Assembly (NCBI RefSeq): GCF_014696355.1
Contig: NZ_JACJQA010000028.1
Location: forward strand, 186,001 to 250,000
Direction of reading: 5' to 3'
From: Pseudanabaena sp. FACHB-1998
GTDB taxonomy: Bacteria > Cyanobacteriota > Cyanobacteriia > Pseudanabaenales > Pseudanabaenaceae
DNA length: 64,000 nt
The position numbers and the translations under genes were made by a program. Below, one piece after another: positions 1 to 64,000 of this stretch (its first letter is position 1; each line of letters opens with the position of its first letter). The notes under the pieces were generated by a model. It did no database searches. It saw only the letters and a list, made by a program, of their open reading frames with translations, and was not told the origin of the DNA.

Positions 1-1
1 G

Positions 2-517
2 GCAGATACTTTATATCTGAGCGATGGTAAGCTCTTGCGATCGCAAACTTCTTCAGTCCAAATTCGCTATATGGAAGAAAATGAACCTCCTTTGCGAATT
101 GCTTGCCCGGGGAGAGTTTATCGCAAAGATGATATTGACGCTACTCATTCCCCAATTTTCCATCAAATCGAGTTATTAGCAGTTGAAGAAGGGCTAACCT
201 TTGGCGATCTTAAAGGCACTGTAAAAACCTTTGTCGAAGAGCTATTAGGCGAATGTCCGATTCGTTTTCGCCCCAGTTATTTCCCCTTCACTGAACCATC
301 TGCCGAAGTTGACGTTATGTGGAATGGACGATGGTTAGAGCTAGGGGGCTGTGGTATGGTCGATCCCAATGTATTTAAGTCCGTAGGCTATGATCCTGAA
401 TTAGTAACAGGTTTCGCTTGGGGATTTGGGGTAGATCGGGTGGCGATGGTTTTGCACAAAATCGATGATATCCGCCGCTTATTTACCAGCGATTTGCGTT
501 TTCTGCGTCAGTTTTAG
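2..517 (+). CDS. pheS: Phenylalanine-tRNA ligase alpha subunit, 3' part
   Basis: The frame is open from the left window edge, so this is the last 171 residues of a gene that begins outside the window. The product charges tRNA-Phe as the alpha subunit of the alpha2-beta2 class II synthetase. Class II motif 2 is visible ([21 protein letters not shown] begins about residue 40), as is the motif 3 region with [16 protein letters not shown] near the end. The C-terminus SDLRFLRQF is typical of PheS. An internal TTG at 35 is only an artefact of truncation; the reading frame extends upstream of it with [12 protein letters not shown]. Confidence 0.97.
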
Positions 518-583
518 GTTTGAATAAGCCTTTACTTGTATCGTCAACCTAACTTTTGTTTTTGAGTAATCGAGTAAACAATT

Positions 584-2419
584 ATGCAGAAAGCTTTGCC
601 GTTCTTTCAAAGAAAGCTCAAACTTACTTCCTTTTGGAAAGATAACTATATTTTTCTGCGAGAATTTAAATATTTCTGGAATATTGCAATCCTCGCCCTT
701 GTTTTTTCTTTCTTAGGAGCCTTCTTTGAGGGCGCGGCAGTAGCCGTAATCAATGCTTTTTTACAAGTGCTAACTAATCCTGATAAGCCTCTTAGCAATA
801 CAGGCTTAGATTGGCTAAACACATGGCTATTTTCTAATAGTGCCACTACTGGCGATCGCATTGCTCGCTTAGGGCTTTTGGTGATTTTTTTAGGCTGGGT
901 GCGATCGCTTTTTGCCTATTTAGGACCAGTTTATGCAAAGCTAACCGATGCTTCTTTTGCGGATAGAATGCGGAAGTCGATGTTTGAGCAACTGGTTAGC
1001 CTTAGTTTAGGTTATTACTCTCAAACAAGAACGGGAGATTTCGTTAATTGCCTCACTGGTGAGATTGCTACTATTCAAAGAGGATTTGGAGCCTTATCTG
1101 CCTTTGCGATTCGCGGTTCGACTCTAATTGTTTATATAATTGCCATGTTTTTGATATCTTGGCAGCTATCAATTAGTGCTTTAATCTTGTTTGGAATGCT
1201 TTCGTTAATGATATCGGGGTTTGTAGTTAGGGTTAGAGAAGCTAGTTTCCCTGTATCTAAAGCGGGATCTGACTTTACTTCTATAGGAATTGAATTAATT
1301 AATTCCATGCGAACGATTCACACTTCTGCAACACATAACTTTGAAAGAAAGCGCTTTTATGGAGCTTCTGAAAACGTTAAGCATGCACTATTTAAACTGA
1401 ATAAGTCAGTAGATTTAGTTCGTCCCCTTGCCGAGGGGATTTCAACGACGATTTTAATCTCTGTAATTGTTGCAGCATTCAATATTTTTGTTACCAGTGG
1501 ACAGCTACAAACTGCTTCCTTACTGACCTTCATGTTTGTTTTGTTTAGGATGATTCCTTTAGTGGAGCAAGTTAACGGCTTAAGGATTGAATTAGGCAGT
1601 TATGGAGGTTCTATTGATAAAATCAAAAACATTTTAAAAACAGAAGATAAGATTTATCTTCAGGATGGAGAATTAGAATTTGAAAAACTACAAGATTCAA
1701 TTAACTTCTCATCAGTAAATTTTTCCTACAATGCTGATGACAAGCCTATTTTGTATGATATTAATTTATCAATCAAAAAGGGTGAAACCACAGCTTTAGT
1801 GGGCAGTTCAGGGGCGGGAAAAACCACCTTAGCTGATTTAGTTCCCCGTCTTTACGATCCCACTAGTGGATCAATTTATATTGACGGTATTGATTTACGC
1901 GATCTCAAAATTAGCTCCTTACGCCGCAAGATGGCGATCGTTAGCCAGAGTACCTTTATTTTTAATGCTTCTGTCCGCTACAACATTGGCTATGGATTTG
2001 ACCATATCGACGAAGATTTACTAGTTGATGTAGCCAGACAGGCTAATGCCCTAGATTTTATATTAGATATGCCTCAAGGATTTGACACTATTCTTGGCGA
2101 TCGCGGAGTGCGTTTATCTGGTGGTCAATGTCAACGGGTGGCGATCGCCCGTGCTTTGCTGCGTAAGCCCGATATTTTAATCTTAGATGAAGCGACTAGT
2201 GCTTTGGACTCAGTTACCGAGCGATTGATTCAAGAATCTCTCGATGAACTGTCTAAGGGCTGTACTGTCATCGCGATCGCTCATCGCCTTTCGACAATTG
2301 TCCGAGCTGACAAAGTTGTTGTGCTAGAAAAAGGTCGAATAGTCGAAGAAGGAACTTATCAAGAACTAATTGAAAGAAAAGGCGCTTTATGGAAGTACCA
2401 TCAAATGCAAAATCAGTAG
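584..2419 (+). CDS. hepA: HepA-type ABC exporter (fused membrane and ATPase domains)
   Basis: A 611-residue half-transporter that should work as a homodimer in the inner membrane. Residues about 30-330 hold six predicted membrane helices. Residues about 365-605 are the nucleotide-binding domain, with Walker A GSSGAGKTT, signature LSGGQCQRVAIARALL, Walker B ILILDEATSALD and switch HRLST. The overall sequence resembles Nostoc HepA, needed for heterocyst envelope polysaccharide, and more broadly MsbA-like exporters. HepA-like proteins also occur in strains without heterocysts, so a role in exporting cell-surface polysaccharide or lipid precursors is more likely than one in differentiation. The nearby methyltransferase and ABC-2 polysaccharide permease support a surface-glycan context. 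The substrate is unknown. Confidence 0.85.
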   Translation: MQKALPFFQRKLKLTSFWKDNYIFLREFKYFWNIAILALVFSFLGAFFEGAAVAVINAFLQVLTNPDKPLSNTGLDWLNTWLFSNSATTGDRIARLGLLVIFLGWVRSLFAYLGPVYAKLTDASFADRMRKSMFEQLVSLSLGYYSQTRTGDFVNCLTGEIATIQRGFGALSAFAIRGSTLIVYIIAMFLISWQLSISALILFGMLSLMISGFVVRVREASFPVSKAGSDFTSIGIELINSMRTIHTSATHNFERKRFYGASENVKHALFKLNKSVDLVRPLAEGISTTILISVIVAAFNIFVTSGQLQTASLLTFMFVLFRMIPLVEQVNGLRIELGSYGGSIDKIKNILKTEDKIYLQDGELEFEKLQDSINFSSVNFSYNADDKPILYDINLSIKKGETTALVGSSGAGKTTLADLVPRLYDPTSGSIYIDGIDLRDLKISSLRRKMAIVSQSTFIFNASVRYNIGYGFDHIDEDLLVDVARQANALDFILDMPQGFDTILGDRGVRLSGGQCQRVAIARALLRKPDILILDEATSALDSVTERLIQESLDELSKGCTVIAIAHRLSTIVRADKVVVLEKGRIVEEGTYQELIERKGALWKYHQMQNQ

Positions 2420-2474
2420 GTTTAATCGAGCTTTTTGAGTATTCTATTTGTCAAAAAATAGCTGAGCTGATTAA

Positions 2475-3422
2475 TTATTTATGATTAGCTAAACAATACA
2501 TATTCATCCCAGTCTTAGTAATTGAAGGAATAAAAGTTCTTACCATAGCCTTCGCAATTTTTATCTTACGGTCAAATGAAGACAAATTAGATAGCTCTAA
2601 TCCTGATTTTTTTAGCTTTTTAGCTGCAAGAATATTAGATAATCCAAACCAGTCAAAAGGTTCTTCTACATAGTTTTGCAATTGCCAACCAAATCTTGAC
2701 AGAATTGTTTCTGAGGCAGACTTATTCCATCTAGTTTGATGATGGGGCGGATAGTCCCATCCTTCCCTTCCTCCTACCTTTACTTCCTCAAGATTCATCG
2801 TCCATCGATTAGGAGCAGGACAGGTAAAATGTAGGGAAGCGTCTTTGGTAGTTATTGGATAAAGATCTTCAAAAAACATTGATAAGTCCTCCACATGCTC
2901 GATCACATGAAAGAATACAACCGCATCAAATCTTCTTTCTTGCAGATTTTTTTTGAGTTCTTTTAAATCCCAGCAATATGCCTCCAAGCCCTTTGATTTA
3001 GCGACTTCAATTGCCCCATAATTGAAATCTAATCCCATCCCGCTATGACCCTTTTTAATTGCGAGATCGAGAAAGTGTCCTTCACCACAACCAATTTCTA
3101 AAACATGAGATTTAGGCTTTAAATTTTGAAAACATTGTTGAAAATCCCACTCCCGAACTCCATAATCCTCGATCTCTGAATACCATTGACTTGGTGCGGT
3201 AAACATAGGATTAGCAAACTCTAGTCCACAATTACTACACTTATCTATATGAATAGATGATGGAATATCACCTTTACTAATCATTTCAGTTAAAAGAGTT
3301 GAGGCAGATAAACTGATTTGTGAATAATAGTTGGTAAGTTCTAATGTAGATAGATTCTGTATAGGCTTAATTTTCTTGGAATTACAAGCCGGACAAGAAT
3401 GAATCTCTATTTCATTATGCAT
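2475..3422 (-). CDS. Class I SAM-dependent methyltransferase with N-terminal zinc-ribbon-like motif
   Basis: A 315-residue protein. The N-terminus has two Cys pairs (CPACNSKK near residue 10 and CSNCGLEFANP near residue 62) that could form a zinc ribbon. The methyltransferase core follows with the SAM-binding motif HVLEIGCGEGHFLDLA and, further on, VVFFHVIEHVEDLSMF, as in the Methyltransf_23 family. This architecture is common in sugar or lipid methyltransferases of polysaccharide loci, which fits its neighbours. It is convergent with the upstream exporter gene and divergent from the ABC-2 permease. The base composition is more AT-rich than nearby housekeeping genes, which can be a sign of transfer but is weak evidence. 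The acceptor is unknown. Confidence 0.85.
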   Translation of the reverse strand: MHNEIEIHSCPACNSKKIKPIQNLSTLELTNYYSQISLSASTLLTEMISKGDIPSSIHIDKCSNCGLEFANPMFTAPSQWYSEIEDYGVREWDFQQCFQNLKPKSHVLEIGCGEGHFLDLAIKKGHSGMGLDFNYGAIEVAKSKGLEAYCWDLKELKKNLQERRFDAVVFFHVIEHVEDLSMFFEDLYPITTKDASLHFTCPAPNRWTMNLEEVKVGGREGWDYPPHHQTRWNKSASETILSRFGWQLQNYVEEPFDWFGLSNILAAKKLKKSGLELSNLSSFDRKIKIAKAMVRTFIPSITKTGMNMYCLANHK

Positions 3423-3673
3423 AGTCTTAACCTTCCTGAAATACCTATAGGGACTTGATCTTTGGGATTTAAAAGTTATACTTTAAACTTGTAACTACTA
3501 GCAATTTATAATTGTTGTTGTTGATAAGTCTAAAGTATTTAGGTCTTAATTATCAAAAAAACTACAGATCATTTATGACTGTTATATATAATGATTTAGG
3601 TATATATAAACCTTATGGCTTTTAACTTACAAAAGCAAGAAAATATTAATCCTAAATAAAGAATAAAATCAAA

Positions 3674-4507
3674 ATGCAAAATAAATCTGTAGAATTAGTC
3701 ATTGAAGCTGGTAGGACAGAGAAACAATATTGGAAAGATTTATGGCGCTATCGAGAATTGTTTTATTTCTTGGCATGGCGCGATATTTTAGTTCGATATA
3801 AACAAACAGCGATCGGTATTGCTTGGGCTTTACTGCGTCCATTTTTAACAATGGTAGTTTTCACGATCGTATTTGGGCAAATTGCGAAGTTACCAGCTCC
3901 ACAGGGAGTTCCTTATCCGATTTTAGTATTCGCAGGAATGTTGCCTTGGCAGTTTTTCTCAAATGCTCTGAGTGAATGTAGTAATAGTTTGATTGGTAAT
4001 GCTAATTTAATTTCTAAGGTCTATTTTCCCCGCTTAATTGTGCCGACTAGTGCTGTCATCGTTAGCTTTGTCGATTTTATGATTTCTGGGATCATTCTCT
4101 TAGGATTGATGGCTTGGTATAACTTCGTTCCAAGCTGGCAAATATTGACTTTACCGATTTTTATTTTGATTTCCTGTGCGGCTTCAATGGGAGTGGGTTT
4201 ATGGTTAGCGGCTCTAACCGTTCAATATAGAGATTTCCGCTTTGTAGTTCCTTTTATTATCCAATTTGGCTTGTATATTTCTCCTGTTGGGTTTAGTAGT
4301 AGCATCGTGCCTGAGCAGTGGAGACTCTTGTATTCTCTCAATCCTATGGTAGGGGTAATTGATGGATTTCGTTGGGCTATTCTTGGGGGTGAAGCACGGA
4401 TTTACATGCCAGGATTTTTACTTTCCTTAGGACTAGTTTTCTTGTTGCTTTGGACGGGAATTTGGTATTTTCGTAAAATGGAACGCACTTTTGCGGATGT
4501 AATCTAA
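3674..4507 (+). CDS. ABC-2 type polysaccharide/polyol phosphate export permease
   Basis: A 277-residue membrane protein with about six helices and the ABC2_membrane signature: an N-terminal amphipathic stretch (YRELFYFLAWRDILVRYKQT), then GIAWALLRPFLTMVVFTIVFG, and FRFVVPFIIQFGLYISPVGF later. This is the Wzm/TagG/RfbA-type permease that exports O-antigen or teichoic-acid-like polymers together with a separate ATPase (Wzt/TagH). The ATPase gene usually follows directly, but here a strong terminator-like hairpin and convergent aroE follow. The partner must therefore be encoded elsewhere. Confidence 0.88.
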   Translation: MQNKSVELVIEAGRTEKQYWKDLWRYRELFYFLAWRDILVRYKQTAIGIAWALLRPFLTMVVFTIVFGQIAKLPAPQGVPYPILVFAGMLPWQFFSNALSECSNSLIGNANLISKVYFPRLIVPTSAVIVSFVDFMISGIILLGLMAWYNFVPSWQILTLPIFILISCAASMGVGLWLAALTVQYRDFRFVVPFIIQFGLYISPVGFSSSIVPEQWRLLYSLNPMVGVIDGFRWAILGGEARIYMPGFLLSLGLVFLLLWTGIWYFRKMERTFADVI

Positions 4508-4509
4508 AA

Positions 4510-4540
4510 GATAAAGGCTGGGCAAAGCCCAGCCTTTATC
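4510..4540 (+). terminator. Hairpin after the ABC-2 permease gene
   Basis: A perfect inverted repeat of 13-bp arms (GATAAAGGCTGGG and its complement) around a CAAAG loop begins three bases after the permease stop codon. It sits between convergent genes, so it could terminate both. There is no long T-run on either strand. Confidence 0.6.
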
Positions 4541-4550
4541 CTTTGTATTC

Positions 4551-5420
4551 CTATAAATGGAGATGTTGTAATAATGCTTGACGCATGATTTCAATGGGTA
4601 CAGGTTGCTCTAGCCAAAACTCGAGGGCGATCGCGCCTTGATTGATCAGCATTTCGAGTCCATCGATCGCTTTGAGTCCTCTTGCCGCAGCAATTTGGAG
4701 AAATCTAGTCGGTCGGGGTGTATAAATCAAATCATAGACGATCGCATGATCGGGTAATAGAGTCATCTCATCTTCGGTCACGGGCGTATTAAAATCGCTG
4801 GACATGCCTATGGGAGTAGCATTAATGATAATTCCTGTAACTTCTAGCAAATGATGGATTGAAGTCCAAGGATGTACGCGCAAATTGTAATCACGAAGTT
4901 GGCTAGTCATCGTGCCATGAAACTTTTTGGTTTTCTTAGGATCGCGTCCAAACACATGAATAATTGGACAGCCTAGCTCTAGGCAAGCAGCAACTACTGC
5001 CTTAGCGGCTCCCCCACAGCCCAGAATCATAGCAGGCATATTTTTCCAGTCACAATCGAGTTTTTTGAGCGGTTCTAAAAAGCCTGCGACATCGGTATTT
5101 GTGCCAACCCATTGATCGCCAAGGCGCTTAACAGTATTAACTGCGCCGATGGATTGGGCTATGGGAGTGACTTCATCTAAAAGCGGGATGACCTCAACCT
5201 TATGGGGAATAGTCAAGTTAAAACCTTGTACCGATTGGATAGCTTTTAAGCCAGCGATCGCCGCAGGTAGATTTTCAATGGGAATTGGGAATGGCACATA
5301 TACATAGTCCAAACCCAATGCGGCGATCGCGGCATTATGCATGACTGGGGAAAGGCTGTGACTGACGGGAAAGCCCATCACCCCCAATATTTTGGTTGTC
5401 CCTAATATACTCCCGCTCAT
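4551..5420 (-). CDS. aroE: Shikimate dehydrogenase
   Basis: A 289-residue NADP-dependent enzyme reducing 3-dehydroshikimate to shikimate in aromatic amino acid and quinone biosynthesis. The substrate-binding N-terminal motif GFPVSHSLSPVMHNAA is present near residue 16, as are FNLTIPHK with the catalytic Lys, and the NADP-binding loop ILGCGGAAKAV near residue 132. NATPIGM and GLEMLINQGAIALEFW close the protein. Length and motifs are typical. The start ATG follows from family alignment, where MGVMGFPVSHS lies about ten residues in. The gene is divergent from cbiT, with a long palindrome in the shared upstream region. Confidence 0.96.
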   Translation of the reverse strand: MSGSILGTTKILGVMGFPVSHSLSPVMHNAAIAALGLDYVYVPFPIPIENLPAAIAGLKAIQSVQGFNLTIPHKVEVIPLLDEVTPIAQSIGAVNTVKRLGDQWVGTNTDVAGFLEPLKKLDCDWKNMPAMILGCGGAAKAVVAACLELGCPIIHVFGRDPKKTKKFHGTMTSQLRDYNLRVHPWTSIHHLLEVTGIIINATPIGMSSDFNTPVTEDEMTLLPDHAIVYDLIYTPRPTRFLQIAAARGLKAIDGLEMLINQGAIALEFWLEQPVPIEIMRQALLQHLHL

Positions 5421-5466
5421 AGTCGCTTACCTAAACTTAGTTACAAAACTATTGCACAAAAGTTTT

Positions 5467-5531
5467 ACGTAAAGAGCGAGATTTTTTGTGACGTGGCAAA
5501 GCCGCGCCACAAAAAATCTCGCTCTTTACGT
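5467..5531. repeat. 65-bp palindrome between divergent aroE and cbiT
   Basis: Two perfect 24-bp arms (left arm starts ACGTAAAGAGCGAG) surround a 17-base centre containing GGCAAAGCCGCGC. It lies between two divergent start codons and so cannot be an ordinary terminator of either flanking gene. It is either a dispersed palindromic element or part of the regulatory region for both genes. Confidence 0.85.
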
Positions 5532-5569
5532 TATATTTAGCATGTTTAATCATCTCGTGCGTTAAGTCC

Positions 5570-6169
5570 ATGTCTGAACCCATCTGGTCGTATGTTACCC
5601 CTGGTATTCCTGACGAATTATTCGATCGCTTGCCAGGTATTCCTATGAGCAAATGTGAGACTCGTCTCTTAATCATTGGTCAACTGCGCTTAATACGAGA
5701 TGCGGTTTTATGGGACATTGGCGCAGGTACAGGGACGATTCCCGTAGAGACAGGCTTGCTATGCCCACAGGGAAAAATTGTGGCGATCGAGCGAGATGAA
5801 GATGTAGCAGGTTTAATCGAGAGTAACTGCAAAAAATTTGGGGTCGGTAATGTCGAGATTAAAATCGGTAGTGCGCCTGAATGCTTAACCAATTTAACTA
5901 CTGATCCCGATCGCATTTGTATTGAGGGTGGGCGATCAGTTTCGGAGATTTTGGAATATTGCTGGGGAAGATTGCAAATAGGTGGTCGGGCGATCGCTAC
6001 AACTAATAGTTTGGAAGGTTTGTATGCGATTTCTGAAAGCTTTGCCAAATTACACGCACGCAATGTTGAAGTGGTGCAGTCTTCGGTTAACCGTTTAGAA
6101 ACTCGTGGCAATCGCCAAGTTTTCGCCGCCGTCAGTCCCATGTTTATTATTAGTGGCGAAAAAATCTAA
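5570..6169 (+). CDS. cbiT: Precorrin-6Y C5,15-methyltransferase (decarboxylating), CbiT subunit
   Basis: A 199-residue Rossmann methyltransferase. The start MSEPIWSYVTPGIPDELFDR and the following PMSKCETRLLIIGQLRL are characteristic of cyanobacterial CbiT. The SAM-binding loop is WDIGAGTGTIPVETG near residue 48, followed by the acidic motif VAIERDED. The enzyme methylates C15 and decarboxylates the acetate chain at C12 of the corrin ring in cobalamin biosynthesis. CbiE, its usual partner, is not nearby. No cobalamin riboswitch is recognisable upstream. Confidence 0.9.
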   Translation: MSEPIWSYVTPGIPDELFDRLPGIPMSKCETRLLIIGQLRLIRDAVLWDIGAGTGTIPVETGLLCPQGKIVAIERDEDVAGLIESNCKKFGVGNVEIKIGSAPECLTNLTTDPDRICIEGGRSVSEILEYCWGRLQIGGRAIATTNSLEGLYAISESFAKLHARNVEVVQSSVNRLETRGNRQVFAAVSPMFIISGEKI

Positions 6170-6170
6170 T

Positions 6171-6199
6171 AAAGTGGCGGCGCTTTGCGCCGCCACTTT
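6171..6199 (+). terminator. Hairpin after cbiT
   Basis: A perfect inverted repeat of AAAGTGGCGGCG arms with a CTTTG tip directly follows the cbiT stop codon and is followed by TT. A terminator role is plausible. The tip GCGCTTTGCGC recurs in many other intergenic hairpins of this window. Confidence 0.6.
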
Positions 6200-6240
6200 T
6201 AAGAAAAAATGCATCGTTTTGCAATGTATTTTTCTCTTTA

Positions 6241-6355
6241 TATAGCAAAGCAAGAGTTAGCCAGTACAAACCAAAACCCCAAAAGCGAGTTGCGGCGCTA
6301 CGCGCCGCAACTCGCTTTTGGGGTTTTATGTCCTAAGCAAACCTTACATTGCTAC
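6241..6355. repeat. Dispersed element family A, copy 1 (115 bp)
   Basis: This element begins TATAGCAAAGCAAGAGTTAG and ends CCTTACATTGCTA. It contains a central hairpin (CCCCAAAAGCGAGTTGCGGC and its complement around a TA tip). Near-identical copies lie at 25236-25345 and 52022-52137. The outer ends are themselves imperfectly inverted (TATAGCAA...TTGCTATA), as in a miniature transposable element. This copy ends two bases before the rpiA stop codon. Confidence 0.9.
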
Positions 6356-6357
6356 AG

Positions 6358-7071
6358 TTAAGAAATTTCGCGAATTTGGGGCTTACCATCGACAAATTCA
6401 CCAACCAAAATCAGATCGGTAACGCCGACAAATAGACCATTTTCCACAACACCTGGGATGTTATTTAAAGTCTTTTCTAATTCCGCCGCATCCGCGATCG
6501 CTTCAAAAGTCACATCAAGCACCATATTGCCTTGATCGGTAATGACGGGGCCATCCTTCTTCACACCCATTCTCAAGTCTGGCTTACCGCCTAGTTTTTC
6601 AACGGCTCGCGTCACTGGCGCAACTGCCATCGGCAACACTTCAATCGGTACAGCAAAGGTCGAACCCAGCTTGTCTACTAATTTCGACTCATCCACGACT
6701 ACGATAAACAGTGAAGCAAGAGAATCAACAACTTTTTCACGGGTATGGGCTGCGCCACCACCCTTAATCAAAGTCTTATGAGGATCAACTTCGTCCGCAC
6801 CATCGATCGCCACATCAACGCGATCGACATCATCCAGACTACGGATCGGAATACCATATTTTTTGCCTAAAACTGATGCTTGGAAGGAGGTGGGAATGCC
6901 CACAATATCCTTAAGTTCACCAGCCGCTATCCGTCTACCTAGCTCTTCGATCGCAAAAGCAGTAGTTGAGCCAGTACCTAAGCCTACGACCATCCCAGAC
7001 TGCACTCGTTGCGCCGCCGCAATCCCAACTTCTTGTTTTAACTTTTTAATATCTTCAGCAGAAATACTCAT
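6358..7071 (-). CDS. rpiA: Ribose-5-phosphate isomerase A
   Basis: A 237-residue enzyme interconverting ribose 5-phosphate and ribulose 5-phosphate in the Calvin and pentose phosphate cycles. The phosphate-binding loop [16 protein letters not shown] lies near residue 31. [24 protein letters not shown] near residues 90-115 holds the active-site Asp and Lys. [11 protein letters not shown] and [10 protein letters not shown] are family landmarks. The length is normal and the start ATG is followed by [16 protein letters not shown], a typical N-terminus. The gene is divergent from the cyclase gene downstream in the window. Confidence 0.97.
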
Positions 7072-7223
7072 TAGAAATACTTATTTATAACTTTTAAAGC
7101 AGTACTTTTAATCCTATCGCACCATGCGAGACAAGAAGACATCAACTTAATGGGAAGGTCATTATATCGCTCTGATCTCCTTAAGTTGGGATTAAGTGCT
7201 ATTTATTAAAGCCAATTACAATA

Positions 7224-8006
7224 TTGCTACAAAGCTTGGGAGAGTCAAAAATCGCTTTGGCTAACTATACTCATTCAGGGGTTTTACAAGCCATAGAAAA
7301 TGGAATCAATCCTCTTACTCTGACCCCCCGATATACCGAAAAAATTATTTTCTTTGCAGATATTATGGGCTTTGCCAGTATGACTGAGAAATTGCAAGTG
7401 ACCGAAGTTGTGGAATTACTCAATCAATTTTTTACGATCTGCACTTCAGAAATTGCCGCTAAAGGAGGTGAAGTTACGAAGTTTATAGGCGATTGCGTGA
7501 TGGCATATTTCGATGGTGATAAGGCGAATGAAGCTTTACAAGCCAGTCTCGATATTCTCTCAGAGTTAGAGGTTTTACGCGATCGATCGCCTGTTAATAG
7601 CCCGTTGCGAGTTCTCTATGTTGGAATTGGGCTATCTAAAGGAACAGTTCTAGAAGGAAATATAGGTTCTCAAACAAAAAAAGAGTATGCAATCATCGGC
7701 GATGCAGTTAATGTTGCCGCCAGAATCGAATCTTTAACCAGAAAGTTAAATAGATTTTTAGTGTTTTCAGCAGCAGTAAGAGAAGGACTTAACGATCGCT
7801 GGGAATTATTAAAAATGGGTGATTTCTATGCTAAAGGAAGAGAAGCGATCGTGGAGGTATATTCGATTGACGATCCTTTGGCATCTCAAAAATCAGATTT
7901 TCATAATCTAAAACAAGAGATTAACGAGCAGCTTGAACTCATAGGAAAGCAAACTCTAGCATCTTACAAACAACGCAAAACCCTATTTAAGCTATACGAT
8001 CGCTAA
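7224..8006 (+). CDS. Class III adenylate cyclase, BLUF-less paralogue of the downstream photoactivated cyclase
   Basis: A 260-residue cyclase catalytic domain. It aligns without gaps to residues 111 onwards of the BLUF cyclase at 8200-9261, through the same linker helix and C-terminal tail. The two metal-binding Asp residues (D46 in FFADIMGF, D90 in KFIGDCVMAYF) and NVAARIE are present, so the domain looks catalytic. There is no ATG before the catalytic Asp: the frame opens at a stop at 7182 and the first usable codon is TTG at 7224. In-frame codons just upstream still read PITILL, matching PIKILL of the paralogue, so the BLUF domain was lost from the 5' side. Many synonymous differences with strong protein conservation suggest long purifying selection. 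A residue tied to adenine recognition, Thr266 of the paralogue, is Ala here. It may be functional from TTG or a recent relic. Confidence 0.7.
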   Translation: MLQSLGESKIALANYTHSGVLQAIENGINPLTLTPRYTEKIIFFADIMGFASMTEKLQVTEVVELLNQFFTICTSEIAAKGGEVTKFIGDCVMAYFDGDKANEALQASLDILSELEVLRDRSPVNSPLRVLYVGIGLSKGTVLEGNIGSQTKKEYAIIGDAVNVAARIESLTRKLNRFLVFSAAVREGLNDRWELLKMGDFYAKGREAIVEVYSIDDPLASQKSDFHNLKQEINEQLELIGKQTLASYKQRKTLFKLYDR

Positions 8007-8199
8007 TAACAATCCCAGACCTATGCGCTCAGAAGCAGTAATATAGAATATAGGAAGAAATATTTACGCCGTATTGCTTATAACCCTTCTCTCCTCATTT
8101 GCGTTACAAGTAGTAAAGGAGCTTAATTGTTTCTTCTTCTACCCAACTATATAATATCTCTTTAATCAATTTTTTTCATAAAAATAACCTCTCAATTTC

Positions 8200-9261
8200 A
8201 TGAAAAGGCTAACTTATATTAGTAGCTTCTCGCGATCGCTTAGCAAAAGAGAAATTGAAGCCATTGGGCATATTTCTCAAACTAATAATTCTAGGGAAGG
8301 AATTACAGGGGTTTTATTAAGCTGTAACAGCATTTTCTTTCAAATTTTAGAAGGCGATGAAGACTGCATTGATCGGCTGTATGAGAAGATTTTACGAGAT
8401 GATCGCCACAATGGCATTTTATGCCTGAAATCTGAACAAAATGTTTCAACGCGTAAATTTCCTGACTGGTCAATGGAAGTTATTGTTCTTGATGAAAATA
8501 ATGACATTCTCTTGCAACCAATTAAAATTCTTTTGCAAACTTTAGGTGAATCTCAAACTATTCTGGCTAGCTATACTCAATCGGGAGTTTTGCAAGCAAT
8601 TGAAAATGGGATTAATCCCCTCACCCTTAAGCCCCGCTATAGCGAGAAAATCATCCTATTTGCGGATATTATCTCCTTCTCTAGTATTACCGAAAAACTA
8701 CAGGTTGCGGAGGTGGTGGAACTCCTCAATCAATTTTTTACAATTTGTACCAATGCGATCGCCTCAAAAGGTGGCGAAGTCACAAAATTTATCGGGGACT
8801 GTGTCATGGCATATTTTGAAGGCGATCGCGCCAACGAAGCAGTCCAAGCAAGCTTAGAAATTCTCTCAGAGCTAGAAATCTTACGCAGTCACTCCCCTGC
8901 CCATAGTCCTCTATGTGTTCTCTATACAGGTATCGGCATTTCTAAGGGAATTGTTTTAGAAGGAAATATTGGTTCTCAAACTAAAAAGGAATATACAGTC
9001 ATAGGCGATGCTGTGAATGTTGCATCGAGGTTAGAAGCGATCACTAGAAAGCTCAATCGCTTTTTAGTATTTTCGGCGGATGTGCGCTTAGGTTTAAGCG
9101 ATCGCTGGAAACCTGTTCGGCTGGGAGATTTTCATACTAAAGGTAGAGATGAAATCGTAGAAGTTTACTCCATTGATGACTTTCTCACTTTTCAAAAGTC
9201 AGATTTTCGTAAGCTCAAGCAAGAGATCCGCCAACATTTAGACTTGATTAGCTGCCAATAG
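8200..9261 (+). CDS. BLUF photoactivated adenylate cyclase (OaPAC-type)
   Basis: A 353-residue protein with an N-terminal BLUF flavin domain (about 1-95), a linker helix (about 105-135) and a class III cyclase domain (about 148-325). The start MKRLTYIS and the whole layout closely match the Oscillatoria acuminata photoactivated cyclase. BLUF photocycle residues are all present: Tyr6, Asn30, Gln48, Trp90 and Met92. The cyclase metal ligands Asp156 and Asp200 are present, with Lys196, Thr266, Asn273 and Arg277 in the expected substrate and transition-state positions; the Lys/Thr pair is the cyanobacterial adenine-recognition type. The inferred role is blue-light-stimulated cAMP production, a soluble homodimer using FAD. 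A cAMP effector is not visible nearby. Confidence 0.93.
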   Translation: MKRLTYISSFSRSLSKREIEAIGHISQTNNSREGITGVLLSCNSIFFQILEGDEDCIDRLYEKILRDDRHNGILCLKSEQNVSTRKFPDWSMEVIVLDENNDILLQPIKILLQTLGESQTILASYTQSGVLQAIENGINPLTLKPRYSEKIILFADIISFSSITEKLQVAEVVELLNQFFTICTNAIASKGGEVTKFIGDCVMAYFEGDRANEAVQASLEILSELEILRSHSPAHSPLCVLYTGIGISKGIVLEGNIGSQTKKEYTVIGDAVNVASRLEAITRKLNRFLVFSADVRLGLSDRWKPVRLGDFHTKGRDEIVEVYSIDDFLTFQKSDFRKLKQEIRQHLDLISCQ

Positions 9262-9319
9262 CATCAACAATTGCTGTACGATCGCTAATAGTATTTACAA
9301 GCAGGCTTACAAATACTAT

Positions 9320-9420
9320 TAGCTAGGCAAAATTAAATATAAAACCCCAAGACCTGTGGCGCACGTTGCGCGTGCGTCACAGGTCTTGGTTCTGGGTTTT
9401 TAATTATGCCCAGCTACTTA
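9320..9420. repeat. Dispersed element family B, copy 1 (101 bp)
   Basis: The outer ends are inverted: TAGCTAGGCAAAATTAAATA at the left and TTTTTAATTATGCCCAGCTA near the right. The centre is a hairpin with CTGTGGCGCACG. Further copies are at 34663-34765 and 43321-43420, with a decayed one near 44535-44611. This copy lies between the photoactivated cyclase and the kinase gene. Confidence 0.9.
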
Positions 9421-9450
9421 TTAGCGATCAATTAGGCGATTAATATATCC

Positions 9451-11280
9451 ATGATGTCAAACCTTTTAGATAACCGCTATCGCGTCACTAGCATATTAGG
9501 AAGTGGCGGCTTTGGGGAAACCTATCTGGCTGAAGACACCAAAATGCCATCAAATCGTCGCTGCGTGATCAAACAACTTAAGCCCATTGCGGACAATCCG
9601 CAAATGTATGAATTACTGCAACAGAGATTTCAACGGGAAGCAGCAGTTTTAGAAACTCTAGGGGAAGAGAGTCGATATATTCCCAAACTCTATGCTAATT
9701 TTGTGGAAAATGGACTGTTTTATTTAGTTCAAGAATGGATTGATGGACTCACCTTAACTGCCGAAATCGAACGTAATGGCAAATGGAACGAAGCGTTGGT
9801 TAGAGCCTTACTCATCAAGACACTTCAGACTCTCATCTATGTCCATGAACGGGGCATTATTCATCGTGATATCAAACCTGACAATATTATCTTGCGCTCT
9901 AGTGAACCTGTGCTGATCGACTTTGGCGCAGTCAAAGAAACGCTCAATGTAAGCACCCTGAGAAGTTCTGCACAACAAGCACATTCCATCGTCATTGGTA
10001 CACCCGGGTTCATGGCTTCAGAGCAAGCCGCAGGGCGACCTTTTTTTGCTAGCGATCTTTATAGTCTGGCTCTCACTGCCATTTTTGCCCTTACGGGTAA
10101 GTATCCCCAAGAGTTAGGCACTGATCCCCAGACAGGCGAAGTGATTTGGCAACCCCATGTGATGGCAATTAGCGATGATTTAAAAGCCATATTTACTAAG
10201 GTTTTGCAATTCGATCCTCGCGATCGCTATAGTTCCGCTAGAGAAATGCTGACAGCCTTACAACCCGATCCCCAAGTTCCTAATTTGGCTGAGACTAAGC
10301 CCATTCCCGCCAATTCCTCTGCTGCAAATATGTCCAGTATGCAGACTGTGGCGGTTACGCCCAGAGGATATGTCCCCCCTAGCAATTCAACTCAAAATCA
10401 AAATCAATCTCAAAATCCAGAAATCTATATCTATCAGCCGCAAAAAGATCCCAAGAAAAAAGTAATCGCTCAGTTAATAGCCACTGCTATTGTTGGCATA
10501 TCCCTTGGCGCAGCGATCGCCTTGGGCGTAGTAATTACTCAAAATGGCGGTATAGCTGCTTTCTGGAACAAACTCTTCAACTCTAGCCAACCCATAGATA
10601 AAAAATCCTTCTACTTTCTAGCGGATTCCGCCTTTGAAGACAAAAACTATACCGAAAAAAGAGTCCAGAACTTAATCGCCCAAGGCTTTAAACAGGCAGG
10701 CTTATTTTGGATACCCGACTATCCTAATCTTGGGGATAGCCAGTTTTACCAAGTTTATGCCGTTCCCTTCACCGAAGCTAAAAGCTGTACCGAAGATCTC
10801 AAAGCCTATGTCAATCGAGTCCCAGACGCTTACTGTGCCTTTGCGAGCAAAAATGCTAAAGATCCTGTAAATCGGATCACTGGCGAAAAATTATCCGTAT
10901 CTCCGCCCAATTCGCCATCCCCCACCCCATCGCCCACCGTAACCTCACCTAAGCCCAAACCCGATCCAGAAAAAGCCATTAGGGACTATTACAGTCTCAT
11001 CAACAATCGGCAACTACAAACCGCATGGCAAAATTTAACGCCCAAGTTCCAACGCGATCGGGCAAGTGGCTATCAAACATTTACAGACTGGTGGAGTACC
11101 GTCAGTAAGGTTTCGATTAATAGTACAAGAATCGTCGAAATCAAAGACAATACAGCAACTATTGATATTGATCTCACCTATCAAAAGGGAAAGGCGATCT
11201 TTCCTGAAACCCTTCGCATGAGCTTAGTGTGGAACGAAGCTCTAGGTCAATGGCAGATCAATGAAACTAACCGCCAATAA
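9451..11280 (+). CDS. Membrane-anchored Ser/Thr protein kinase with extracytoplasmic C-terminal domain
   Basis: A 609-residue protein. Residues about 10-270 form a Hanks-type kinase domain with glycine loop GSGGFGETY, a VAIK-equivalent Lys in CVIKQL, catalytic loop HRDIKPDN, DFGAVKE, and the activation segment ending GTPGFMASEQA. One membrane helix is predicted near 345-368 (LIATAIVGISLGAAIALGVV). After it comes a region with SPOR-like character, a Pro/Ser/Thr linker (SPTPSPTVTSPKPKP) and a C-terminal NTF2-like domain (IRDYYSLINNRQLQTAWQNL). Cyanobacteria have many such kinases; the stimulus and targets are unknown. The start could be either of two adjacent ATG codons. Confidence 0.93.
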   Translation: MMSNLLDNRYRVTSILGSGGFGETYLAEDTKMPSNRRCVIKQLKPIADNPQMYELLQQRFQREAAVLETLGEESRYIPKLYANFVENGLFYLVQEWIDGLTLTAEIERNGKWNEALVRALLIKTLQTLIYVHERGIIHRDIKPDNIILRSSEPVLIDFGAVKETLNVSTLRSSAQQAHSIVIGTPGFMASEQAAGRPFFASDLYSLALTAIFALTGKYPQELGTDPQTGEVIWQPHVMAISDDLKAIFTKVLQFDPRDRYSSAREMLTALQPDPQVPNLAETKPIPANSSAANMSSMQTVAVTPRGYVPPSNSTQNQNQSQNPEIYIYQPQKDPKKKVIAQLIATAIVGISLGAAIALGVVITQNGGIAAFWNKLFNSSQPIDKKSFYFLADSAFEDKNYTEKRVQNLIAQGFKQAGLFWIPDYPNLGDSQFYQVYAVPFTEAKSCTEDLKAYVNRVPDAYCAFASKNAKDPVNRITGEKLSVSPPNSPSPTPSPTVTSPKPKPDPEKAIRDYYSLINNRQLQTAWQNLTPKFQRDRASGYQTFTDWWSTVSKVSINSTRIVEIKDNTATIDIDLTYQKGKAIFPETLRMSLVWNEALGQWQINETNRQ

Positions 11281-11287
11281 ATCTAGC

Positions 11288-11336
11288 AAAAAACTGGTTA
11301 AAAGTGGTGCAAAGCACCACTTTTAACCAGTTTTTT
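11288..11336 (+). terminator. Hairpin after the Ser/Thr kinase
   Basis: Long arms (AAAAACTGGTTAAAAGTGGT and complement) surround GCAAAGC and end in a T-run, typical of an intrinsic terminator. The tail GCACAAAGCGCTGTAA a few bases on (about 11350) also follows the hairpin at 27207-27255, so this may be part of a dispersed element as well. Confidence 0.75.
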
Positions 11337-11366
11337 TGTTGGGGCTTAAGCACAAAGCGCTGTAAA

Positions 11367-11540
11367 TTAATTTTTTTTACTCATTGCTAGCCACTTTTCA
11401 TTGGCTAAATCGTAAATTTCCCCATTAACTTCCTCCGATTTCCTTCCTTTAGCAAATTTTTCAACTTCTCTCCTTACTAAAAATCTTCCCCAAAATGGAA
11501 CATCCTTTAACTTGTTTTCAGCTTCATTAGTCCAGTTCAT
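11367..11540 (-). CDS. PCP_red domain small protein (protochlorophyllide reductase-like C-terminal domain)
   Basis: A 57-residue ORF beginning MNWTNEAENKLKDVPFWGRF. The pattern WT-x-EA-x-x-x-L-x-x-VPFW-x-R-x-x-x-R-x-x-E-x-FA matches the PCP_red domain found at the C-terminus of ChlB, the light-independent protochlorophyllide reductase subunit, and in free-standing small cyanobacterial proteins. An AGG-containing ribosome binding site lies eight bases upstream of ATG. The function of the stand-alone form is not known to me. It is convergent with the kinase gene, with the hairpin between them. It is easily missed because of its length. Confidence 0.8.
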   Translation of the reverse strand: MNWTNEAENKLKDVPFWGRFLVRREVEKFAKGRKSEEVNGEIYDLANEKWLAMSKKN

Positions 11541-12002
11541 GTCTTTACCTATAAATTTATACTTTGTTTTCTTGAGAGCAACATTTGCTTGATTACAAAA
11601 CTATTCTATATCCATAGACCTAGCTCTCAAGAAATAGTTATTGATTTTTTATAAGTAAGCACAAAACAAATGTATTTAATAATACTTTACATAATTTAAA
11701 AATAGATGTAAGGTGATGCTCATGTTAAACGCAAGTATAAATTTCCTTTTACTACTGCACAAACCATGTCTACCATTGGAGGTAACGTTATGGCAGCACT
11801 AAGGGCAAAAATCAGCGATTAGTTACTGATTAATCAAGCAATCATATGTTGACAATGCACTAACTAAGCAAAAAATTTTAAACTCAACGCATATATAAGT
11901 TTAGTTAGTTGTTATTGATAACAGGTCTAATACTTGTCTCACAAAATTTACTTGATGAATGTTCTAACTAATGGCATAGGTTAGTTAAACCTCTTCAACA
12001 CA
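11541..12002. other. AT-rich intergenic stretch without a recognised gene
   Basis: No conserved protein is recognisable here. The one feature of note is a ten-codon ORF at 11790-11822 (MAALRAKISD) preceded by a textbook GGAGGT ribosome binding site. The same frame is open for some 20 codons further upstream without a good start. This could be a leader peptide, a gene remnant or chance. Confidence 0.4.
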
Positions 12003-12106
12003 TATAGCGGCTTTTATTTTGCTGTAGGCGAAATAAAAAATCAAAACCTTTTCTGGGATTAATTTTCTTCAAATGAGTATGCACACTCATTTGAAAACCG
12101 CTATAC
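12003..12106. repeat. Palindromic element with inverted ends upstream of the SDR gene
   Basis: The ends TATAGCGGCTTTT and AAAACCGCTATA are inverted. An inner hairpin TCAAATGAGT...ACTCATTTGA lies near the right end. The size (about 104 bp) and ends resemble a miniature inverted-repeat element. It sits just upstream of a start codon and is not a terminator for a plus-strand gene. Confidence 0.75.
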
Positions 12107-12143
12107 CTGTAAAAAATAGTGAGACCTCAACCTTGGAGGTTTT

Positions 12144-12917
12144 ATGAATGTACGTGGAAAAACAGCTCTAATTACTGGAGCCTCTCGCGGAATCGGTCGA
12201 GCGATCGCTCTGGAGCTTGCTCAAAAAGGAGTAAAGTGCGTGATCTTGGTAGCTCGTGATTTGGAACGTTTAAATTCTGTTGCTTCCGAAGTAGAAGCTT
12301 TAGGAACAGAAGCGGTAAGTTTACCTCTCGATTTATCTCAAACTGTTGAGGTAAATATTGCGATCGCGCAAGTATGGAGAGATTTCGGTCCTATCGATAT
12401 CCTGATTAACTGTGCAGGAGTGGCGCATCAATCATCATTTTTGCGATCGCGCTTGCAAGATGTGCAATCAGAAATCGAAGTCAATCTATTGGGAATGTAT
12501 GCCATCACACGGATGGTGGCGCGTCGGATGGCTGCTCAACGAAATGGTCGAATCGTCAATGTCTCTAGCCTCATGGGTAAGGTTGCTGCTCCTACGATGG
12601 CTACCTATTCTGCTACTAAGTTTGCGATCGTGGGCTTCACTCAAGCCCTACGTGGTGAATTAGCAGCCTATAACATCAAAGTGTCAGCATTACTTCCATC
12701 TCTTACGGATACTGACATGGCGCAGGATTTGGAATGGTTCCGATGGGTAGCGCTGATGACTCCCAAACAGGTAGCCAAAGCCTTAATCAAAGGGCTAGAC
12801 CATGAGTCCCCTGAAATCCTTGTCGGTTGGCAAAGCCATCTTGCGGTCTGGTGTCATCGACTTTTTCCATTCCTAATGGAAAAGATTTTACTCATCGCTG
12901 CACCTAAAGTAGGTTAA
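12144..12917 (+). CDS. Short-chain dehydrogenase/reductase
   Basis: A 257-residue classical SDR. The cofactor-binding motif TGASRGIGRAIA is near residue 11, NCAG at about 88, catalytic Ser in NVSSLMGK, and YSATK with catalytic Tyr and Lys near residue 154. A strong ribosome binding site (TTGGAGGTTTT) precedes the ATG. An Arg in the ARDLERL segment after the second strand favours NADPH over NADH. The C-terminus (LAVWCHRLFPFLMEKILLIA) is hydrophobic and may associate with the membrane, as in SDRs acting on lipids. The substrate is unknown. Confidence 0.93.
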   Translation: MNVRGKTALITGASRGIGRAIALELAQKGVKCVILVARDLERLNSVASEVEALGTEAVSLPLDLSQTVEVNIAIAQVWRDFGPIDILINCAGVAHQSSFLRSRLQDVQSEIEVNLLGMYAITRMVARRMAAQRNGRIVNVSSLMGKVAAPTMATYSATKFAIVGFTQALRGELAAYNIKVSALLPSLTDTDMAQDLEWFRWVALMTPKQVAKALIKGLDHESPEILVGWQSHLAVWCHRLFPFLMEKILLIAAPKVG

Positions 12918-12946
12918 TACTCAAGGCGATGTGATTTGTTTCCAGA

Positions 12947-13060
12947 CAAGGGGCTTACTCCCTTCCCACTCCAGAAATAGCGGTGCGCGGCTTTGCCGCG
13001 CACCGCTATTTCTGGATTTTATATGTCTATTTTTTCGGTGGGAAGAGAGTAAGTCCTTTG
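12947..13060. repeat. Element with 20-bp inverted ends and internal hairpin
   Basis: Outer ends AAGGGGCTTACTCCCTTCCC and GGGAAGAGAGTAAGTCCTTT are near-perfect inverted repeats. Inside lies a perfect hairpin (CCAGAAATAGCGGTGCGCGGC and complement around TTT). This nested structure matches the organisation of the other dispersed elements here, although no second copy is in the window. Confidence 0.85.
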
Positions 13061-13069
13061 TTCATTCAA

Positions 13070-13117
13070 AAAAAAGAAAGAGTAGCCGAGCAATGCAGGG
13101 CTACTCTTTCTTTTCTC
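13070..13117 (-). terminator. Terminator-like hairpin for the lipoprotein gene
   Basis: Arms GAAAGAGTAGCC and GGCTACTCTTTC surround GAGCAATGCA, flanked by A-runs on one side and T-runs on the other. It can serve both the minus-strand lipoprotein gene and the plus-strand SDR gene. Confidence 0.75.
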
Positions 13118-13128
13118 TTTTTTTGAGA

Positions 13129-13794
13129 CTACTTATCAATCTTGAAAGATGTAATAAAGCGGTCTACGTCAGCGATCGCCAACTTATCCTTAGCCCCTAG
13201 CGCAAATACTTGATACAAGCGATTATCCGCAAGACAAAATCTTCCTTTCATCAAAACATCTGTAGATTGAACCTTGCCGCTAGCTTCAAAATCGCGACAT
13301 GGCACATCACCTAGGGAAGATTCTTTCTCCGACTTAATTTCTCCCTTGAGGTTAGATACAGAACCCCTAACCGAATCAGCCAATCCTTTCTGTACATCCG
13401 CAGGATTAGCAATTTTGCTTGGAAAATCTGCGTAGCCTACAAAATAACCTGAGTCATTGGATTCAGCAATCACCATATTGAGCTTAATATTTCCCACATC
13501 AGTTTTTTGATCTTGAGACTGCTCTTGAGGCTTACTAGGCACTTGGATGCTAAATTTCCCAGCCCCTGATTTATAGTCCTGCCAACCCGCAGCATTCGCT
13601 GGAGACTTGTCATCAGCCTTAGGCGACTCAGTAGCGGTGGGCTTATCAGATACTTTCTCAGTAGGTTTAACAGAGGGGGTAGCAGAAGAAACCGAGGCTG
13701 TGGGGGTAGGGGTTTCGGCGTTTGGTGTAGAAGGAGTGCAAGCGCTAACTGCAAATAAGACTAAACCAGAGACTAAGGAAATGTATTTTTTCAT
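13129..13794 (-). CDS. Predicted lipoprotein
   Basis: A 221-residue protein with a lipoprotein signal (MKKYISLVSGLVLFAVSAC; lipobox VSAC with Cys19). A Pro/Ser/Thr-rich linker (residues about 20-70) follows, then a C-terminal globular domain (YKSGAGKFSIQVPSKP... to FITSFKID) resembling cyanobacterial PsbP-like or DUF1795-like folds. I do not recognise a specific family. It is divergent from the chemotaxis operon, with two palindromes in the shared region. Confidence 0.85.
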   Translation of the reverse strand: MKKYISLVSGLVLFAVSACTPSTPNAETPTPTASVSSATPSVKPTEKVSDKPTATESPKADDKSPANAAGWQDYKSGAGKFSIQVPSKPQEQSQDQKTDVGNIKLNMVIAESNDSGYFVGYADFPSKIANPADVQKGLADSVRGSVSNLKGEIKSEKESSLGDVPCRDFEASGKVQSTDVLMKGRFCLADNRLYQVFALGAKDKLAIADVDRFITSFKIDK

Positions 13795-13885
13795 GTCTAA
13801 TTTAAGATATGACCTTCAGTTGAGTGATCAGCAATAGACTTGTAGCTTACTATATCGCGCATTAACCGTGCATTAACAAAGATTA

Positions 13886-13948
13886 GCTAAATGCTAATAA
13901 TTAGGCGATCGCGGCAAAGCCGCGATCGCCTAATTATTAGCATTTAGC
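13886..13948. repeat. Perfect 63-bp palindrome (30-bp arms, 3-nt loop)
   Basis: The left arm GCTAAATGCTAATAATTAGG continues into GCGATCGCGGC; the loop is AAA; the right arm is its exact complement. Each arm contains a HIP1 octamer. It lies between divergent genes (the lipoprotein and the chemotaxis operon), so it is not a simple terminator. Confidence 0.95.
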
Positions 13949-14079
13949 GGCTATTTTTTTTGTGGACACTTTTAGAAATTAAAACCAACCCCGTATTACC
14001 AAAACCCAAAATAGCTACGCCATTTTTGAGTTTTAGTAATACGAGTATTTTTACTAGGTACAGCACTTTGCGTTTTCTT

Positions 14080-14164
14080 AAAATCCAGATAAATATTGAA
14101 AAAGCTTGCAAAGCAAGCTTTTTCAATATTTATCTGGACTACATACTGCTTCAACAGGCTGGAT
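14080..14164. repeat. Dispersed element family C, copy 1 (85 bp)
   Basis: It begins AAAATCCAGATAAATATTGA, has a hairpin with AAGCTTGC...GCAAGCTT at its centre, and ends AACAGGCTGGAT. The copy at 26686-26770 has exactly the same length and ends. It lies upstream of the chemotaxis operon. Confidence 0.9.
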
Positions 14165-14443
14165 CAAAGTGAGAAGTCCTCGTTGCAGTTTAATAGTTTT
14201 GGCGGATAGACAAAAGTTAAGTTTAATGTGTGATTTCGATTTAAAGGCAAAAAAAATCTAATATAGTAATTAAGAGAACATCTATGTAGTCTCTCCTTTT
14301 ATAGCTTTTAGGCAAAGTACCCATGAAGTAATTAGCAACTGAGTTTGTAGCTTAGTAGCTGGAATTAAATGAGAATTGACTATCAATTTGCGTAAGGGGA
14401 ATGTGAGGCTCATTCACACTCATTTGGACGGGAGGTGGAAACC

Positions 14444-15673
14444 GTGCAAGGTAAATTTCACAACCAACAACTGCTGGCTCTGTTAAAAAAACTAGAGAGT
14501 ATAGCCTTTTCGGGTACTGTCAACCTCGATTTAGAAATCAAGGATGAGCATTTATCCAAATGTATTTTGGCTTGGCGCAATGGCTTACTCATGTATGCAG
14601 TGCCATGCTTACCAGACATTCATGCAATTATTGACTTTCTCGAACATAAATTGCATCGTCAATGGATTGCTCCAGCCGTGGTATTTGCTTCGCGACAACT
14701 TAAGGATGAACATTCAACCCAAGAATTGATCGAACGCCTGATCGCTATGGAACTGTTTACATGGGGAGAGATTGAAGCAGTTTTCTATGCTCAGACGATT
14801 GTGCGCTTGGAACAGATTTGGGAATGTGGGGGAAGTTTTAAGATCGAAAAAAATGTCAATTTGGAACTACGGAGCGCATGGAAAGTTGGGGATCTCTTAT
14901 TAGAACTTGCTCACCGCAAAGATCGTTGGGCGGCTATTAGGTCGTTGATCCCCTCTATGAAGCTAATTCCTACGATATCGACAAAAACGGGATCGTCGCC
15001 CATGCCTCCTAGCGTCAAGAAGCATTTGATGGAATGGGTGGATGGAAAGCGATCGCTCTGTGATATTTCGCAAAGTTTAGATAAAGATCCTTTGCAAATC
15101 GCGCAGTCCTACGCTAAATGGGCAAGGGAAAAATGGGTTAATTTCATTTCCGAAGAAACTAACGCGATGCCATTGATTTTGGCGATCGATGATAGTGCAG
15201 TAGTGCAGCAAATGATTCAACGCACGCTCTCTTCTTTTTGTCGAGTTGCCGTGGCGAGTAATGCTGTGGATGGACTAGGTGTAATGTATCACCAGCCAGT
15301 GAAGTTACTATTGCTGGATGTGATGATGCCTGAAATTGATGGATTAGAAGTTTGCCGCACAATTCGCCGTATGCCTCAGTTTACCGATTTGCCGATCATT
15401 ATGCTGACGGGCAAGGATGGCTTCTTTGACAAGATGAAAGGCAAAATGGCTGGCTCCAATGAATATATTACGAAGCCCTTTGAAGCCGAAAATCTCAAGC
15501 AGTTAGTACGCCAATACCTCCATTTACCCACGCCTTCTCCGAAGACTGAAGCCCAGCCAGACAGGCAAGATCTAGGGCATCAGCAAAATATGGTGAAGTC
15601 GTCACCAACTTGTACGCTAAAGGATACGCCGCAGGATCAGATGACAACACGAATTCAATATCAATGTAGTTAG
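14444..15673 (+). CDS. PatA/PixG-type response regulator (PATAN domain plus receiver)
   Basis: A 409-residue protein. Residues about 1-235 form a PATAN-like effector region; about 240-362 is a CheY-like receiver with DDSAVV, phosphoacceptor Asp in LLLLDVMMPEIDGLEV, and EYITKPFE. I chose the GTG at 14444 because GGGAGG lies seven bases upstream; a GTG at 14435 would overlap that site. This type of regulator opens cyanobacterial taxis operons (PixG, PilG, HmpA) and acts on type IV pili. CheW follows after 18 bases. Confidence 0.88.
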   Translation: MQGKFHNQQLLALLKKLESIAFSGTVNLDLEIKDEHLSKCILAWRNGLLMYAVPCLPDIHAIIDFLEHKLHRQWIAPAVVFASRQLKDEHSTQELIERLIAMELFTWGEIEAVFYAQTIVRLEQIWECGGSFKIEKNVNLELRSAWKVGDLLLELAHRKDRWAAIRSLIPSMKLIPTISTKTGSSPMPPSVKKHLMEWVDGKRSLCDISQSLDKDPLQIAQSYAKWAREKWVNFISEETNAMPLILAIDDSAVVQQMIQRTLSSFCRVAVASNAVDGLGVMYHQPVKLLLLDVMMPEIDGLEVCRTIRRMPQFTDLPIIMLTGKDGFFDKMKGKMAGSNEYITKPFEAENLKQLVRQYLHLPTPSPKTEAQPDRQDLGHQQNMVKSSPTCTLKDTPQDQMTTRIQYQCS

Positions 15674-15691
15674 TGAGGCAATAGGGGCATC

Positions 15692-16777
15692 ATGTTATCT
15701 CAAGAACTTACCCAAAAATATTATGTAATCTTTTCACTGCATGGATTGTCCTACGGTATTGATGCAATGTCAGTGAAAGAGATTTTCTCATTGCCAGAAT
15801 TGGCGATCGCGATTGATGCTCCTGAAGATGTGGTGGGGCTGTTAAATCTACGGGGCAAGCTAGTACCAGTGATGGATTTAAACCGTCGCTTTGGATATCC
15901 TTTTCAAGAATACAAATTGTCGGATTCGGTGATTGTGATCGAGGAGGAAGGGGAACTGCTGGGGATTGTGGTTAATCAGGTGCGGGAGGTGATTTCTATA
16001 GATGCTGAAGCGATCGAAAATACGATTTACACGCGACATCCCTCACGCTTGATTAGTAGTGTCGCTAAGTTGGGCGCCGAGAATATTGCTTTACTCAAAT
16101 CAGAAGCATTATTCGAGTACACCAATGCTGTCTTAGAGATGTCTGCTCATGCGCCTAATAGTGCTGACAATGCAGATGTAGATAGGGAAGAAGTTGTCTT
16201 GCATCATTGGGTCGAAAAACAAGGCAATTTCTTTGATACCTTTTGTCCCCATACCACGCCGCAGGAACATCACACTTTTCATTTGCGTGCTGAGCAACTG
16301 ATGCAAGCGTCACAGCGCAACGATCTTATGGGTTTACGTCCCCTCGCCGTGGTCGGTTTGGGTGATGAATACTTCGGTTTAGATTTGGAGGTTGTCCGCG
16401 AATTTACCGAATTTCATAAAGTGACACCTATTCCCTGCTGTCCTGATCATGTGATTGGCAATATCAATTTGCGCGGCGAAACCGTGACGCTGATTGATAT
16501 TCGTCGCGCTCTGCATATGCAGATTGACGAACACCATCCCACTTCTAAGGCGATCGTGGTTCATATTGACGAGCTGGTTATGGGGATTCCTGTGGAGAGG
16601 GTGTTTGATGTGCTGTATTTGCAAAAGAGCGACATCAAGCCCAATCCGATGGCAACCAGTGACGGCGATCGCGATTATTTACAAGGGACAGTTCTCTATC
16701 AAGAAAAAATGATGGGAATTTTGAATCTTGCCAAGATTTTCGCGGAGGGGAATCTTTCGGTGAATGAGGAGGTATAG
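15692..16777 (+). CDS. Chemotaxis adaptor with two CheW domains
   Basis: A 361-residue protein made of two consecutive CheW-like domains. The first spans about 8-150 (YYVIFSLHGLSYGIDAMSVK, GLLNLRGKLVPVMDLNRRFG); the second about 210-355 (LAVVGLGDEYFGLDLEVVRE, IGNINLRGETVTLIDIRRAL). Each carries the N-[IL]-RG core. CheW couples receptors to CheA. Tandem CheW proteins could bridge more than one kinase or receptor in an array; that is inference. The gene lies between the PATAN regulator and the receptor gene. Confidence 0.93.
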   Translation: MLSQELTQKYYVIFSLHGLSYGIDAMSVKEIFSLPELAIAIDAPEDVVGLLNLRGKLVPVMDLNRRFGYPFQEYKLSDSVIVIEEEGELLGIVVNQVREVISIDAEAIENTIYTRHPSRLISSVAKLGAENIALLKSEALFEYTNAVLEMSAHAPNSADNADVDREEVVLHHWVEKQGNFFDTFCPHTTPQEHHTFHLRAEQLMQASQRNDLMGLRPLAVVGLGDEYFGLDLEVVREFTEFHKVTPIPCCPDHVIGNINLRGETVTLIDIRRALHMQIDEHHPTSKAIVVHIDELVMGIPVERVFDVLYLQKSDIKPNPMATSDGDRDYLQGTVLYQEKMMGILNLAKIFAEGNLSVNEEV

Positions 16778-16853
16778 GGAATTACGAATTGATTTGCTAC
16801 TTCAAGACTGATAACTCGAACTGAATAATTTTAGATTAATTGGGGCTAAGACT

Positions 16854-18305
16854 ATGTTTAACAATTTGAAACTCAGGGGCAAAATGCTCGTTGGCTATTC
16901 TGTGCCAGTAGCTTTAATCACAGGGCTGGCGATCGGCGTATACACCACTTCGCAAACTGTGGGTAAGAACTTTGAACACGCATTGGTGGCTACCGATCGC
17001 GCTAGAGTTTCCGACGCCTTGGAATTAAGGGTTTCGCAGATTGCTCGCCAATCACGGGGCTATGCCCTCACCACAGACAAGGAGTTATTGAATCGCTATG
17101 AAGGTGGCGTAAAGACTTTGAATGAAGTCCAAGCAAAGGCTTTGGCATTGGTCAAAGATGCGATACCTGAACAAAAGGAACGCATGACTAAGATGGTGGC
17201 TTTTAGTGAGCAGTATGAAAAAATTACTCGCAGTCAGGTTGATGCGGCTAGAGTCGGCAACCGTAAAGTGGTTTTGGATACTGTAGAACAGGGCGCAGAA
17301 CTCCTGAAATCTTTTGAGGCGGTGATGAAGGAGTTTGACGGTCGCCAAGCTGAGGTGGTTAAGGAAGCAGAAGCCACCACTAAGAATGCTTTGGGGTTAT
17401 TGGTTACGATGTCAGTACTTGGTGCTATGGCTTCTCTAGTGATTGCTTTGGTGGTTGCTTTTGTGATTTCTTCAGCGATCGCCAATACCCTCAATCAATC
17501 TGCCAGTGAGATCGCTAGTTCTTCGGCACAGATTGCCAGCGCCGTCGAAGAGCAGGAGCGCACCGTCTCGCAACAGGCAAGCTCGGTCAATGAAACCTCA
17601 ACCACGATGGGCGAACTTGGCACATCTTCGCGCCAATCCTCAGAACAAGCGGAAGTCTCAGCATCTGGCGCACGCCATGCCCTCTCGCTCACCGAAAGCG
17701 GCACAAAAGCAGTCCGTCAAACCCTTGATGAGATGACTACCCTTAAGGATAAAGTCGGCGCGATCGCGGAACAAATTTTGCGACTCAGTGAGCAAACTAA
17801 TCAGATCGGTAATATTTCGGGACTTGTGGGCGACTTGGCAAATCAAACTAATATGCTGGCTCTGAATGCTGCTGTAGAAGCCGCCCGTGCTGGCGATCAT
17901 GGTAAAGGCTTTGCGGTAGTTGCGGAAGAGATTCGTAAACTCGCCGATCAAAGCAAGAAGTCTGCTGAAAAAATCAACACCCTTGTTTCCGACATTCAAA
18001 CGGCGATTAACTCAACCGTGATGGTTACCGATGAAGGTAATAAGACCGTCAACGAAGGTCTATCCCTCGCTCGCAGCATGGCTGAAGCATTCACAGGCGT
18101 CTCGGATTCTATTAATAACGTCTTTATCAGCAGTCAACAGATTTCGCTAAATGCCAAACAACAGGCAGTGGCAATCAATCAAGTTGTGGAAGCGATGAAT
18201 GCGATTAACCTTGGCGCAAGGGAAACCGCTTCGGGCGTATCGCAGATCAAGGTCAGCACCCATCAACTTAATGCGGCGGCGCAGAAGTTACAGGCAGTGG
18301 TGTAG
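16854..18305 (+). CDS. Methyl-accepting chemotaxis protein without HAMP domain
   Basis: A 483-residue receptor. One membrane helix is near 10-30, a helical ligand or sensor segment about 31-180 (4HB-like), and a second helix about 182-207. The signalling domain starts almost at once, without a recognisable HAMP module. The hairpin tip reads [20 protein letters not shown] followed by [18 protein letters not shown], the conserved CheA/CheW contact. Candidate methylation glutamates occur in the flanking coiled coil (SAVEEQERT). Cyanobacterial PilJ/PixJ receptors are usually larger; this one has no GAF photosensor. The ligand is unknown. Confidence 0.93.
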
Positions 18306-18406
18306 ACCCTCACCCCTAGCCCCTCTCCCTTAATGGGAGAGGGGGACTAGAAAGTTGATGGCTCCCCTTCTCCCCTAGTGGGAGAAGGGGCTGGGGGATG
18401 AGGGGC
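18306..18406. repeat. G/C-rich nested inverted repeat inside the chemotaxis operon
   Basis: Two hairpins, CCCTCTCCCTTAATGGGAGAGGG at about 18321-18343 and CCCCTTCTCCC...GGGAGAAGGGG at about 18364-18390, are enclosed by ACCCTCACCCCTAGCCCC and GGGGCTGGGGGATGAGGGG. This type of repeat is widespread in cyanobacterial genomes. Here it separates the receptor from CheA and may reduce or tune downstream expression. Confidence 0.85.
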
Positions 18407-18430
18407 AAGTATTAATAAGGAGTGCCTATT

Positions 18431-21010
18431 ATGTATATCCAAGATGAAGAACTGAGAAATGTCTTTAAGATCGCTAGTGAAGAACATATTCAGAAGTTAG
18501 AAGAAGACTTTCTATTTCTCGAAAAAAATCCACAGGATAAGGCGCATTTAGAGGAAGCATTGCGAGAAGCGCATACCCTTAAGGGTGATGCGCGGATGTT
18601 GGGCATTTCAGGCGTGGAGACGCTCACTCACCAAGTTGAGGATCTACTCGGAGCCGCGAAACGGGGAGAGTTAGAAATATCGGGCAAAATGCTCGATCGC
18701 CTGTATTTAGGACTAGATGCGATCAGGCAGTTGGTGCATGAGGCGATCACTGATGAGGAAGCGCGAATTAGTATTTTTGAAGTGCTGGCGCAGTTAATGG
18801 GAGCTGAGGTGCAGGAGGCGGAGCCGAGCAAGGAAAACGATCTTTTTAACGATCCCTTTGAAGATACTAGGGATGTGATGATGAATACGCCGCCTGTGGT
18901 CGAAAATTTATCATCATTGCCAAATAATATTGCGCCTAGCCCTGAACTGGTGAGCCTCAATAGTGTGAATGGGAATGGTCAAAAACTTAATGGCAATGGT
19001 CATCAAAATAATGGCAATAAAGGCGTAGCGATCGCACCTTTGTCCGAAAGTTCTACCAACGCCAAAACTAACCCCACCATCCCTGCGGCTCCTCCCCTAA
19101 ATCCTAGTCCTCAAGTCACCCAATCAGCGCGATCGCCTGAAAGTGCAACCCATCCTGATCTGCGATCGGCTAATGGCAATGTTAATAGTACTAATGTCAT
19201 TAACAACAATTTAACCGCCACCTTTAGCGAAACCGATAAATATCGCATTGATACAATTCGCGTTGATCCTCAGAAGCTCGATGCCTTGATGACCCAAGTT
19301 GGTGAGTTAACCGTTACCAAAATTCGCATCTCCCAAAGACTTACGGAAATTGAAGAAATTATTAGCCTCTGGGAAGAATGGAGCCGCGATACCTTTGTCA
19401 GCCGCCTTGCTCTCGAAAAAAATGGCAAAGCTCTATCTGATATTTCTCTGGGTAAAGAAGGCGATCGCCATAGCCCTAAAAACAGCAACTTCCACCGCCG
19501 CCTCGAAGAAAGACTCGATCGCCTTGGGAATCAACTCAACCATCTCCGCCGCAATACTTACGAAGACACGGCGCGACTCGACTCGATCGCAGGGGATCTC
19601 AAGGAAGGTATTCGCACTCTTAGACTATTGCCTCTTGCCACCGTCTTTAATCTATTTCCGCGCATGGTGCGCGATCTGGCACGACAACAAGCCAAAGAGG
19701 TCGAGCTAATCATCGAAGGCGGCGACACCTCCGCCGATAAGCATATTCTTGAAGAGATCAAAGATCCTTTGATGCACCTGATCCGCAATGCGATCGATCA
19801 TGGTATCGAGTTACCTTCCGAGCGCGAAAAAGCTGGCAAGCCCAGAGTTGCCACGATCCGCCTCAAGGGTTTGCAAAATGCCCGTAGCGTGATCATCGAA
19901 ATCAGTGACGATGGCAGAGGGCTGAACATAGACCAGATCCGCCAAGCTGCTATCCAGCGCGGTATTTGTCGTGAAGAAGAACTAGCATCAATGTCGGAAG
20001 CACAAATTCACAATTTAGTCTTCACTTCGGGCTTTTCCACCCGCCTTGCGGTTACCCAAATGTCTGGGCGCGGCGTGGGCTTGGATGTAGTTCGCACCAA
20101 TATCGAACGACTCAAGGGCGATGTTTGGGTAGAATCTAGCGCTGGGCAGGGTTGTCAGTTCCGTATGCAGATTGACACCACCCTCGCCACTACCCATGTC
20201 CTGATTGCCGCCGTCAAAGATACGCCCTATGCCCTCCCTGTGGAATTTGTGCAAACTACGCGCCTGATTCCCCGTCAAGATATTTTTTCCATCGAAGGCA
20301 GTCACACGATTACGATCGATGAGCATCCAGTATCCGTGGCTTGGCTGTCGGACTTACTGGAATTAGATATCAGCGATCGCAACTTTAACCACAAGTCCTT
20401 GCCCTGCATCATCCTCAAAATCGGAGTCGAAAGATTAGGCTTAATTGTTGATGCTTTACTCGATGAGCAAGATGTCGTCATGAAGCAACAAAGCAAACTC
20501 CTCAAAAGGATTCGTAACGTCAGTGGCGCGACTATTTTAGGCACAGGCGAAGTCTGCATGGTACTCAACCCATCGGACTTATTAAAATCGGCGCGGAAAC
20601 GTGCAGGATTTGTCTCAACGAGTAAACTGTTAGAATCTGTACAACGCAAGAAAATAGTCTTAATGGTCGAAGATTCGATAACAGTCCGCACCCAAGTCAA
20701 ACGCATTTTCGAAAATGCGGGTTATGAAGTCATTGCCGCCGTTGACGGTTTAGATGGCTATGAAAAACTTCGCACCAAATCCGTTGATGCCGTAGTTTCT
20801 GACATTCAAATGCCGCACCTTGATGGGCTAGAACTCACCGCCCGCATCCGTCAGCACAAAGAATATACCGATCTGCCCGTAATTTTAGTTACATCCCTCG
20901 CTTCCGAAGAGGACAAACGCCGAGGTGTAGAGGTGGGAGCCAATGCCTATATCGTCAAGAGTGCCTTTGATCAAAATGTGCTTCTAGAGACATTAGGGAG
21001 GCTGATCTAA
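18431..21010 (+). CDS. cheA: Chemotaxis histidine kinase CheA with C-terminal CheY receiver
   Basis: An 859-residue hybrid kinase. Order: HPt domain (1-110, phosphoacceptor His48 in EAHTLKGDARM), a low-complexity Asn/Ser/Pro linker (about 140-270), dimerisation helices (about 280-400), HATPase (about 410-590; RNAIDHGIE, DDGRGL, GRGVGLDVV), CheW-like domain (about 595-725), and a receiver (about 735-857; MVEDSITVR, VVSDIQMPHLDGLEL). I use ATG at 18431 because AAGGAG is eight bases upstream; an in-frame GTG at 18422 overlaps it. CheB starts at the next base after the stop. Confidence 0.95.
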   Translation: MYIQDEELRNVFKIASEEHIQKLEEDFLFLEKNPQDKAHLEEALREAHTLKGDARMLGISGVETLTHQVEDLLGAAKRGELEISGKMLDRLYLGLDAIRQLVHEAITDEEARISIFEVLAQLMGAEVQEAEPSKENDLFNDPFEDTRDVMMNTPPVVENLSSLPNNIAPSPELVSLNSVNGNGQKLNGNGHQNNGNKGVAIAPLSESSTNAKTNPTIPAAPPLNPSPQVTQSARSPESATHPDLRSANGNVNSTNVINNNLTATFSETDKYRIDTIRVDPQKLDALMTQVGELTVTKIRISQRLTEIEEIISLWEEWSRDTFVSRLALEKNGKALSDISLGKEGDRHSPKNSNFHRRLEERLDRLGNQLNHLRRNTYEDTARLDSIAGDLKEGIRTLRLLPLATVFNLFPRMVRDLARQQAKEVELIIEGGDTSADKHILEEIKDPLMHLIRNAIDHGIELPSEREKAGKPRVATIRLKGLQNARSVIIEISDDGRGLNIDQIRQAAIQRGICREEELASMSEAQIHNLVFTSGFSTRLAVTQMSGRGVGLDVVRTNIERLKGDVWVESSAGQGCQFRMQIDTTLATTHVLIAAVKDTPYALPVEFVQTTRLIPRQDIFSIEGSHTITIDEHPVSVAWLSDLLELDISDRNFNHKSLPCIILKIGVERLGLIVDALLDEQDVVMKQQSKLLKRIRNVSGATILGTGEVCMVLNPSDLLKSARKRAGFVSTSKLLESVQRKKIVLMVEDSITVRTQVKRIFENAGYEVIAAVDGLDGYEKLRTKSVDAVVSDIQMPHLDGLELTARIRQHKEYTDLPVILVTSLASEEDKRRGVEVGANAYIVKSAFDQNVLLETLGRLI

Positions 21011-22108
21011 ATGCCTAAGTCACCGATCCGCGTATTACTGGTTGACGATTCCCACATTGCCCTAGAGATTTTGCAACGGATTCTCTCCCAAGCTCCTGAT
21101 ATCTTAGTAGTAGGCTGTGCCAAAGATGGCATCGAAGCCTTAGCCCTCTTGCCTCAAGTCAATCCTGATGTGATCTGCACCGATTATCATATGCCGCGAA
21201 TGAACGGCTTGCAGCTTACGGAATTGGTAATGATGAAATATCCGCGCCCAATTTTAGTAATTAGCATTTCCGTACAAACTGAAGATGCGCGAACCATTTT
21301 TAAAATGCTGGAATCGGGTGCTGTCGATGTCTTCCCCAAACCCCCCAGTGGCTTGTTTGAAGATTACAAAAAAATCCAACAGGACTTAATCGAACGGATT
21401 CGGGTTTTGTCAGGGGTTTCGGTATTCACACGCACTAAGCGCAATACCTTACTATCTCTCGAAAAACAAACCTACAAAGAACCCGCCCCACCACCAGTAT
21501 TTTTTGCGATCGCCCCTGACACCCAGATTGTCACCATTGGCGCATCCACAGGTGGTCCCCAAGCCTTACAAACTTTATTAACCCAAATCCCTGTGGGATT
21601 TCCTGCGCCCATTGTCTGTGTGCAGCACATTAGTCGCGGCTTTTTAATGGGATTAATCGATTGGCTCGGCTCCCTTTGCCATTTGCCCGTCAAAATTGCT
21701 GTCCAAGGCACGATGCCCGAAGCTGGCACGATTTACTTCGCGCCAGAGGATCGCCAACTCGAATTTGACGATCGCGGCAGATTTTTCTACACGGCAGCTT
21801 TTCCTGTGGATGGACATTGCCCATCAGTGACAGTTACTTTTCAGGCGGCGGCGAAGAGTTATGGGGCGCGAAGTATTGGCATTTTGCTAACAGGAATGGG
21901 ACGCGATGGCGCAACGGGCTTAATGGCAATTCGCAAAGCTGGCGGCGTGACGATCGCCCAAAACGAAGCCACCAGTATTGTGTTTGGAATGCCACAGGTA
22001 GCGATCGAAATCGGAGCTGCCCAAAATATTCTCGCAATCCAAGAAATTGCCCCCTTTGTGATGAATCACATCCTCACCACCCAAACCAGTTCTGCATCGT
22101 CATGGTAA
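21011..22108 (+). CDS. cheB: Protein-glutamate methylesterase CheB
   Basis: A 365-residue response regulator esterase. The receiver spans 1-125 (LLVDDS, Asp58 in VICTDYHMPRMNGLQL) and the methylesterase domain about 165-355. Catalytic triad motifs are Ser in IGASTGGPQALQ, His in VCVQHISRGF and Asp in LTGMGRDGATGL. It removes methyl groups from receptor glutamates and gives adaptation. The ATG abuts the CheA stop, and its end overlaps the start of CheR, so the three are translationally coupled. Confidence 0.96.
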   Translation: MPKSPIRVLLVDDSHIALEILQRILSQAPDILVVGCAKDGIEALALLPQVNPDVICTDYHMPRMNGLQLTELVMMKYPRPILVISISVQTEDARTIFKMLESGAVDVFPKPPSGLFEDYKKIQQDLIERIRVLSGVSVFTRTKRNTLLSLEKQTYKEPAPPPVFFAIAPDTQIVTIGASTGGPQALQTLLTQIPVGFPAPIVCVQHISRGFLMGLIDWLGSLCHLPVKIAVQGTMPEAGTIYFAPEDRQLEFDDRGRFFYTAAFPVDGHCPSVTVTFQAAAKSYGARSIGILLTGMGRDGATGLMAIRKAGGVTIAQNEATSIVFGMPQVAIEIGAAQNILAIQEIAPFVMNHILTTQTSSASSW

Positions 22109-23745
22109 CTATTCCTCAAGCGGTTTTAGATAAATTAAAAGCAGCGATCGCAGAGCGATTTGGAATTTATATTCGTCCCCAAGATGATGCTCCCTTTTGC
22201 AAAAAAATTCATGGAAGAGTGCAGGAATTAAGGCTCTCCACCTACGAATCCTACTGCGACCTCCTCAACAGTGCCTCCGATATGAGTCACTCAGAATGGC
22301 GCGAACTCGTTCGTCAAATCACGATCTCTGAAACCTATTTCATGCGCGATAAAGGGCATATCAATTTATTGCAAAACAATATATTGCCTGAGATTATTAA
22401 GGCGCAGCAAAATACGAAAACCCTGCGTATTTGGAGTGCGGGTTGCTCAACAGGAGAAGAAGCCTATTCCATCGCAATTTTATTGCAGGAACTAATTCCT
22501 GATCCTCAGAATTGGAAATTAAAGATTGTCGGGACTGACCTCAATCCTGAAGTAATTCAAAAAGCAAAGCAGGCTATATATAGCGATTGGTCATTGCGGA
22601 GCCTTACGCCTAAGCAAAAAAGTCTTTATTTCACACAGCAAGGAAGTCTGTGGCGGCTCCACGAAAATCTTTGCAAAATGGCAGTCTTCTATTCCAATAA
22701 CTTAGTAGATGAAGATTTTAGTCGGTCATCTTCCGAATTTTCCAACTTCGATTTGATTTTATGCCGCAATGTCTTTATTTACTTTGAGCCGCAGGCTATT
22801 AAAAAAGTTTTACATCGCTTTCAACTAGCTCTCAAAAATAATTGCTACTTGATTACAGGTCACATGGAACTGCATGGACAAAATCTTGATGGATTTAAGG
22901 TGAATGTGTTTCCCGATGCAGTGGTTTATCAAAAATGCGATCGCCCTAATGCTTATACTACCGAATCCTATGGCAGTCCTGATTTCCGTAATTATCCAAC
23001 TTCTCCAGCTAGTAATTCCTATCCATCAGCCAATACTTCTTTCAATCAGAAAACAGATTATATAAGTCATTTATCCTACACTCCAAGTTCTCCTAAATCG
23101 AATAGTTCTGAAAATCCATTAGCTTCTCCAGATCCCCTTAGTTCTACTTGGGAATCCTATCGCCATGCTTCCAATAACTATGCCGATAGTATCAATAAAC
23201 AAGAAACAAATCTCCATCCCACAGAAATTAAGACCGATTGGGATCGTCTAGCCGCCGCCGAGGTTGCCATCAGTCGCGCTGCCTACCGCGAAGCTTTGCG
23301 CTACATCGAGCAAATCCAAGAAAAACGCTTACATACTCTAAAAATCCATCAACTGAGCGCTCTAATTTATGCGAATTTAGGAGAACTCAAGTCCGCTTAT
23401 CAAAATTGTGAAGAGATCATCAAACTAGATCCCAATTCCCCCAAGACCTATTACCTGATGGCGCATATTGCCGATGAAATGGGCAAATACGATGATGTGA
23501 AGCAACTTTTAAAAAAGGCGATCTATCTCGATCTATATTTTGTGGCGGCTTATCTGGCTCTTGGTGATATCTATGGTCGTGAAAGCGATCGCGATCGCGC
23601 TCTTAAAATGTATCGCTCAACTATCGATATTTTAAAAGCATTACCAAGCGATCGCCTTGTGGAAGAGACTGACCTCACCCCTAATGAGTTGATCCCTCAA
23701 GTGGAAGAAAGAATGCGTTGGATTGGCGTGGGCTTTTCTCTTTAA
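22102..23745 (+). CDS. cheR: Chemotaxis methyltransferase CheR with C-terminal TPR domain
   Basis: A 547-residue protein. The CheR N-terminal helical domain is about 1-80, followed by the SAM-dependent methyltransferase (about 85-275) with TISETYFMRD, IWSAGCSTGEEAYSIAILL and LILCRNVFIYF. A Ser/Asn-rich linker (about 285-380) leads to tetratricopeptide repeats (about 385-510). CheR-TPR fusions are known in other bacteria and may tether the enzyme to arrays. I chose the ATG at 22102, which overlaps the CheB stop as ATGGTAA; the longer upstream frame only overlaps CheB. Confidence 0.94.
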   Translation: MVTIPQAVLDKLKAAIAERFGIYIRPQDDAPFCKKIHGRVQELRLSTYESYCDLLNSASDMSHSEWRELVRQITISETYFMRDKGHINLLQNNILPEIIKAQQNTKTLRIWSAGCSTGEEAYSIAILLQELIPDPQNWKLKIVGTDLNPEVIQKAKQAIYSDWSLRSLTPKQKSLYFTQQGSLWRLHENLCKMAVFYSNNLVDEDFSRSSSEFSNFDLILCRNVFIYFEPQAIKKVLHRFQLALKNNCYLITGHMELHGQNLDGFKVNVFPDAVVYQKCDRPNAYTTESYGSPDFRNYPTSPASNSYPSANTSFNQKTDYISHLSYTPSSPKSNSSENPLASPDPLSSTWESYRHASNNYADSINKQETNLHPTEIKTDWDRLAAAEVAISRAAYREALRYIEQIQEKRLHTLKIHQLSALIYANLGELKSAYQNCEEIIKLDPNSPKTYYLMAHIADEMGKYDDVKQLLKKAIYLDLYFVAAYLALGDIYGRESDRDRALKMYRSTIDILKALPSDRLVEETDLTPNELIPQVEERMRWIGVGFSL

Positions 23746-23760
23746 AAAACAAAATCCCCG

Positions 23761-23795
23761 CAAAGAATGGTGGCGCTTTGCGCCACCATTCTTTG
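23761..23795. terminator. Hairpin between convergent cheR and rsgA
   Basis: Perfect arms CAAAGAATGGTGGCG surround CTTTG. Its position between two convergent stop codons fits a shared bidirectional terminator. The tip again is GCGCTTTGCGC. Confidence 0.65.
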
Positions 23796-23823
23796 ATCTT
23801 CACTCACTTGGCGACAGCTTTAT

Positions 23824-24894
23824 TTACTCGTAATCTTCATCTAGATTTTGATGCTCACTGCGGCGAGACTCTCGACGATAACGTTTTTTGAGTAATCTGG
23901 GTTCCTGCTGCTTACCATCACTAGCATCCTTCATTTTAATAGCCGAATCTGCATTAGTCGTATTCTTTAGCTTTTGTTGATAGGCGATCGCCTCATCTAA
24001 ATAAGCAAGATAATGCTCGTAACGCTCCCAATCACCCCGCACCACACAATTAGGCTCATCGCGACGATGTAAGCAATTATTAAAATGACAGACATTACCT
24101 AACGCAAATCTTTGTCTGGCTTCAGGAAAGCAACTCGCCAATTCCTGCGGCGTAACAGTTAGATTTGGTTGCATAAAGCCGGGGGTATCCGCTAAATAGC
24201 CCCCCGCAGGCAGAGCAAATAATTCCACATGGCGGGTGGTATGTCGTCCATGTCCCAATCTTTGGGAGACTTCGCCAACTCTTACTCGTAGGTTAGGGAC
24301 GAGTAAATTAATCAGGCTGGATTTGCCTACTCCTGAAAGCCCCGCCACAACAGTTACGCCTGTTTGCAGATGTTGTGCAAGTTGTTCGATCCCTTCATGG
24401 GTATAGGTACTAATGGCAACGGGTGGATATCCCCATGAGTCGAGGCGATCGCCCCACTCTTGCCATACCGCGTCAGAAACTAAATCCCGCTTGTTTAAGC
24501 AAAGTAAAACTTCCACCTCCGTGCTTTCGGCTTTCACCAAAAAACGGCTCAGTTGATGGGGATCGAGGCTCGGTTCGGCTAAGGAAAAAACTAAGAGGAT
24601 GCGATCGACATTGGCGACCGTGGGACGATCTAATAAATTGCGTCGAGGTGACACCTCCGATATGGCTCCCCGTCCTCCCTGCCAATCGGGTTCCTCAATG
24701 GTGACGCGATCGCCAACACAAATTTGTTGACCAATTTTTTTTAGTCTGGCTCGTCGAGTACAGAGTAGCTCACAGATATTGTGGCTTGAACTTTGTCCAA
24801 ATTCATCAAGTAGATCTAAAGAGAAAATCTGATCTAACATGACTCGATAAAAATTAGCTTGTACAGCCAAGACAGTGCCTGTTAAAGCCAACAT
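23824..24894 (-). CDS. rsgA: Ribosome biogenesis GTPase RsgA
   Basis: A 356-residue circularly permuted GTPase that helps 30S maturation. An OB-fold is at about 1-85. The G motifs appear in permuted order: NKRDL (G4) near 133, GLSGVGKSSLINLL (G1) near 185, DTPGF (G3) near 238. The C-terminal zinc region has CHFNNCLHRRDEPNC. A charged tail (RRESRRSEHQNLDEDYE) ends the protein. The tusA-like gene precedes it by 13 bases, indicating one operon. Confidence 0.96.
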   Translation of the reverse strand: MLALTGTVLAVQANFYRVMLDQIFSLDLLDEFGQSSSHNICELLCTRRARLKKIGQQICVGDRVTIEEPDWQGGRGAISEVSPRRNLLDRPTVANVDRILLVFSLAEPSLDPHQLSRFLVKAESTEVEVLLCLNKRDLVSDAVWQEWGDRLDSWGYPPVAISTYTHEGIEQLAQHLQTGVTVVAGLSGVGKSSLINLLVPNLRVRVGEVSQRLGHGRHTTRHVELFALPAGGYLADTPGFMQPNLTVTPQELASCFPEARQRFALGNVCHFNNCLHRRDEPNCVVRGDWERYEHYLAYLDEAIAYQQKLKNTTNADSAIKMKDASDGKQQEPRLLKKRYRRESRRSEHQNLDEDYE

Positions 24895-24907
24895 AGTTCT
24901 CGGTACA

Positions 24908-25144
24908 TCATGCTGCCTTTTGAACTGTCAATGCAAAAAAGCGATCGCGTTCTTCAATGCCCTTCACCTGATGACCATCAGAAATAAGGCTATTGGGTAC
25001 TTGCTCAATCGGCTCACCAGCATCTAGCAAAACTTCTAGCAATTGCCCAGCTTCTAGTTTTTCTAAATGCAATTTTGCCCTCACAAAGCTCAAGGGGCAG
25101 GGAACACCGCGTAAATCAATTGATTTGTCTGCCTGAATACACAT
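24908..25144 (-). CDS. TusA/SirA-family sulfurtransferase-like protein
   Basis: A 78-residue protein with the family motif DLRGVPCPLSFVRAK; the Cys of the CPxP-like motif (CPLS here) would carry sulfane sulfur. TusA relays sulfur for tRNA thiolation or molybdopterin synthesis, but the role of this cyanobacterial version is not established to my knowledge. It lies between dnaJ and rsgA on the same strand, an arrangement I recall as common in cyanobacteria. The last Pro of the usual CPxP is Ser. Confidence 0.88.
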   Translation of the reverse strand: MCIQADKSIDLRGVPCPLSFVRAKLHLEKLEAGQLLEVLLDAGEPIEQVPNSLISDGHQVKGIEERDRFFALTVQKAA

Positions 25145-25203
25145 ACATACTTCCTACTTGTTAGCTCATTATAGCGATAAGGGCTTCGCCGTAAAATAAT
25201 ACC

Positions 25204-25236
25204 AAAAGTAAAAATGGCGTTACCATTTTTACTTTT
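25204..25236. repeat. Hairpin AAAGTAAAAATGG between tusA-like gene and dnaJ
   Basis: Arms AAAAGTAAAAATGG and CCATTTTTACTTTT surround CGTTA. It is the first of four consecutive hairpins in the 280-base gap between dnaJ and the tusA-like gene. Confidence 0.8.
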
Positions 25237-25345
25237 ATAGCAAAGCAAGAGTTAGCCAGTACAAACCAAAACCCAAAAAGTGAGTTGCAGCGCTTCGCGC
25301 TGCAACTCGCTTCTTGGGTTTTATGTCCGAAGCAAAGCTTATGTA
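25236..25345. repeat. Dispersed element family A, copy 2
   Basis: It shares the start TATAGCAAAGCAAGAGTTAG, the middle CCAGTACAAACCAAAACCC and the hairpin with copies at 6241 and 52022. The hairpin stem has compensated differences (AGTGAGTTGCAGCGC against GCGCTGCAACTCGCT), which suggests that stem pairing matters or that palindromes are corrected by conversion. Confidence 0.9.
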
Positions 25346-25421
25346 GTAGTGTGCGACGAAGGCACGCACCACTACTTTTTAAAAGAGAATGGCGGCGCTT
25401 TGCATCGCCATTCTCTTTTGC
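25341..25421. repeat. Two further hairpins downstream of dnaJ
   Basis: The first has arms GTAGTAGTGTGCG and CGCACCACTAC around ACGAAGGCA. The second, AAAAGAGAATGGCGGCG...ATCGCCATTCTCTTTT, lies just after the dnaJ stop and can act as its terminator on the minus strand. Confidence 0.75.
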
Positions 25422-25426
25422 TGATA

Positions 25427-26554
25427 TTACTTTTGATTACCAAATATACCGCCTAAAATATCGCCAATCCCACCTTTAGAGGCATTGCCAAGCTGCTTTT
25501 CTTTGAGCTTTTCTAATACTTCCCGCTCTTCAGTGCCAATCTTCGTAGGAATATCGATTTTGATCTTAATTAAATGATCGCCACGGGCTACGGGATTACC
25601 TAGCTTAGGAACGCCTAGTCCTTCTAGGGTCAGCACAGTATCAGGTTGTGTACCTGCGGGAATAGTAAGCGGCTTCTTGCCATCAACGGTATTAATGGCA
25701 ATCTTATCGCCAAGGATCGCTTGCAAGTAGCTGATCCTAATTTCCGACAAAATATTGATGCCTTCGCGCTCGAACTCATTGTCAGCTTGGACAAATAAGT
25801 AAACGTAAAGATCACCAGAAGGGCCCCCACGTTGACCCGCATCACCTTCATTGGAAACGCGCAATCTTGTACCACTGTCTACACCTGCGGGAATGGTGAT
25901 TTTCAGTTTCTTGGTAACTTGGTTTAATCCTAAGCCATTGCAGCTTTCGCATTTGTCCTCAATGGTCTGCCCCGTCCCATTACAGGTAGGACAGGTGGAA
26001 ACTTGAGTAAAGCTACCAAAGGGGGTGCGGGTAGCCCGACGCACCTGACCAGTACCGCTACAAGTGCCACAGGTGCGAGGACGTGTTCCGGGTTTTGCGC
26101 CAGAACCGCTACAAGTGCCACAGGTTTCAAGGTGGGAAATCTTGATTTGTTTTTCGCCGCCAAATACTGCTTCGCGAAATTCGAGTTTTAGATCGAAGCG
26201 AAGATCTTCGCCACGGGTGGGTCCACTGCGGCGGCGTGCTTGTTGCTGCCCCGTGTTAGAAAAGCCACTAAAGAAGCTCTCAAAGATATCAGCAAATCCG
26301 CCCATATCCCCCATATCAGGTGCGCCACCGCCTCCCGATACACCAGCTTCACCAAACCGATCGTACCGCGCACGGGTTTCTGGCTCAGAGAGTACCTCGT
26401 AAGCACGGTTAATTTCTTTAAATCGTTCATCCGCCCCTGCTTCTTTATTGACATCGGGGTGATATTTTCGAGCTAAACGTCGATATGCTCGTTTGATTTC
26501 CTCTTTGTCAGTATTGCGTTCGACTCCAAGGATTTCGTAATAATCACGCGCCAT
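25427..26554 (-). CDS. dnaJ: Chaperone DnaJ (type I)
   Basis: A 375-residue co-chaperone with all type I domains. The J domain is 1-70 ([13 protein letters not shown]), followed by a Gly/Phe-rich region (about 70-125; [19 protein letters not shown]). The zinc-binding domain has four CxxCxGxG-type repeats ([32 protein letters not shown]), and the client-binding C-terminal domains follow. It stimulates DnaK ATPase. No CIRCE operator is visible upstream. The tusA-like gene and rsgA lie downstream on the same strand, but the hairpin cluster separates them. Confidence 0.97.
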
Positions 26555-26685
26555 AGGGGGTTTCTCTGTCGCCTAAAGGATTCATGGACAATTGTTCTAG
26601 TTTAACCTAGCACTTATCGTTTACTTATGGATATTAACTAAGGGTACGTTTTACCGCACATCCTTACAATGCTGGGTGCTTTTCT

Positions 26686-26770
26686 AAAATCCAGATAAAT
26701 TTTGCAAAAGCTTGCTTCGCAAGCTTTTGCAAAATTTATCTGGGCTACCCAAAGCCCAAACAGGCTGGAT
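26686..26770. repeat. Dispersed element family C, copy 2 (85 bp)
   Basis: It has the same ends and length as 14080-14164: AAAATCCAGATAAAT at the left, ATTTATCTGG in the right arm, then CTAC and AACAGGCTGGAT. The hairpin tip is GCTTGCTTCGCAAGC here against GCTTGCAAAGCAAGC in copy 1. Confidence 0.9.
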
Positions 26771-26805
26771 TTCAATCTCGATTTAGCCAAGATTAAAAAA
26801 CAAAA

Positions 26806-27102
26806 TTATGGTTTTGTTTTTACGCTGACATCGCCATTGACTAGGGTTTGACAGGCGAGGCGATAATTTGCTGGTTTGTTTTTTAGCTTGCGTTCTTCAA
26901 ATTCAGTTCTAGGAGAGAGCTTTTCCAACCCGTCCACAATCTCCACAACACAGGTAGCACATTGACCATAACCATTACAGTTAGTGAGCTTCGCAACAAA
27001 TTTATAGACATCAATGTTGTTTTCGAGAGCTTTGATGCGGAGGTTCGCGCCATCCATGGCGATCGCTTCCTTACCTTCATTCACAAACGTAATGTTTGCC
27101 AT
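26806..27102 (-). CDS. 2Fe-2S ferredoxin
   Basis: A 98-residue ferredoxin with cluster ligands [10 protein letters not shown] (C-x5-C-x2-C) near 43-52 and the fourth Cys in RLACQTL near 82. The spacing is that of adrenodoxin/bacterial-type, not plant-type PetF, which uses C-x4-C. It resembles the thylakoid or stress-related small ferredoxins of cyanobacteria. The electron partner is unknown. A related, larger ferredoxin is at 38984. Confidence 0.92.
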
Positions 27103-27206
27103 AGCTAAGTATTAATTATTTGTTAATTTTTATTACTTAATCAGTATCTTATGAAATGGCTGCTTATCGCAATCTAACCAATAACGTATATGGAAGAACG
27201 AATCGC

Positions 27207-27255
27207 AAGAAAACTAATGAAAGCGTTACTTTGCAACGCTTTCATTAGTTTTCTT
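27207..27255. repeat. Long hairpin upstream of the LOG-family gene
   Basis: Arms AAGAAAACTAATGAAAGCGTT and complement surround ACTTTGC. It is followed by GAGCGCAAAGCGCTGTAAGA, a tail also seen after the kinase terminator near 11350. It lies in a divergent promoter region (ferredoxin on the minus strand, LOG on the plus strand). Confidence 0.85.
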
Positions 27256-27295
27256 GGTTTGAATTTGAGCGCAAAGCGCTGTAAGATAATCATTT

Positions 27296-28366
27296 ATGGC
27301 TACAAATCCTTCAAATTCAGACATTAAAGCTCTTGCCGACGATTTGCAGAGGTTGGTTGATAATCTTGAGTCAACCGAGCATGGGGAGCTTATTTATAAT
27401 GCTTTAAAAGCGATTACCCAAATTAGTGATACCAACGCTGAACGGTTGGACTGGAAGATTTTAGCGGGGTCATTGCAGGATATGCAAAAGGCGATCGCCA
27501 TGTTTTATCCGCATCGTTTTAAGCGCAAGGTGAGTATTTTTGGATCGGCGCGAACTCCTAAAAATGATCCTGAATATCTCCAAGCTTATGAATTTGCGGA
27601 GCAAATCACCAAGCAGGGATTTATGGTGATCACTGGGGCTGGTGGTGGCATCATGGCGGCGGGCAACGAGGGGGCTGGCAACAATTCCTTTGGACTTAAT
27701 ATTAGTTTGCCCTTTGAGCAGTCTAGTAATGGTTTTGTCTCGGAGGCTTCCCGCCTAGTGAGGTTTCGCTATTTCTTTACGCGCAAATTGTATTTTGTGA
27801 AAGAGAGTGATGCGATCGCCTTATTTCCCGGTGGCTTTGGTACGCAGGATGAATTTTTTGAATGCTTAACTCTTACCCAAACAGGACGCACTACACCCCG
27901 ACCAATGGTGCTGATGGATAAAAAAGGTGGTGATTATTGGAAGGAGTGGGATGTATTTGTGCAAAATCAGTTAATGGAGAGAGGCTTGATCACTAAAGAG
28001 GATCGCAGTCTTTACCAAATTACTGATGATGTGGAAGAGGCTTGTCAATTCATTAAATCCTTCTACAGTGTTTATCATTCCTGTCGATGGGTTAGTGATG
28101 TGTTTGTGATTCGCTTAAACGTAGATATTACGGATGAACATCTTGATCGTCTAAATGATAATTTCAGCGATATTTTGACTCACGGTAAGATCGAGCGCAG
28201 TAAATCGTTACCTAATGAAGTCAATGAGGCTCATATTATTGACTTACCACGTTTGACAATGCACTTCAATCAGCATGATTTTGGTCGTTTGCATGAGCTA
28301 ATTGCTGCGATTAATGACACTTGCAATAGCGGTGCCCCAATGGTCTGCCATCCTGAACAACGCTAA
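27296..28366 (+). CDS. LOG-family nucleotide phosphoribohydrolase-like protein
   Basis: A 356-residue protein with the TIGR00730/LOG core at about 75-255. Landmarks are SIFGSARTPKNDPEY, VITGAGGGIMAAGNEGA and the diagnostic PGGFGTQDEFFE. LOG enzymes cleave nucleoside 5'-monophosphates, including cytokinin precursors; older databases call them lysine decarboxylases, which is wrong. The N-terminal 70 residues and C-terminal 90 residues extend beyond the minimal 190-residue family, as in the larger cyanobacterial version. The true substrate is unknown. Confidence 0.9.
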   Translation: MATNPSNSDIKALADDLQRLVDNLESTEHGELIYNALKAITQISDTNAERLDWKILAGSLQDMQKAIAMFYPHRFKRKVSIFGSARTPKNDPEYLQAYEFAEQITKQGFMVITGAGGGIMAAGNEGAGNNSFGLNISLPFEQSSNGFVSEASRLVRFRYFFTRKLYFVKESDAIALFPGGFGTQDEFFECLTLTQTGRTTPRPMVLMDKKGGDYWKEWDVFVQNQLMERGLITKEDRSLYQITDDVEEACQFIKSFYSVYHSCRWVSDVFVIRLNVDITDEHLDRLNDNFSDILTHGKIERSKSLPNEVNEAHIIDLPRLTMHFNQHDFGRLHELIAAINDTCNSGAPMVCHPEQR

Positions 28367-28370
28367 TTTT

Positions 28371-28513
28371 GGGCTACATGAGGAAGCCACATAGCTCAAA
28401 ATGGCAAAACATTAATTTCGAGCTAGACAGCGAAGCCACATAGCTCAAAATGGCAAAACATTAATTTCGAGCTAGGCGGCGAAGCCGCCTAGCTCGAAAC
28501 GGTAAAACATTTT
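28371..28513. repeat. Three tandem copies of a 49-bp unit
   Basis: Units begin at 28371, 28420 and 28469. Each runs from GAGCTAG (first copy GGGCTAC) through GAAGCC, TAGCTC and GGCAAAACATT. The third unit is a perfect hairpin, GAGCTAGGCGGCGAAGCCGCCTAGCTC in outline; the first two carry changes that weaken the stem. It lies between the LOG gene and the CCA-adding enzyme gene. Confidence 0.95.
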
Positions 28514-28520
28514 TAAAAAG

Positions 28521-29897
28521 ATGTACATAAAACATTTTGATCGCTTTTTTAGTCCTTTGCAATGGCAAGTCTTGCGCAAGGTCGCCCAAATTGCTGATGA
28601 ACTAAATTTACGAGCTTTTGCCGTAGGCGGGATTGTCCGTGATGCTGTGGTGAGAGAGTGTGTCGATAGTTTCAAATTAGATCATCTCAAAACGACCGCT
28701 TTTCCGAAGGATCTCGATTTAGTCTTTGATGGCGCGGAGCAAGCGGGAATTAAAGTGGCGATCGCCTTACAAAGAGCTTTTCCTGAAGCAAAATTACAAA
28801 TCCACGAAAAATTTCAAACTGCGGAGTTGCTCTGGCAAGATTTTGCGATGGACATGGCAACTGCTAGGCAAGAAACCTATGCCTATGCTGGCGCAAATCC
28901 TGAAGTTATCGCCACTACCCTCAAAGATGACCTCGAGCGGCGAGACTTCACCATCAATGCTTTGGCAGTGCAACTCGATTCAGAATTGGGGACTAGAGGC
29001 GAAATCATTGATCGCTTTAAGGGGTTGCAAGATTTAGCGAATAGGCAAGTACGGGCGATTCGTGCAGGTAGCTTTGAAGAAGATCCACGACGATTATTTC
29101 GGGCAGCAAGGTTTGCGACCAGATTAAATTTGGCGATCGCACCCGAAACTTATGCGGAAATCATCGCCACCACTGCGAGCGGACTCCATGATGCGATCGG
29201 TGGGGCAAGACTACGCGCCGAACTGCATTACACCTTGGCGGAATCCAGAGCCAGTCAAATGTTTGCCCTATTGCAAGACTTAGGGGCTTTGCGCTGTATT
29301 CATCCAGATTTGCGATTGCCCGATGATGGGGCAAATACTCGGTCTAATACTTTTAAATATCAATGGCGGCGATCGCAATATTGGCTCAAGTTAATTAATC
29401 GCCTAGAAAATAGTCCTAGCAGTAAAAATCATGCCCAAATTAATGCTCAAATTAATGCCCTTAATCCCATCAATTTAGGCGTGGAATTATTGCTGTCCTA
29501 CTTGTCGCCTCAAATCTCTACTCAACTGGATCTTGGGTTCAGCCCCGAACAGAAAACCAGACAAATCAAGCTAGCAGAATTATTAGCAAATGTGTCTGAT
29601 TTAACTAATAAATCATTAAAAAATTCAGAAATTACCCAAAATCTCCAAAAATTTGATCTTCAAACCCTGATTTTAGCGGGCGTAAAATGTCAGCCATTCC
29701 AGAGGCGAATTATTTGGCGATATTTGACTCAATGGCGAAGAATAAAATCGCCACTCACAGGAATAGATCTCCAAGGGCTGGGCTATGCATCAGGCAAACA
29801 AATGGGTGAAATATTACAAAAACTAAGAGGAGCCACGCTGGATGGCGAAATTACCAACCAAGAGGAGGCGATCTCCTACCTACGTTTGCCACACTAA
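28521..29897 (+). CDS. CCA tRNA nucleotidyltransferase (or A-adding enzyme), class II
   Basis: A 458-residue class II nucleotidyltransferase. The head motif AFAVGGIVRDAVV with catalytic Asp pair in FPKDLDLVFDG lies in the first 75 residues. RRDFTINALAVQL and EEDPRRLFRAARFATRL, the ATP/CTP recognition helices, follow at about 135-200. It repairs or adds CCA ends. This matters here because the tRNA-Ala gene in the window has no encoded CCA. Some cyanobacteria may split CC-adding and A-adding activities between two enzymes; which form this is cannot be told from sequence alone. Confidence 0.92.
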   Translation: MYIKHFDRFFSPLQWQVLRKVAQIADELNLRAFAVGGIVRDAVVRECVDSFKLDHLKTTAFPKDLDLVFDGAEQAGIKVAIALQRAFPEAKLQIHEKFQTAELLWQDFAMDMATARQETYAYAGANPEVIATTLKDDLERRDFTINALAVQLDSELGTRGEIIDRFKGLQDLANRQVRAIRAGSFEEDPRRLFRAARFATRLNLAIAPETYAEIIATTASGLHDAIGGARLRAELHYTLAESRASQMFALLQDLGALRCIHPDLRLPDDGANTRSNTFKYQWRRSQYWLKLINRLENSPSSKNHAQINAQINALNPINLGVELLLSYLSPQISTQLDLGFSPEQKTRQIKLAELLANVSDLTNKSLKNSEITQNLQKFDLQTLILAGVKCQPFQRRIIWRYLTQWRRIKSPLTGIDLQGLGYASGKQMGEILQKLRGATLDGEITNQEEAISYLRLPH

Positions 29898-29901
29898 TCA
29901 G

Positions 29902-29950
29902 ATTTCAAAAAACTAAAGCTCACGCGGCGTGAGCTTTAGTTTTTTGAAAT
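29902..29950. repeat. Perfect hairpin after the CCA-adding enzyme gene
   Basis: Perfect 24-base arms (ATTTCAAAAAACTAAAGCTC continuing ACGC) surround one base. The flank TTCGCCTAACTACTTAC matches the right end of family B elements, so this may be a related element as well as a terminator. Confidence 0.85.
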
Positions 29951-30029
29951 TTCGCCTAACTACTTACGATAAAATGTTAAACACAGCTTTCAGCGCCAAT
30001 CAGTTAATAAATCTAGGACAAGCAACATC

Positions 30030-31295
30030 ATGAGAGGCGGCATCCGCATCGGCAGTATTTCAGGCATACCCTTATACATTGATTCCTCTTGGTTTTTAGT
30101 ACTTGGATTTCTAGCCGTTTGGCTAAGTGCTGCCTACACCAAACTATCGCCATCTTTTTCCCTAGGTTATGGCGCAATTACAGCCTTACTCTTTTTTCTG
30201 TCGATCGCCTTTAATAAAGTCGCTCATGCCTTAGTTTCTAAATCGAGAGGAGTGGATATTAATCTGATTAATATTCAATTTATGGGTGGGGCAACTACGC
30301 TTGAGAAAGAATCGAAAGATCCCCTATCTGTATTTAGCATTGCCCTTTCGGGTCCCTTAAGTAGCCTCTTATTAAGCATCATTGGCTTTACGGCGGCTTG
30401 GTTACTTGCTGGCGATATTATTTTTTCTAGCAATCCTAAAGTAATTGAGACATTGCCTGAAAGCATTGGCAATATTCGTACAATCTGGACAATTATCGCT
30501 CTCAATATTGCCCGTATCAATCTCATCTTCGCTGTTTTTAGCCTCATTCCCGCCTTACCCTTTGAAGGTGGTCATATCCTCAAAGCAATTATTTGGAAAA
30601 TTACAGGCGATCGCTGGGCGGGTATTCGCTGGGCGGCAAGATCGGGACAGTTTTTTGGTGTCCTAACCATGATTTTTGGGGGAATGATTTTAATTACCAA
30701 CTTCGGAGGTATCTTTTTAATCTTTTTAGGATGGTTTCTCTTTGGCAGTGCCAGTGGATATCTCTACATCACGAATTTACAACAAGCAATTCTGGATATT
30801 GATGCTGAAGTCACGATGACCAGAGACTTTCGCCTAGTAGATGCAGAAATCTCCTTGCGAGACTTTGCAGATAAATTTTTGCTAATGGAAGAAAAGGATG
30901 CTAATCCGATTTATATTGCTTCTTCCGATGGACGCGATCGCGGCATCATCTCTGCCAATGCAATTCGGAATATTGACAGCAGTGAATGGCAATCCAAATC
31001 TTTACAATCCCTGATTAAACCCTTCGATGAAGTTGATACCGTTGATTTACGAACCAAGCTGTCGAGTGTAATCAATCTCCTTGAGCAGAAGCAACTTCGT
31101 TATGTAATTGTGCGATCGCCAGTTGGTTCTGTTGCTGGAGTAATTGATCGAGGTGATGTGATTAAGGCTCTAGATAGCAAGTTGCAATGGCGGATTTCTT
31201 CGGAATATATTAAACAGATTAAAGTCGAAGGTAAATTCCCTGCTAATTTTCGTCTTGTAGAAATTTGTGAACAAATAGTAGAAAACGATAAGTAA
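30030..31295 (+). CDS. Site-2 protease (M50) homologue lacking catalytic residues, with CBS domains
   Basis: A 421-residue membrane protein. The N-terminus (IRIGSISGIPLYIDSSWFLV), the central FMGGATTLEKESKDPLSVFSIALSGPLSS-like block and the hydrophobic helices clearly place it in the M50 intramembrane protease family. However, the zinc motif HExxH is NKVAH (residues 62-66), so the first His and the catalytic Glu are lost. The second motif, usually NLIPAFPLDGGR, is SLIPALPFEGGH (171-182), with Asn to Ser and Asp to Glu. Residues about 250-410 form a CBS pair. It is probably a pseudoprotease, perhaps regulatory. Confidence 0.85.
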   Translation: MRGGIRIGSISGIPLYIDSSWFLVLGFLAVWLSAAYTKLSPSFSLGYGAITALLFFLSIAFNKVAHALVSKSRGVDINLINIQFMGGATTLEKESKDPLSVFSIALSGPLSSLLLSIIGFTAAWLLAGDIIFSSNPKVIETLPESIGNIRTIWTIIALNIARINLIFAVFSLIPALPFEGGHILKAIIWKITGDRWAGIRWAARSGQFFGVLTMIFGGMILITNFGGIFLIFLGWFLFGSASGYLYITNLQQAILDIDAEVTMTRDFRLVDAEISLRDFADKFLLMEEKDANPIYIASSDGRDRGIISANAIRNIDSSEWQSKSLQSLIKPFDEVDTVDLRTKLSSVINLLEQKQLRYVIVRSPVGSVAGVIDRGDVIKALDSKLQWRISSEYIKQIKVEGKFPANFRLVEICEQIVENDK

Positions 31296-31339
31296 AAGAA
31301 AAAGGCGCTTTTGCGCCTTTTTCTTTTACTTATCGTTTT
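31282..31339. terminator. 58-bp near-perfect palindrome overlapping the end of the M50-like gene
   Basis: Arms AAAACGATAAGTAAAAGAAA continue into AAGGCGC; the loop is TTTT. The left arm covers the last codons and the stop of the M50-like gene. It lies between convergent genes, so it could stop transcription from both sides. Confidence 0.8.
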
Positions 31340-31359
31340 TTAAAAGTACTAGCGTGCTT

Positions 31360-33015
31360 TTAAAAACCCAGAGAATCTAAATCGTTAGAAAAATTTTCTA
31401 ACGTTACAAAATCAGGTTCCGATTTTCCCGATCCCCCATCTCCATTTAACACCAATGTTTCCATACCACCTAAAATTCGCTCAATAGTAGTCGCACCCAG
31501 ATCATTAGAAGCGTCTTTTTTATTCTGAGGTTGCTTATTTGCAGATATTGGAACTTCCGTTGGAGTTTGTTCCTGCTCATCCATCAGCTTTAAAAGAGTT
31601 TCAAGATTTTGCTTAGGAATTCTTGACTTAATCACATCAAGATTATCTTCTGGATTATTTACTATGTCGGAAATATCTGATCTCGAAAATTTTGGCTTAG
31701 GCGATGGCGTTTCAATTAAGAAATCTCCAAATAAATCACCTTCCTCTACATCTAAAGGTGCAGTTTCATCAGCTACTCTATTGACAGCTTGGACTACAGA
31801 GGGACTTACGGATAAACTCTCATCCAGACTACTAATGTCCCCATATTCGCCGGCAGCCTCCGTAACATCAGTCATAAAATCATCGAATAATGATTCCACT
31901 GTATTGGATGATTCTGTAACTCCAAATTCTGAAGAATCTGGCAAATCGGGACTATTCGGTTCTGAGAAATCCTCAAATAAAGACTCCGTCGTATTCACGG
32001 GTTCTGGTTGATCTAAGATTTCCTGTGAATCTGATGTTGGAGACTCTGGGAAATCATCGAATAATGATTCAGAAGAGGATTCAGAAGAAATGGAAGTTGA
32101 TTCTTCGGTAGGAGTAGCTACCACCGATGGAGAAGGTGGGGTAGCTGGCTCAGATGTTTCGAGAACAGAATAGCCGACAGGTTGGTGAAGAGTTTTATCT
32201 AAGTCAAGAGTGATGCCTTGATGTTTATTCTCTACATTGGTCGGATCTTGGGCTGGTTCTAAAAATATCTTAGAGACAAGGCGAATTTTTGCTTTTTGCC
32301 ATTGTTGCCCCGGTTGTAAAATCGATAGATTGGTGATGACCTGATCGCCATGTTCATCAGTTTTACTAAACTCGGCGATCGTATCTAACAAGCTCCTCAA
32401 ACTAGGATTTGAGGCAACTGCTGCAAATAAAAAACTAGGTTTGCTAATTACTTGGATTAATTCGGTAAGTGTAGTCAAGCATCGGACTGTTCCCACATGC
32501 TCGTCAGTAAATCGAACAATAATATCTTGGTATTCTTGCAAGTTTTGTTGAATTTGCGATAGTTTTTGAACGAGAATTGCGCCTTGATAATTATTGACTG
32601 GATAATTATTTGTAAGATGCGTATTTTTTGGCTCTGTAACTAAACCTGATGGACTAGGCGGTAGAGGCTGAGATTCTAATGACCGAAATTCTGAAGATGG
32701 TGATGCAGAGTTTGGAGGGCTGATGCTAAGCGAAAATTCATGTTGCCAAGCTAGATAGTTGTTATCTGATCGATAGGTAAAAACTTTGACACGTTTGATT
32801 TGCGGTATCTGCAAAACCAACATGCCTCGATGAATAATTGTAACAACCGCTTTTTGGTTTGGTATTTGTGATGCTTGCAAAGAGATTTTCAGACATTCAT
32901 CTTCTAGCTGAGCTTGAGCATGGATGCCTTTGGATTCTAGCGATCGATTGATCAAAGCGGCGATCGCATGGGGATCACCTTGCTTTGCCAATTCCATAAC
33001 GCTCACTTGTGTCAT
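31360..33015 (-). CDS. Acidic protein with repeated SLFDDF motifs, unknown function
   Basis: A 551-residue protein I cannot assign. An N-terminal globular segment (MTQVSVMELAKQGDPHAIAA; about 1-95) is of a type seen at the start of several cyanobacterial proteins. A second structured region follows at about 140-270. From about 285 to 450 it is Ser/Glu/Asp/Pro-rich and probably disordered, with four short repeats: ESLFDDFPES, ESLFEDFSEP, ESLFDDFMTD and GDLFGDFLIE. Such repeated aromatic-acidic motifs in a disordered chain look like docking peptides. There are no membrane helices. It is convergent with the M50-like gene. Confidence 0.8.
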   Translation of the reverse strand: MTQVSVMELAKQGDPHAIAALINRSLESKGIHAQAQLEDECLKISLQASQIPNQKAVVTIIHRGMLVLQIPQIKRVKVFTYRSDNNYLAWQHEFSLSISPPNSASPSSEFRSLESQPLPPSPSGLVTEPKNTHLTNNYPVNNYQGAILVQKLSQIQQNLQEYQDIIVRFTDEHVGTVRCLTTLTELIQVISKPSFLFAAVASNPSLRSLLDTIAEFSKTDEHGDQVITNLSILQPGQQWQKAKIRLVSKIFLEPAQDPTNVENKHQGITLDLDKTLHQPVGYSVLETSEPATPPSPSVVATPTEESTSISSESSSESLFDDFPESPTSDSQEILDQPEPVNTTESLFEDFSEPNSPDLPDSSEFGVTESSNTVESLFDDFMTDVTEAAGEYGDISSLDESLSVSPSVVQAVNRVADETAPLDVEEGDLFGDFLIETPSPKPKFSRSDISDIVNNPEDNLDVIKSRIPKQNLETLLKLMDEQEQTPTEVPISANKQPQNKKDASNDLGATTIERILGGMETLVLNGDGGSGKSEPDFVTLENFSNDLDSLGF

Positions 33016-33217
33016 ATCCTATTCCCAATTGGCTACAAATTTCTTACCCTAGCAACTATAGATGTTTAGTAATTTTGGGGTACTGTGGCAATTTTCTCAT
33101 TGATAATATTAATTTGAAAACCGCACATTAACTCAACTATGGAGTTTGAGACTCTCAATAATGTAACTGACAATCTTACACATTAGTGAATTTAGTGACA
33201 AATTTTATCTAGTACAT

Positions 33218-33266
33218 AAAAAAATAAAGAGTTGCGGTGCTTCGCACCGCAACTCTTTATTTTTTT
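33218..33266 (-). terminator. Perfect 49-bp hairpin downstream of cp12
   Basis: Arms AAAAAAATAAAGAGTTGCGG continue TGC around TTC and end in a T-run on the plus strand and, read in reverse, on the minus strand. It is a good intrinsic terminator for cp12. The remainder of the 33016-33348 gap shows no gene. Confidence 0.75.
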
Positions 33267-33348
33267 TAAATAGCTACAGCTATTGAAGGTAGATTGAGGA
33301 CATCTAAGTAACAGATTGACAAATTACTTATTGCCTAATCGAAAAAGA

Positions 33349-33570
33349 TTAATCTTCGTACAAACGGCATTCAGCAGCATCAGGATTATCGTCGCAGTAA
33401 ACTTCAAGGGAGTTTTTAGGCTTATCTTGCTTTTGGTGAGATGCTTCAGCTTGCAACTCTTCCACGGCATCCCATGCTGCCGCACATTCTTTAGAACCAG
33501 TCCCGCTAACTTCACAGGTGTCTCTGGCTTGCTGTACTTCTTCTAGGATTTTCTCTTTGATATTGCTCAT
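33349..33570 (-). CDS. cp12: Calvin cycle redox switch protein CP12
   Basis: A 73-residue protein with both redox Cys pairs: the N-terminal pair in DTCEVSGTGSKEC and the C-terminal pair in YCDDNPDAAEC, plus the conserved core CAAAWDAVEELQAEASH. CP12 scaffolds the inactive GAPDH-phosphoribulokinase complex in the dark and releases it when thioredoxin reduces its disulfides. The C-terminus CRLYED matches the GAPDH-binding tail (usually CRVYED). The length is typical. Confidence 0.97.
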   Translation of the reverse strand: MSNIKEKILEEVQQARDTCEVSGTGSKECAAAWDAVEELQAEASHQKQDKPKNSLEVYCDDNPDAAECRLYED

Positions 33571-33669
33571 GTATTTGTTTTCTAATGTCTATGAACTAGA
33601 TCCTAACAGACTAATGCGTGATAGCCATCATACGTCAGGAGTAGGAAAACACCATGTACTGATTGGCAG

Positions 33670-34566
33670 TTAACCGATTCCTAGAGTCGATGGAAGCATC
33701 CCCGCCAGTATAAGAAAGCCGATCCACACGTTCTGCCCAAAGGCTTTTTGGTACAAGTCGCTAGGAATTTCAGCTTGGGTTAGTCTGTTACATTGCCATA
33801 TCCATATTACTCCTGCCGTCAAGCAAGCAAAGTAGTGTGCGTAACCAAGTTGCATCTCCCACCCTAGCCAAATTAGGCTTCCTAGCGTAATTGCTAAGAA
33901 TATAGCGATCGCAAACGTTACATATCTTCCAAAAAATAGAGCGCTAGACTTGACCCCAACCTTAAGATCATCCTCGCGATCGCTCATGGCATAAATTGTG
34001 TCAAAACCCATCGTCCAAGTAATTACCGCTAACCATAATTCCCAAGCATAGCGATCTAGACCACCCGTAACCGCGCTCCAAGGGATTAGTACCGTAAATC
34101 CCCAAGCGATGGACAGAACTAACTGGGGTACTGGGAAAAAGCGCTTACAAGCGGGATAAATCACAATTACAGGGGCAGCCGCAAAACAAAGCCCAAAACT
34201 GAGGGGATTTAAATAAGTTGATAGTAAAAAGGCGCACAATCCTGAAACCAGCAAGACCGCGATCCCCACCTGAATCGATAGCGATCGCTCGGCGAGAGGA
34301 CGATTTTTAGTGCGATCGACCTGTGGATCAATATCACGATCCCAGAGGTCATTAATAACGCAACCTGCGGCGCTAGTTGCCAAGCTACCAAGGATGACCA
34401 CACCTAATAAATCAAGTGGAGGCAGTTGATGCATGGATTTAGCAGCTGCAACCGTAGCCCATAGTGCAGGCAACATCAGGATCAACCTACCTGCGGGTTT
34501 ATGCCAACGCAAGAGACGCACAATTTTCTGAAATGTTGATTCATGATTGGTGAGACCTGAGTTCAT
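33670..34566 (-). CDS. ubiA: 4-Hydroxybenzoate polyprenyltransferase (UbiA family)
   Basis: A 298-residue integral membrane enzyme with about eight helices. The two Asp-rich motifs that bind prenyl diphosphate through Mg2+ are present: NDLWDRDID near 67 and DREDDLKVG near 195. NRPLAER follows the first motif. In cyanobacteria this enzyme prenylates 4-hydroxybenzoate on the route to plastoquinone. No partner genes are adjacent. Confidence 0.93.
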   Translation of the reverse strand: MNSGLTNHESTFQKIVRLLRWHKPAGRLILMLPALWATVAAAKSMHQLPPLDLLGVVILGSLATSAAGCVINDLWDRDIDPQVDRTKNRPLAERSLSIQVGIAVLLVSGLCAFLLSTYLNPLSFGLCFAAAPVIVIYPACKRFFPVPQLVLSIAWGFTVLIPWSAVTGGLDRYAWELWLAVITWTMGFDTIYAMSDREDDLKVGVKSSALFFGRYVTFAIAIFLAITLGSLIWLGWEMQLGYAHYFACLTAGVIWIWQCNRLTQAEIPSDLYQKAFGQNVWIGFLILAGMLPSTLGIG

Positions 34567-34662
34567 AGTGGATGCTTGCCAAGTTTACTGAGTAAAAGAT
34601 TTTAATTGCTATGGGTTAATTGCTATGGGCATTAGGAAATACTGTCCCTAGCAATCTTGATT

Positions 34663-34765
34663 GCGCTGCTGGGCATAATTAAAAACCCAGACCCAAAACC
34701 TGTGGCGCACGCGCAGCGTGCGCCACAGGTTTTGGGTTTTATATTTAATTTCGCTTAGCTACTTA
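34663..34765. repeat. Dispersed element family B, copy 2
   Basis: GGGCATAATTAAAAACCC at the left and GGGTTTTATATTTAATTTCG ending TAGCTACTTA at the right enclose a perfect hairpin with CAAAACCTGTGGCGCACGC arms. The rest of the 34567-34890 gap is short and shows no gene. Confidence 0.9.
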
Positions 34766-34890
34766 TCCTATTTTAGGCAAAGTTGCTGATTACAAAAGTT
34801 TTCATCATTGTTACCGTCATGATCGGGATACGGGGCTCTCTGTAGCTACAGCAAGTACAGAAACAATTAGCAAGATCGTGAGGTTTTGAG

Positions 34891-35409
34891 ATGCGAGCAA
34901 TTCATCCAGATATTTCTAAATTCATTGGGCAACCTATTTCTCAAAAGCCTTTGACCGCTTTATTGTTAGTAGCTTCGCTATTTTTGGGTGTTGGTATATA
35001 TGAAGGGCGAGCTACAGCCGAAACTTTAGTTACGGGGTTAACCAATGAGTTAGTTAATGACAAAACCTGTGAGGGGACAGGTGGAATTCTTGCCTATGCG
35101 GAAACAAAGGACTACTCCTTATACATTTGCGCTGACGTTAAGGAGCCTTCACAACCAAAGCATTATCGCAGTGTGAACAAAAATGGGACTCCGGGGGTGA
35201 AACTTACGGCTAAAACCTATAACCCGAATCAAGGCAGTTATTTCGAGTTTTACAATGGTGATTATGTATATATGCTGCAAATTCCCTCGGAAACGATTAA
35301 ACAGCCCGTACTCATGGTTGAGTTTCCCGATGGTTCTGGCTATGAGCAGAAAATAACTAAGTTTTTAATGCGTGGCGAGTTGCGATCGCCTATCTCTGTC
35401 AGTAAATAA
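34891..35409 (+). CDS. Secreted or membrane-anchored protein of unknown function
   Basis: A 172-residue protein. A hydrophobic segment at about 22-40 (LTALLLVASLFLGVGIYEGR) followed by ATAET looks like a signal peptide or anchor, though the N-terminal region before it is long. Two Cys residues (DKTCEGTG, YICADV) could form a disulfide outside the cytoplasm. The rest is beta-rich. I recognise no family. A strong AGGTTTTGAG sequence precedes the ATG. Confidence 0.7.
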   Translation: MRAIHPDISKFIGQPISQKPLTALLLVASLFLGVGIYEGRATAETLVTGLTNELVNDKTCEGTGGILAYAETKDYSLYICADVKEPSQPKHYRSVNKNGTPGVKLTAKTYNPNQGSYFEFYNGDYVYMLQIPSETIKQPVLMVEFPDGSGYEQKITKFLMRGELRSPISVSK

Positions 35410-35470
35410 ACAAGGCGATCGTGAGGGGATCTCTGTCAAGCAGATATGCTAATATAGTTAACCTAAGATC

Positions 35471-35543
35471 GGGGAATTAGCTCAGTTGGTAGAGTGCTGC
35501 GATCGCACCGCAGAGGTCAGGGGTTCGAGCCTCCTATTCTCCA
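35471..35543 (+). tRNA. tRNA-Ala (anticodon CGC)
   Basis: The full cloverleaf folds by eye: acceptor GGGGAAT/ATTCTCC, D arm GCTC-AGTTGGTA-GAGT, anticodon arm CTGCG-ATCGCAC-CGCAG, variable loop AGGTC, T arm AGGGG-TTCGAGC-CTCCT, discriminator A. Position 3-70 is a G-U pair, the classic alanine identity element, which agrees with anticodon CGC. The 3' CCA is not encoded. The anticodon arm contains a complete HIP1 octamer. TAATATAG about 20 bases upstream is a plausible -10 region. Confidence 0.95.
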
Positions 35544-35580
35544 TATTTATAGACAAACGGTTAATTACGTTTACAATCAC

Positions 35581-36630
35581 TTAACCAATTAACGACAATT
35601 GATCAATTAGAGCTTGATTTTGTTCGTCAGTACCGACTGTAATGCGGAGCTTATCAGAGAGTCCTGCTTGATTGAAATATCGGACTAAAATGCCAGAATC
35701 TTTGAGCTTTAAATAGATCTCTTCAGCATTGCCTTTGGGTGGAGTGACAAGCACAAAATTACCGTGTGACTCTAGAACGCTATAGTCGAGATTTTTGAGA
35801 TCTAAAGTAAGTTTAGTCCGTGAGATTTTGACTTTTTCAGCATTGGCAGTTTTGTATTCTTGATCGCGCATCGCCGCAGTCCCCACAGCGATCGCTACGG
35901 CATCAATGTTATAGCTATCCTTAACCTTAAATAGCCCTGATAGCAGCTTGGGATTTGCAATACCAAAGCCTAGACGCAGCCCTGCCAGAGAATAACCCTT
36001 GGATAAAGTGCGTAATACGATTACATTTTCAAATTCTTGCACCAAGGGCAAAGCCGAGTATTCCGCAAAATCGACATAAGCTTCATCGATCGCCACAATA
36101 CCTGAAACTCTTTTTGCCAATTGACGTAAATCATCAAGCGGTACGATATGTCCTGACGGACTATTGGGTGAAGCAATAAAAGTTACAGCACCATTGGCGG
36201 CAACAAGTTCATCAATGGGCAACTGAAAATTGTCACCATAGGGGATTTCTACCGTCTCTGATGGCTGCATTGCTGCAAGAGTGCGGTAAAGCACATAGGT
36301 GGGCATTGGGTAAACTACTTTGCGATCGCCATTTTCCGCGCAAGCCCTAATCAAAATATTTAATACATCATCACTGCCATTGCCCACAATTATCCAATCC
36401 GTAGGCACACCGACCACAGCACTTACCGCTTGACAAAACTCATGGGCAAAAGGGTCAGGATAACGCCGCAAAGAATCACCATCAATATTTTGCAAAGCCG
36501 CGATCGCTTTGGGCGATGGAGGGTAGGGATTCTCGTTAGTATTGAGTTTAATAACTTTGAGACCCGACTTAGGTTGTTCCCCAGGAACATAGCCAGTCAT
36601 TGCGTCAATAGCGGGGCGGAAGTAGCTCAT
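35581..36630 (-). CDS. hisC: Histidinol-phosphate aminotransferase
   Basis: A 349-residue PLP enzyme of histidine synthesis. The substrate loop KLNTNENPYPPSP is near residue 30, GNGSDDVLNILIRA near 80, and the PLP-binding Lys in RTLSKGYSLAGLRLGF near 210. I place the start at MSYFRPAIDAMTGYVPGEQP, the usual HisC N-terminus. A longer frame to 36696 adds 22 residues (MLRGIISFLEYALF) that read through an upstream imperfect repeat and look non-coding. Confidence 0.93.
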   Translation of the reverse strand: MSYFRPAIDAMTGYVPGEQPKSGLKVIKLNTNENPYPPSPKAIAALQNIDGDSLRRYPDPFAHEFCQAVSAVVGVPTDWIIVGNGSDDVLNILIRACAENGDRKVVYPMPTYVLYRTLAAMQPSETVEIPYGDNFQLPIDELVAANGAVTFIASPNSPSGHIVPLDDLRQLAKRVSGIVAIDEAYVDFAEYSALPLVQEFENVIVLRTLSKGYSLAGLRLGFGIANPKLLSGLFKVKDSYNIDAVAIAVGTAAMRDQEYKTANAEKVKISRTKLTLDLKNLDYSVLESHGNFVLVTPPKGNAEEIYLKLKDSGILVRYFNQAGLSDKLRITVGTDEQNQALIDQLSLIG

Positions 36631-36751
36631 GGTGACAGTTAGAAAGTAAAAAGTAAAAAGTGCATATTCCAAAAAGCTGATTATTCCGCGAAGCAAAAGG
36701 ATTCGCTTCTTGGAATATATGCGGGCTACTATTGTAACGCGATCGCTTTCA

Positions 36752-36784
36752 AACCAAAGAGAGCGCGAAGCCCCCTCTTTGGTT
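36752..36784 (-). terminator. Hairpin overlapping the rbcR stop codon
   Basis: Arms AACCAAAGAG and CTCTTTGGTT surround AGCGCGAAGCCCC. The right arm includes the first bases of the rbcR stop codon. It is likely a terminator for rbcR, without a long T-run. Confidence 0.6.
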
Positions 36785-37709
36785 AAGGCTTATCTCGAAA
36801 AACTGGCAAAACCTCATTACAAAAAGCTTCTGTCGCCTTAGAGCGATAACGATTAGGATTACGAATTTGTAACAACATCCGCTTGATGACCACCCCGTCA
36901 ATCCGAACCTGCTGTAAGGCTCCCATTTGCAACTCCTTTTCGATCGCGGTGACCGACAAAAAGGCAGCCCCTAAACCAGCCTGTACCGCATTTTTAATCG
37001 CCTCAATTGAATTTAGCTCCATCGCGATCGCCAATTGGCGCGGATCGACCCCACTATCTAGCAACACCCGATCAATCGCCTTCCGAATCGTAGACTGCGA
37101 ATCAAGCGTAATAAATTGCAGTTTGTATAACTCATCAATAGATAAAGCCCCAACCTGTGCTAATTCATGAGAAGTTGGTAGAATTAGCGCTAGCTCATCT
37201 TCAGCATAGGGTGTAATCTCTAAAGAATCCAGCAAATCCGCAGGAATTTCACCGCCAATTATTGCCAAGTCTACTTGCCCATTGGCTACACTCCAAGCCG
37301 TTCGCCTTGTAGAATGGACATGGAGTTGCACCGAGACATCAGGGTATTTCTTGCGAAATAAACCAATCATTTGTGGCATTAGATAGGTTCCAGTCGTTTG
37401 GCTAGCACCTATAATTAGAGTCCCACCATTAAGATTTTGTAAATCATCAATGGCGCGACAAGTTTCTTGGCAAAGGCTTAAAATGCGATCACCATAGGAA
37501 AGTAGTAACTGTCCTGCCTCCGTCAACTGTGCTCTTCGCCCCCCGCGATCAAATAAAGGCACATCTAGCTGTCTCTCTAGATGCTGTACTTGCAAGCTAA
37601 CGGCGGGTTGTGACACATAAAGGCTATCGGCGGCGCGTTTAAAGCTACCTTCAGCAGCGATCGCCTTGAGAATGCGTAATTGGTCTAGGGTGAACGGTAT
37701 GTCGATCAT
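36783..37709 (-). CDS. rbcR: LysR-type regulator RbcR
   Basis: A 308-residue LysR-type regulator. The N-terminal winged helix ([40 protein letters not shown]) is nearly identical to RbcR/Ycf30 of cyanobacteria and algal plastids, which controls RuBisCO operon genes. A substrate-binding-like effector domain (about 95-300) follows. No carbon-concentrating genes are adjacent, but cp12 is 3 kb away. Its start codon is separated by only 19 bases from the divergent gene. Confidence 0.9.
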
Positions 37710-37728
37710 AGAAGCAGCGTGAGAAAAG

Positions 37729-38808
37729 ATGAGTCGGGAGGTTATTCAGGATTTTTTGAATTTAGCAGGAGTTGTGGGGATCGCCCTCACAAATCGCCGT
37801 ATGCGTCCCTATTTTTACGGACTAGATGCCGTATTGGACAGGACAAAGCAAGCATTAGGTCAAGGAGTTCTGCAAGTTGTCGAAAATATACCAGAAGGAT
37901 TTGAATCCTTCGAGTTTCACTTTGCGGGGCATATTGTCTTTATTTACAAGCTGACCCATGGACTAGTCCTACTAGTACTTACAGATAGCGATCTTGAGCC
38001 AGTTGACTACAAACGGGGGATCGCCAAAATCAAGTATCTAATCGAAACAGATACATACAACACAGTCGCATACTTTAAGCTCTTATTAGGCTCGGTGACC
38101 CAGCATTCTTTGCCTAGCTTAAATTGGAATGCCAACAATGCCAAAGCAACAGATCAAGCAAAAATACCAGAACAGCCCACTGTACATAACTTTGCGACTC
38201 CAGTTTCTAACTCCAATCTAAAAACTGATACCCCATCATCTCGTAGCCAAAAACCAGATGAACTAAGAAATTTAAACAATCAGCAAAGCAATGCAAGTTC
38301 TAGTAAAAGCCCAAGCTTCAGCGTTCAAACTCAACCCAATGTAAACAATCCAAGCACAATTAAGCCTCAAACACCTCCTGCACCATCGCCCTTACCTTCC
38401 ATACCTAAGTCAACAACTACCAATAGCAATCAGCAGCAGGTCAACACTAGTCCTACTAAGCAAGTATCAACGAAAACTGACACACAAGAGTATAAGTTAG
38501 ATGAACTTTTAGACGCACTCAATAAGCTCAGCCTCTTTACAACTCAATACCTTGGCAAAGTCGTAGTCACTAATTATTGGAAATCTAGCCGCCCAGAGTC
38601 TGTGTGGCTAAGTGAGTTTGAAGTTGATCGCAATGGTAAAATTTCCTACCCAAAACAGCCAGCGATCGCCTGTAATCCAGAAGAGCTAAAACAAATTCAA
38701 ACTTGGGTTACGGCTTATATCAAACGCTGTAAACAAGTCATTCGCAATTTCGATCAAATGCTGGAGCAAGACTGCCTAGATAGCCGCCAAAAACAAATAT
38801 TGCTATAA
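37729..38808 (+). CDS. Roadblock-like N-terminal protein, unknown function
   Basis: A 359-residue protein with an N-terminal domain (about 1-125) of roadblock/LC7-like pattern ([40 protein letters not shown]). A disordered Ser/Asn/Pro/Gln linker (about 130-255) follows, then a C-terminal domain (about 258-359; [20 protein letters not shown]) of unknown type. Roadblock domains often serve small GTPases in bacteria. No GTPase is adjacent. It is divergent from rbcR. Confidence 0.75.
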
Positions 38809-38983
38809 ACCCAAATCAAGGCGACACATCAAGGCAGCCCGAAGCGCTACCTTAATCTTTATAATGCTTAACTATGCTTAACAATTCTAAGCAATTTGGC
38901 GGGAAGGACTCTACGTATACACCTTAAATGGGTTAGACTGGTCTTTAATAATAAGGGGAACAACCGCAGAGGCAAGCTAAATA

Positions 38984-39484
38984 ATGGCTAAGCGTGTAAG
39001 AATTGAGCCTATAGCCCAGACAGCAGATATAGCAACAAACGGTGCATTACTATCTGGCTTAATGGGGGATGAGCTAAATATTTTAAAAGAATGTGGTGGA
39101 CGTGGTATGTGTGCCACTTGCCATGTTTATATCCAAGACGGCATGTCTTCGCTTAGTCCCATGGGCAAACGCGAGCAGCGTACTTTAGAAGTAATCACAA
39201 CCTGCAAGCCCAACTCTAGGCTTGCTTGCCAAGCCAAAGTTATGGGTGAAGGCATCGTCGTTGAATTACCAGTAGGTATGTATGTCCAGTCGATTCAAGA
39301 CATTGAAGCGTTGATAGGAAGACGCTGCGAAAAACCTCTACTTAGTCCGATCACAGGTCAGACCTTAGTAGAAGTCGGACAATTAATTACGCGATCGGTA
39401 GTTCGTCAATTAGAAAATACGAATTTTAGCGTTGGTGAACAATTGGCAAACACCAAAAGAGCTGATATTTTTGAGCCGAAGTAA
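38984..39484 (+). CDS. 2Fe-2S ferredoxin-like protein (Slr0148-like)
   Basis: A 166-residue protein. The N-terminal ferredoxin domain has ligands CGGRGMCATC near 38-47 and CQAKV near 84, in bacterial-type spacing. The C-terminal 65 residues (IGRRCEKPLLSPITGQTLVE) form an extra domain of unknown function. It precedes V4R genes as in the Synechocystis slr0144-slr0152 region, from which a role near photosystem II assembly or redox control is inferred by context only. Confidence 0.82.
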   Translation: MAKRVRIEPIAQTADIATNGALLSGLMGDELNILKECGGRGMCATCHVYIQDGMSSLSPMGKREQRTLEVITTCKPNSRLACQAKVMGEGIVVELPVGMYVQSIQDIEALIGRRCEKPLLSPITGQTLVEVGQLITRSVVRQLENTNFSVGEQLANTKRADIFEPK

Positions 39485-39607
39485 CATCTAGATGCAACAT
39501 TCTTGATGAATTATTTATGCTAGAGCTAGAGTCGATCAGCTCATCACTTAATAACTATCGTTGGATTCGACAATTTTCGATAACTTTTTAGATAGGAGTA
39601 TTTACTT

Positions 39608-40288
39608 ATGACTGTTGCTGTAGATCGCCCCAATAGCGCCACCAAATCTAAAAGAAAAAACAACCACTATAGTCTGCAAGACTTTTTTCTGCCGAATCTT
39701 GAGCAAGGGATAATTGAAGACTGGAATGGAGTCAGAAACATCCTTACCAGTGAAGACTTTATCATTGGACTACAAGAAGGATTAGAAGATGAAGTAGGCG
39801 AAGCTTCAGCAGCAGTAATGTATTCTATTGGCTGTGAATGGGGTCAGCAGGATGCTCTAGTCTTTACCAAGTGGTTTGAGAAAGATTTCGGTCGGAGTAT
39901 TCGTCAAACGAATTTGCCTTTCTTGCTAGAGACTTGGTGGTGGCCCTTTACCTCCCAAGGCTGGGGACGTTGGCAGGTAGACATGAGCGATCGCAAACAG
40001 GGCTTTATGTTTATCAGCGTATTTGATTCGGCGGTTGCACGGAGCCTTGGGGATGTGGGCAAGCCTGTCTGTCATTTATATGCAGGTTTGTTCTCAGGCT
40101 TTTTTACGCATCTAGTTAATAAAGAACTAGAATGCATCGAAATTCAATGCTATTCCATGGGCGAAAATTATTGCAAGTTCTTGCTAGGTGGTAAAAATCG
40201 GATTGATGCCGCTTCTTTTTGGCTTAACGAAGGAGCAACAACCCGTGACATTGAAGGTCGTTTACGCAATGGAGAACTTCTAAAATGA
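39608..40288 (+). CDS. V4R domain protein (Slr0144-like)
   Basis: A 226-residue protein whose C-terminal half shows the V4R pattern: HLYAGLFSGFFTHLVNKELE, then IEIQCYSMGENYCKFLL with two Cys about eight residues apart. V4R domains bind small hydrophobic molecules; one member is linked to bacteriochlorophyll 4-vinyl reduction, but catalysis should not be assumed. It resembles Synechocystis Slr0144, whose operon is associated with photosystem II assembly. The next gene overlaps its stop by four bases (ATGA). Confidence 0.85.
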   Translation: MTVAVDRPNSATKSKRKNNHYSLQDFFLPNLEQGIIEDWNGVRNILTSEDFIIGLQEGLEDEVGEASAAVMYSIGCEWGQQDALVFTKWFEKDFGRSIRQTNLPFLLETWWWPFTSQGWGRWQVDMSDRKQGFMFISVFDSAVARSLGDVGKPVCHLYAGLFSGFFTHLVNKELECIEIQCYSMGENYCKFLLGGKNRIDAASFWLNEGATTRDIEGRLRNGELLK

Positions 40289-40563
40289 GTAGTCCAGATT
40301 GGCGCTTACAGCCATTAAAAACTTTTTGGCAAAGTGTAAATTGGGAAAATCGTCTAATCACCCAAGTCACTAGCAATAGTAACGGCAAAGTTGTATCAAC
40401 TTTAAGTTTTTTGATGCCAGTAAAAGACTATTTTCGCGCTATATCTTGGACTGGAATTCCTGCCATTGCTGCTACCTCAGAGAAAATCAGCTCTCCTCCT
40501 AGTATTGATGAAAATTCAGAAACTCTTGAAGATTTTCTTGATGATGTTTCTAAGTTCTTCTAG
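40285..40563 (+). CDS. Small conserved cyanobacterial protein (Slr0145-like position)
   Basis: A 92-residue protein starting MSSPDWRLQPLKTFWQSVNW and ending in an acidic tail (ETLEDFLDDVSKFF). Its ATG overlaps the V4R stop codon, showing translational coupling. No catalytic motif is visible. Identity with Slr0145 is inferred from gene order rather than clear sequence recognition. Confidence 0.75.
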   Translation: MSSPDWRLQPLKTFWQSVNWENRLITQVTSNSNGKVVSTLSFLMPVKDYFRAISWTGIPAIAATSEKISSPPSIDENSETLEDFLDDVSKFF

Positions 40564-40714
40564 ATTTTCTTTGCTTATTCCTACGTTAGAAGCGCTGAAG
40601 CAACCCCAACAGATCTTGAGAGCCGTCTTAGATTAGTTTTCATCAATACTTTGAACCTTTTTTGATGCTTTATCCAGACAAATAATATCTCGATAATTCT
40701 CTACTGTAAGAACT

Positions 40715-41173
40715 ATGATTCCGAAGATTCAAGAATTAATTAACCAAGCTCAAGATCGCTATCTGGCAACAGATGAGCTTGGTCAGATGGAAGGCTATGT
40801 CACTTCCTTGCCTGAACGTCTCAAACTTTATAAGGTCATTCGCGATCGCGAAATTGACATTTTACAAACAGTTGCCGATCAAGTCGCTTCTGAGTTGGCA
40901 AGTGTTACGGATGAAGAACTCGAAGCGGGAGTTAAAAACCTAATTTTGGTTTTGCGTTACTGCTCGATGGCGATGTTGCTAAATGACGAAAACTTTTTAA
41001 AAGAAAGGCTTCTTAATTGGCTGGAAGGAATCATGTCGATGCGAGATATGCGTCGGCTCAATGAAACGCTCTATAAATTATTAAATCAAGTGTTGCGTCA
41101 ACAGATTAGTCCCTCCCAGCTTGCTCTAATCCAGCCTTTGATTACTACTGCTCAAGTCACCTTAATTTACTAG
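40715..41173 (+). CDS. Helical conserved protein (Slr0146-like)
   Basis: A 152-residue, largely alpha-helical protein (MIPKIQELINQAQDRYLATD; SVTDEELEAGVKNLILVLRY). There is no signal peptide or membrane segment. It lies between the two V4R genes, 10 bases from the next start. By gene order it corresponds to Slr0146 of Synechocystis; its biochemical role is unknown. Confidence 0.78.
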   Translation: MIPKIQELINQAQDRYLATDELGQMEGYVTSLPERLKLYKVIRDREIDILQTVADQVASELASVTDEELEAGVKNLILVLRYCSMAMLLNDENFLKERLLNWLEGIMSMRDMRRLNETLYKLLNQVLRQQISPSQLALIQPLITTAQVTLIY

Positions 41174-41183
41174 AGACAATACT

Positions 41184-41840
41184 ATGATTTCCGTTGCTGA
41201 CCTCGTAAAAGAAAATCGTATCCCTGCTAACTTTTTTGACTACACTGCTTACATCAAAGGAGATCTAGAAATTGGTCTACTAGAAAACCGCCGTGGCGAT
41301 CGCCTGTTAGCCATACCAGACACTTTAATTTCCTCACTTTATACAGGCTTAACTAAAGAGACGGGACAAGCATCAAGATTAGTTCTTTTCAACTGTGGCA
41401 AATGGTGGGGAAAAAACTTTTATACCCGCTTTACCGAATCCCTCGAAGAATACTATTCTCAGTCTTTATCGGAGATGGATATGATCACCTTCATTCAAAG
41501 TCTCAAAGAATGTTGGAAAACTCATGGTTGGGGAAGACTTGAGTTTGATCCACAATACCAAGCCCAAGGATTTATCTCGATCAAGACCTACAATTCGCCC
41601 TATATCCATAAAATCGCTGGCAATAATCAACCCACAGGCTATTTAGAATCAGGAATTTTGACCTCATTTTTTACGCGCCTCACTGGACGCGAACTCTTAG
41701 CCGCACAGATCAGTTGTGAATCTTTAGGAGCGAGTTGCAATACCTATGTAATTGGCTTACCCGAAAGATTGCAAATTGTTGAGTCCTTTCTGAATGAAGG
41801 CTTAAGCTCTGACGTTATCATGCAAAGATTACTCAAATAA
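41184..41840 (+). CDS. V4R domain protein (Slr0147-like)
   Basis: A 218-residue paralogue of the V4R protein at 39608. Shared features are a Trp-rich middle (CKWWG-like CGKWWGKNFYTR, CWKTHGWGRLEFD), then SGILTSFFTRLTGRELLAAQ and ISCESLGASCNTYVIG with the spaced Cys pair. It ends in the same FLNEGLSSDVIMQRLL tail. Two V4R proteins in one operon suggest a heteromeric complex; that is inference. Confidence 0.85.
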   Translation: MISVADLVKENRIPANFFDYTAYIKGDLEIGLLENRRGDRLLAIPDTLISSLYTGLTKETGQASRLVLFNCGKWWGKNFYTRFTESLEEYYSQSLSEMDMITFIQSLKECWKTHGWGRLEFDPQYQAQGFISIKTYNSPYIHKIAGNNQPTGYLESGILTSFFTRLTGRELLAAQISCESLGASCNTYVIGLPERLQIVESFLNEGLSSDVIMQRLLK

Positions 41841-41883
41841 AAAAGATGAGTGGCGGCGCAAAACGCCGCCACTCATCTTTTTT
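41838..41883. terminator. Hairpin after the V4R operon
   Basis: Arms AAAAAAGATGAGTGGCGGCG and complement surround CAAAA and end in a run of T. A good terminator for the plus-strand operon. Confidence 0.8.
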
Positions 41884-41906
41884 ATTGATGCGGTTGACTT
41901 TCAAAG

Positions 41907-41942
41907 AATAAAAAAGCCTCGCTATGTGAGGCTTTTTTATTT
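41907..41942 (-). terminator. Terminator-like hairpin for the PAM68-like gene
   Basis: AATAAAAAAGCCTC and GAGGCTTTTTTATT surround GCTATGT. The classic stem-plus-U-run works in both directions between convergent genes. Confidence 0.8.
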
Positions 41943-41949
41943 GATAGTG

Positions 41950-42465
41950 TTAACTTTTAGATTTCTGAGCTTCCTTGACTACTTTTTTCTGAGCTTTCCA
42001 AGCTTCAGTTAAATAGCCAAAGTTCTTTTTAAACTCTTCGCTGCCCCACCAACTGCCAACCCGTCCCTCATCCCAAGAAGCGGAGATAGCCCCATAGCTT
42101 AGTCCTACAACGCCTAAACCTAAAAACAGCATACTCACTAGCACAACGGCTGTGGTTGGCAATTCAAATATATGTTTAGTGACAACAAAGTAGCTCACAA
42201 AAAAAGTCGTAATCCCCATTCCCGTAGGAACACCACAGAACAAAGCCGCACGCCGAACAATGCGACGATTAACTTCCTCAGGGATACCTAACGGATCATT
42301 TCGTTTAGGAGCTGATTTTGTACTTGGGTTGGTAGTTACGTTTGTTTTCGAGCTATTTATATTTGTAGTAACAGGAGCAGTAGGTGTTTTTTTAATTTCC
42401 TTGCCTTTTGCTTTTTTACTACGATTATTTGGCTCAAAAGGGATACGTTCAGGTGGTTTACTCAC
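41950..42465 (-). CDS. PAM68-like photosystem II assembly protein
   Basis: A 171-residue protein with a Lys/Thr/Pro-rich N-terminal tail (about 1-60), then a conserved region (GIPEEVNRRIVRRAALFCGV), two membrane helices (about 78-100 and 107-130) and the signature WDEGRVGSWWGSEEFKKNF. This is the DUF3464/PAM68 family (Sll0933 in Synechocystis), which helps early photosystem II assembly. It is convergent with the V4R cluster, itself tied to photosystem II assembly. Confidence 0.92.
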   Translation of the reverse strand: MSKPPERIPFEPNNRSKKAKGKEIKKTPTAPVTTNINSSKTNVTTNPSTKSAPKRNDPLGIPEEVNRRIVRRAALFCGVPTGMGITTFFVSYFVVTKHIFELPTTAVVLVSMLFLGLGVVGLSYGAISASWDEGRVGSWWGSEEFKKNFGYLTEAWKAQKKVVKEAQKSKS

Positions 42466-42495
42466 TTTTATTCTTCACTAGCACTAAACAAGTGG

Positions 42496-42531
42496 TAATA
42501 GTACTCGTGCTTTTCACGAATACTATTTAAA
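42496..42531 (-). terminator. Hairpin after rpsO
   Basis: AATAGTACTCGTG and CACGAATACTATT (one mismatch) surround CTTTT, immediately after the rpsO stop on the minus strand. Confidence 0.6.
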
Positions 42532-42533
42532 AA

Positions 42534-42803
42534 CTAGCCTCTTACACCCAAGCTTTGGATTAGTTGCTTGTAATGAGCGCGATCTTGGTTGCGAACATAA
42601 GCTAGCAAGCGCTTACGTTGACCAATAATTTTGAGCAAACTACGACGAGAAGAGAAATCCTTAGGATGTAGTTTGAGGTGAGTCGTCAACTGGTTGACGC
42701 GCTCGGTGAGTAATGCAACCTGCACATCAGATGAACCAGTATCGGTAGGATGTTTTTGGTATTCGGAGAAAATTTCGAGCTTGCGTTCTTGCAAAAGTGC
42801 CAT
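42534..42803 (-). CDS. rpsO: 30S ribosomal protein S15
   Basis: An 89-residue S15 with canonical features: MALLQERKLEIFSEYQKHP, GSSDVQVALLTERVNQLTTH, SRRSLLKIIGQRKRLLAYV. S15 binds the central domain of 16S rRNA. The start is placed at MALLQ by family alignment; a longer frame adds an unrelated 16-residue extension. Confidence 0.97.
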   Translation of the reverse strand: MALLQERKLEIFSEYQKHPTDTGSSDVQVALLTERVNQLTTHLKLHPKDFSSRRSLLKIIGQRKRLLAYVRNQDRAHYKQLIQSLGVRG

Positions 42804-43030
42804 GATAAAAACTTGAACGTGTTTTGAGGTGGACGTGACTAAACCCGACAATCAACGCACTTAGGAGTTTAGAGAGCGAGTTCCCAACCTCACGATTGGG
42901 CATTCCTAGTTATTCCCATCTTTGGGGTTGCGCCACTTATCGAGAGCAATTTATTTGCTAACTCGACAGATCGACTGCATAGGCGGTTTCCGTTTCTCAG
43001 TAGTCTCTGAGTAGGATATATCGCGATCGC
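42804..43030 (-). promoter_or_regulatory. Possible structured 5' leader of rpsO
   Basis: About 230 bases upstream of rpsO contain no gene but several potential stem-loops read on the minus strand: CTCAG/CTGAG (42996-43011), GAGTTAGCAA/TTGCTCTC (42942-42964) and CCCAA/TTGGG (42883-42900). Ribosomal protein S15 represses its own mRNA in several bacteria through leader structure; whether this one does so is speculative. Confidence 0.35.
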
Positions 43031-43100
43031 TAGTTTTTTAGAATATTAGCTTTCAGACAGACTAGCTTAACATGTTGGTCACTTATTTTTGTACCCAAAT

Positions 43101-43137
43101 AAAAAATATGGTGGTGCAAAGCACCACCATATTTTTT
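43101..43137 (-). terminator. Perfect hairpin overlapping the stop of the 41-residue gene
   Basis: Arms AAAAAATATGGTGGTGC and complement surround AAA. The right arm covers the stop codon of the small membrane protein gene. It functions plausibly as its terminator. Confidence 0.75.
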
Positions 43138-43261
43138 AATGGGCAGAGCCATTACCGTGATATTTGTCAGTGTCATAAAAACCGTTACGAGTGCCGAAAA
43201 ATAAGCAGCTAACGGTAAACAAGATGGTAAAAGCTGGCAAAAGAATTCTGAGATCAAGCAT
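43136..43261 (-). CDS. 41-residue single-helix membrane protein, unknown
   Basis: The ORF begins MLDLRILLPAFTILFTVSCL and ends DTDKYHGNGSAH. It has one hydrophobic helix (about 5-23), then a polar tail with a FGTRNGFYDTD segment. Size and layout match the small subunits of photosystem or NDH complexes; the N-terminus recalls PsbY (MDWRVL), but the tail does not match that family as I know it. The ribosome binding site is weak. The hairpin that ends it and its isolated position support a real transcript. Confidence 0.6.
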   Translation of the reverse strand: MLDLRILLPAFTILFTVSCLFFGTRNGFYDTDKYHGNGSAH

Positions 43262-43320
43262 GGTTGTATGTGGCTAGGTGTTTTATGTTGCTGAATAATT
43301 ACAAACTAATCATGATCCTT

Positions 43321-43420
43321 AAGTAGCTAAGAATTAAAAACCCAGACCCCAAACCTGTGGCGCACGCTGCGCGTGCGCCACAGGTTTGGGTGTTTTATAT
43401 TTAATTGCGCCTAGCTACTT
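43321..43420. repeat. Dispersed element family B, copy 3 (100 bp, best ends)
   Basis: AAGTAGCTAAGAATTAAAAA at the left and ATTTAATTGCGCCTAGCTAC-TT at the right are inverted ends. The inner hairpin has CAAACCTGTGGCGCACGC arms. This is the most complete copy in the window. Confidence 0.92.
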
Positions 43421-43509
43421 AATCATGACCCATATATTTTAGTCCCAAGTAAATATTAAGAAAGTAACTTGTGGGATCTTTCTTAATTATTTATTGCCAT
43501 AGCCCCAAG

Positions 43510-43579
43510 AGAAAGGCGGCATTAGTGCCACCTTTCTATAAAAAGAGAGTGGCGACGCAAGGGTCGCCACTCTCTTTTT
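43510..43579 (-). terminator. Two hairpins downstream of the FHA-LuxR gene
   Basis: AGAAAGGCGG...CCACCTTTCT at 43510-43537, and AAAAAGAGAGTGGCGAC with complement around GCAAG at 43540-43579. The second one, ending in a T-run, is close to the FHA-LuxR stop codon and is a likely terminator. Confidence 0.7.
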
Positions 43580-43593
43580 GATTAAAAAAAAAA

Positions 43594-44325
43594 CTAATTG
43601 CTAGCGTCAGTATTATCAGCCGCAGGCGCACTGTCCCCACTCGGACGATAGCTCTGCTCAAAGGCATAGCGCACGATCTGTGAACGATTTTCAAGATTTA
43701 GTTTAGTCATAATGCTGCTCAGATGAGTCTGTACTGTCCGAGGGCTAATTTGTAAGCGCTTGCCAATTTCTTTGTTGGTAAAGCCTTGGACTACTTGCCA
43801 AAATACTCTTTCTTCCGAAGGGGTCAAGGTTGTTCGCGAAACAGGAGCGGTAGGCTGTTGAAAAAGACGCATATGCTCACTAGGTGTGCGGTGAGGCTCG
43901 CGTTTATGAGGAGAGAAAAAGTCGATATCAGTCTTGCCAATGGTCATGCGATCGCCACTTTTCAGCAGAATAGGAAAAGTAATTCTCTGTCCCCGCATGA
44001 AGGAGCCATTGCGACTGCCAAAATCTACTAGGTAAAAACTACCAGATTCATTATTAGTATTACGAGACTTGGCATCCCCTCTAATTGAGGATTCAAAACC
44101 CTCGTTTTTAGAAGCCCCAACAATTTGGAGGGTGGCATGATAGCGTGACACCCATTTATCGGTGAGTACAATTGAATTATCGTAGCCCCTGCCAATTGTC
44201 CAGAAATCTGCATTGATAAGAGGAATCATTTGCTGTCCCTCATCTGCGTGGACGATCAGATAAGGATGTGGGTGTAGAAGGGTCACTGAACTGTTAGACA
44301 ACTTTGTTGTGTGCATCTCAATCAA
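43594..44325 (-). CDS. FHA domain-LuxR-type DNA-binding regulator
   Basis: A 243-residue protein. The FHA domain (about 30-135) has WTIGRGYDNSIVLTD, SRYHATLQ and FGSRNGSFMRG, the phosphothreonine-binding loops. The C-terminal LuxR/GerE HTH (about 165-230) has LTPSEERVFWQVVQGFTNKE and SPRTVQTHLSSIMTKLNL. It should bind a phosphothreonine partner, perhaps a target of Hanks-type kinases, and control transcription. Its regulon is unknown. There is no receiver domain. Confidence 0.92.
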   Translation of the reverse strand: MIEMHTTKLSNSSVTLLHPHPYLIVHADEGQQMIPLINADFWTIGRGYDNSIVLTDKWVSRYHATLQIVGASKNEGFESSIRGDAKSRNTNNESGSFYLVDFGSRNGSFMRGQRITFPILLKSGDRMTIGKTDIDFFSPHKREPHRTPSEHMRLFQQPTAPVSRTTLTPSEERVFWQVVQGFTNKEIGKRLQISPRTVQTHLSSIMTKLNLENRSQIVRYAFEQSYRPSGDSAPAADNTDASN

Positions 44326-44810
44326 TTGCCAATATAACTCATTTATATATTGTGAGACGTGTTTAAGAAATTTTGAGTTCCTTTTTAAGATTCACGATTT
44401 TAGATGACATATTCTGTCACTGCTAAATTCATGAATTTAGATCATGAATTTAGATCGTTAGAATCTAAATATGATTATAAACTTTTTTATCATCAAGGCA
44501 TTGCTGTATTTAGGGTAAGTCCTCTCACCAAACTAATTAAATATAAAACCCACCAGCCTGTGGCGCACGCTGCCCCATATTTCACAGGCTTTTGTACTGG
44601 TCAAGGGTTGGTTGGGCGGTTTAACTTATCAGGTTTGCTAGCTCAAATATTCCTGACGATTGTTATACTCCTTCTAGGCAAGTAAAAATATTTATACGCG
44701 CAAGTTAGATACTAATTTGACAATAAAAAATGCAGTCTGTGTTACTTTTGATTGATGAATTACAAATCTTTAAAGTTCTATGATTTCTTATTAACCCTAA
44801 TTAAAAAATA
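44326..44810. other. Intergenic region with a decayed family B element
   Basis: An open frame at 44404-44685 exists but its middle is a degenerate family B element (AATTAAATATAAAACCC at 44535, CTGTGGCGCACGCTG at 44559), so I do not call it a gene. A 13-bp direct repeat CATGAATTTAGAT lies at about 44430-44457. No other feature is recognised. Confidence 0.5.
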
Positions 44811-45197
44811 ATGATTTGGATTGCGATCGCCATACATTTAATATTGAGTGCAGGGTTGTTATGGGCTTCATGGCAGATCTGGAACGTTCGGAATGCTCTC
44901 AAAGCTACGATAATTACCGTAAATGGCTGGACAGAATCCTGTGAAAATGGTCTACGGGGTTCGTCTCCGGGGCTGGAAATAGCCCGTGAGGGAGTTGGCT
45001 CAACAAGACAGCAGTATCAAGCATTGCAAGGGCAATTAGAAAAAATTCGTAAATTATTGTCTATGCTTGGGCGTGGTGTATCCTTTTTAGGGAGTCGTTG
45101 GAAACAGTCTCGCCAAGGTTCCACTAAATCAGTTAATAACAAGTCGTCAGGCATCAGATCGTCAGGGAGCAAACATAATGTCAAACGGCGCAGGTAA
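44811..45197 (+). CDS. Membrane-anchored small protein, unknown
   Basis: A 128-residue protein with one N-terminal membrane helix (IWIAIAIHLILSAGLLWASW), a helical stretch (about 60-90) and a very basic Ser/Lys/Arg tail. It overlaps the next gene by 20 bases. Together with the YtxH and DUF948-like genes downstream it forms a set of single-pass membrane proteins. Function unknown. Confidence 0.75.
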   Translation: MIWIAIAIHLILSAGLLWASWQIWNVRNALKATIITVNGWTESCENGLRGSSPGLEIAREGVGSTRQQYQALQGQLEKIRKLLSMLGRGVSFLGSRWKQSRQGSTKSVNNKSSGIRSSGSKHNVKRRR

Positions 45198-45537
45198 ATT
45201 TTTCGGTGGGTTAATTGTCGGTACAACTATTGGTGCGGCGATCGGTATTTTATTTGCACCTCGTACTGGTAAGGAAACTCGTCAAGCTTTGAGGCGCTCA
45301 GCCAAGGATTTACCAAAACTAGCTGAAGACTTAGGCTCTAATGTGCAATATCAAACCGATCGCCTTGCTGAACAGGCTCAACGGACTATTGATGAGGCGA
45401 TGATCCGTTTACAGGAGGCGATCGCCACTGGGCAGGATGCTAGTCGCAAAATTCAAGAGGAATTAGCTACGTCTATGAATAATTCGTCTGGCTCATCAAG
45501 GGAGATTAGTGAACTGGCTGATGGCGACGAAGATTAG
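45178..45537 (+). CDS. YtxH domain protein
   Basis: A 119-residue protein with the YtxH signature: FFGGLIVGTTIGAAIGILFA followed by PRTGKETRQALRR. One membrane helix (about 8-25) is followed by an amphipathic helical region to about 95. YtxH proteins are common, single-pass and often stress-related; no molecular role is established for this one. It starts inside the end of the preceding gene. Confidence 0.88.
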   Translation: MSNGAGKFFGGLIVGTTIGAAIGILFAPRTGKETRQALRRSAKDLPKLAEDLGSNVQYQTDRLAEQAQRTIDEAMIRLQEAIATGQDASRKIQEELATSMNNSSGSSREISELADGDED

Positions 45538-45592
45538 ATATTTATATGGATACTTCTTTATCATGCGTTCCTAAAAAATAGACATGATAGAG

Positions 45593-45736
45593 TGAGTGGT
45601 TAGTATTGCAGGGCTTTGCCCCACCATACTAACCACTCATACCAAATTAAGAAATGGCTACACCCTTTCTTAATTTAAAAAACCTTACTGAATTTGGTTT
45701 TTAAATCACAAAAGTGTTAGCACATTTTCGTGATTT
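45593..45736. repeat. Three successive hairpins between YtxH and DUF948-like genes
   Basis: TGAGTGGTTAGTAT...ATACTAACCACTCA at 45593-45639, AAATTAAGAAA...TTTCTTAATTT at 45644-45676, and AAATCACAAAAGTG...CACATTTTCGTGATTT at 45703-45736. The third resembles hairpins at 51980-52013 and 63728-63760. Confidence 0.8.
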
Positions 45737-45792
45737 GGTAGCACTGGGTAAGGAATATACAGATCAACGAGAGTAAGTAAATGTAGGAAATT

Positions 45793-46332
45793 ATGTCAGA
45801 AGCCATCTTTCTGCTCGGATTATCGTTTTTATTGGTAGTCGTTTGCCTGACGATTCTTTTGCTAACGGCGATCCCTGCTTTCCAAGAATTGGCAAAGGCA
45901 GCAAATAGTGTGGTCAGATTAGCCGACACTTTAACCAGAGAGCTACCAGCGACCCTAGAGGCAATCCGTATGACAGGTTTGGAGTTAAGTGAGTTAAGTG
46001 ATGAGCTTAATCAAGGAGCCAAAAGCGCTGGCGAGGCGGTTAAACAGGTTAACGATGGGATTAAAGGTGTAAGGCAAAGTGCTTCTAGTGCCACGATCGC
46101 CACAAAAAGTGCTTTTGCGGGGTTTAAGGCAGGGCTAAAGTCTCTAGGTCGTCCACGTCGGCAAAGTCGCGCAGATATTTATCAAGAAAAAATCCGCGGC
46201 AATAACCAATCGATTCGGGATTTGGAAAGCTTTAGGGAGGATGAAGAAGAGGATTCTAAGCAGGAAAGATTAATTACGCCCGATGACATCCGTTCTGAGG
46301 GATTTATGGGTGATTTAAATCCAGAAGATTAA
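45793..46332 (+). CDS. DUF948-like membrane protein
   Basis: A 179-residue protein. One N-terminal helix (IFLLGLSFLLVVVCLTILLL), then a coiled-coil-like region (about 35-100; ANSVVRLADTLTRELPATLE, LSDELNQGAKSAGEAVKQVN), and an acidic, charged tail. The pattern fits DUF948 proteins, often paired with YtxH genes as here. Function unknown. Confidence 0.8.
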   Translation: MSEAIFLLGLSFLLVVVCLTILLLTAIPAFQELAKAANSVVRLADTLTRELPATLEAIRMTGLELSELSDELNQGAKSAGEAVKQVNDGIKGVRQSASSATIATKSAFAGFKAGLKSLGRPRRQSRADIYQEKIRGNNQSIRDLESFREDEEEDSKQERLITPDDIRSEGFMGDLNPED

Positions 46333-46426
46333 ACAATGAGTGCGTTAGGCACTTATATCCCCAGAAAAAATTGCATAGCCATTTTTTTCACTTTAGCCAA
46401 ACATCCGCGCAAATTAAAAACGACCG

Positions 46427-48571
46427 ATGCAAAATCTCGAACAAATCCTCGCCCAAGAACTATCGCTACGCCCCGAACAGGTAAAAAATGCCCTAGAGCT
46501 ATTAGCTGAAGGAGCAACAGTACCCTTTGTGGCGAGATATCGAAAAGAGCGCACTGGGGAAATGAACGAGATCCAGTTACGAGAACTGCAAGATCGGCAT
46601 AGCTACTTAACCGAACTGAGGGAACGCCAAGCCACCATCATCCAAGCGATCGCTGAACAAGGAAAACTCACTGAGTCCCTCAAAGCTAAAATTGAAGCCT
46701 GTCTCCAAAAGACTGAGCTTGAAGATTTGTATCTGCCCTATCGCCCCAAGCGGCGCACTAGAGCCGCGATCGCTAGGGAGAAAGGACTCGAACCCCTCGC
46801 CGAAGCAATCAAAGCTTGTAACCGCCCCAATATCAACACCGTATCCCTTGAGCAAGAAGCTGCCAAATATTTATCAGAGCAGGTAAAGACTATCGAAGAA
46901 GCTCTCAAAGGAGCATCGGATATTCTTGCGGAAGAAGTAGCCGAAAAAGCCGAGTATCGTGCTTATATTCGTGACTACCTGATGCATTCAGGGCTATTTA
47001 TTTCCAAAATCAAAGATACCCATCCCGTGGGTACAACCAAATTTGAGATGTACCGCGATTATCAAGCCAAAGTTAAGGCGATCGCTCCCCATAATCTTCT
47101 TGCTCTATTGCGGGGTGAAGCCGAAAAAATTCTCAGTCTCAGTCTCGACTTTGATGAAGATCATCTCTTAACTTATTTAGAGTCGCAACAGATTAAGGCG
47201 AAAAGCCCCGCTATCAGGCAGTTTTATCAAGAGATGCTCAAAGATGCCTTTAATCGCCTCATGAAAGCCTCAGCGATCGCAGCCGTAATTGCTGACAAGA
47301 AAGCATGGGCGGATGGAGAATCGATCAAAACCTTTGAAACTAATTTGAGAGACCTCTTGCTTGCTTCGCCCGCAGGCATGAAACCCACCCTTGCGATCGA
47401 CCCCGGTTTTCGGACAGGATGCAAAACCGCCGTAATTAGCGAGACAGGTAAATTTCTTGAATATCAAACTATCTTCCCTCACCAAGCCGCCGCCCAGCGA
47501 GAGCAAGCTGCGCGTACCGTAAGAACTTTAATCGAGAAATATCAAATTCAACTGATTGCGATCGGGAATGGAACCGCAGGTCGAGAAACCGATAGCTTTG
47601 TAATGGAAGTAATCCAAAAGCTAGACAAAGCGCCGATCAAAGTCATGGTCAATGAATCAGGAGCATCAATTTACTCGGCGAGTGAAGTGGCGATCGCGGA
47701 ATTTCCTGATTTAGATCTAACCGTGAGAGGAGCCGTTAGCATCGGACGACGATTGCAAGATCCCCTTGCGGAACTGGTCAAAATCGATCCAAAATCCATT
47801 GGAGTTGGTCAATATCAGCATGATGTCGATCAAAAGCTCTTAAAAAAGAAGCTAGAAGAAACCGTCGAAAGTTGCGTTAATTATGTGGGTGTAGACTTGA
47901 ACACTGCTTCTAAGGAGCTACTCACCTTTGTCTCAGGACTCAGCGCTAGTATTGCCAATAACATCATTACCTATCGCAATCAAAATGGAGCCTTTCGCGA
48001 TCGCCGTCATTTGTTAAAAGTCCCCAAACTCGGTGCAAAAGCCTTTGAACAAGCGGCAGGTTTTTTACGGATACGCGATGGTGCTAATCCCTTAGACAAT
48101 ACGGCGGTGCATCCTGAGAGTTACAAAATTGTCGAGGCGATCGCCCAAGATTTGAATGTGCCGTTAGCAGAAATTGCTAAGGCTGCGGACAAACTCAAAA
48201 CCGTCAACCTCAAGAAATATGTCACTAGTGAAATCGGTGAGCCAACCCTAAGAGATATCTTGCGGGAACTAGAAAAACCGGGACGCGATCCGCGTGCTGA
48301 GTTCAAATATGCCACCTTTAGCGAAGCTATCCAGAAAATCTCTGACCTGCGAGTGGGAATGGAAGTGGAAGGAATTATTACCAATGTGGCAAATTTTGGG
48401 GCGTTTGTGGATATTGGCGTTCATCAAGATGGGTTAATTCATATTTCTCAATTAGCCAATCAATTTGTTAGCGATCCTAAGCAGATTGTTAAGGTTGGTC
48501 AGGTGGTAAAGGTTCGAGTTCTAGAGGTGAATGAGTCACTAAAGCGGATTGGTTTATCAATGCGATTGTAA
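46427..48571 (+). CDS. tex: RNA-binding transcription accessory protein Tex
   Basis: A 714-residue protein with the Tex order: N-terminal helical domain (about 1-190), YqgF/RuvX-like nuclease fold (about 325-455; TLAIDPGFRTGCKTAVIS), helix-hairpin-helix region (about 490-580; GVDLNTASKELLTFVSGLS) and a C-terminal S1 domain (about 640-712; VEGIITNVANFGAFVDIG). Tex is related to eukaryotic Spt6 and acts in transcription and RNA metabolism. Length and motifs are complete. Confidence 0.95.
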   Translation: MQNLEQILAQELSLRPEQVKNALELLAEGATVPFVARYRKERTGEMNEIQLRELQDRHSYLTELRERQATIIQAIAEQGKLTESLKAKIEACLQKTELEDLYLPYRPKRRTRAAIAREKGLEPLAEAIKACNRPNINTVSLEQEAAKYLSEQVKTIEEALKGASDILAEEVAEKAEYRAYIRDYLMHSGLFISKIKDTHPVGTTKFEMYRDYQAKVKAIAPHNLLALLRGEAEKILSLSLDFDEDHLLTYLESQQIKAKSPAIRQFYQEMLKDAFNRLMKASAIAAVIADKKAWADGESIKTFETNLRDLLLASPAGMKPTLAIDPGFRTGCKTAVISETGKFLEYQTIFPHQAAAQREQAARTVRTLIEKYQIQLIAIGNGTAGRETDSFVMEVIQKLDKAPIKVMVNESGASIYSASEVAIAEFPDLDLTVRGAVSIGRRLQDPLAELVKIDPKSIGVGQYQHDVDQKLLKKKLEETVESCVNYVGVDLNTASKELLTFVSGLSASIANNIITYRNQNGAFRDRRHLLKVPKLGAKAFEQAAGFLRIRDGANPLDNTAVHPESYKIVEAIAQDLNVPLAEIAKAADKLKTVNLKKYVTSEIGEPTLRDILRELEKPGRDPRAEFKYATFSEAIQKISDLRVGMEVEGIITNVANFGAFVDIGVHQDGLIHISQLANQFVSDPKQIVKVGQVVKVRVLEVNESLKRIGLSMRL

Positions 48572-48632
48572 AACTAAATTTGAGAGCGTGCGCCTCCTTG
48601 AGTGCAAAGCAGTGTAAGAGTAAAATTCGCCT

Positions 48633-49970
48633 ATGCTAAAAAAAAAGAAATCTAAATTTCGCAAAAAAAAGCACCAAACTACCATAGAGGCTCAGCATAC
48701 CCTCCAAAATCACGAACAAGCTGAGCTATTTCGCCAACGGCAGTGGCTGAAGCTATTGACTGAAATTACTTTTAAAATTAGGCAGTCGTTAGAATTTAAG
48801 GAGATTTTAAGAGCAACGGTAACTGAAGTACAGCAGCTTTTGCAGGCTGATCGGGTGCTGATTTATCAAATTTTTCCTGATGGCACAGGACAGGTGATTA
48901 CGGAAGTTGTTTTACCCGATTCCCCAGAGATTCTGGGTTTAGAATTTCCTGAGGAATTATTTCCCCCTGAATATCACCAACTTTATGTCAGAGGTGAAGT
49001 TAGCGCGATCGCCGACGTTAGCGCTCGCCCAGAAGGTTTAAATGAATCAAGTTCTCTCAACCAATTATGGGGATTGCTGATCGCCTATCATGGCGATCGC
49101 CCTTATAAATGGCTAGATTTTGAGATGGAACTGATGCAACAACTTGCCGATCTAATTGGTATAGCTCTATCGCAAGCGCAGTTTCGAGATCATTTAGAAA
49201 AAGCTGTCAAAGTTCGCACTGTGGAACTACAGGAAGTCAATCATCATCTTCAACAGGAAATTTGCGATCGCCAAGCGATCGAACGCCTAAAAGATGAATT
49301 TATAGCGGTCGTTAGCCATGAATTACGAACTCCTTTAACTTCGATACATAGTGCGTTAAAAATTTTAACGACAGGGAAATTAGGAACCCTTTCAAAAGAT
49401 GGACAGCGAATCCTAGAAATCGCTGACGATAATACAGAGCGCTTAGTGCGTCTGGTTAATAATGTCCTTGACTTGCAGCGCATCGAGTCTGGTGAAGTCC
49501 AAATGGATAAGCAAATCTGGAATGTCTCTACTTTAATGATGCAGGCAATAGAAGTAATGCAACCAATGGCGCAGGATCATGGCGTAATTTTAGTAGCTGA
49601 GCCAGTTGATATCCATATCCTAGTTGATTCTGACTACATCGTTCAGACCCTCACAAATTTAATCAGTAATGCTATTAAATTCTCTTCAGTTAACAGTAAG
49701 GTCTGGATAACGGTGGAAAAGAGACTGAACTCTGAAGTTCTATTTTCCGTTTGTGATGAAGGGCAGGGCATTCCATTGGACAAACTTGAAATTATTTTTG
49801 AAAGATTCCAGCAAGTAGACTCCTCTGACTCCCGCCGTAAAGGTGGAACAGGACTGGGATTAACCATCTGTCGCCAGATCATTGAACAGCACGAGGGAAA
49901 AATTTGGGCGGAGAGTACCCTTGGCAAAGGTAGTACTTTTTCGTTTACTCTGCCATTATTAAACCTATGA
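48633..49970 (+). CDS. GAF-domain sensor histidine kinase
   Basis: A 445-residue kinase. A GAF domain at about 45-185 (LQADRVLIYQIFPDGTGQVI, LWGLLIAYHGDRPYKW) is of the phytochrome/cyanobacteriochrome type but lacks the central segment that would carry the chromophore Cys. A coiled coil (about 185-225) leads to HisKA (His in VVSHELRTPLTSIH) and HATPase (NLISNAIKFSS, DEGQGIPLDKLE, GTGLGLTICRQIIEQHEG). There are no membrane helices. Two response regulator genes follow closely, probably its partners. Confidence 0.93.
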   Translation: MLKKKKSKFRKKKHQTTIEAQHTLQNHEQAELFRQRQWLKLLTEITFKIRQSLEFKEILRATVTEVQQLLQADRVLIYQIFPDGTGQVITEVVLPDSPEILGLEFPEELFPPEYHQLYVRGEVSAIADVSARPEGLNESSSLNQLWGLLIAYHGDRPYKWLDFEMELMQQLADLIGIALSQAQFRDHLEKAVKVRTVELQEVNHHLQQEICDRQAIERLKDEFIAVVSHELRTPLTSIHSALKILTTGKLGTLSKDGQRILEIADDNTERLVRLVNNVLDLQRIESGEVQMDKQIWNVSTLMMQAIEVMQPMAQDHGVILVAEPVDIHILVDSDYIVQTLTNLISNAIKFSSVNSKVWITVEKRLNSEVLFSVCDEGQGIPLDKLEIIFERFQQVDSSDSRRKGGTGLGLTICRQIIEQHEGKIWAESTLGKGSTFSFTLPLLNL

Positions 49971-49983
49971 GGAAACTAAAATT

Positions 49984-50358
49984 ATGTCAATTAAGAGAAT
50001 TTTGATTATTGATGATGATGAAAGCATTCAAACAGTTATGCAGTTTGGGATTCAGATGGTTGTTGACTGGGAAGTACTAGTGGCTAGTTCAGGAATGCAA
50101 GGTATCCAAACTGCTTGCGCTGAAAAACTTGATGCTATCTTGCTAGATGTGATGATGCCTGACATGGACGGTATAGCTACATTTAAGACCCTTCAGGCTG
50201 ATCCCCAAACTGCCCAGATTCCTGTTGTCTTGTTAACTACGAAGGCGCAGACTTCAGAAAGGAGACAGTTTAATAATTTACAGGTGAGTGGCGTAATTAC
50301 GAAACCGTTTAATTCCCTTGATCTGCCTGATCTAATTACAAAAATGCTTGATTGGTAA
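49984..50358 (+). CDS. Single-domain response regulator (CheY-like)
   Basis: A 124-residue receiver domain with acidic pocket IIDDDES, phosphoacceptor Asp55 in AILLDVMMPDMDG, Thr in LLTTKAQ, and ITKPF. There is no output domain. It starts 13 bases after the histidine kinase gene, so it probably takes phosphate from that kinase. Confidence 0.94.
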   Translation: MSIKRILIIDDDESIQTVMQFGIQMVVDWEVLVASSGMQGIQTACAEKLDAILLDVMMPDMDGIATFKTLQADPQTAQIPVVLLTTKAQTSERRQFNNLQVSGVITKPFNSLDLPDLITKMLDW

Positions 50359-50441
50359 GCCCCCCAAAATTTCTAAGCATTAACATCTTCAAAAGTGAAA
50401 CTTAACAACCTTCCCAAATCTACATATCATTTTTAAATCCT

Positions 50442-51980
50442 ATGAAACTATTATTAGTAGAAGATGATGAGGTCTTAATTGCGGTCTTAACAAAAATTCT
50501 GGCTGAAAATCGCTACATTGTCGATGTAGTCAAAGACGGGGAAATGGCATGGAGTTATGGTTCAACCTTTGATTATGACCTAATTATATTAGATATTGGT
50601 TTGCCTAAGTTAGATGGAATCAGCCTATGTCAACGCTTTCGAGCCGAAGACTATAGCACTCCCATTCTCTTGCTAACAGTCCAAAATTCTAGTACTACAA
50701 AGGTACGGGGGTTAGATGCAGGAGCGGATGACTATGTAGTAAAGCCCTTTGATATACCAGAATTAATCGCTCGAATTCGAGCCTTATTGAGACGGAGTAA
50801 TGCAGTTTCTTCTCCCATCATTGTTTGGGGAAATTTACACTTAAATTCCAGTACTTCCGAAGTTTCTTACAATAATTTACCTCTCACCCTCACTAACAAA
50901 GAATACGAATTATTAGAAATTTTACTGCGTGACAGTCAGCATTTGCTGAGTGTGGAAGAGATTCTCGATCGCCTCTGGTCTTCGGATGAGTTTCCTTCGG
51001 AAGCCACTGTGCGCTCCCATATCCGAGGATTGCGGCGTAAGTTAGTAGCCGCAGGCGCTCCTTCAGATTTTATTGCTACTGTGCATGGACGCGGATATTA
51101 TCTGAAAGTACCAGATAAATCTACGGATGCCGAAATATCAAAGCCCGTGGCAACTGTTCCTGCTACTTCCCTTAATCTAAAATCAATTACTCCAAACACT
51201 CAACAGGAAAAGTATTTAGAATTCTTAAATCAGCTTTGGGTCACTACTAAGCCGAAGAGTTTGGAACAGTTGATGGTATTATTTCAAGCGATCAAGAAAT
51301 TGGAGTCGGGATTCTTGTCTCCTCATTTCCAAGAACTAGCCCATCAAACGGCTCATAAGTTAGCGGGAACTTTGGGAACTTTGGGATTAACGAGCGCTAT
51401 GCAATTGGCGATCCAATTAGAAAACCTGCTTAACAGTCAAGCCTCCGACCAAAAAGTACAGTTAGAAACCTTAAAACCATTGGTGATTGCCTTAGAGCAG
51501 GCTATTCAAAGTACTAATTTCATCCAAAGCTTACCTACGAATTCAATTGCAGATACCTCAACTTTCTCGCTGAAGCAGTCTCGAACTGCAATTGAGCCTA
51601 AGGTGATGATTGTGGATGATGATGTTGATTGTTTGCGATCGCTTACGGAACTTCTCAACCCTTGGGGATTTAAGGTGACCACCCTAGCTGATTCACAGGA
51701 ATTTTGGACAGTATTACAGTCAGTACTCCCCGATATCCTAGTTTTAGATGTAAATATGCCTCCTATTAATGGGTTAGAAATTTGTCAATCTCTTAGAAAC
51801 GATCTAAATTGGAAACGTTTGCCAGTTCTATTTCTAAGTGTGATGACGGATGCTAATACTCAAAATCTTGCCTTTGGGGTGGGTGCAGATGACTATTTAT
51901 GTAAGCCAATTGTCGGCATTGAGTTAGCTAACCGAATCCATAATCGTTTACAGCGAGTTAGAGATTACCAGCTTGGATAA
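50442..51980 (+). CDS. Multidomain response regulator: receiver-wHTH-HPt-receiver
   Basis: A 512-residue protein. First receiver 1-118 (Asp51 in LIILDIGLPKLDG, VKPFDIPELIARIRALLRR), OmpR-type winged helix about 125-222 (EYELLEILLRDSQHLLSVEE, EATVRSHIRGLRRKL), an HPt domain about 250-350 (His in LAHQTAHKLAGTLGTLG), and a second receiver about 385-508 (VMIVDDDVD, ILVLDVNMPPING). It has the parts of a phosphorelay in one chain and a DNA-binding output. It follows the kinase and the small receiver on the same strand. Confidence 0.93.
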   Translation: MKLLLVEDDEVLIAVLTKILAENRYIVDVVKDGEMAWSYGSTFDYDLIILDIGLPKLDGISLCQRFRAEDYSTPILLLTVQNSSTTKVRGLDAGADDYVVKPFDIPELIARIRALLRRSNAVSSPIIVWGNLHLNSSTSEVSYNNLPLTLTNKEYELLEILLRDSQHLLSVEEILDRLWSSDEFPSEATVRSHIRGLRRKLVAAGAPSDFIATVHGRGYYLKVPDKSTDAEISKPVATVPATSLNLKSITPNTQQEKYLEFLNQLWVTTKPKSLEQLMVLFQAIKKLESGFLSPHFQELAHQTAHKLAGTLGTLGLTSAMQLAIQLENLLNSQASDQKVQLETLKPLVIALEQAIQSTNFIQSLPTNSIADTSTFSLKQSRTAIEPKVMIVDDDVDCLRSLTELLNPWGFKVTTLADSQEFWTVLQSVLPDILVLDVNMPPINGLEICQSLRNDLNWKRLPVLFLSVMTDANTQNLAFGVGADDYLCKPIVGIELANRIHNRLQRVRDYQLG

Positions 51981-52013
51981 ATTCACGAAAGTGTTGTCGC
52001 ACTTTCGTAAATT
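51980..52013 (+). terminator. Hairpin after the multidomain regulator
   Basis: AATTCACGAAAGTG and CACTTTCGTAAATT (one mismatch) surround TTGTCG. It begins at the stop codon. Very similar hairpins are at 63728-63760 and 45703-45736. Confidence 0.65.
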
Positions 52014-52021
52014 AAAAATCA

Positions 52022-52137
52022 TATAGCAAAGCAAGAGTTAGCTAGTACAAACCAAAACCCAAAAAGCGAGTTGCGGCGCTTCGCGCCGCAACTCGCTTTT
52101 TGGGTTTTATGTCCTAAGCAAAACTTACATTGCTATA
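52022..52137. repeat. Dispersed element family A, copy 3 (116 bp)
   Basis: It begins TATAGCAAAGCAAGAGTTAG and ends CTTACATTGCTATA, with the central hairpin AAAAAGCGAGTTGCGGCGC...TTCGCGCC. It is nearly identical to 6241-6355 across its whole length. Confidence 0.93.
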
Positions 52138-52153
52138 CTCCGTAAGGATTTGA

Positions 52154-52185
52154 AAAGCCCACAATGGTAAGCCATTGTGGGCTTT
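52154..52185 (-). terminator. Hairpin after the phytase-like gene
   Basis: AAAGCCCACAATGG and CCATTGTGGGCTTT surround TAAG, five bases beyond the stop of the minus-strand phytase-like gene. Confidence 0.7.
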
Positions 52186-52189
52186 GGGA

Positions 52190-55075
52190 TTACTTCACTG
52201 GAGTAAGATTTACTTTAACGATAAAGTCGTTATAGTCAAAATCGCCACCACTAGGTAGATCCTCGAAGCCAAAGGTGTTGTTGCCGAGCAACCGCACATG
52301 GTCAATGCCATCGGAATTTGCTCCTAGGTAGGAGAAATACACCGCAGGATCGTTATTAGGATTGTTGTCTAAAATGGCATCGGGACGATTATTGATAATG
52401 ATAAATGGCGCAAAGATGGAACCTGCTGCAAAAATCCCTGAACTAGTAGCTATAGCCTGATCGCCAACGCTCAAATCAATTCCCGCAACCCGATTGCTTA
52501 TGGCTGCTTGCGTATATCCAGACTGCCCCACGGACACAATTGAGCCATCTGCCTTCTTGATATCACCTTTTTCGTTCTCAATCTTGTAGAAACCGACAAA
52601 GTTGTTAAAAGCGGCTTCCCGATTGAGGGTGAAATCAGCTTTCACTTGGGAGAACAGAGTTGTATCAACACTACGCAAATCTAGAACCTCACCTTCGCGT
52701 CGATCCTGCAACCCAGTACCCAAAAGCAAGTCGTCATCAGTAGCTTTGATATTAATTTCAAGATTATTGAATTTAATCGTCGTTTCGGCAGTACCAATCT
52801 CTTGAAAATTGAGAATAGAAGTAGTAGAGAAAGTCACCTTCTCAAAGGATTTGGTTTTCAGAATTAAGTCTGTCGTGGTGCTTTTATCGTTAATGGCATA
52901 AAAGCGGAGTTTGTCATTGTTATTAAAACCGAGCAAACGCTGTAAACCATCAAGACTAAATCCATTAGGACTATTAGCGATCGCGGAAACAATTACCTTA
53001 GCGCGTCCAAGAGCTTTCTCGGCATAGCCAGACTGATTGGGAGCAGTTCCATCGATATTGCCAAAAGCATCATCAACGATAAACACCCCAATTTCGCTCA
53101 CCTGATTGGCAGACTTGCCTTTAATGGTGAAGGAAAGAGTGGGCTTAGGCTTAGACCCCCCAGATATATCAAAAACATCCGTATCATTCTTCTGAAATTT
53201 TAGAGTTGTGGGCAGATTGTTAGAAAGTTCTAAAATTCCCAACTTGCTTGGCACAGCCGAACCTACGGCAACATTAAAATCATTGTCATTGATCAGGGCT
53301 AGGGTGTTATTGTCAATGAGCGCTAAACCTTCTAGCTTCTCAACGCCTGTATAGCCTGACTTTGCAGCATTAGCAATCAAGTTTTTAGAGACTGGCTTGA
53401 TGTTAGCGGCAGTCAATTCATCGGGTGTAAGTTGCTCAATGGTTTTGCCTGATGGCAAAGTAAAGTTGGCACTGTTGTTAATATTCGTAGCAGAGGCTAA
53501 ATCGATTTGGTAAATCAATTTATTGGAAGCAGTGGTGGAAAGATCGTCTCGTTCTACAACCGCAAATTTGCCATTGCCCAAAGATACGGCATCACCAATC
53601 TTATCGGTTTTGGCGTTACCGCTACCACTGATGTCATCTAGCAGATAGAGATACTCACCCGTAACGGTTTTGGTCTTGATATCAAATTCCAAAATTCTCA
53701 AGTTGCGAGAATTGCGGGAAGTGGTATCACCAGCATTATCGGGGTTGTCGATCGCACTCTGAATGAAAGCATAAAGTTTGTTGCCTTCGAGAGCAACGGC
53801 TTCAAATCCGCGATTACTACGGCGTTGGGCATAAACTTCTGGCAATACTTCTGTGCCAAAAGTACCTACTGAAGAATTAGTGTCCGAGCCGCCTGTGAGG
53901 GTAGCCGCAGCCGTGGCAGTTCCTTTAGGAATGAAGCGGTCTAACAATTTACCATTGGTATCAAATTGATAAATTGCAGGGCGATATTCATCTACTACCC
54001 AGTAATTGCCATTGCGATCGAGAACAACTCCTTCGGAATCAATGCCAAAAACGTCATTTGGGAGAACTCCACCATCTAAATTGACCCCAATTTCATCGGT
54101 GTAGGCAATGCCGTTAGCTCCAGCCTGTAGGTTTGGCAAGCCAGTTAGTTTAGTGGTTCCATCGGCTCGGAAAAGCCCAGTTTCCTTGGTGATAGTAATT
54201 TCACCAGTGGACTGATTTAATTCAAAACTAATAATGCGGGGTTGAAACTCAGGTAAAAGGAATGGACGATTTTGTCCAGTAGGCTCACCATTAGGTCCGC
54301 GATCGGTGAGTGTAATAAATTTTAGATTGCCATTTTTGGCATTAGTACCTTGGAAAGAAAGTCCTGAGAATCCACCTAAAAATAAATCTTGTCCCTTGGA
54401 AGTGGTTCCAATTTTAGGAAGGTTTTTGAAATCATAGCTTGTAACATTGCTGCCCACATTGGTGGCTTGGCTATTAGGATCAACAACAACATTGTTCTCG
54501 CTAAGACTTGCAGCACCTGTATTTTTGAGAATAGCTAAAGTTTTACCGCCAAAGCTAATGGTGGTGTCGTTGCCAGACTGGGCGATCGCCAAATCACTTA
54601 ATTTGGTAACTCCCGCCAAATCTACGCGAATAGTGTCCTGAAGTTGATTGAAATCATTAATGGTATTGGGATTATTCGGAACATCTACCTTAGCAATCCA
54701 GAAGATGTCTTTTCCAGATCCACCAGCGATCGTGTTGCCGCCTTGACCGCCAAAAATTGTGTCATCCCCAGCATCCCCAAAGACACTGTCATTGAAGGAA
54801 GCAAAAATTGTATCGTTGCCTTCGCCACCTGAAAGGGTATTGCCGCCTTGACCACCCGTTGCTGATAGCTCATCGTTACCAGCATCGCCGAATAGTTTGT
54901 CGTTCTTAAAAGCGAATAGCTTATCGTTGCCATCACCACCAGAAACAGTATTATCCCCTGCGGCAAAGCCTGCCTCAAGGTCATCATTACCCGCTAATCC
55001 TAATAGGGTGTCACCACTAACGCCTGCTGCGATAAACAGCTTGTCATCATTAGGAGTTCCAGTAATTGTAGCCAT
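52190..55075 (-). CDS. Secreted esterase/phytase-like protein with N-terminal RTX repeats and C-terminal DUF4114-like domain
   Basis: A 961-residue protein. Residues about 1-130 hold calcium-binding RTX nonapeptides (GGDGNDKLFAF, GDAGNDELSATGG, GGEGNDTIFAS, GDAGDDTIFGGQGGN). Residues about 200-640 match the phytase-family esterase-like domain (TDRGPNGEPTGQNRPFLLPE, DSEGVVLDRNGNYWVVDEYR, RRSNRGFEAVALEGNKLYAF). The C-terminal part ends LPSGGDFDYNDFIVKVNLTP, typical of DUF4114. There is no Sec signal peptide, so export by the type I system encoded nearby is likely. Activity on phosphoesters is inferred from family and context. Confidence 0.88.
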   Translation of the reverse strand: MATITGTPNDDKLFIAAGVSGDTLLGLAGNDDLEAGFAAGDNTVSGGDGNDKLFAFKNDKLFGDAGNDELSATGGQGGNTLSGGEGNDTIFASFNDSVFGDAGDDTIFGGQGGNTIAGGSGKDIFWIAKVDVPNNPNTINDFNQLQDTIRVDLAGVTKLSDLAIAQSGNDTTISFGGKTLAILKNTGAASLSENNVVVDPNSQATNVGSNVTSYDFKNLPKIGTTSKGQDLFLGGFSGLSFQGTNAKNGNLKFITLTDRGPNGEPTGQNRPFLLPEFQPRIISFELNQSTGEITITKETGLFRADGTTKLTGLPNLQAGANGIAYTDEIGVNLDGGVLPNDVFGIDSEGVVLDRNGNYWVVDEYRPAIYQFDTNGKLLDRFIPKGTATAAATLTGGSDTNSSVGTFGTEVLPEVYAQRRSNRGFEAVALEGNKLYAFIQSAIDNPDNAGDTTSRNSRNLRILEFDIKTKTVTGEYLYLLDDISGSGNAKTDKIGDAVSLGNGKFAVVERDDLSTTASNKLIYQIDLASATNINNSANFTLPSGKTIEQLTPDELTAANIKPVSKNLIANAAKSGYTGVEKLEGLALIDNNTLALINDNDFNVAVGSAVPSKLGILELSNNLPTTLKFQKNDTDVFDISGGSKPKPTLSFTIKGKSANQVSEIGVFIVDDAFGNIDGTAPNQSGYAEKALGRAKVIVSAIANSPNGFSLDGLQRLLGFNNNDKLRFYAINDKSTTTDLILKTKSFEKVTFSTTSILNFQEIGTAETTIKFNNLEINIKATDDDLLLGTGLQDRREGEVLDLRSVDTTLFSQVKADFTLNREAAFNNFVGFYKIENEKGDIKKADGSIVSVGQSGYTQAAISNRVAGIDLSVGDQAIATSSGIFAAGSIFAPFIIINNRPDAILDNNPNNDPAVYFSYLGANSDGIDHVRLLGNNTFGFEDLPSGGDFDYNDFIVKVNLTPVK

Positions 55076-55282
55076 TAAAATTGTCCTCTTATTTGGTATC
55101 AGTTCTCATAAATTATTACTTTCCACCTTCGACGGAAAAATAATAATTCACTTGCTTCCAAAGCTTTATATAAGCTAAATAGTCGAAAAGACAAACCTCT
55201 CAAAACTATGCAAAAGATAGCTCCTGATATGGTTTGTCATGCTAGTTTTTTATTACGATCGCTTAGCAAATGAGTCTACAAA

Positions 55283-55315
55283 AAACCTCCAAATGGAACT
55301 TCCATTTGGAGGTTT
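55283..55315 (-). terminator. Hairpin after the PhoX-like gene
   Basis: AAACCTCCAAATGGA and TCCATTTGGAGGTTT surround ACT, a perfect stem ten bases beyond the stop codon on the minus strand. The rest of the 55076-55324 gap is AT-rich with no gene. Confidence 0.75.
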
Positions 55316-55324
55316 ATCTAATCA

Positions 55325-57568
55325 TTAAACAGGTTGAGTATTAGAAAAGGCAAAGCTTGCAGCAGTCAAGGTAGTTGTATCAACTCCAGTCAAAGTCGCA
55401 AGGGTAACGCCATTCAACGCAATGGTGCTGCCAGTACGGGTCAATTGAGCGAAGGTTGCACCTGAACCGATCAAACCAATTACATCAGTACCAACTGCGA
55501 AGTCCACAATTGTGTTTACACTAGCAGGATTTTGTGCGCCAAAAATCCAGAATTGGTCAGCACCAGCGCCACCAGATAGCAAGTTAGCACCGCCAGCTTG
55601 AACGAAGAAGCGATCGTCGCCTTCGCCGCCCAATGCGCGACCATTGGAACCAAGGAAGAAGTCATCATTGCCAGCACCACCAGAAGCACGGTAGCCGCTT
55701 GCATCGGATGCGTCGAGGATGTCGTTGCCTTCACCACCAAATACGCGATCGTTGTTAGCAATGTCGATGGTATCTTTGCCACTACCAGCATCAACACGGT
55801 TGCCACTAGCTAAGGCTCCACCAATTACGCTATCAATCTTGTCATCACCAGCACCAGTGAAGACGATGTCATTAACGCCATCAAAGCCTGTAGTTACTCC
55901 AGCTTTTAGATCGTCTGCACCAGTAGAAGCACCAGCTACTAAAGATGTATTTTGAACGAGTTTAGCGGTAGGAGCAATCAGGAAGGATAGCTGACCACCA
56001 CGAACGAGGTTGTCATTGGCTGTGACAGTGCCATTACCGTCAGTATCAAGGCTTCCAGAAGCACTGATGATAGTTCCATTTTGAAGCCCACCTGCTTGTA
56101 CATCAAATACAAGGACTTCACCAGCTTTAGCTCCAAACAAATTGGAAACATCTAAAATACCTGAGGTTTCCCAGTTACCTAAATCTCCTGCTGCTGAATC
56201 AGTTTGAGTGGCAGGAAGTGCCAAGCGATCAATCTGAGCAATGCGGGTTAGAGTTGAGGAAGGATTAGCATTTGCAGGATCGATTGAGAAGATCGAGGTT
56301 TCTTGCTTATTGGTTGCGCTGCCACCAAATAGAGCGGCTGTAATTGCGCGATCTTCTTGGATGTAGATTTTGCCATCATCAGCCCAATCAAGGTTGTCAG
56401 GGCTACGCAGACCTAAACCTGTTGGTCCAACTACATTTCCGTCATATAAGATATCAAGCTTGGCGGTGAAGTTGTTGGTAGTAAAATCAACAAAATCTAC
56501 ATCAATCTTGTAAGTTGTTCCATATACATCAGGTAAAGTGCTTACACCAGTAGAAGCCAAAACGGCTTGCGTACCATCTTTAGGATTGGTGGAAATATCT
56601 TCTGGACGAGAGAACTTGAATGCACTTACTGCGGCTGCAAATTCATTTTGCTTAGCTTGTGTGGCAAAGCCTTGGAAGTCATAACCCGCAGTGTTGGCTT
56701 TGAGGGGATCGTAGTAAGGGATTTCAACAAACTTGCCGTTTGTCGAGGTGTTATTACCTTTAAAAGTACTTGCATCAAGTTCGATCGGATCAGAAGCATT
56801 TGGATCGTCTGCAACCCATACAAAAAGCTTACCTTGAGCTAGCCCGTTACGTTCGAGGAATGTAGTACCTTTCTTGTCACCAACATAGAGGTATAAAGGT
56901 GCGTTGTTAGAGTCATCACCGATCAAGAAAGCAACTTTATCAGCGCGACCTGTATTCATCTCGGTGACGTTTTCCCAAGATGCACGTCCGAACCAAGGCA
57001 CTGCATACAAGGTATTGGTTGCGGTGTCTAATGCATACTGAGTACCGTCGGTAGACTCTTCACCAGTGAAAAAGATGCGATCAGCTAGACCGATACCGCT
57101 TCCAAACTGATTTGCTTCAAACAATGATGCTGAGCATAAACGAGCGAGTCCATTTAGGGAATTGTTTGTTGGAACGCTTGCTGAATCAAACCCGTTAATG
57201 TTGGTAGCAGAATAAGTAGTGGAATTGTTAACTTGATTGCCAGCACGGTTGATGATCTTGTTATAAGCAAGTCCAGAATCAACGATTTGAAATGTGCGCT
57301 TGTCAACATCAAAATAGCTAACTCTTGCGCCAGTGAGTTGAGCGCCGCTAGCAAGACTGTATTTGTAACCAACAGTTGGAGCCAATTCGTGGTTGACATA
57401 TAAACGGACAGTATTGGTATTGAGAGAGAAAGCACCAATACCATCAAGAATACCTGGAGGAACATAGGTTCCAATTTTATCGCCAACGGTAAAAATAGGA
57501 TCTACGGTATATCCTTGTAAACCCTTAACTTGAGATGGTTGAGTTGTATCGAAAGAGAGGCTTGCCAT
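55325..57568 (-). CDS. PhoX-like (DUF839) secreted phosphatase with C-terminal RTX repeats
   Basis: A 747-residue protein. The N-terminal two thirds fit the PhoX/DUF839 family: GYTVDPIFTVGDKIGTYVPP, GIGAFSLNTNTVRLYVNHEL, FFTGEESTDGTQYALDTATN, WENVTEMNTGRADKVAFLIG, RPEDISTNPKDGTQAVLAST. PhoX enzymes are calcium-dependent alkaline phosphatases. Residues about 555-690 carry RTX-type motifs (GAGDDKIDSV, GGEGNDILDAS, GGAGNDDFFLGSNG, GGEGDDRFFV). There is no Tat or Sec signal, although classic PhoX uses Tat; type I export fits better. A Pho-box-like array lies upstream. Confidence 0.88.
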   Translation of the reverse strand: MASLSFDTTQPSQVKGLQGYTVDPIFTVGDKIGTYVPPGILDGIGAFSLNTNTVRLYVNHELAPTVGYKYSLASGAQLTGARVSYFDVDKRTFQIVDSGLAYNKIINRAGNQVNNSTTYSATNINGFDSASVPTNNSLNGLARLCSASLFEANQFGSGIGLADRIFFTGEESTDGTQYALDTATNTLYAVPWFGRASWENVTEMNTGRADKVAFLIGDDSNNAPLYLYVGDKKGTTFLERNGLAQGKLFVWVADDPNASDPIELDASTFKGNNTSTNGKFVEIPYYDPLKANTAGYDFQGFATQAKQNEFAAAVSAFKFSRPEDISTNPKDGTQAVLASTGVSTLPDVYGTTYKIDVDFVDFTTNNFTAKLDILYDGNVVGPTGLGLRSPDNLDWADDGKIYIQEDRAITAALFGGSATNKQETSIFSIDPANANPSSTLTRIAQIDRLALPATQTDSAAGDLGNWETSGILDVSNLFGAKAGEVLVFDVQAGGLQNGTIISASGSLDTDGNGTVTANDNLVRGGQLSFLIAPTAKLVQNTSLVAGASTGADDLKAGVTTGFDGVNDIVFTGAGDDKIDSVIGGALASGNRVDAGSGKDTIDIANNDRVFGGEGNDILDASDASGYRASGGAGNDDFFLGSNGRALGGEGDDRFFVQAGGANLLSGGAGADQFWIFGAQNPASVNTIVDFAVGTDVIGLIGSGATFAQLTRTGSTIALNGVTLATLTGVDTTTLTAASFAFSNTQPV

Positions 57569-58328
57569 AAATTTTTGCAGTAACTGTCTAGATAACTAGA
57601 TAAATAGATATTTCGCGATGAAATCCATTAAAGTCTGCCATAGCTTTCAGCAATATCTAAGTATGCTCAAACACATTGAACCGCGGATATTTTTAAAATC
57701 TATTTTTTTAACCTAAACAAAAACAAAGCTTAGTCATTTTTTAACTTATTGGTAACTAGTTCTTAAACTAAAGATAACCTTTAAAATATTTTCCCCAGCA
57801 AGGATTCTAATCTAAGCTACTTATTCATAGGATTTAGTAGTAAATATTACTTATTTGAGATTAGATAATATTTGAAAATCTTTAATGGTCTTTAAAATAT
57901 TTTTATTTTGTATATTAAATTGATGTTTGTCAGTAGTTTTAAAGCTTTTATATATTTAGAGAAAATGCGTTTAACAGATTTTTTACAATTATTTTATGCA
58001 ATTTAATTGTCAAGCTTTAGATTAGAAAGTACTTGTAAAAATACAATTTCTTATCATATATTGATTCGATTTTTATGTTTAAATACTCATTAATTTTTCT
58101 CTTTGAAGAAAATCACTTATCTTCTAATACTGAACAATAAAAACTGTAATATTAATGAAGGTAATGCAATTAAAACACTTGCTGTACACGCTTTAAATTG
58201 CATCGACTTAGTTGGTTTGCCATAATCCCTGACATACATTAATATTTAGTTCCCATGAGCAATCATTTTTATGCTTAGCTACTGGTAATATGGTTTTTTA
58301 GATATATAGTCGTTTAGTTAACCGTTTC
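57569..58328. other. 760-bp AT-rich divergent promoter region
   Basis: No coding sequence is recognised between the divergent PhoX-like and exporter genes. The region is markedly AT-rich. Apart from the Pho-box-like array at 57707-57780 I see no hairpin of the kinds that fill other gaps, which is unusual for this window and fits a large regulatory region. Confidence 0.6.
57707..57780 (+). promoter_or_regulatory. Putative Pho box array (SphR/PhoB-type direct repeats)
   Basis: Four 8-mers spaced by exactly three bases run from 57740: TTTAACTT, GGTAACTA, CTTAAACT, GATAACCT. CTTAGTCA at 57729 and TTTAACCT at 57707 fall in the same 11-bp register. The cyanobacterial Pho box consensus is repeated CTTAACCT with 3-bp spacers. 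The individual units match imperfectly. The array lies about 140-210 bases upstream of the PhoX-like start. Confidence 0.5.
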
Positions 58329-61280
58329 ATGACTGCAAAAACTGATCCTATTCAGGAATTTCTGAATCGCATACCAGAGTTACAAGATATAGATCGAGTT
58401 ACTTTGAAAGAGTTAAATGAACGACTCCAGCCCTTACGCTATCGAATGGGGCAGGTGATTTTGCGACGGGAAACAATGCCCGCGCAGGTCTTATTTTTAA
58501 TGGAAGGACAAGCGAGACTGCTTGGGCAAATACCAAAATCAGCATCACCTGTAACCGTAGATATTCTTAAATCAGGCTCAGTAGTTGGTTGGCTGAGTCT
58601 AATGCGTCATATCCCCTGTGAAACCGTAATTGCCTCGGTCGAGAGTACTTGCTTAGCTTTAGAAGCATCAGATTTTTTAAGATTTTGCGATCGCGATCCC
58701 GTATTTAAAGCAGCATTCACCAGCAAGGCGCAAGCGATCGAAGTATTTGACCTATTAGCTATAGAAATGGAGCGCAGGGCGCAAGCTCCCTCGAATTTTG
58801 CCAATATGGCAAGGGAAGCTTTAGGGGAAGCAGTCGTAATGACTCTAGAAGCTGGAAAAATGCCTCTAAGTAAGCTCGATCGCGATTTTCTGTGGTTAGT
58901 TAGTGGTGGTGATAATTTCCCTGCTCCCGTCGGTAGCCGTATTAGTGCCATTGGCGAAAATGACGTGCTGGAAGTTCCGCAGGAAAGTTATGTCAGGTTA
59001 ATTGGAATAAGGGATACTTTTGCGGTCAAGGCTGAAGTTGTAGAAGAACAACCCGTACTAACGGCTCTAGATATTCCCTATGCGCCCGAATTGCCCACCG
59101 TGGGCGATCGCCAAGATCGTAAAGGCACAGACTATCCTCATTTCTATGGTCGCGGGCCCGTCGATGCTTCTCTGGCTTGCTTCCAAATGTTGGCTCGCTA
59201 CTGGCAGATCCCCTTTTACCGCCATGTGGTTAAACGGGCGATCGATGCTCAATTTAACCGATCGCCAAAGTTGTCATTACAGCTATGCGGCGCGATCGCG
59301 GAATTAATGGGCTTAAATGGACAGTTATTAACCATTCCTGCGACTTCCATTGCTCAAGTGCCAACACCAGCATTAATACCTTGGCAAGATACCTTTGCGG
59401 TGCTGTACAAAGCTAGCGATCGGGAATTGGTACTAGGAATTCCTGAACAGGGAATTGTCACCAAAAAAACTTCGCAATTTGCAGAACTCTGGGGCGCATC
59501 GGGTCAGGTTCTATTAATTCAGCCCACCAAGGATACCCCCCAACAGAAATTTGGCTTATCTTGGTTTTTACCATCCCTCAAGCGTTATCAAAAAACCTTA
59601 ATCACCGTTTTAGTCGCTTCCTTCTTTGTGCAGCTACTAGGACTAGCCAATCCCTTAATTACACAGGTAATTATTGATAAGGTGATTATTCAGAATGCCC
59701 CCGCTACCCTCAATACCCTCGGCATTCTCTTAGTCACAATTTCGGTTTTTGAAGCAATCATCAGCGCTCTACGCACTTACCTTTTTGTCAATACCACCAA
59801 TCGCATCGACTTAACCCTCGGCTCCGAAACCATCGATCATCTCGTGCGGTTGCCTCTGCGTTACTTTGAAAAGCGATCGGTTGGTGAATTATCCAGCCGT
59901 ATCGGTGAACTCGAAAATATTCGCCAATTCCTCACAGGCACAGCGTTAACCGTAGTCTTAGATGCCGTCTTCTCGGTGATTTATATCATCGTGATGATTT
60001 GCTATAGCTGGCTATTGACTCTTGTGGCGTTAGGCACAGTGCCTCTTTTTGCGCTCCTGACGTTTATTGTCGCTCCGATCATTCGCGGACAGTTGCGAAC
60101 CAAGGCTGAGCGCAATGCTTCTACTCAATCTTATTTAGTGGAAGTAATTTCAGGGATTCAAACGGTTAAGGCTCAAAGTATCGAATTAAAATCTCGATGG
60201 GAATGGCAGAGACGCTATGCCCGTTATGTTTCCGAAGGTTTTAAAACCGTGGTAACCTCAACTACCGCAGGTTCCACTAGTCAATTTCTCAATCAATTCT
60301 CTAACTTATTGCTTCTGTGGGTCGGGGCATATCTTGTACTGAGTAATAATCTATCGCTCGGACAATTAATCGCCTTTCGGATTATCGCAGGCTATACCAC
60401 AACCCCATTATTACGATTGATTCAGCTTTGGCAAAACTTCCAAGAGACCGCCCTCTCCCTTGAGCGCCTCAGCGACATTATCAACTATCCCCAAGAGCAG
60501 GAAGAAGCAGGTCGTCGGAATATTCCAATGCCAGCAATCATTGGCGCAGTACGTTACGAAAATGTGAACTTCCGCTTTGTGCCTAACGGCAATCTCCAAT
60601 TAAATAATGTCAGTTTAGAAATTCCTGCGGGGAAATTTGTGGGAGTAGTGGGAGCTAGCGGTGCTGGTAAAAGTACACTTACTAAGCTGCTATCGAGACT
60701 ATATGAGCCTGAGTCAGGCAGAATTCTGGTTGATGATTACGATGTGAGTAAAGTGGAACTTTATTCGCTTCGTCGTCAGATTGGCGTAGTTCTTCAAGAT
60801 ACATTGCTGTTTGATGGCACTGTCCAAGAAAATATTGCCCTGACTAATCCCGATGCCACACCTGAAGAAATTATTGATGCCGCTAGAATTGCTTGCGCCC
60901 ATGATTTTATTATGCAGTTGCCTAACGGCTATGAGTCACGGGTGGGCGAACGGGGTGCGGCGCTATCGGGTGGTCAACGTCAGCGCATTGCGATCGCCCG
61001 TACAGTGTTGCAAAAGCCTCAGTTATTAATTTTAGACGAAGCTACAAGCGCGTTAGATTACAATACAGAGCGTCAGGTCTGTCTCAATTTAGCTGAGGAG
61101 TTTCGTGGGCGCACTGTATTTTTCATTACGCACCGTTTAGCGACGATCCATAGTGCAGACATTATCGTCGTAATGGATAGTGGTAGGGTTGCGGAGCAAG
61201 GAACCCATACAGAATTAATGGCGAAGCAAGAGCGCTACTATACGCTCTATCGTCAGCAGGAAGCGGCGGGTGAATCATGA
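58329..61280 (+). CDS. Type I secretion ABC transporter with CNB-like and C39-like N-terminal domains
   Basis: A 983-residue exporter. Residues about 20-125 form a cyclic-nucleotide-binding-like domain, but the phosphate cassette reads VGWLSLMRHIPCETVIAS, without the usual Glu and Arg. About 265-400 is a C39-like domain in which the catalytic DCG is DAS (Ala280), so it is non-proteolytic as in HlyB. Membrane helices follow (about 425-710), then the ATPase (about 740-975): GASGAGKSTL, LSGGQRQRIAIARTVL, LLILDEATSALD. It should form the inner-membrane motor with the HlyD gene 55 bases downstream and export the RTX proteins upstream. Confidence 0.94.
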   Translation: MTAKTDPIQEFLNRIPELQDIDRVTLKELNERLQPLRYRMGQVILRRETMPAQVLFLMEGQARLLGQIPKSASPVTVDILKSGSVVGWLSLMRHIPCETVIASVESTCLALEASDFLRFCDRDPVFKAAFTSKAQAIEVFDLLAIEMERRAQAPSNFANMAREALGEAVVMTLEAGKMPLSKLDRDFLWLVSGGDNFPAPVGSRISAIGENDVLEVPQESYVRLIGIRDTFAVKAEVVEEQPVLTALDIPYAPELPTVGDRQDRKGTDYPHFYGRGPVDASLACFQMLARYWQIPFYRHVVKRAIDAQFNRSPKLSLQLCGAIAELMGLNGQLLTIPATSIAQVPTPALIPWQDTFAVLYKASDRELVLGIPEQGIVTKKTSQFAELWGASGQVLLIQPTKDTPQQKFGLSWFLPSLKRYQKTLITVLVASFFVQLLGLANPLITQVIIDKVIIQNAPATLNTLGILLVTISVFEAIISALRTYLFVNTTNRIDLTLGSETIDHLVRLPLRYFEKRSVGELSSRIGELENIRQFLTGTALTVVLDAVFSVIYIIVMICYSWLLTLVALGTVPLFALLTFIVAPIIRGQLRTKAERNASTQSYLVEVISGIQTVKAQSIELKSRWEWQRRYARYVSEGFKTVVTSTTAGSTSQFLNQFSNLLLLWVGAYLVLSNNLSLGQLIAFRIIAGYTTTPLLRLIQLWQNFQETALSLERLSDIINYPQEQEEAGRRNIPMPAIIGAVRYENVNFRFVPNGNLQLNNVSLEIPAGKFVGVVGASGAGKSTLTKLLSRLYEPESGRILVDDYDVSKVELYSLRRQIGVVLQDTLLFDGTVQENIALTNPDATPEEIIDAARIACAHDFIMQLPNGYESRVGERGAALSGGQRQRIAIARTVLQKPQLLILDEATSALDYNTERQVCLNLAEEFRGRTVFFITHRLATIHSADIIVVMDSGRVAEQGTHTELMAKQERYYTLYRQQEAAGES

Positions 61281-61335
61281 TTAATCATGATTTTTTGTTA
61301 GTGAAAATTGCAAATCTTAGATCAGGTGAAGGGCA

Positions 61336-62922
61336 ATGAACAATAGTAATAACGGCAAATACGATCAGCAAGATCATCAATCAGGGCAAGAATCTAGCCA
61401 AATATCCATCAAGACCGATGCTCTAGTTGCTCAAAGTGCAAATAGTAGTTCTTTAGTGGAAAAAAATCCTGCGGCGATCGCTGTACAAACCTTCGATCAG
61501 CCCCTCGTTTTGCGCCAATCCCCCAAATGGACACAGGCGATTCTATGGACTTTGATTGGTTCGGTTACCTTTGGCTTAATTTGGGCAGCCGTCGCCAAGA
61601 TTGAAGAATCAGTTCCTGCCCAAGGGAAATTAGAACCACAGGGAGCCGTTAAGGAAGTAAAAGCTCCTGCTAATGGGGTATTGAAAGAAATCTTGGTCAA
61701 GGATGGGGAAAGAGTAGAAGCGGGTCAAGTTTTACTGAGAATTGATGCTACAGCCGCCAAAGCTCAACTCGACTCCTTGAAAAAACTACGCCAAAAGCTT
61801 CAAGAAGAAAATCAGTTTTATCGGTCTCTGCTTAATGGCGATCGCGCCCCTATCGGCTCCGCGACCTTAGCGGAAATTCCCGCCGATGTCTTAGCCCTAG
61901 CCCGTAATCGCGAAGCATTGATTTCAGAAGCACAACTTTATCGCATCCAAGTCAATGGCGGCAATGCTAGTTTATCTGGCGATCAACAGGATCGCCTCAG
62001 AGCTAACCAAGCGGAGTTAAGTTCGCGATCGCAAGCTGCCGAAGCAAATATCGCCCAAACCATCGAACAACTCAATCAAACCCAAACTAAACGAATCGGT
62101 CGGCAAGAATCGTTAGCAATTAACCGAAAGATTCTCAATGATATTAAAGGTGTAGCGGATGCAGGGGGGATTTCCAAAATTCAATACCTCAAGCAGCAGG
62201 AAGATGTTCTGAATACAGAATCAGAAATTCGTCAACTCGAACAAGAGGAAATGCGCTTAAAAGCCGCGATATCCGAGGGGCGATCGCGACTTACAAACAC
62301 CTTTGACTCCACTCGCAAAGAGCTAACTGTCCAAATCGGTGATAACACTAAACGGATTGCGGAAATTGATAGCCAATTTACCAAAGCTCTAGTGGATAAC
62401 AATAAGCGCCTTGCCGAAATCGAAGGACAAATCAGCCAAGCGGAAGTGGCTCTGCAATATCAAGAACTCCGCGCTCCCGTATCAGGAACTGTGTTTGAAC
62501 TCAAGGCGGGGCTGGGCTATGTTGCCAACACCAATAACAGCGAAAATGTTCTCAAAATCGTGCCTGATGATCAATTAGTCGCCAAGATATTTATCACCAA
62601 CCAAGATATCGGCTTTGTAAAAGAGAATATGCCCGTGGATGTGCGGTTGGATTCTTTTCCCTTTAGTGAATTTGGCGATGTTAAAGGGAAGCTAATTTGG
62701 ATTGGTTCTGATGCCTTGCCCCCCGATCAGGCAAATCCGACCTATCGCTTTCCTGCGAAGGTACAGATTGATCGGCAGACCCTTAAGATTAATGGTCGTG
62801 ATATTCGCCTACAGTCAGGAATGTCCTTAACTGCTAATATCAAGATTCGCGATCGCACGGTGATCAGTCTCTTTACTGACTTCTTCTTTAAAAATACCGA
62901 AAGCCTCAAATATGTCCGTTAA
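61336..62922 (+). CDS. HlyD-family periplasmic adaptor
   Basis: A 528-residue membrane fusion protein. A cytoplasmic N-terminal tail of about 60 residues is followed by one membrane helix (AILWTLIGSVTFGLIWAAVA). Then come a lipoyl-like half motif (VPAQGKLEPQGAVKEVKAPA, VKDGERVEAGQVLLRIDAT), a long coiled coil (about 140-390), the second lipoyl half (LRAPVSGTVFELKAGLGYVA) and a beta-barrel. It links the ABC motor to a TolC-type channel, which is not encoded in the window. Confidence 0.94.
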   Translation: MNNSNNGKYDQQDHQSGQESSQISIKTDALVAQSANSSSLVEKNPAAIAVQTFDQPLVLRQSPKWTQAILWTLIGSVTFGLIWAAVAKIEESVPAQGKLEPQGAVKEVKAPANGVLKEILVKDGERVEAGQVLLRIDATAAKAQLDSLKKLRQKLQEENQFYRSLLNGDRAPIGSATLAEIPADVLALARNREALISEAQLYRIQVNGGNASLSGDQQDRLRANQAELSSRSQAAEANIAQTIEQLNQTQTKRIGRQESLAINRKILNDIKGVADAGGISKIQYLKQQEDVLNTESEIRQLEQEEMRLKAAISEGRSRLTNTFDSTRKELTVQIGDNTKRIAEIDSQFTKALVDNNKRLAEIEGQISQAEVALQYQELRAPVSGTVFELKAGLGYVANTNNSENVLKIVPDDQLVAKIFITNQDIGFVKENMPVDVRLDSFPFSEFGDVKGKLIWIGSDALPPDQANPTYRFPAKVQIDRQTLKINGRDIRLQSGMSLTANIKIRDRTVISLFTDFFFKNTESLKYVR

Positions 62923-62952
62923 TACGCTACTTCCTATACTCAAATTAACCCT

Positions 62953-63684
62953 ATGCAAACCCTAGAAATTAATGGAGATAAATTTCAGCCAGAACAACTA
63001 GTTGAGAAAATGATTAGCTCGGGCATGATGCCTCAGCTAATCAAAGAGATCACAATTGATCGCATTACTGCTGATATCTCTTTAACTTCAGAAGAACGAC
63101 AGATTGCCATCCAACAAGCTGTTCAACAGTTAGGTATTGACTCGGAAGAGAAGTTACAAGAATGGCTGAAGCGACAAGGCATGAGTTTTTCGGACTTAGA
63201 AAAAAGATCAGAAAGAGCATTAAAGCTCTCAAAATACAAACAAGCGATTTGGGGAGCAAAGGTTAATTCCATCTTTTTAGAACGGAAACCTCAACTAGAT
63301 CGAGTAGTTTATTCGCTGATCTGTACTAAAGACTTTTGTGTTGCTCAAGAATTATATTTCCGAATTAAGGAAGGTGAGCAATCCTTTGATGAACTAGCCA
63401 GAGAATATTCCCAAGGTCCCGAAGCTCAAACAGGAGGATTAATTGGCCCAGTGGAATTTGGTTCAATTAATGCTAACCTTGCCAAAATTCTGCTGGTTAG
63501 CGATGCGGGTCAAGTCCAGACTCCGACAGTTATTGGGGATTGGGTCGTTTTAGTCAGACTCGAAAAGTTATTACCAGTCAAGCTAGATGAATCCGTACAA
63601 CAACGTTTAATCGATGAGAGCTTTACTAAGTGGTTAGAAGAATCTGTATCTCAACAGGTTACTTCTATCAAGATTATGATGTAG
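62953..63684 (+). CDS. Parvulin-type peptidylprolyl isomerase
   Basis: A 243-residue protein. An N-terminal SurA/PrsA-like helical region (about 15-105) precedes a rotamase domain at about 112-215 (LICTKDFCVAQELYFRIKEG, FDELAREYSQGPEAQTGGLI, GPVEFGSINANLAKIL). It has no signal peptide, so it probably acts in the cytoplasm. It starts 30 bases after the HlyD gene, and parvulins in this position accompany cyanobacterial type I systems. A role in keeping RTX clients export-competent is inference. Confidence 0.9.
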   Translation: MQTLEINGDKFQPEQLVEKMISSGMMPQLIKEITIDRITADISLTSEERQIAIQQAVQQLGIDSEEKLQEWLKRQGMSFSDLEKRSERALKLSKYKQAIWGAKVNSIFLERKPQLDRVVYSLICTKDFCVAQELYFRIKEGEQSFDELAREYSQGPEAQTGGLIGPVEFGSINANLAKILLVSDAGQVQTPTVIGDWVVLVRLEKLLPVKLDESVQQRLIDESFTKWLEESVSQQVTSIKIMM

Positions 63685-63727
63685 ATGAGCCAGTGAGAGC
63701 CTTATCAAGTATTCTTCCGTCCCCATT

Positions 63728-63760
63728 AATTCACGAAAGTGGACAACACTTTTGTGAATT
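63728..63760. terminator. Hairpin between the parvulin and Uma2-family genes
   Basis: AATTCACGAAAGTG and CACTTTTGTGAATT surround GACAA, between convergent genes. It belongs with the similar hairpin at 51980-52013. Confidence 0.65.
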
Positions 63761-63776
63761 GGTATAAATCATAGTT

Positions 63777-64000
63777 TCACATCCCAGTATTCAGAATTTC
63801 CTTAGCAGTTAATTTCAAATTTGGAAATGTTGGTGAAGCGATCGCCTCATTACCGCGAAACAAATTAATTTCATACTCTCCATCTACCAACGCGCCGATT
63901 GAAAGAGTAGGTTGTTTAGGCTTACCAATATGTCGAATTCCGCCTAAACCTAAATAATCAGCAATCCAATATTCAGGAATACCTAAAGCCGCGTAATCCT
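63777..64000 (-). CDS. Uma2-family (DUF820) protein, C-terminal part
   Basis: The last 73 residues of a gene that continues beyond the right window edge. The start of the visible part, DYAALGIPEYWIADYLGLGG, is the hallmark of the Uma2/DUF820 family, a PD-(D/E)XK nuclease-like fold greatly expanded in cyanobacteria. The remainder (IGKPKQPTLSIGALVDGEYE...) is typical of its C-terminal half. The function is unknown and many members may be mobile or toxin-like. Confidence 0.85.
   Translation of the reverse strand, partial: DYAALGIPEYWIADYLGLGGIRHIGKPKQPTLSIGALVDGEYEINLFRGNEAIASPTFPNLKLTAKEILNTGM

Follow-up and report, generated by a model that had tools for sequence, protein, structure and literature searches.

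The open reading frame at 7224–8006 (+ strand) of the window, the whole stretch of 64,000 nucleotides that was analysed, encodes the linker helix and the cyclase domain of an OaPAC-type photoactivated adenylyl cyclase (PAC). It adjoins an intact PAC of the same type, a BLUF-cyclase of 353 aa referred to as copy 2 (8200–9261, + strand). Is a PAC gene that stands beside a complete one and has no light sensor of its own a working enzyme, a partner of its neighbour or a remnant? Counted from TTG at 7224, the first start codon, this truncated copy 1 has 260 codons, which cover about two thirds of the linker helix alpha-3, the cyclase domain and a copy-1-type C-terminal tail. The frame runs without stops from just past a TAA at 7182–7184 to the stop codon ending at 8006. 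Guanylate_cyc (PF00211, 70 bits), the class III cyclase catalytic domain, is its sole Pfam match; copy 2 has both BLUF and Guanylate_cyc. The preliminary description of this DNA stated that no ATG lies ahead of the catalytic Asp, and the first in-frame ATG is indeed codon 48 (7365–7367), after Asp46. The sole possible early in-frame ATG would be codon 10 (7251–7253, + strand), which is ATC (Ile) here versus ATG (Met), with GGGAGAG ahead of it, in the sister genomes. The start candidates that are left are all TTG.

The active site of the short frame is complete. Asp46, Lys86, Asp90, Asn163 and Arg167 (7359–7724, + strand), that is the two metal-binding Asp together with Lys, Asn and Arg, are all retained and fall in invariant or nearly invariant columns among 32 PACs. 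All 260 codons are free of stops and frameshifts, and none of the catalytic residues is damaged. The best solved relatives of both the short frame and copy 2 are the photoactivated adenylyl cyclases OaPAC of Oscillatoria acuminata (PDB 4yus, 5x4t) and bPAC of Beggiatoa (PDB 5m27). Residues 111 to 353 of OaPAC align with the short frame without gaps (structure comparison Z 28.0), and the two share the alpha-3 remnant, the cyclase domain and all catalytic residues. Unlike OaPAC, the short frame has no BLUF domain, lacks the first third of alpha-3, carries Ala in place of the adenine-recognition Thr and has a different C-terminal tail. The tail of OaPAC lowers activity (PMC6937261); the long copy-1 tail is retained in the short frame, with a sequence unlike that of OaPAC. 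With bPAC the short frame has the cyclase fold (Z 28.3) and the catalytic set in common, but not the BLUF domain, and whereas the bPAC cyclase domain alone (5mbg) is a laboratory truncation, the short frame is a natural one. If TTG 7224 is used, about 16 of the 24 residues of alpha-3 (residues 103–126 in OaPAC) are left, with a helix predicted at low confidence for residues 2–15. The first eight residues and the C-terminal tail of the structure model are likewise of low confidence.

The relatives of the window in the genome collection are Pseudanabaena, and comparison with them explains how the sensor was lost. The divergent left neighbour, rpiA (ribose-5-phosphate isomerase; 6358–7071, − strand), serves as a synteny anchor, as it is found at the same place beside PAC genes in most of the genus with 94–99% protein identity. 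The nearest orthologues of the short frame are the copy-1 PACs of the sister trio G020, G021 and G002, which, just like the short frame, have rpiA on one side and copy 2 on the other, show 96–97% protein identity in the shared part and also have Ala at the adenine position. They differ from the short frame in that the BLUF domain, the ATG start and a conserved upstream motif are all in place. Together with G023, four genomes thus hold intact BLUF orthologues at this locus, which bears out the earlier claim of a tandem cyclase that has lost its BLUF domain.

The window matches the intergenic DNA of the orthologues up to 7202 and the end of their BLUF domain from 7203. Across this junction (7202/7203, AGTGCTAT/TTATTAAAG) about 480–490 bp are missing relative to G002 and G020: the BLUF core, the ATG and roughly 180 bp of the upstream region. 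The junction shows no long direct repeat, and microhomology amounts to 1–2 bp at most. The codons at 7203–7223 (+ strand; LLKPITI) are left over from the end of the BLUF domain and the start of the linker helix and now precede every start codon. They read LLKPIT-ILLQ versus LLQPIK-ILLQ in copy 2, so the PITILL/PIKILL match noted before is real, and the end of homology, first placed near 7203, lies exactly there. One clean lineage-specific deletion removed the upstream motif, the start codon and the BLUF sensor of copy 1.

The rpiA-proximal part of the ancestral upstream region is retained at 7083–7202 (+ strand). As this region aligns to the intergenic DNA of the orthologues (L051, L053) with 83–84% identity, the surroundings of the TAA at 7182 were never coding. 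The stop codon of the preliminary description is therefore present and in frame, but it belongs to retained intergenic DNA, and an inactivating mutation within a BLUF relic is ruled out. A chance frame of 19 codons (7150–7209, ATG to TAA) lies here in a different frame and ends 14 bases ahead of TTG 7224. Relocation of the lost BLUF domain can also be dismissed, since the genome has, besides copy 2, just one BLUF domain, which belongs to a 152-aa frame on a different contig. As assemblers can collapse similar tandem genes, the truncation might be an artefact, and an upstream sequencing error had been put forward. A collapse would instead fuse the two similar BLUF regions, however, and the junction joins two unique stretches with no long repeat and lies well within a contig of 338 kb. 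A simple sequencing error is therefore unlikely, and we consider an assembly or sequencing artefact of any kind very improbable.

The deletion also reached the region in which signals for expression may lie. About 105–250 bp ahead of PAC genes we identified the motif TTACGC-NN-TAT-N-GCTGATTAC. With at most one mismatch, 16 of 26 Pseudanabaena genomes each hold a single occurrence of TTACGCNNTATNGCTGATTAC, upstream of PAC genes (at G002:C1:2841066–2841086 and likewise in 15 further genomes), and the reversed control of this search gave zero occurrences in the 26 genomes at the same threshold. The motif is a candidate promoter or regulator site of PAC genes in Pseudanabaena. A diverged form, TTACGCCGTATTGCTTATAACCCTT, lies ahead of copy 2 (8064–8088, + strand), and the copy-1 counterpart was removed by the deletion. 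A sigma-70 scan of 7000–8250 was uninformative (5 sites versus 3.7 expected), with no site on the + strand upstream of 7224. Because the deletion took both motif and start, and the ATG of codon 10 is now ATC, the short gene is left without its former control region and without an ATG.

The reading that we favour, at somewhat better than even probability, is that of a young, poorly expressed truncated gene. The frame at 7224–8006 is the 3′ remainder of a tandem PAC gene that underwent the lineage-specific and, on this reading, recent loss of those 480–490 bp. It would yield little or no transcript and protein, and its cyclase domain would have had too little time to decay. Judged as a pseudogene, it has lost the upstream motif and the ATG, while frame and catalytic residues are intact. 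The preliminary description had regarded intact BLUF orthologues together with frame-disrupting mutations as the mark of a simple relic; such orthologues exist, but the short frame carries no disrupting mutation.

If the chain is made from the TTG, it would be a class III cyclase with a shortened alpha-3 helix that could pair either with another such chain or with the PAC of copy 2. In the first case, homodimers held together by the remaining alpha-3 and the cyclase domains would make cAMP that is not tied to blue light. This would fit the retention of every catalytic residue, the match of the modelled cyclase domain to bPAC and OaPAC (Z about 28), the solved structure of the isolated bPAC cyclase domain and the purifying selection that acted, on average, on the sequence. 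On the other hand, the gene lacks its upstream motif and ATG and the protein the first third of alpha-3, and an altered alpha-3 may mean a dead enzyme, because the alpha-3 change L123R in bPAC abolishes both dark and light activity (PMC8522238). A working light-independent cyclase therefore seems doubtful to us.

The replacement at the adenine-recognition position had been taken as a hint of altered nucleotide specificity. The alignment confirms that Thr266 of copy 2 (Thr267 in bPAC) corresponds to Ala156 of the short frame (7689–7691, + strand), so that of the adenine-recognition Lys-Thr pair that marks PAC-type adenylyl cyclases the Lys is retained and the Thr replaced. Thr267 of bPAC is described as a major determinant of base recognition, and the T267Y variant is inactive (PMC8522238); we found no published test of Ala at this position. 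The same Ala is, however, present in the intact orthologues of G020, G021 and G002 and in the intact copy-2 PACs of G016, G022 and G017, with at least four Thr-to-Ala changes on the PAC tree, and the partner Lys86 is kept. As the three closest BLUF-intact orthologues share it, the change is older than the loss of BLUF, and a tie between the two is ruled out. Being both older and recurrent in complete PACs, Ala156 is no argument for a new specificity. We see no sign of one, and hold a cyclase of altered specificity to be highly unlikely.

Selection on the sequence could in principle separate a relic from a used gene. Copy 1 of the window differs from that of the sister trio by a dN of about 0.019 and a dS of about 0.39. 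In a codon model, omega was 0.042 on the window branch and 0.089 elsewhere, a difference that is not significant, and omega = 1 on the window branch was rejected (2dlnL 47). A neutral period of more than about 6–7% of the terminal branch of the window was rejected as well, while a shorter neutral end fits. Neutral decay through most of the branch is thereby ruled out, which leaves two options, a very recent deletion or selection on the short form. Purifying selection on the window branch is strong, but it is compatible with both. The long functional constraint proposed earlier thus holds for the gene lineage, but not necessarily for the period after the deletion. The dN/dS between the two copies, also proposed before, reflects a real synonymous divergence (dS saturated, dN 0.16), but as a comparison of paralogues it has no bearing on constraint after the loss. 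With a flat prior on deletion time, continued constraint is favoured roughly 25 to 1 by our own arithmetic on the branch-test values. We prefer the young remnant in spite of this, because relics that look intact are young and because the lost control region and start lower the prior for function.

Divergence along the locus is uneven. The dS to the sister trio is about 0.4 for copy 1 (7203–8142) versus about 0.9–1.4 for the flanking rpiA and cbiT. Copy 2 is a mosaic, with a dS to G002 and G021 of about 0.3 in its BLUF half and about 1.6 in its cyclase half, and the switch lies near the BLUF/cyclase border. Because copy 1 and the BLUF half of copy 2 are closer to the trio lineage than the flanks and the cyclase half of copy 2 are, an exchange with that lineage may have covered the stretch between about 7203 and about 8600. 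In that case the truncation could be a scar left where the exchange begins on its left side, and not the product of a deletion of its own.

The likeness of the two copies bears on a possible role of the short chain beside its neighbour. As described before, they align without gaps from the linker helix on (residues 1–243); identity is 75% in the cyclase domains and almost as high in the linker helices. In OaPAC, a dimer held together by its alpha-3 helices, activity goes up markedly only when both protomers are photoconverted, and it grows as the square of the fraction that is photoconverted (PMC10634658). Mixed dimers of the short chain and copy 2 would have one sensor each, and since both OaPAC protomers must be photoconverted (PMC10634658), they should respond weakly to light, the doubly lit state being out of reach. 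The short chain would in this case act as a regulatory subunit that lowers or reshapes the light response of copy 2, for which the adjacency of the two genes on one strand would be suitable. The arrangement has, however, been seen in a single genome and its expression is doubtful, and we judge such a subunit unlikely. That a light-blind chain pairs with the neighbouring intact PAC so that the pool of mixed dimers sets the blue-light threshold for cAMP by gene dosage is, in our view, distinctly unlikely. A chemotaxis-like operon (response regulator, CheW-like, MCP and CheA-like; 14435–21010) lies a few kb downstream of the PAC genes, and a link of light-made cAMP to motility is possible.

Two PAC lineages are found in the genus. 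Copy 2 is present in most genomes, while copy 1 forms a clean clade (SH-aLRT 99) in about ten. The short frame falls within this clade and has syntenic intact orthologues; it descends from a PAC gene although Pfam detects no BLUF domain in it. No other PAC without BLUF was seen among the PACs examined. An independent relic (L097; G018:C125:11753–11972) consists of only the last approximately 40 codons of copy 1, fused to DNA upstream of rpiA, and no further PAC was found in G018. In G025 (L098; contig C106) copy 1 is interrupted after codon 295, and the 885 bases before the break equal those of G023. To judge from these sequences, the copy-1 locus decays repeatedly.

A search of the literature on PAC pseudogenes and Pseudanabaena PACs gave nothing relevant. 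If the short chain is made, it would be a natural version of the designed PAC experiments in which one or both sensors are absent and the light response of mixed dimers is followed. If it is a relic, it shows a decay route of tandem photoreceptor genes and draws attention to the single-copy motif ahead of the PAC genes of Pseudanabaena, which is probably an element in their control.
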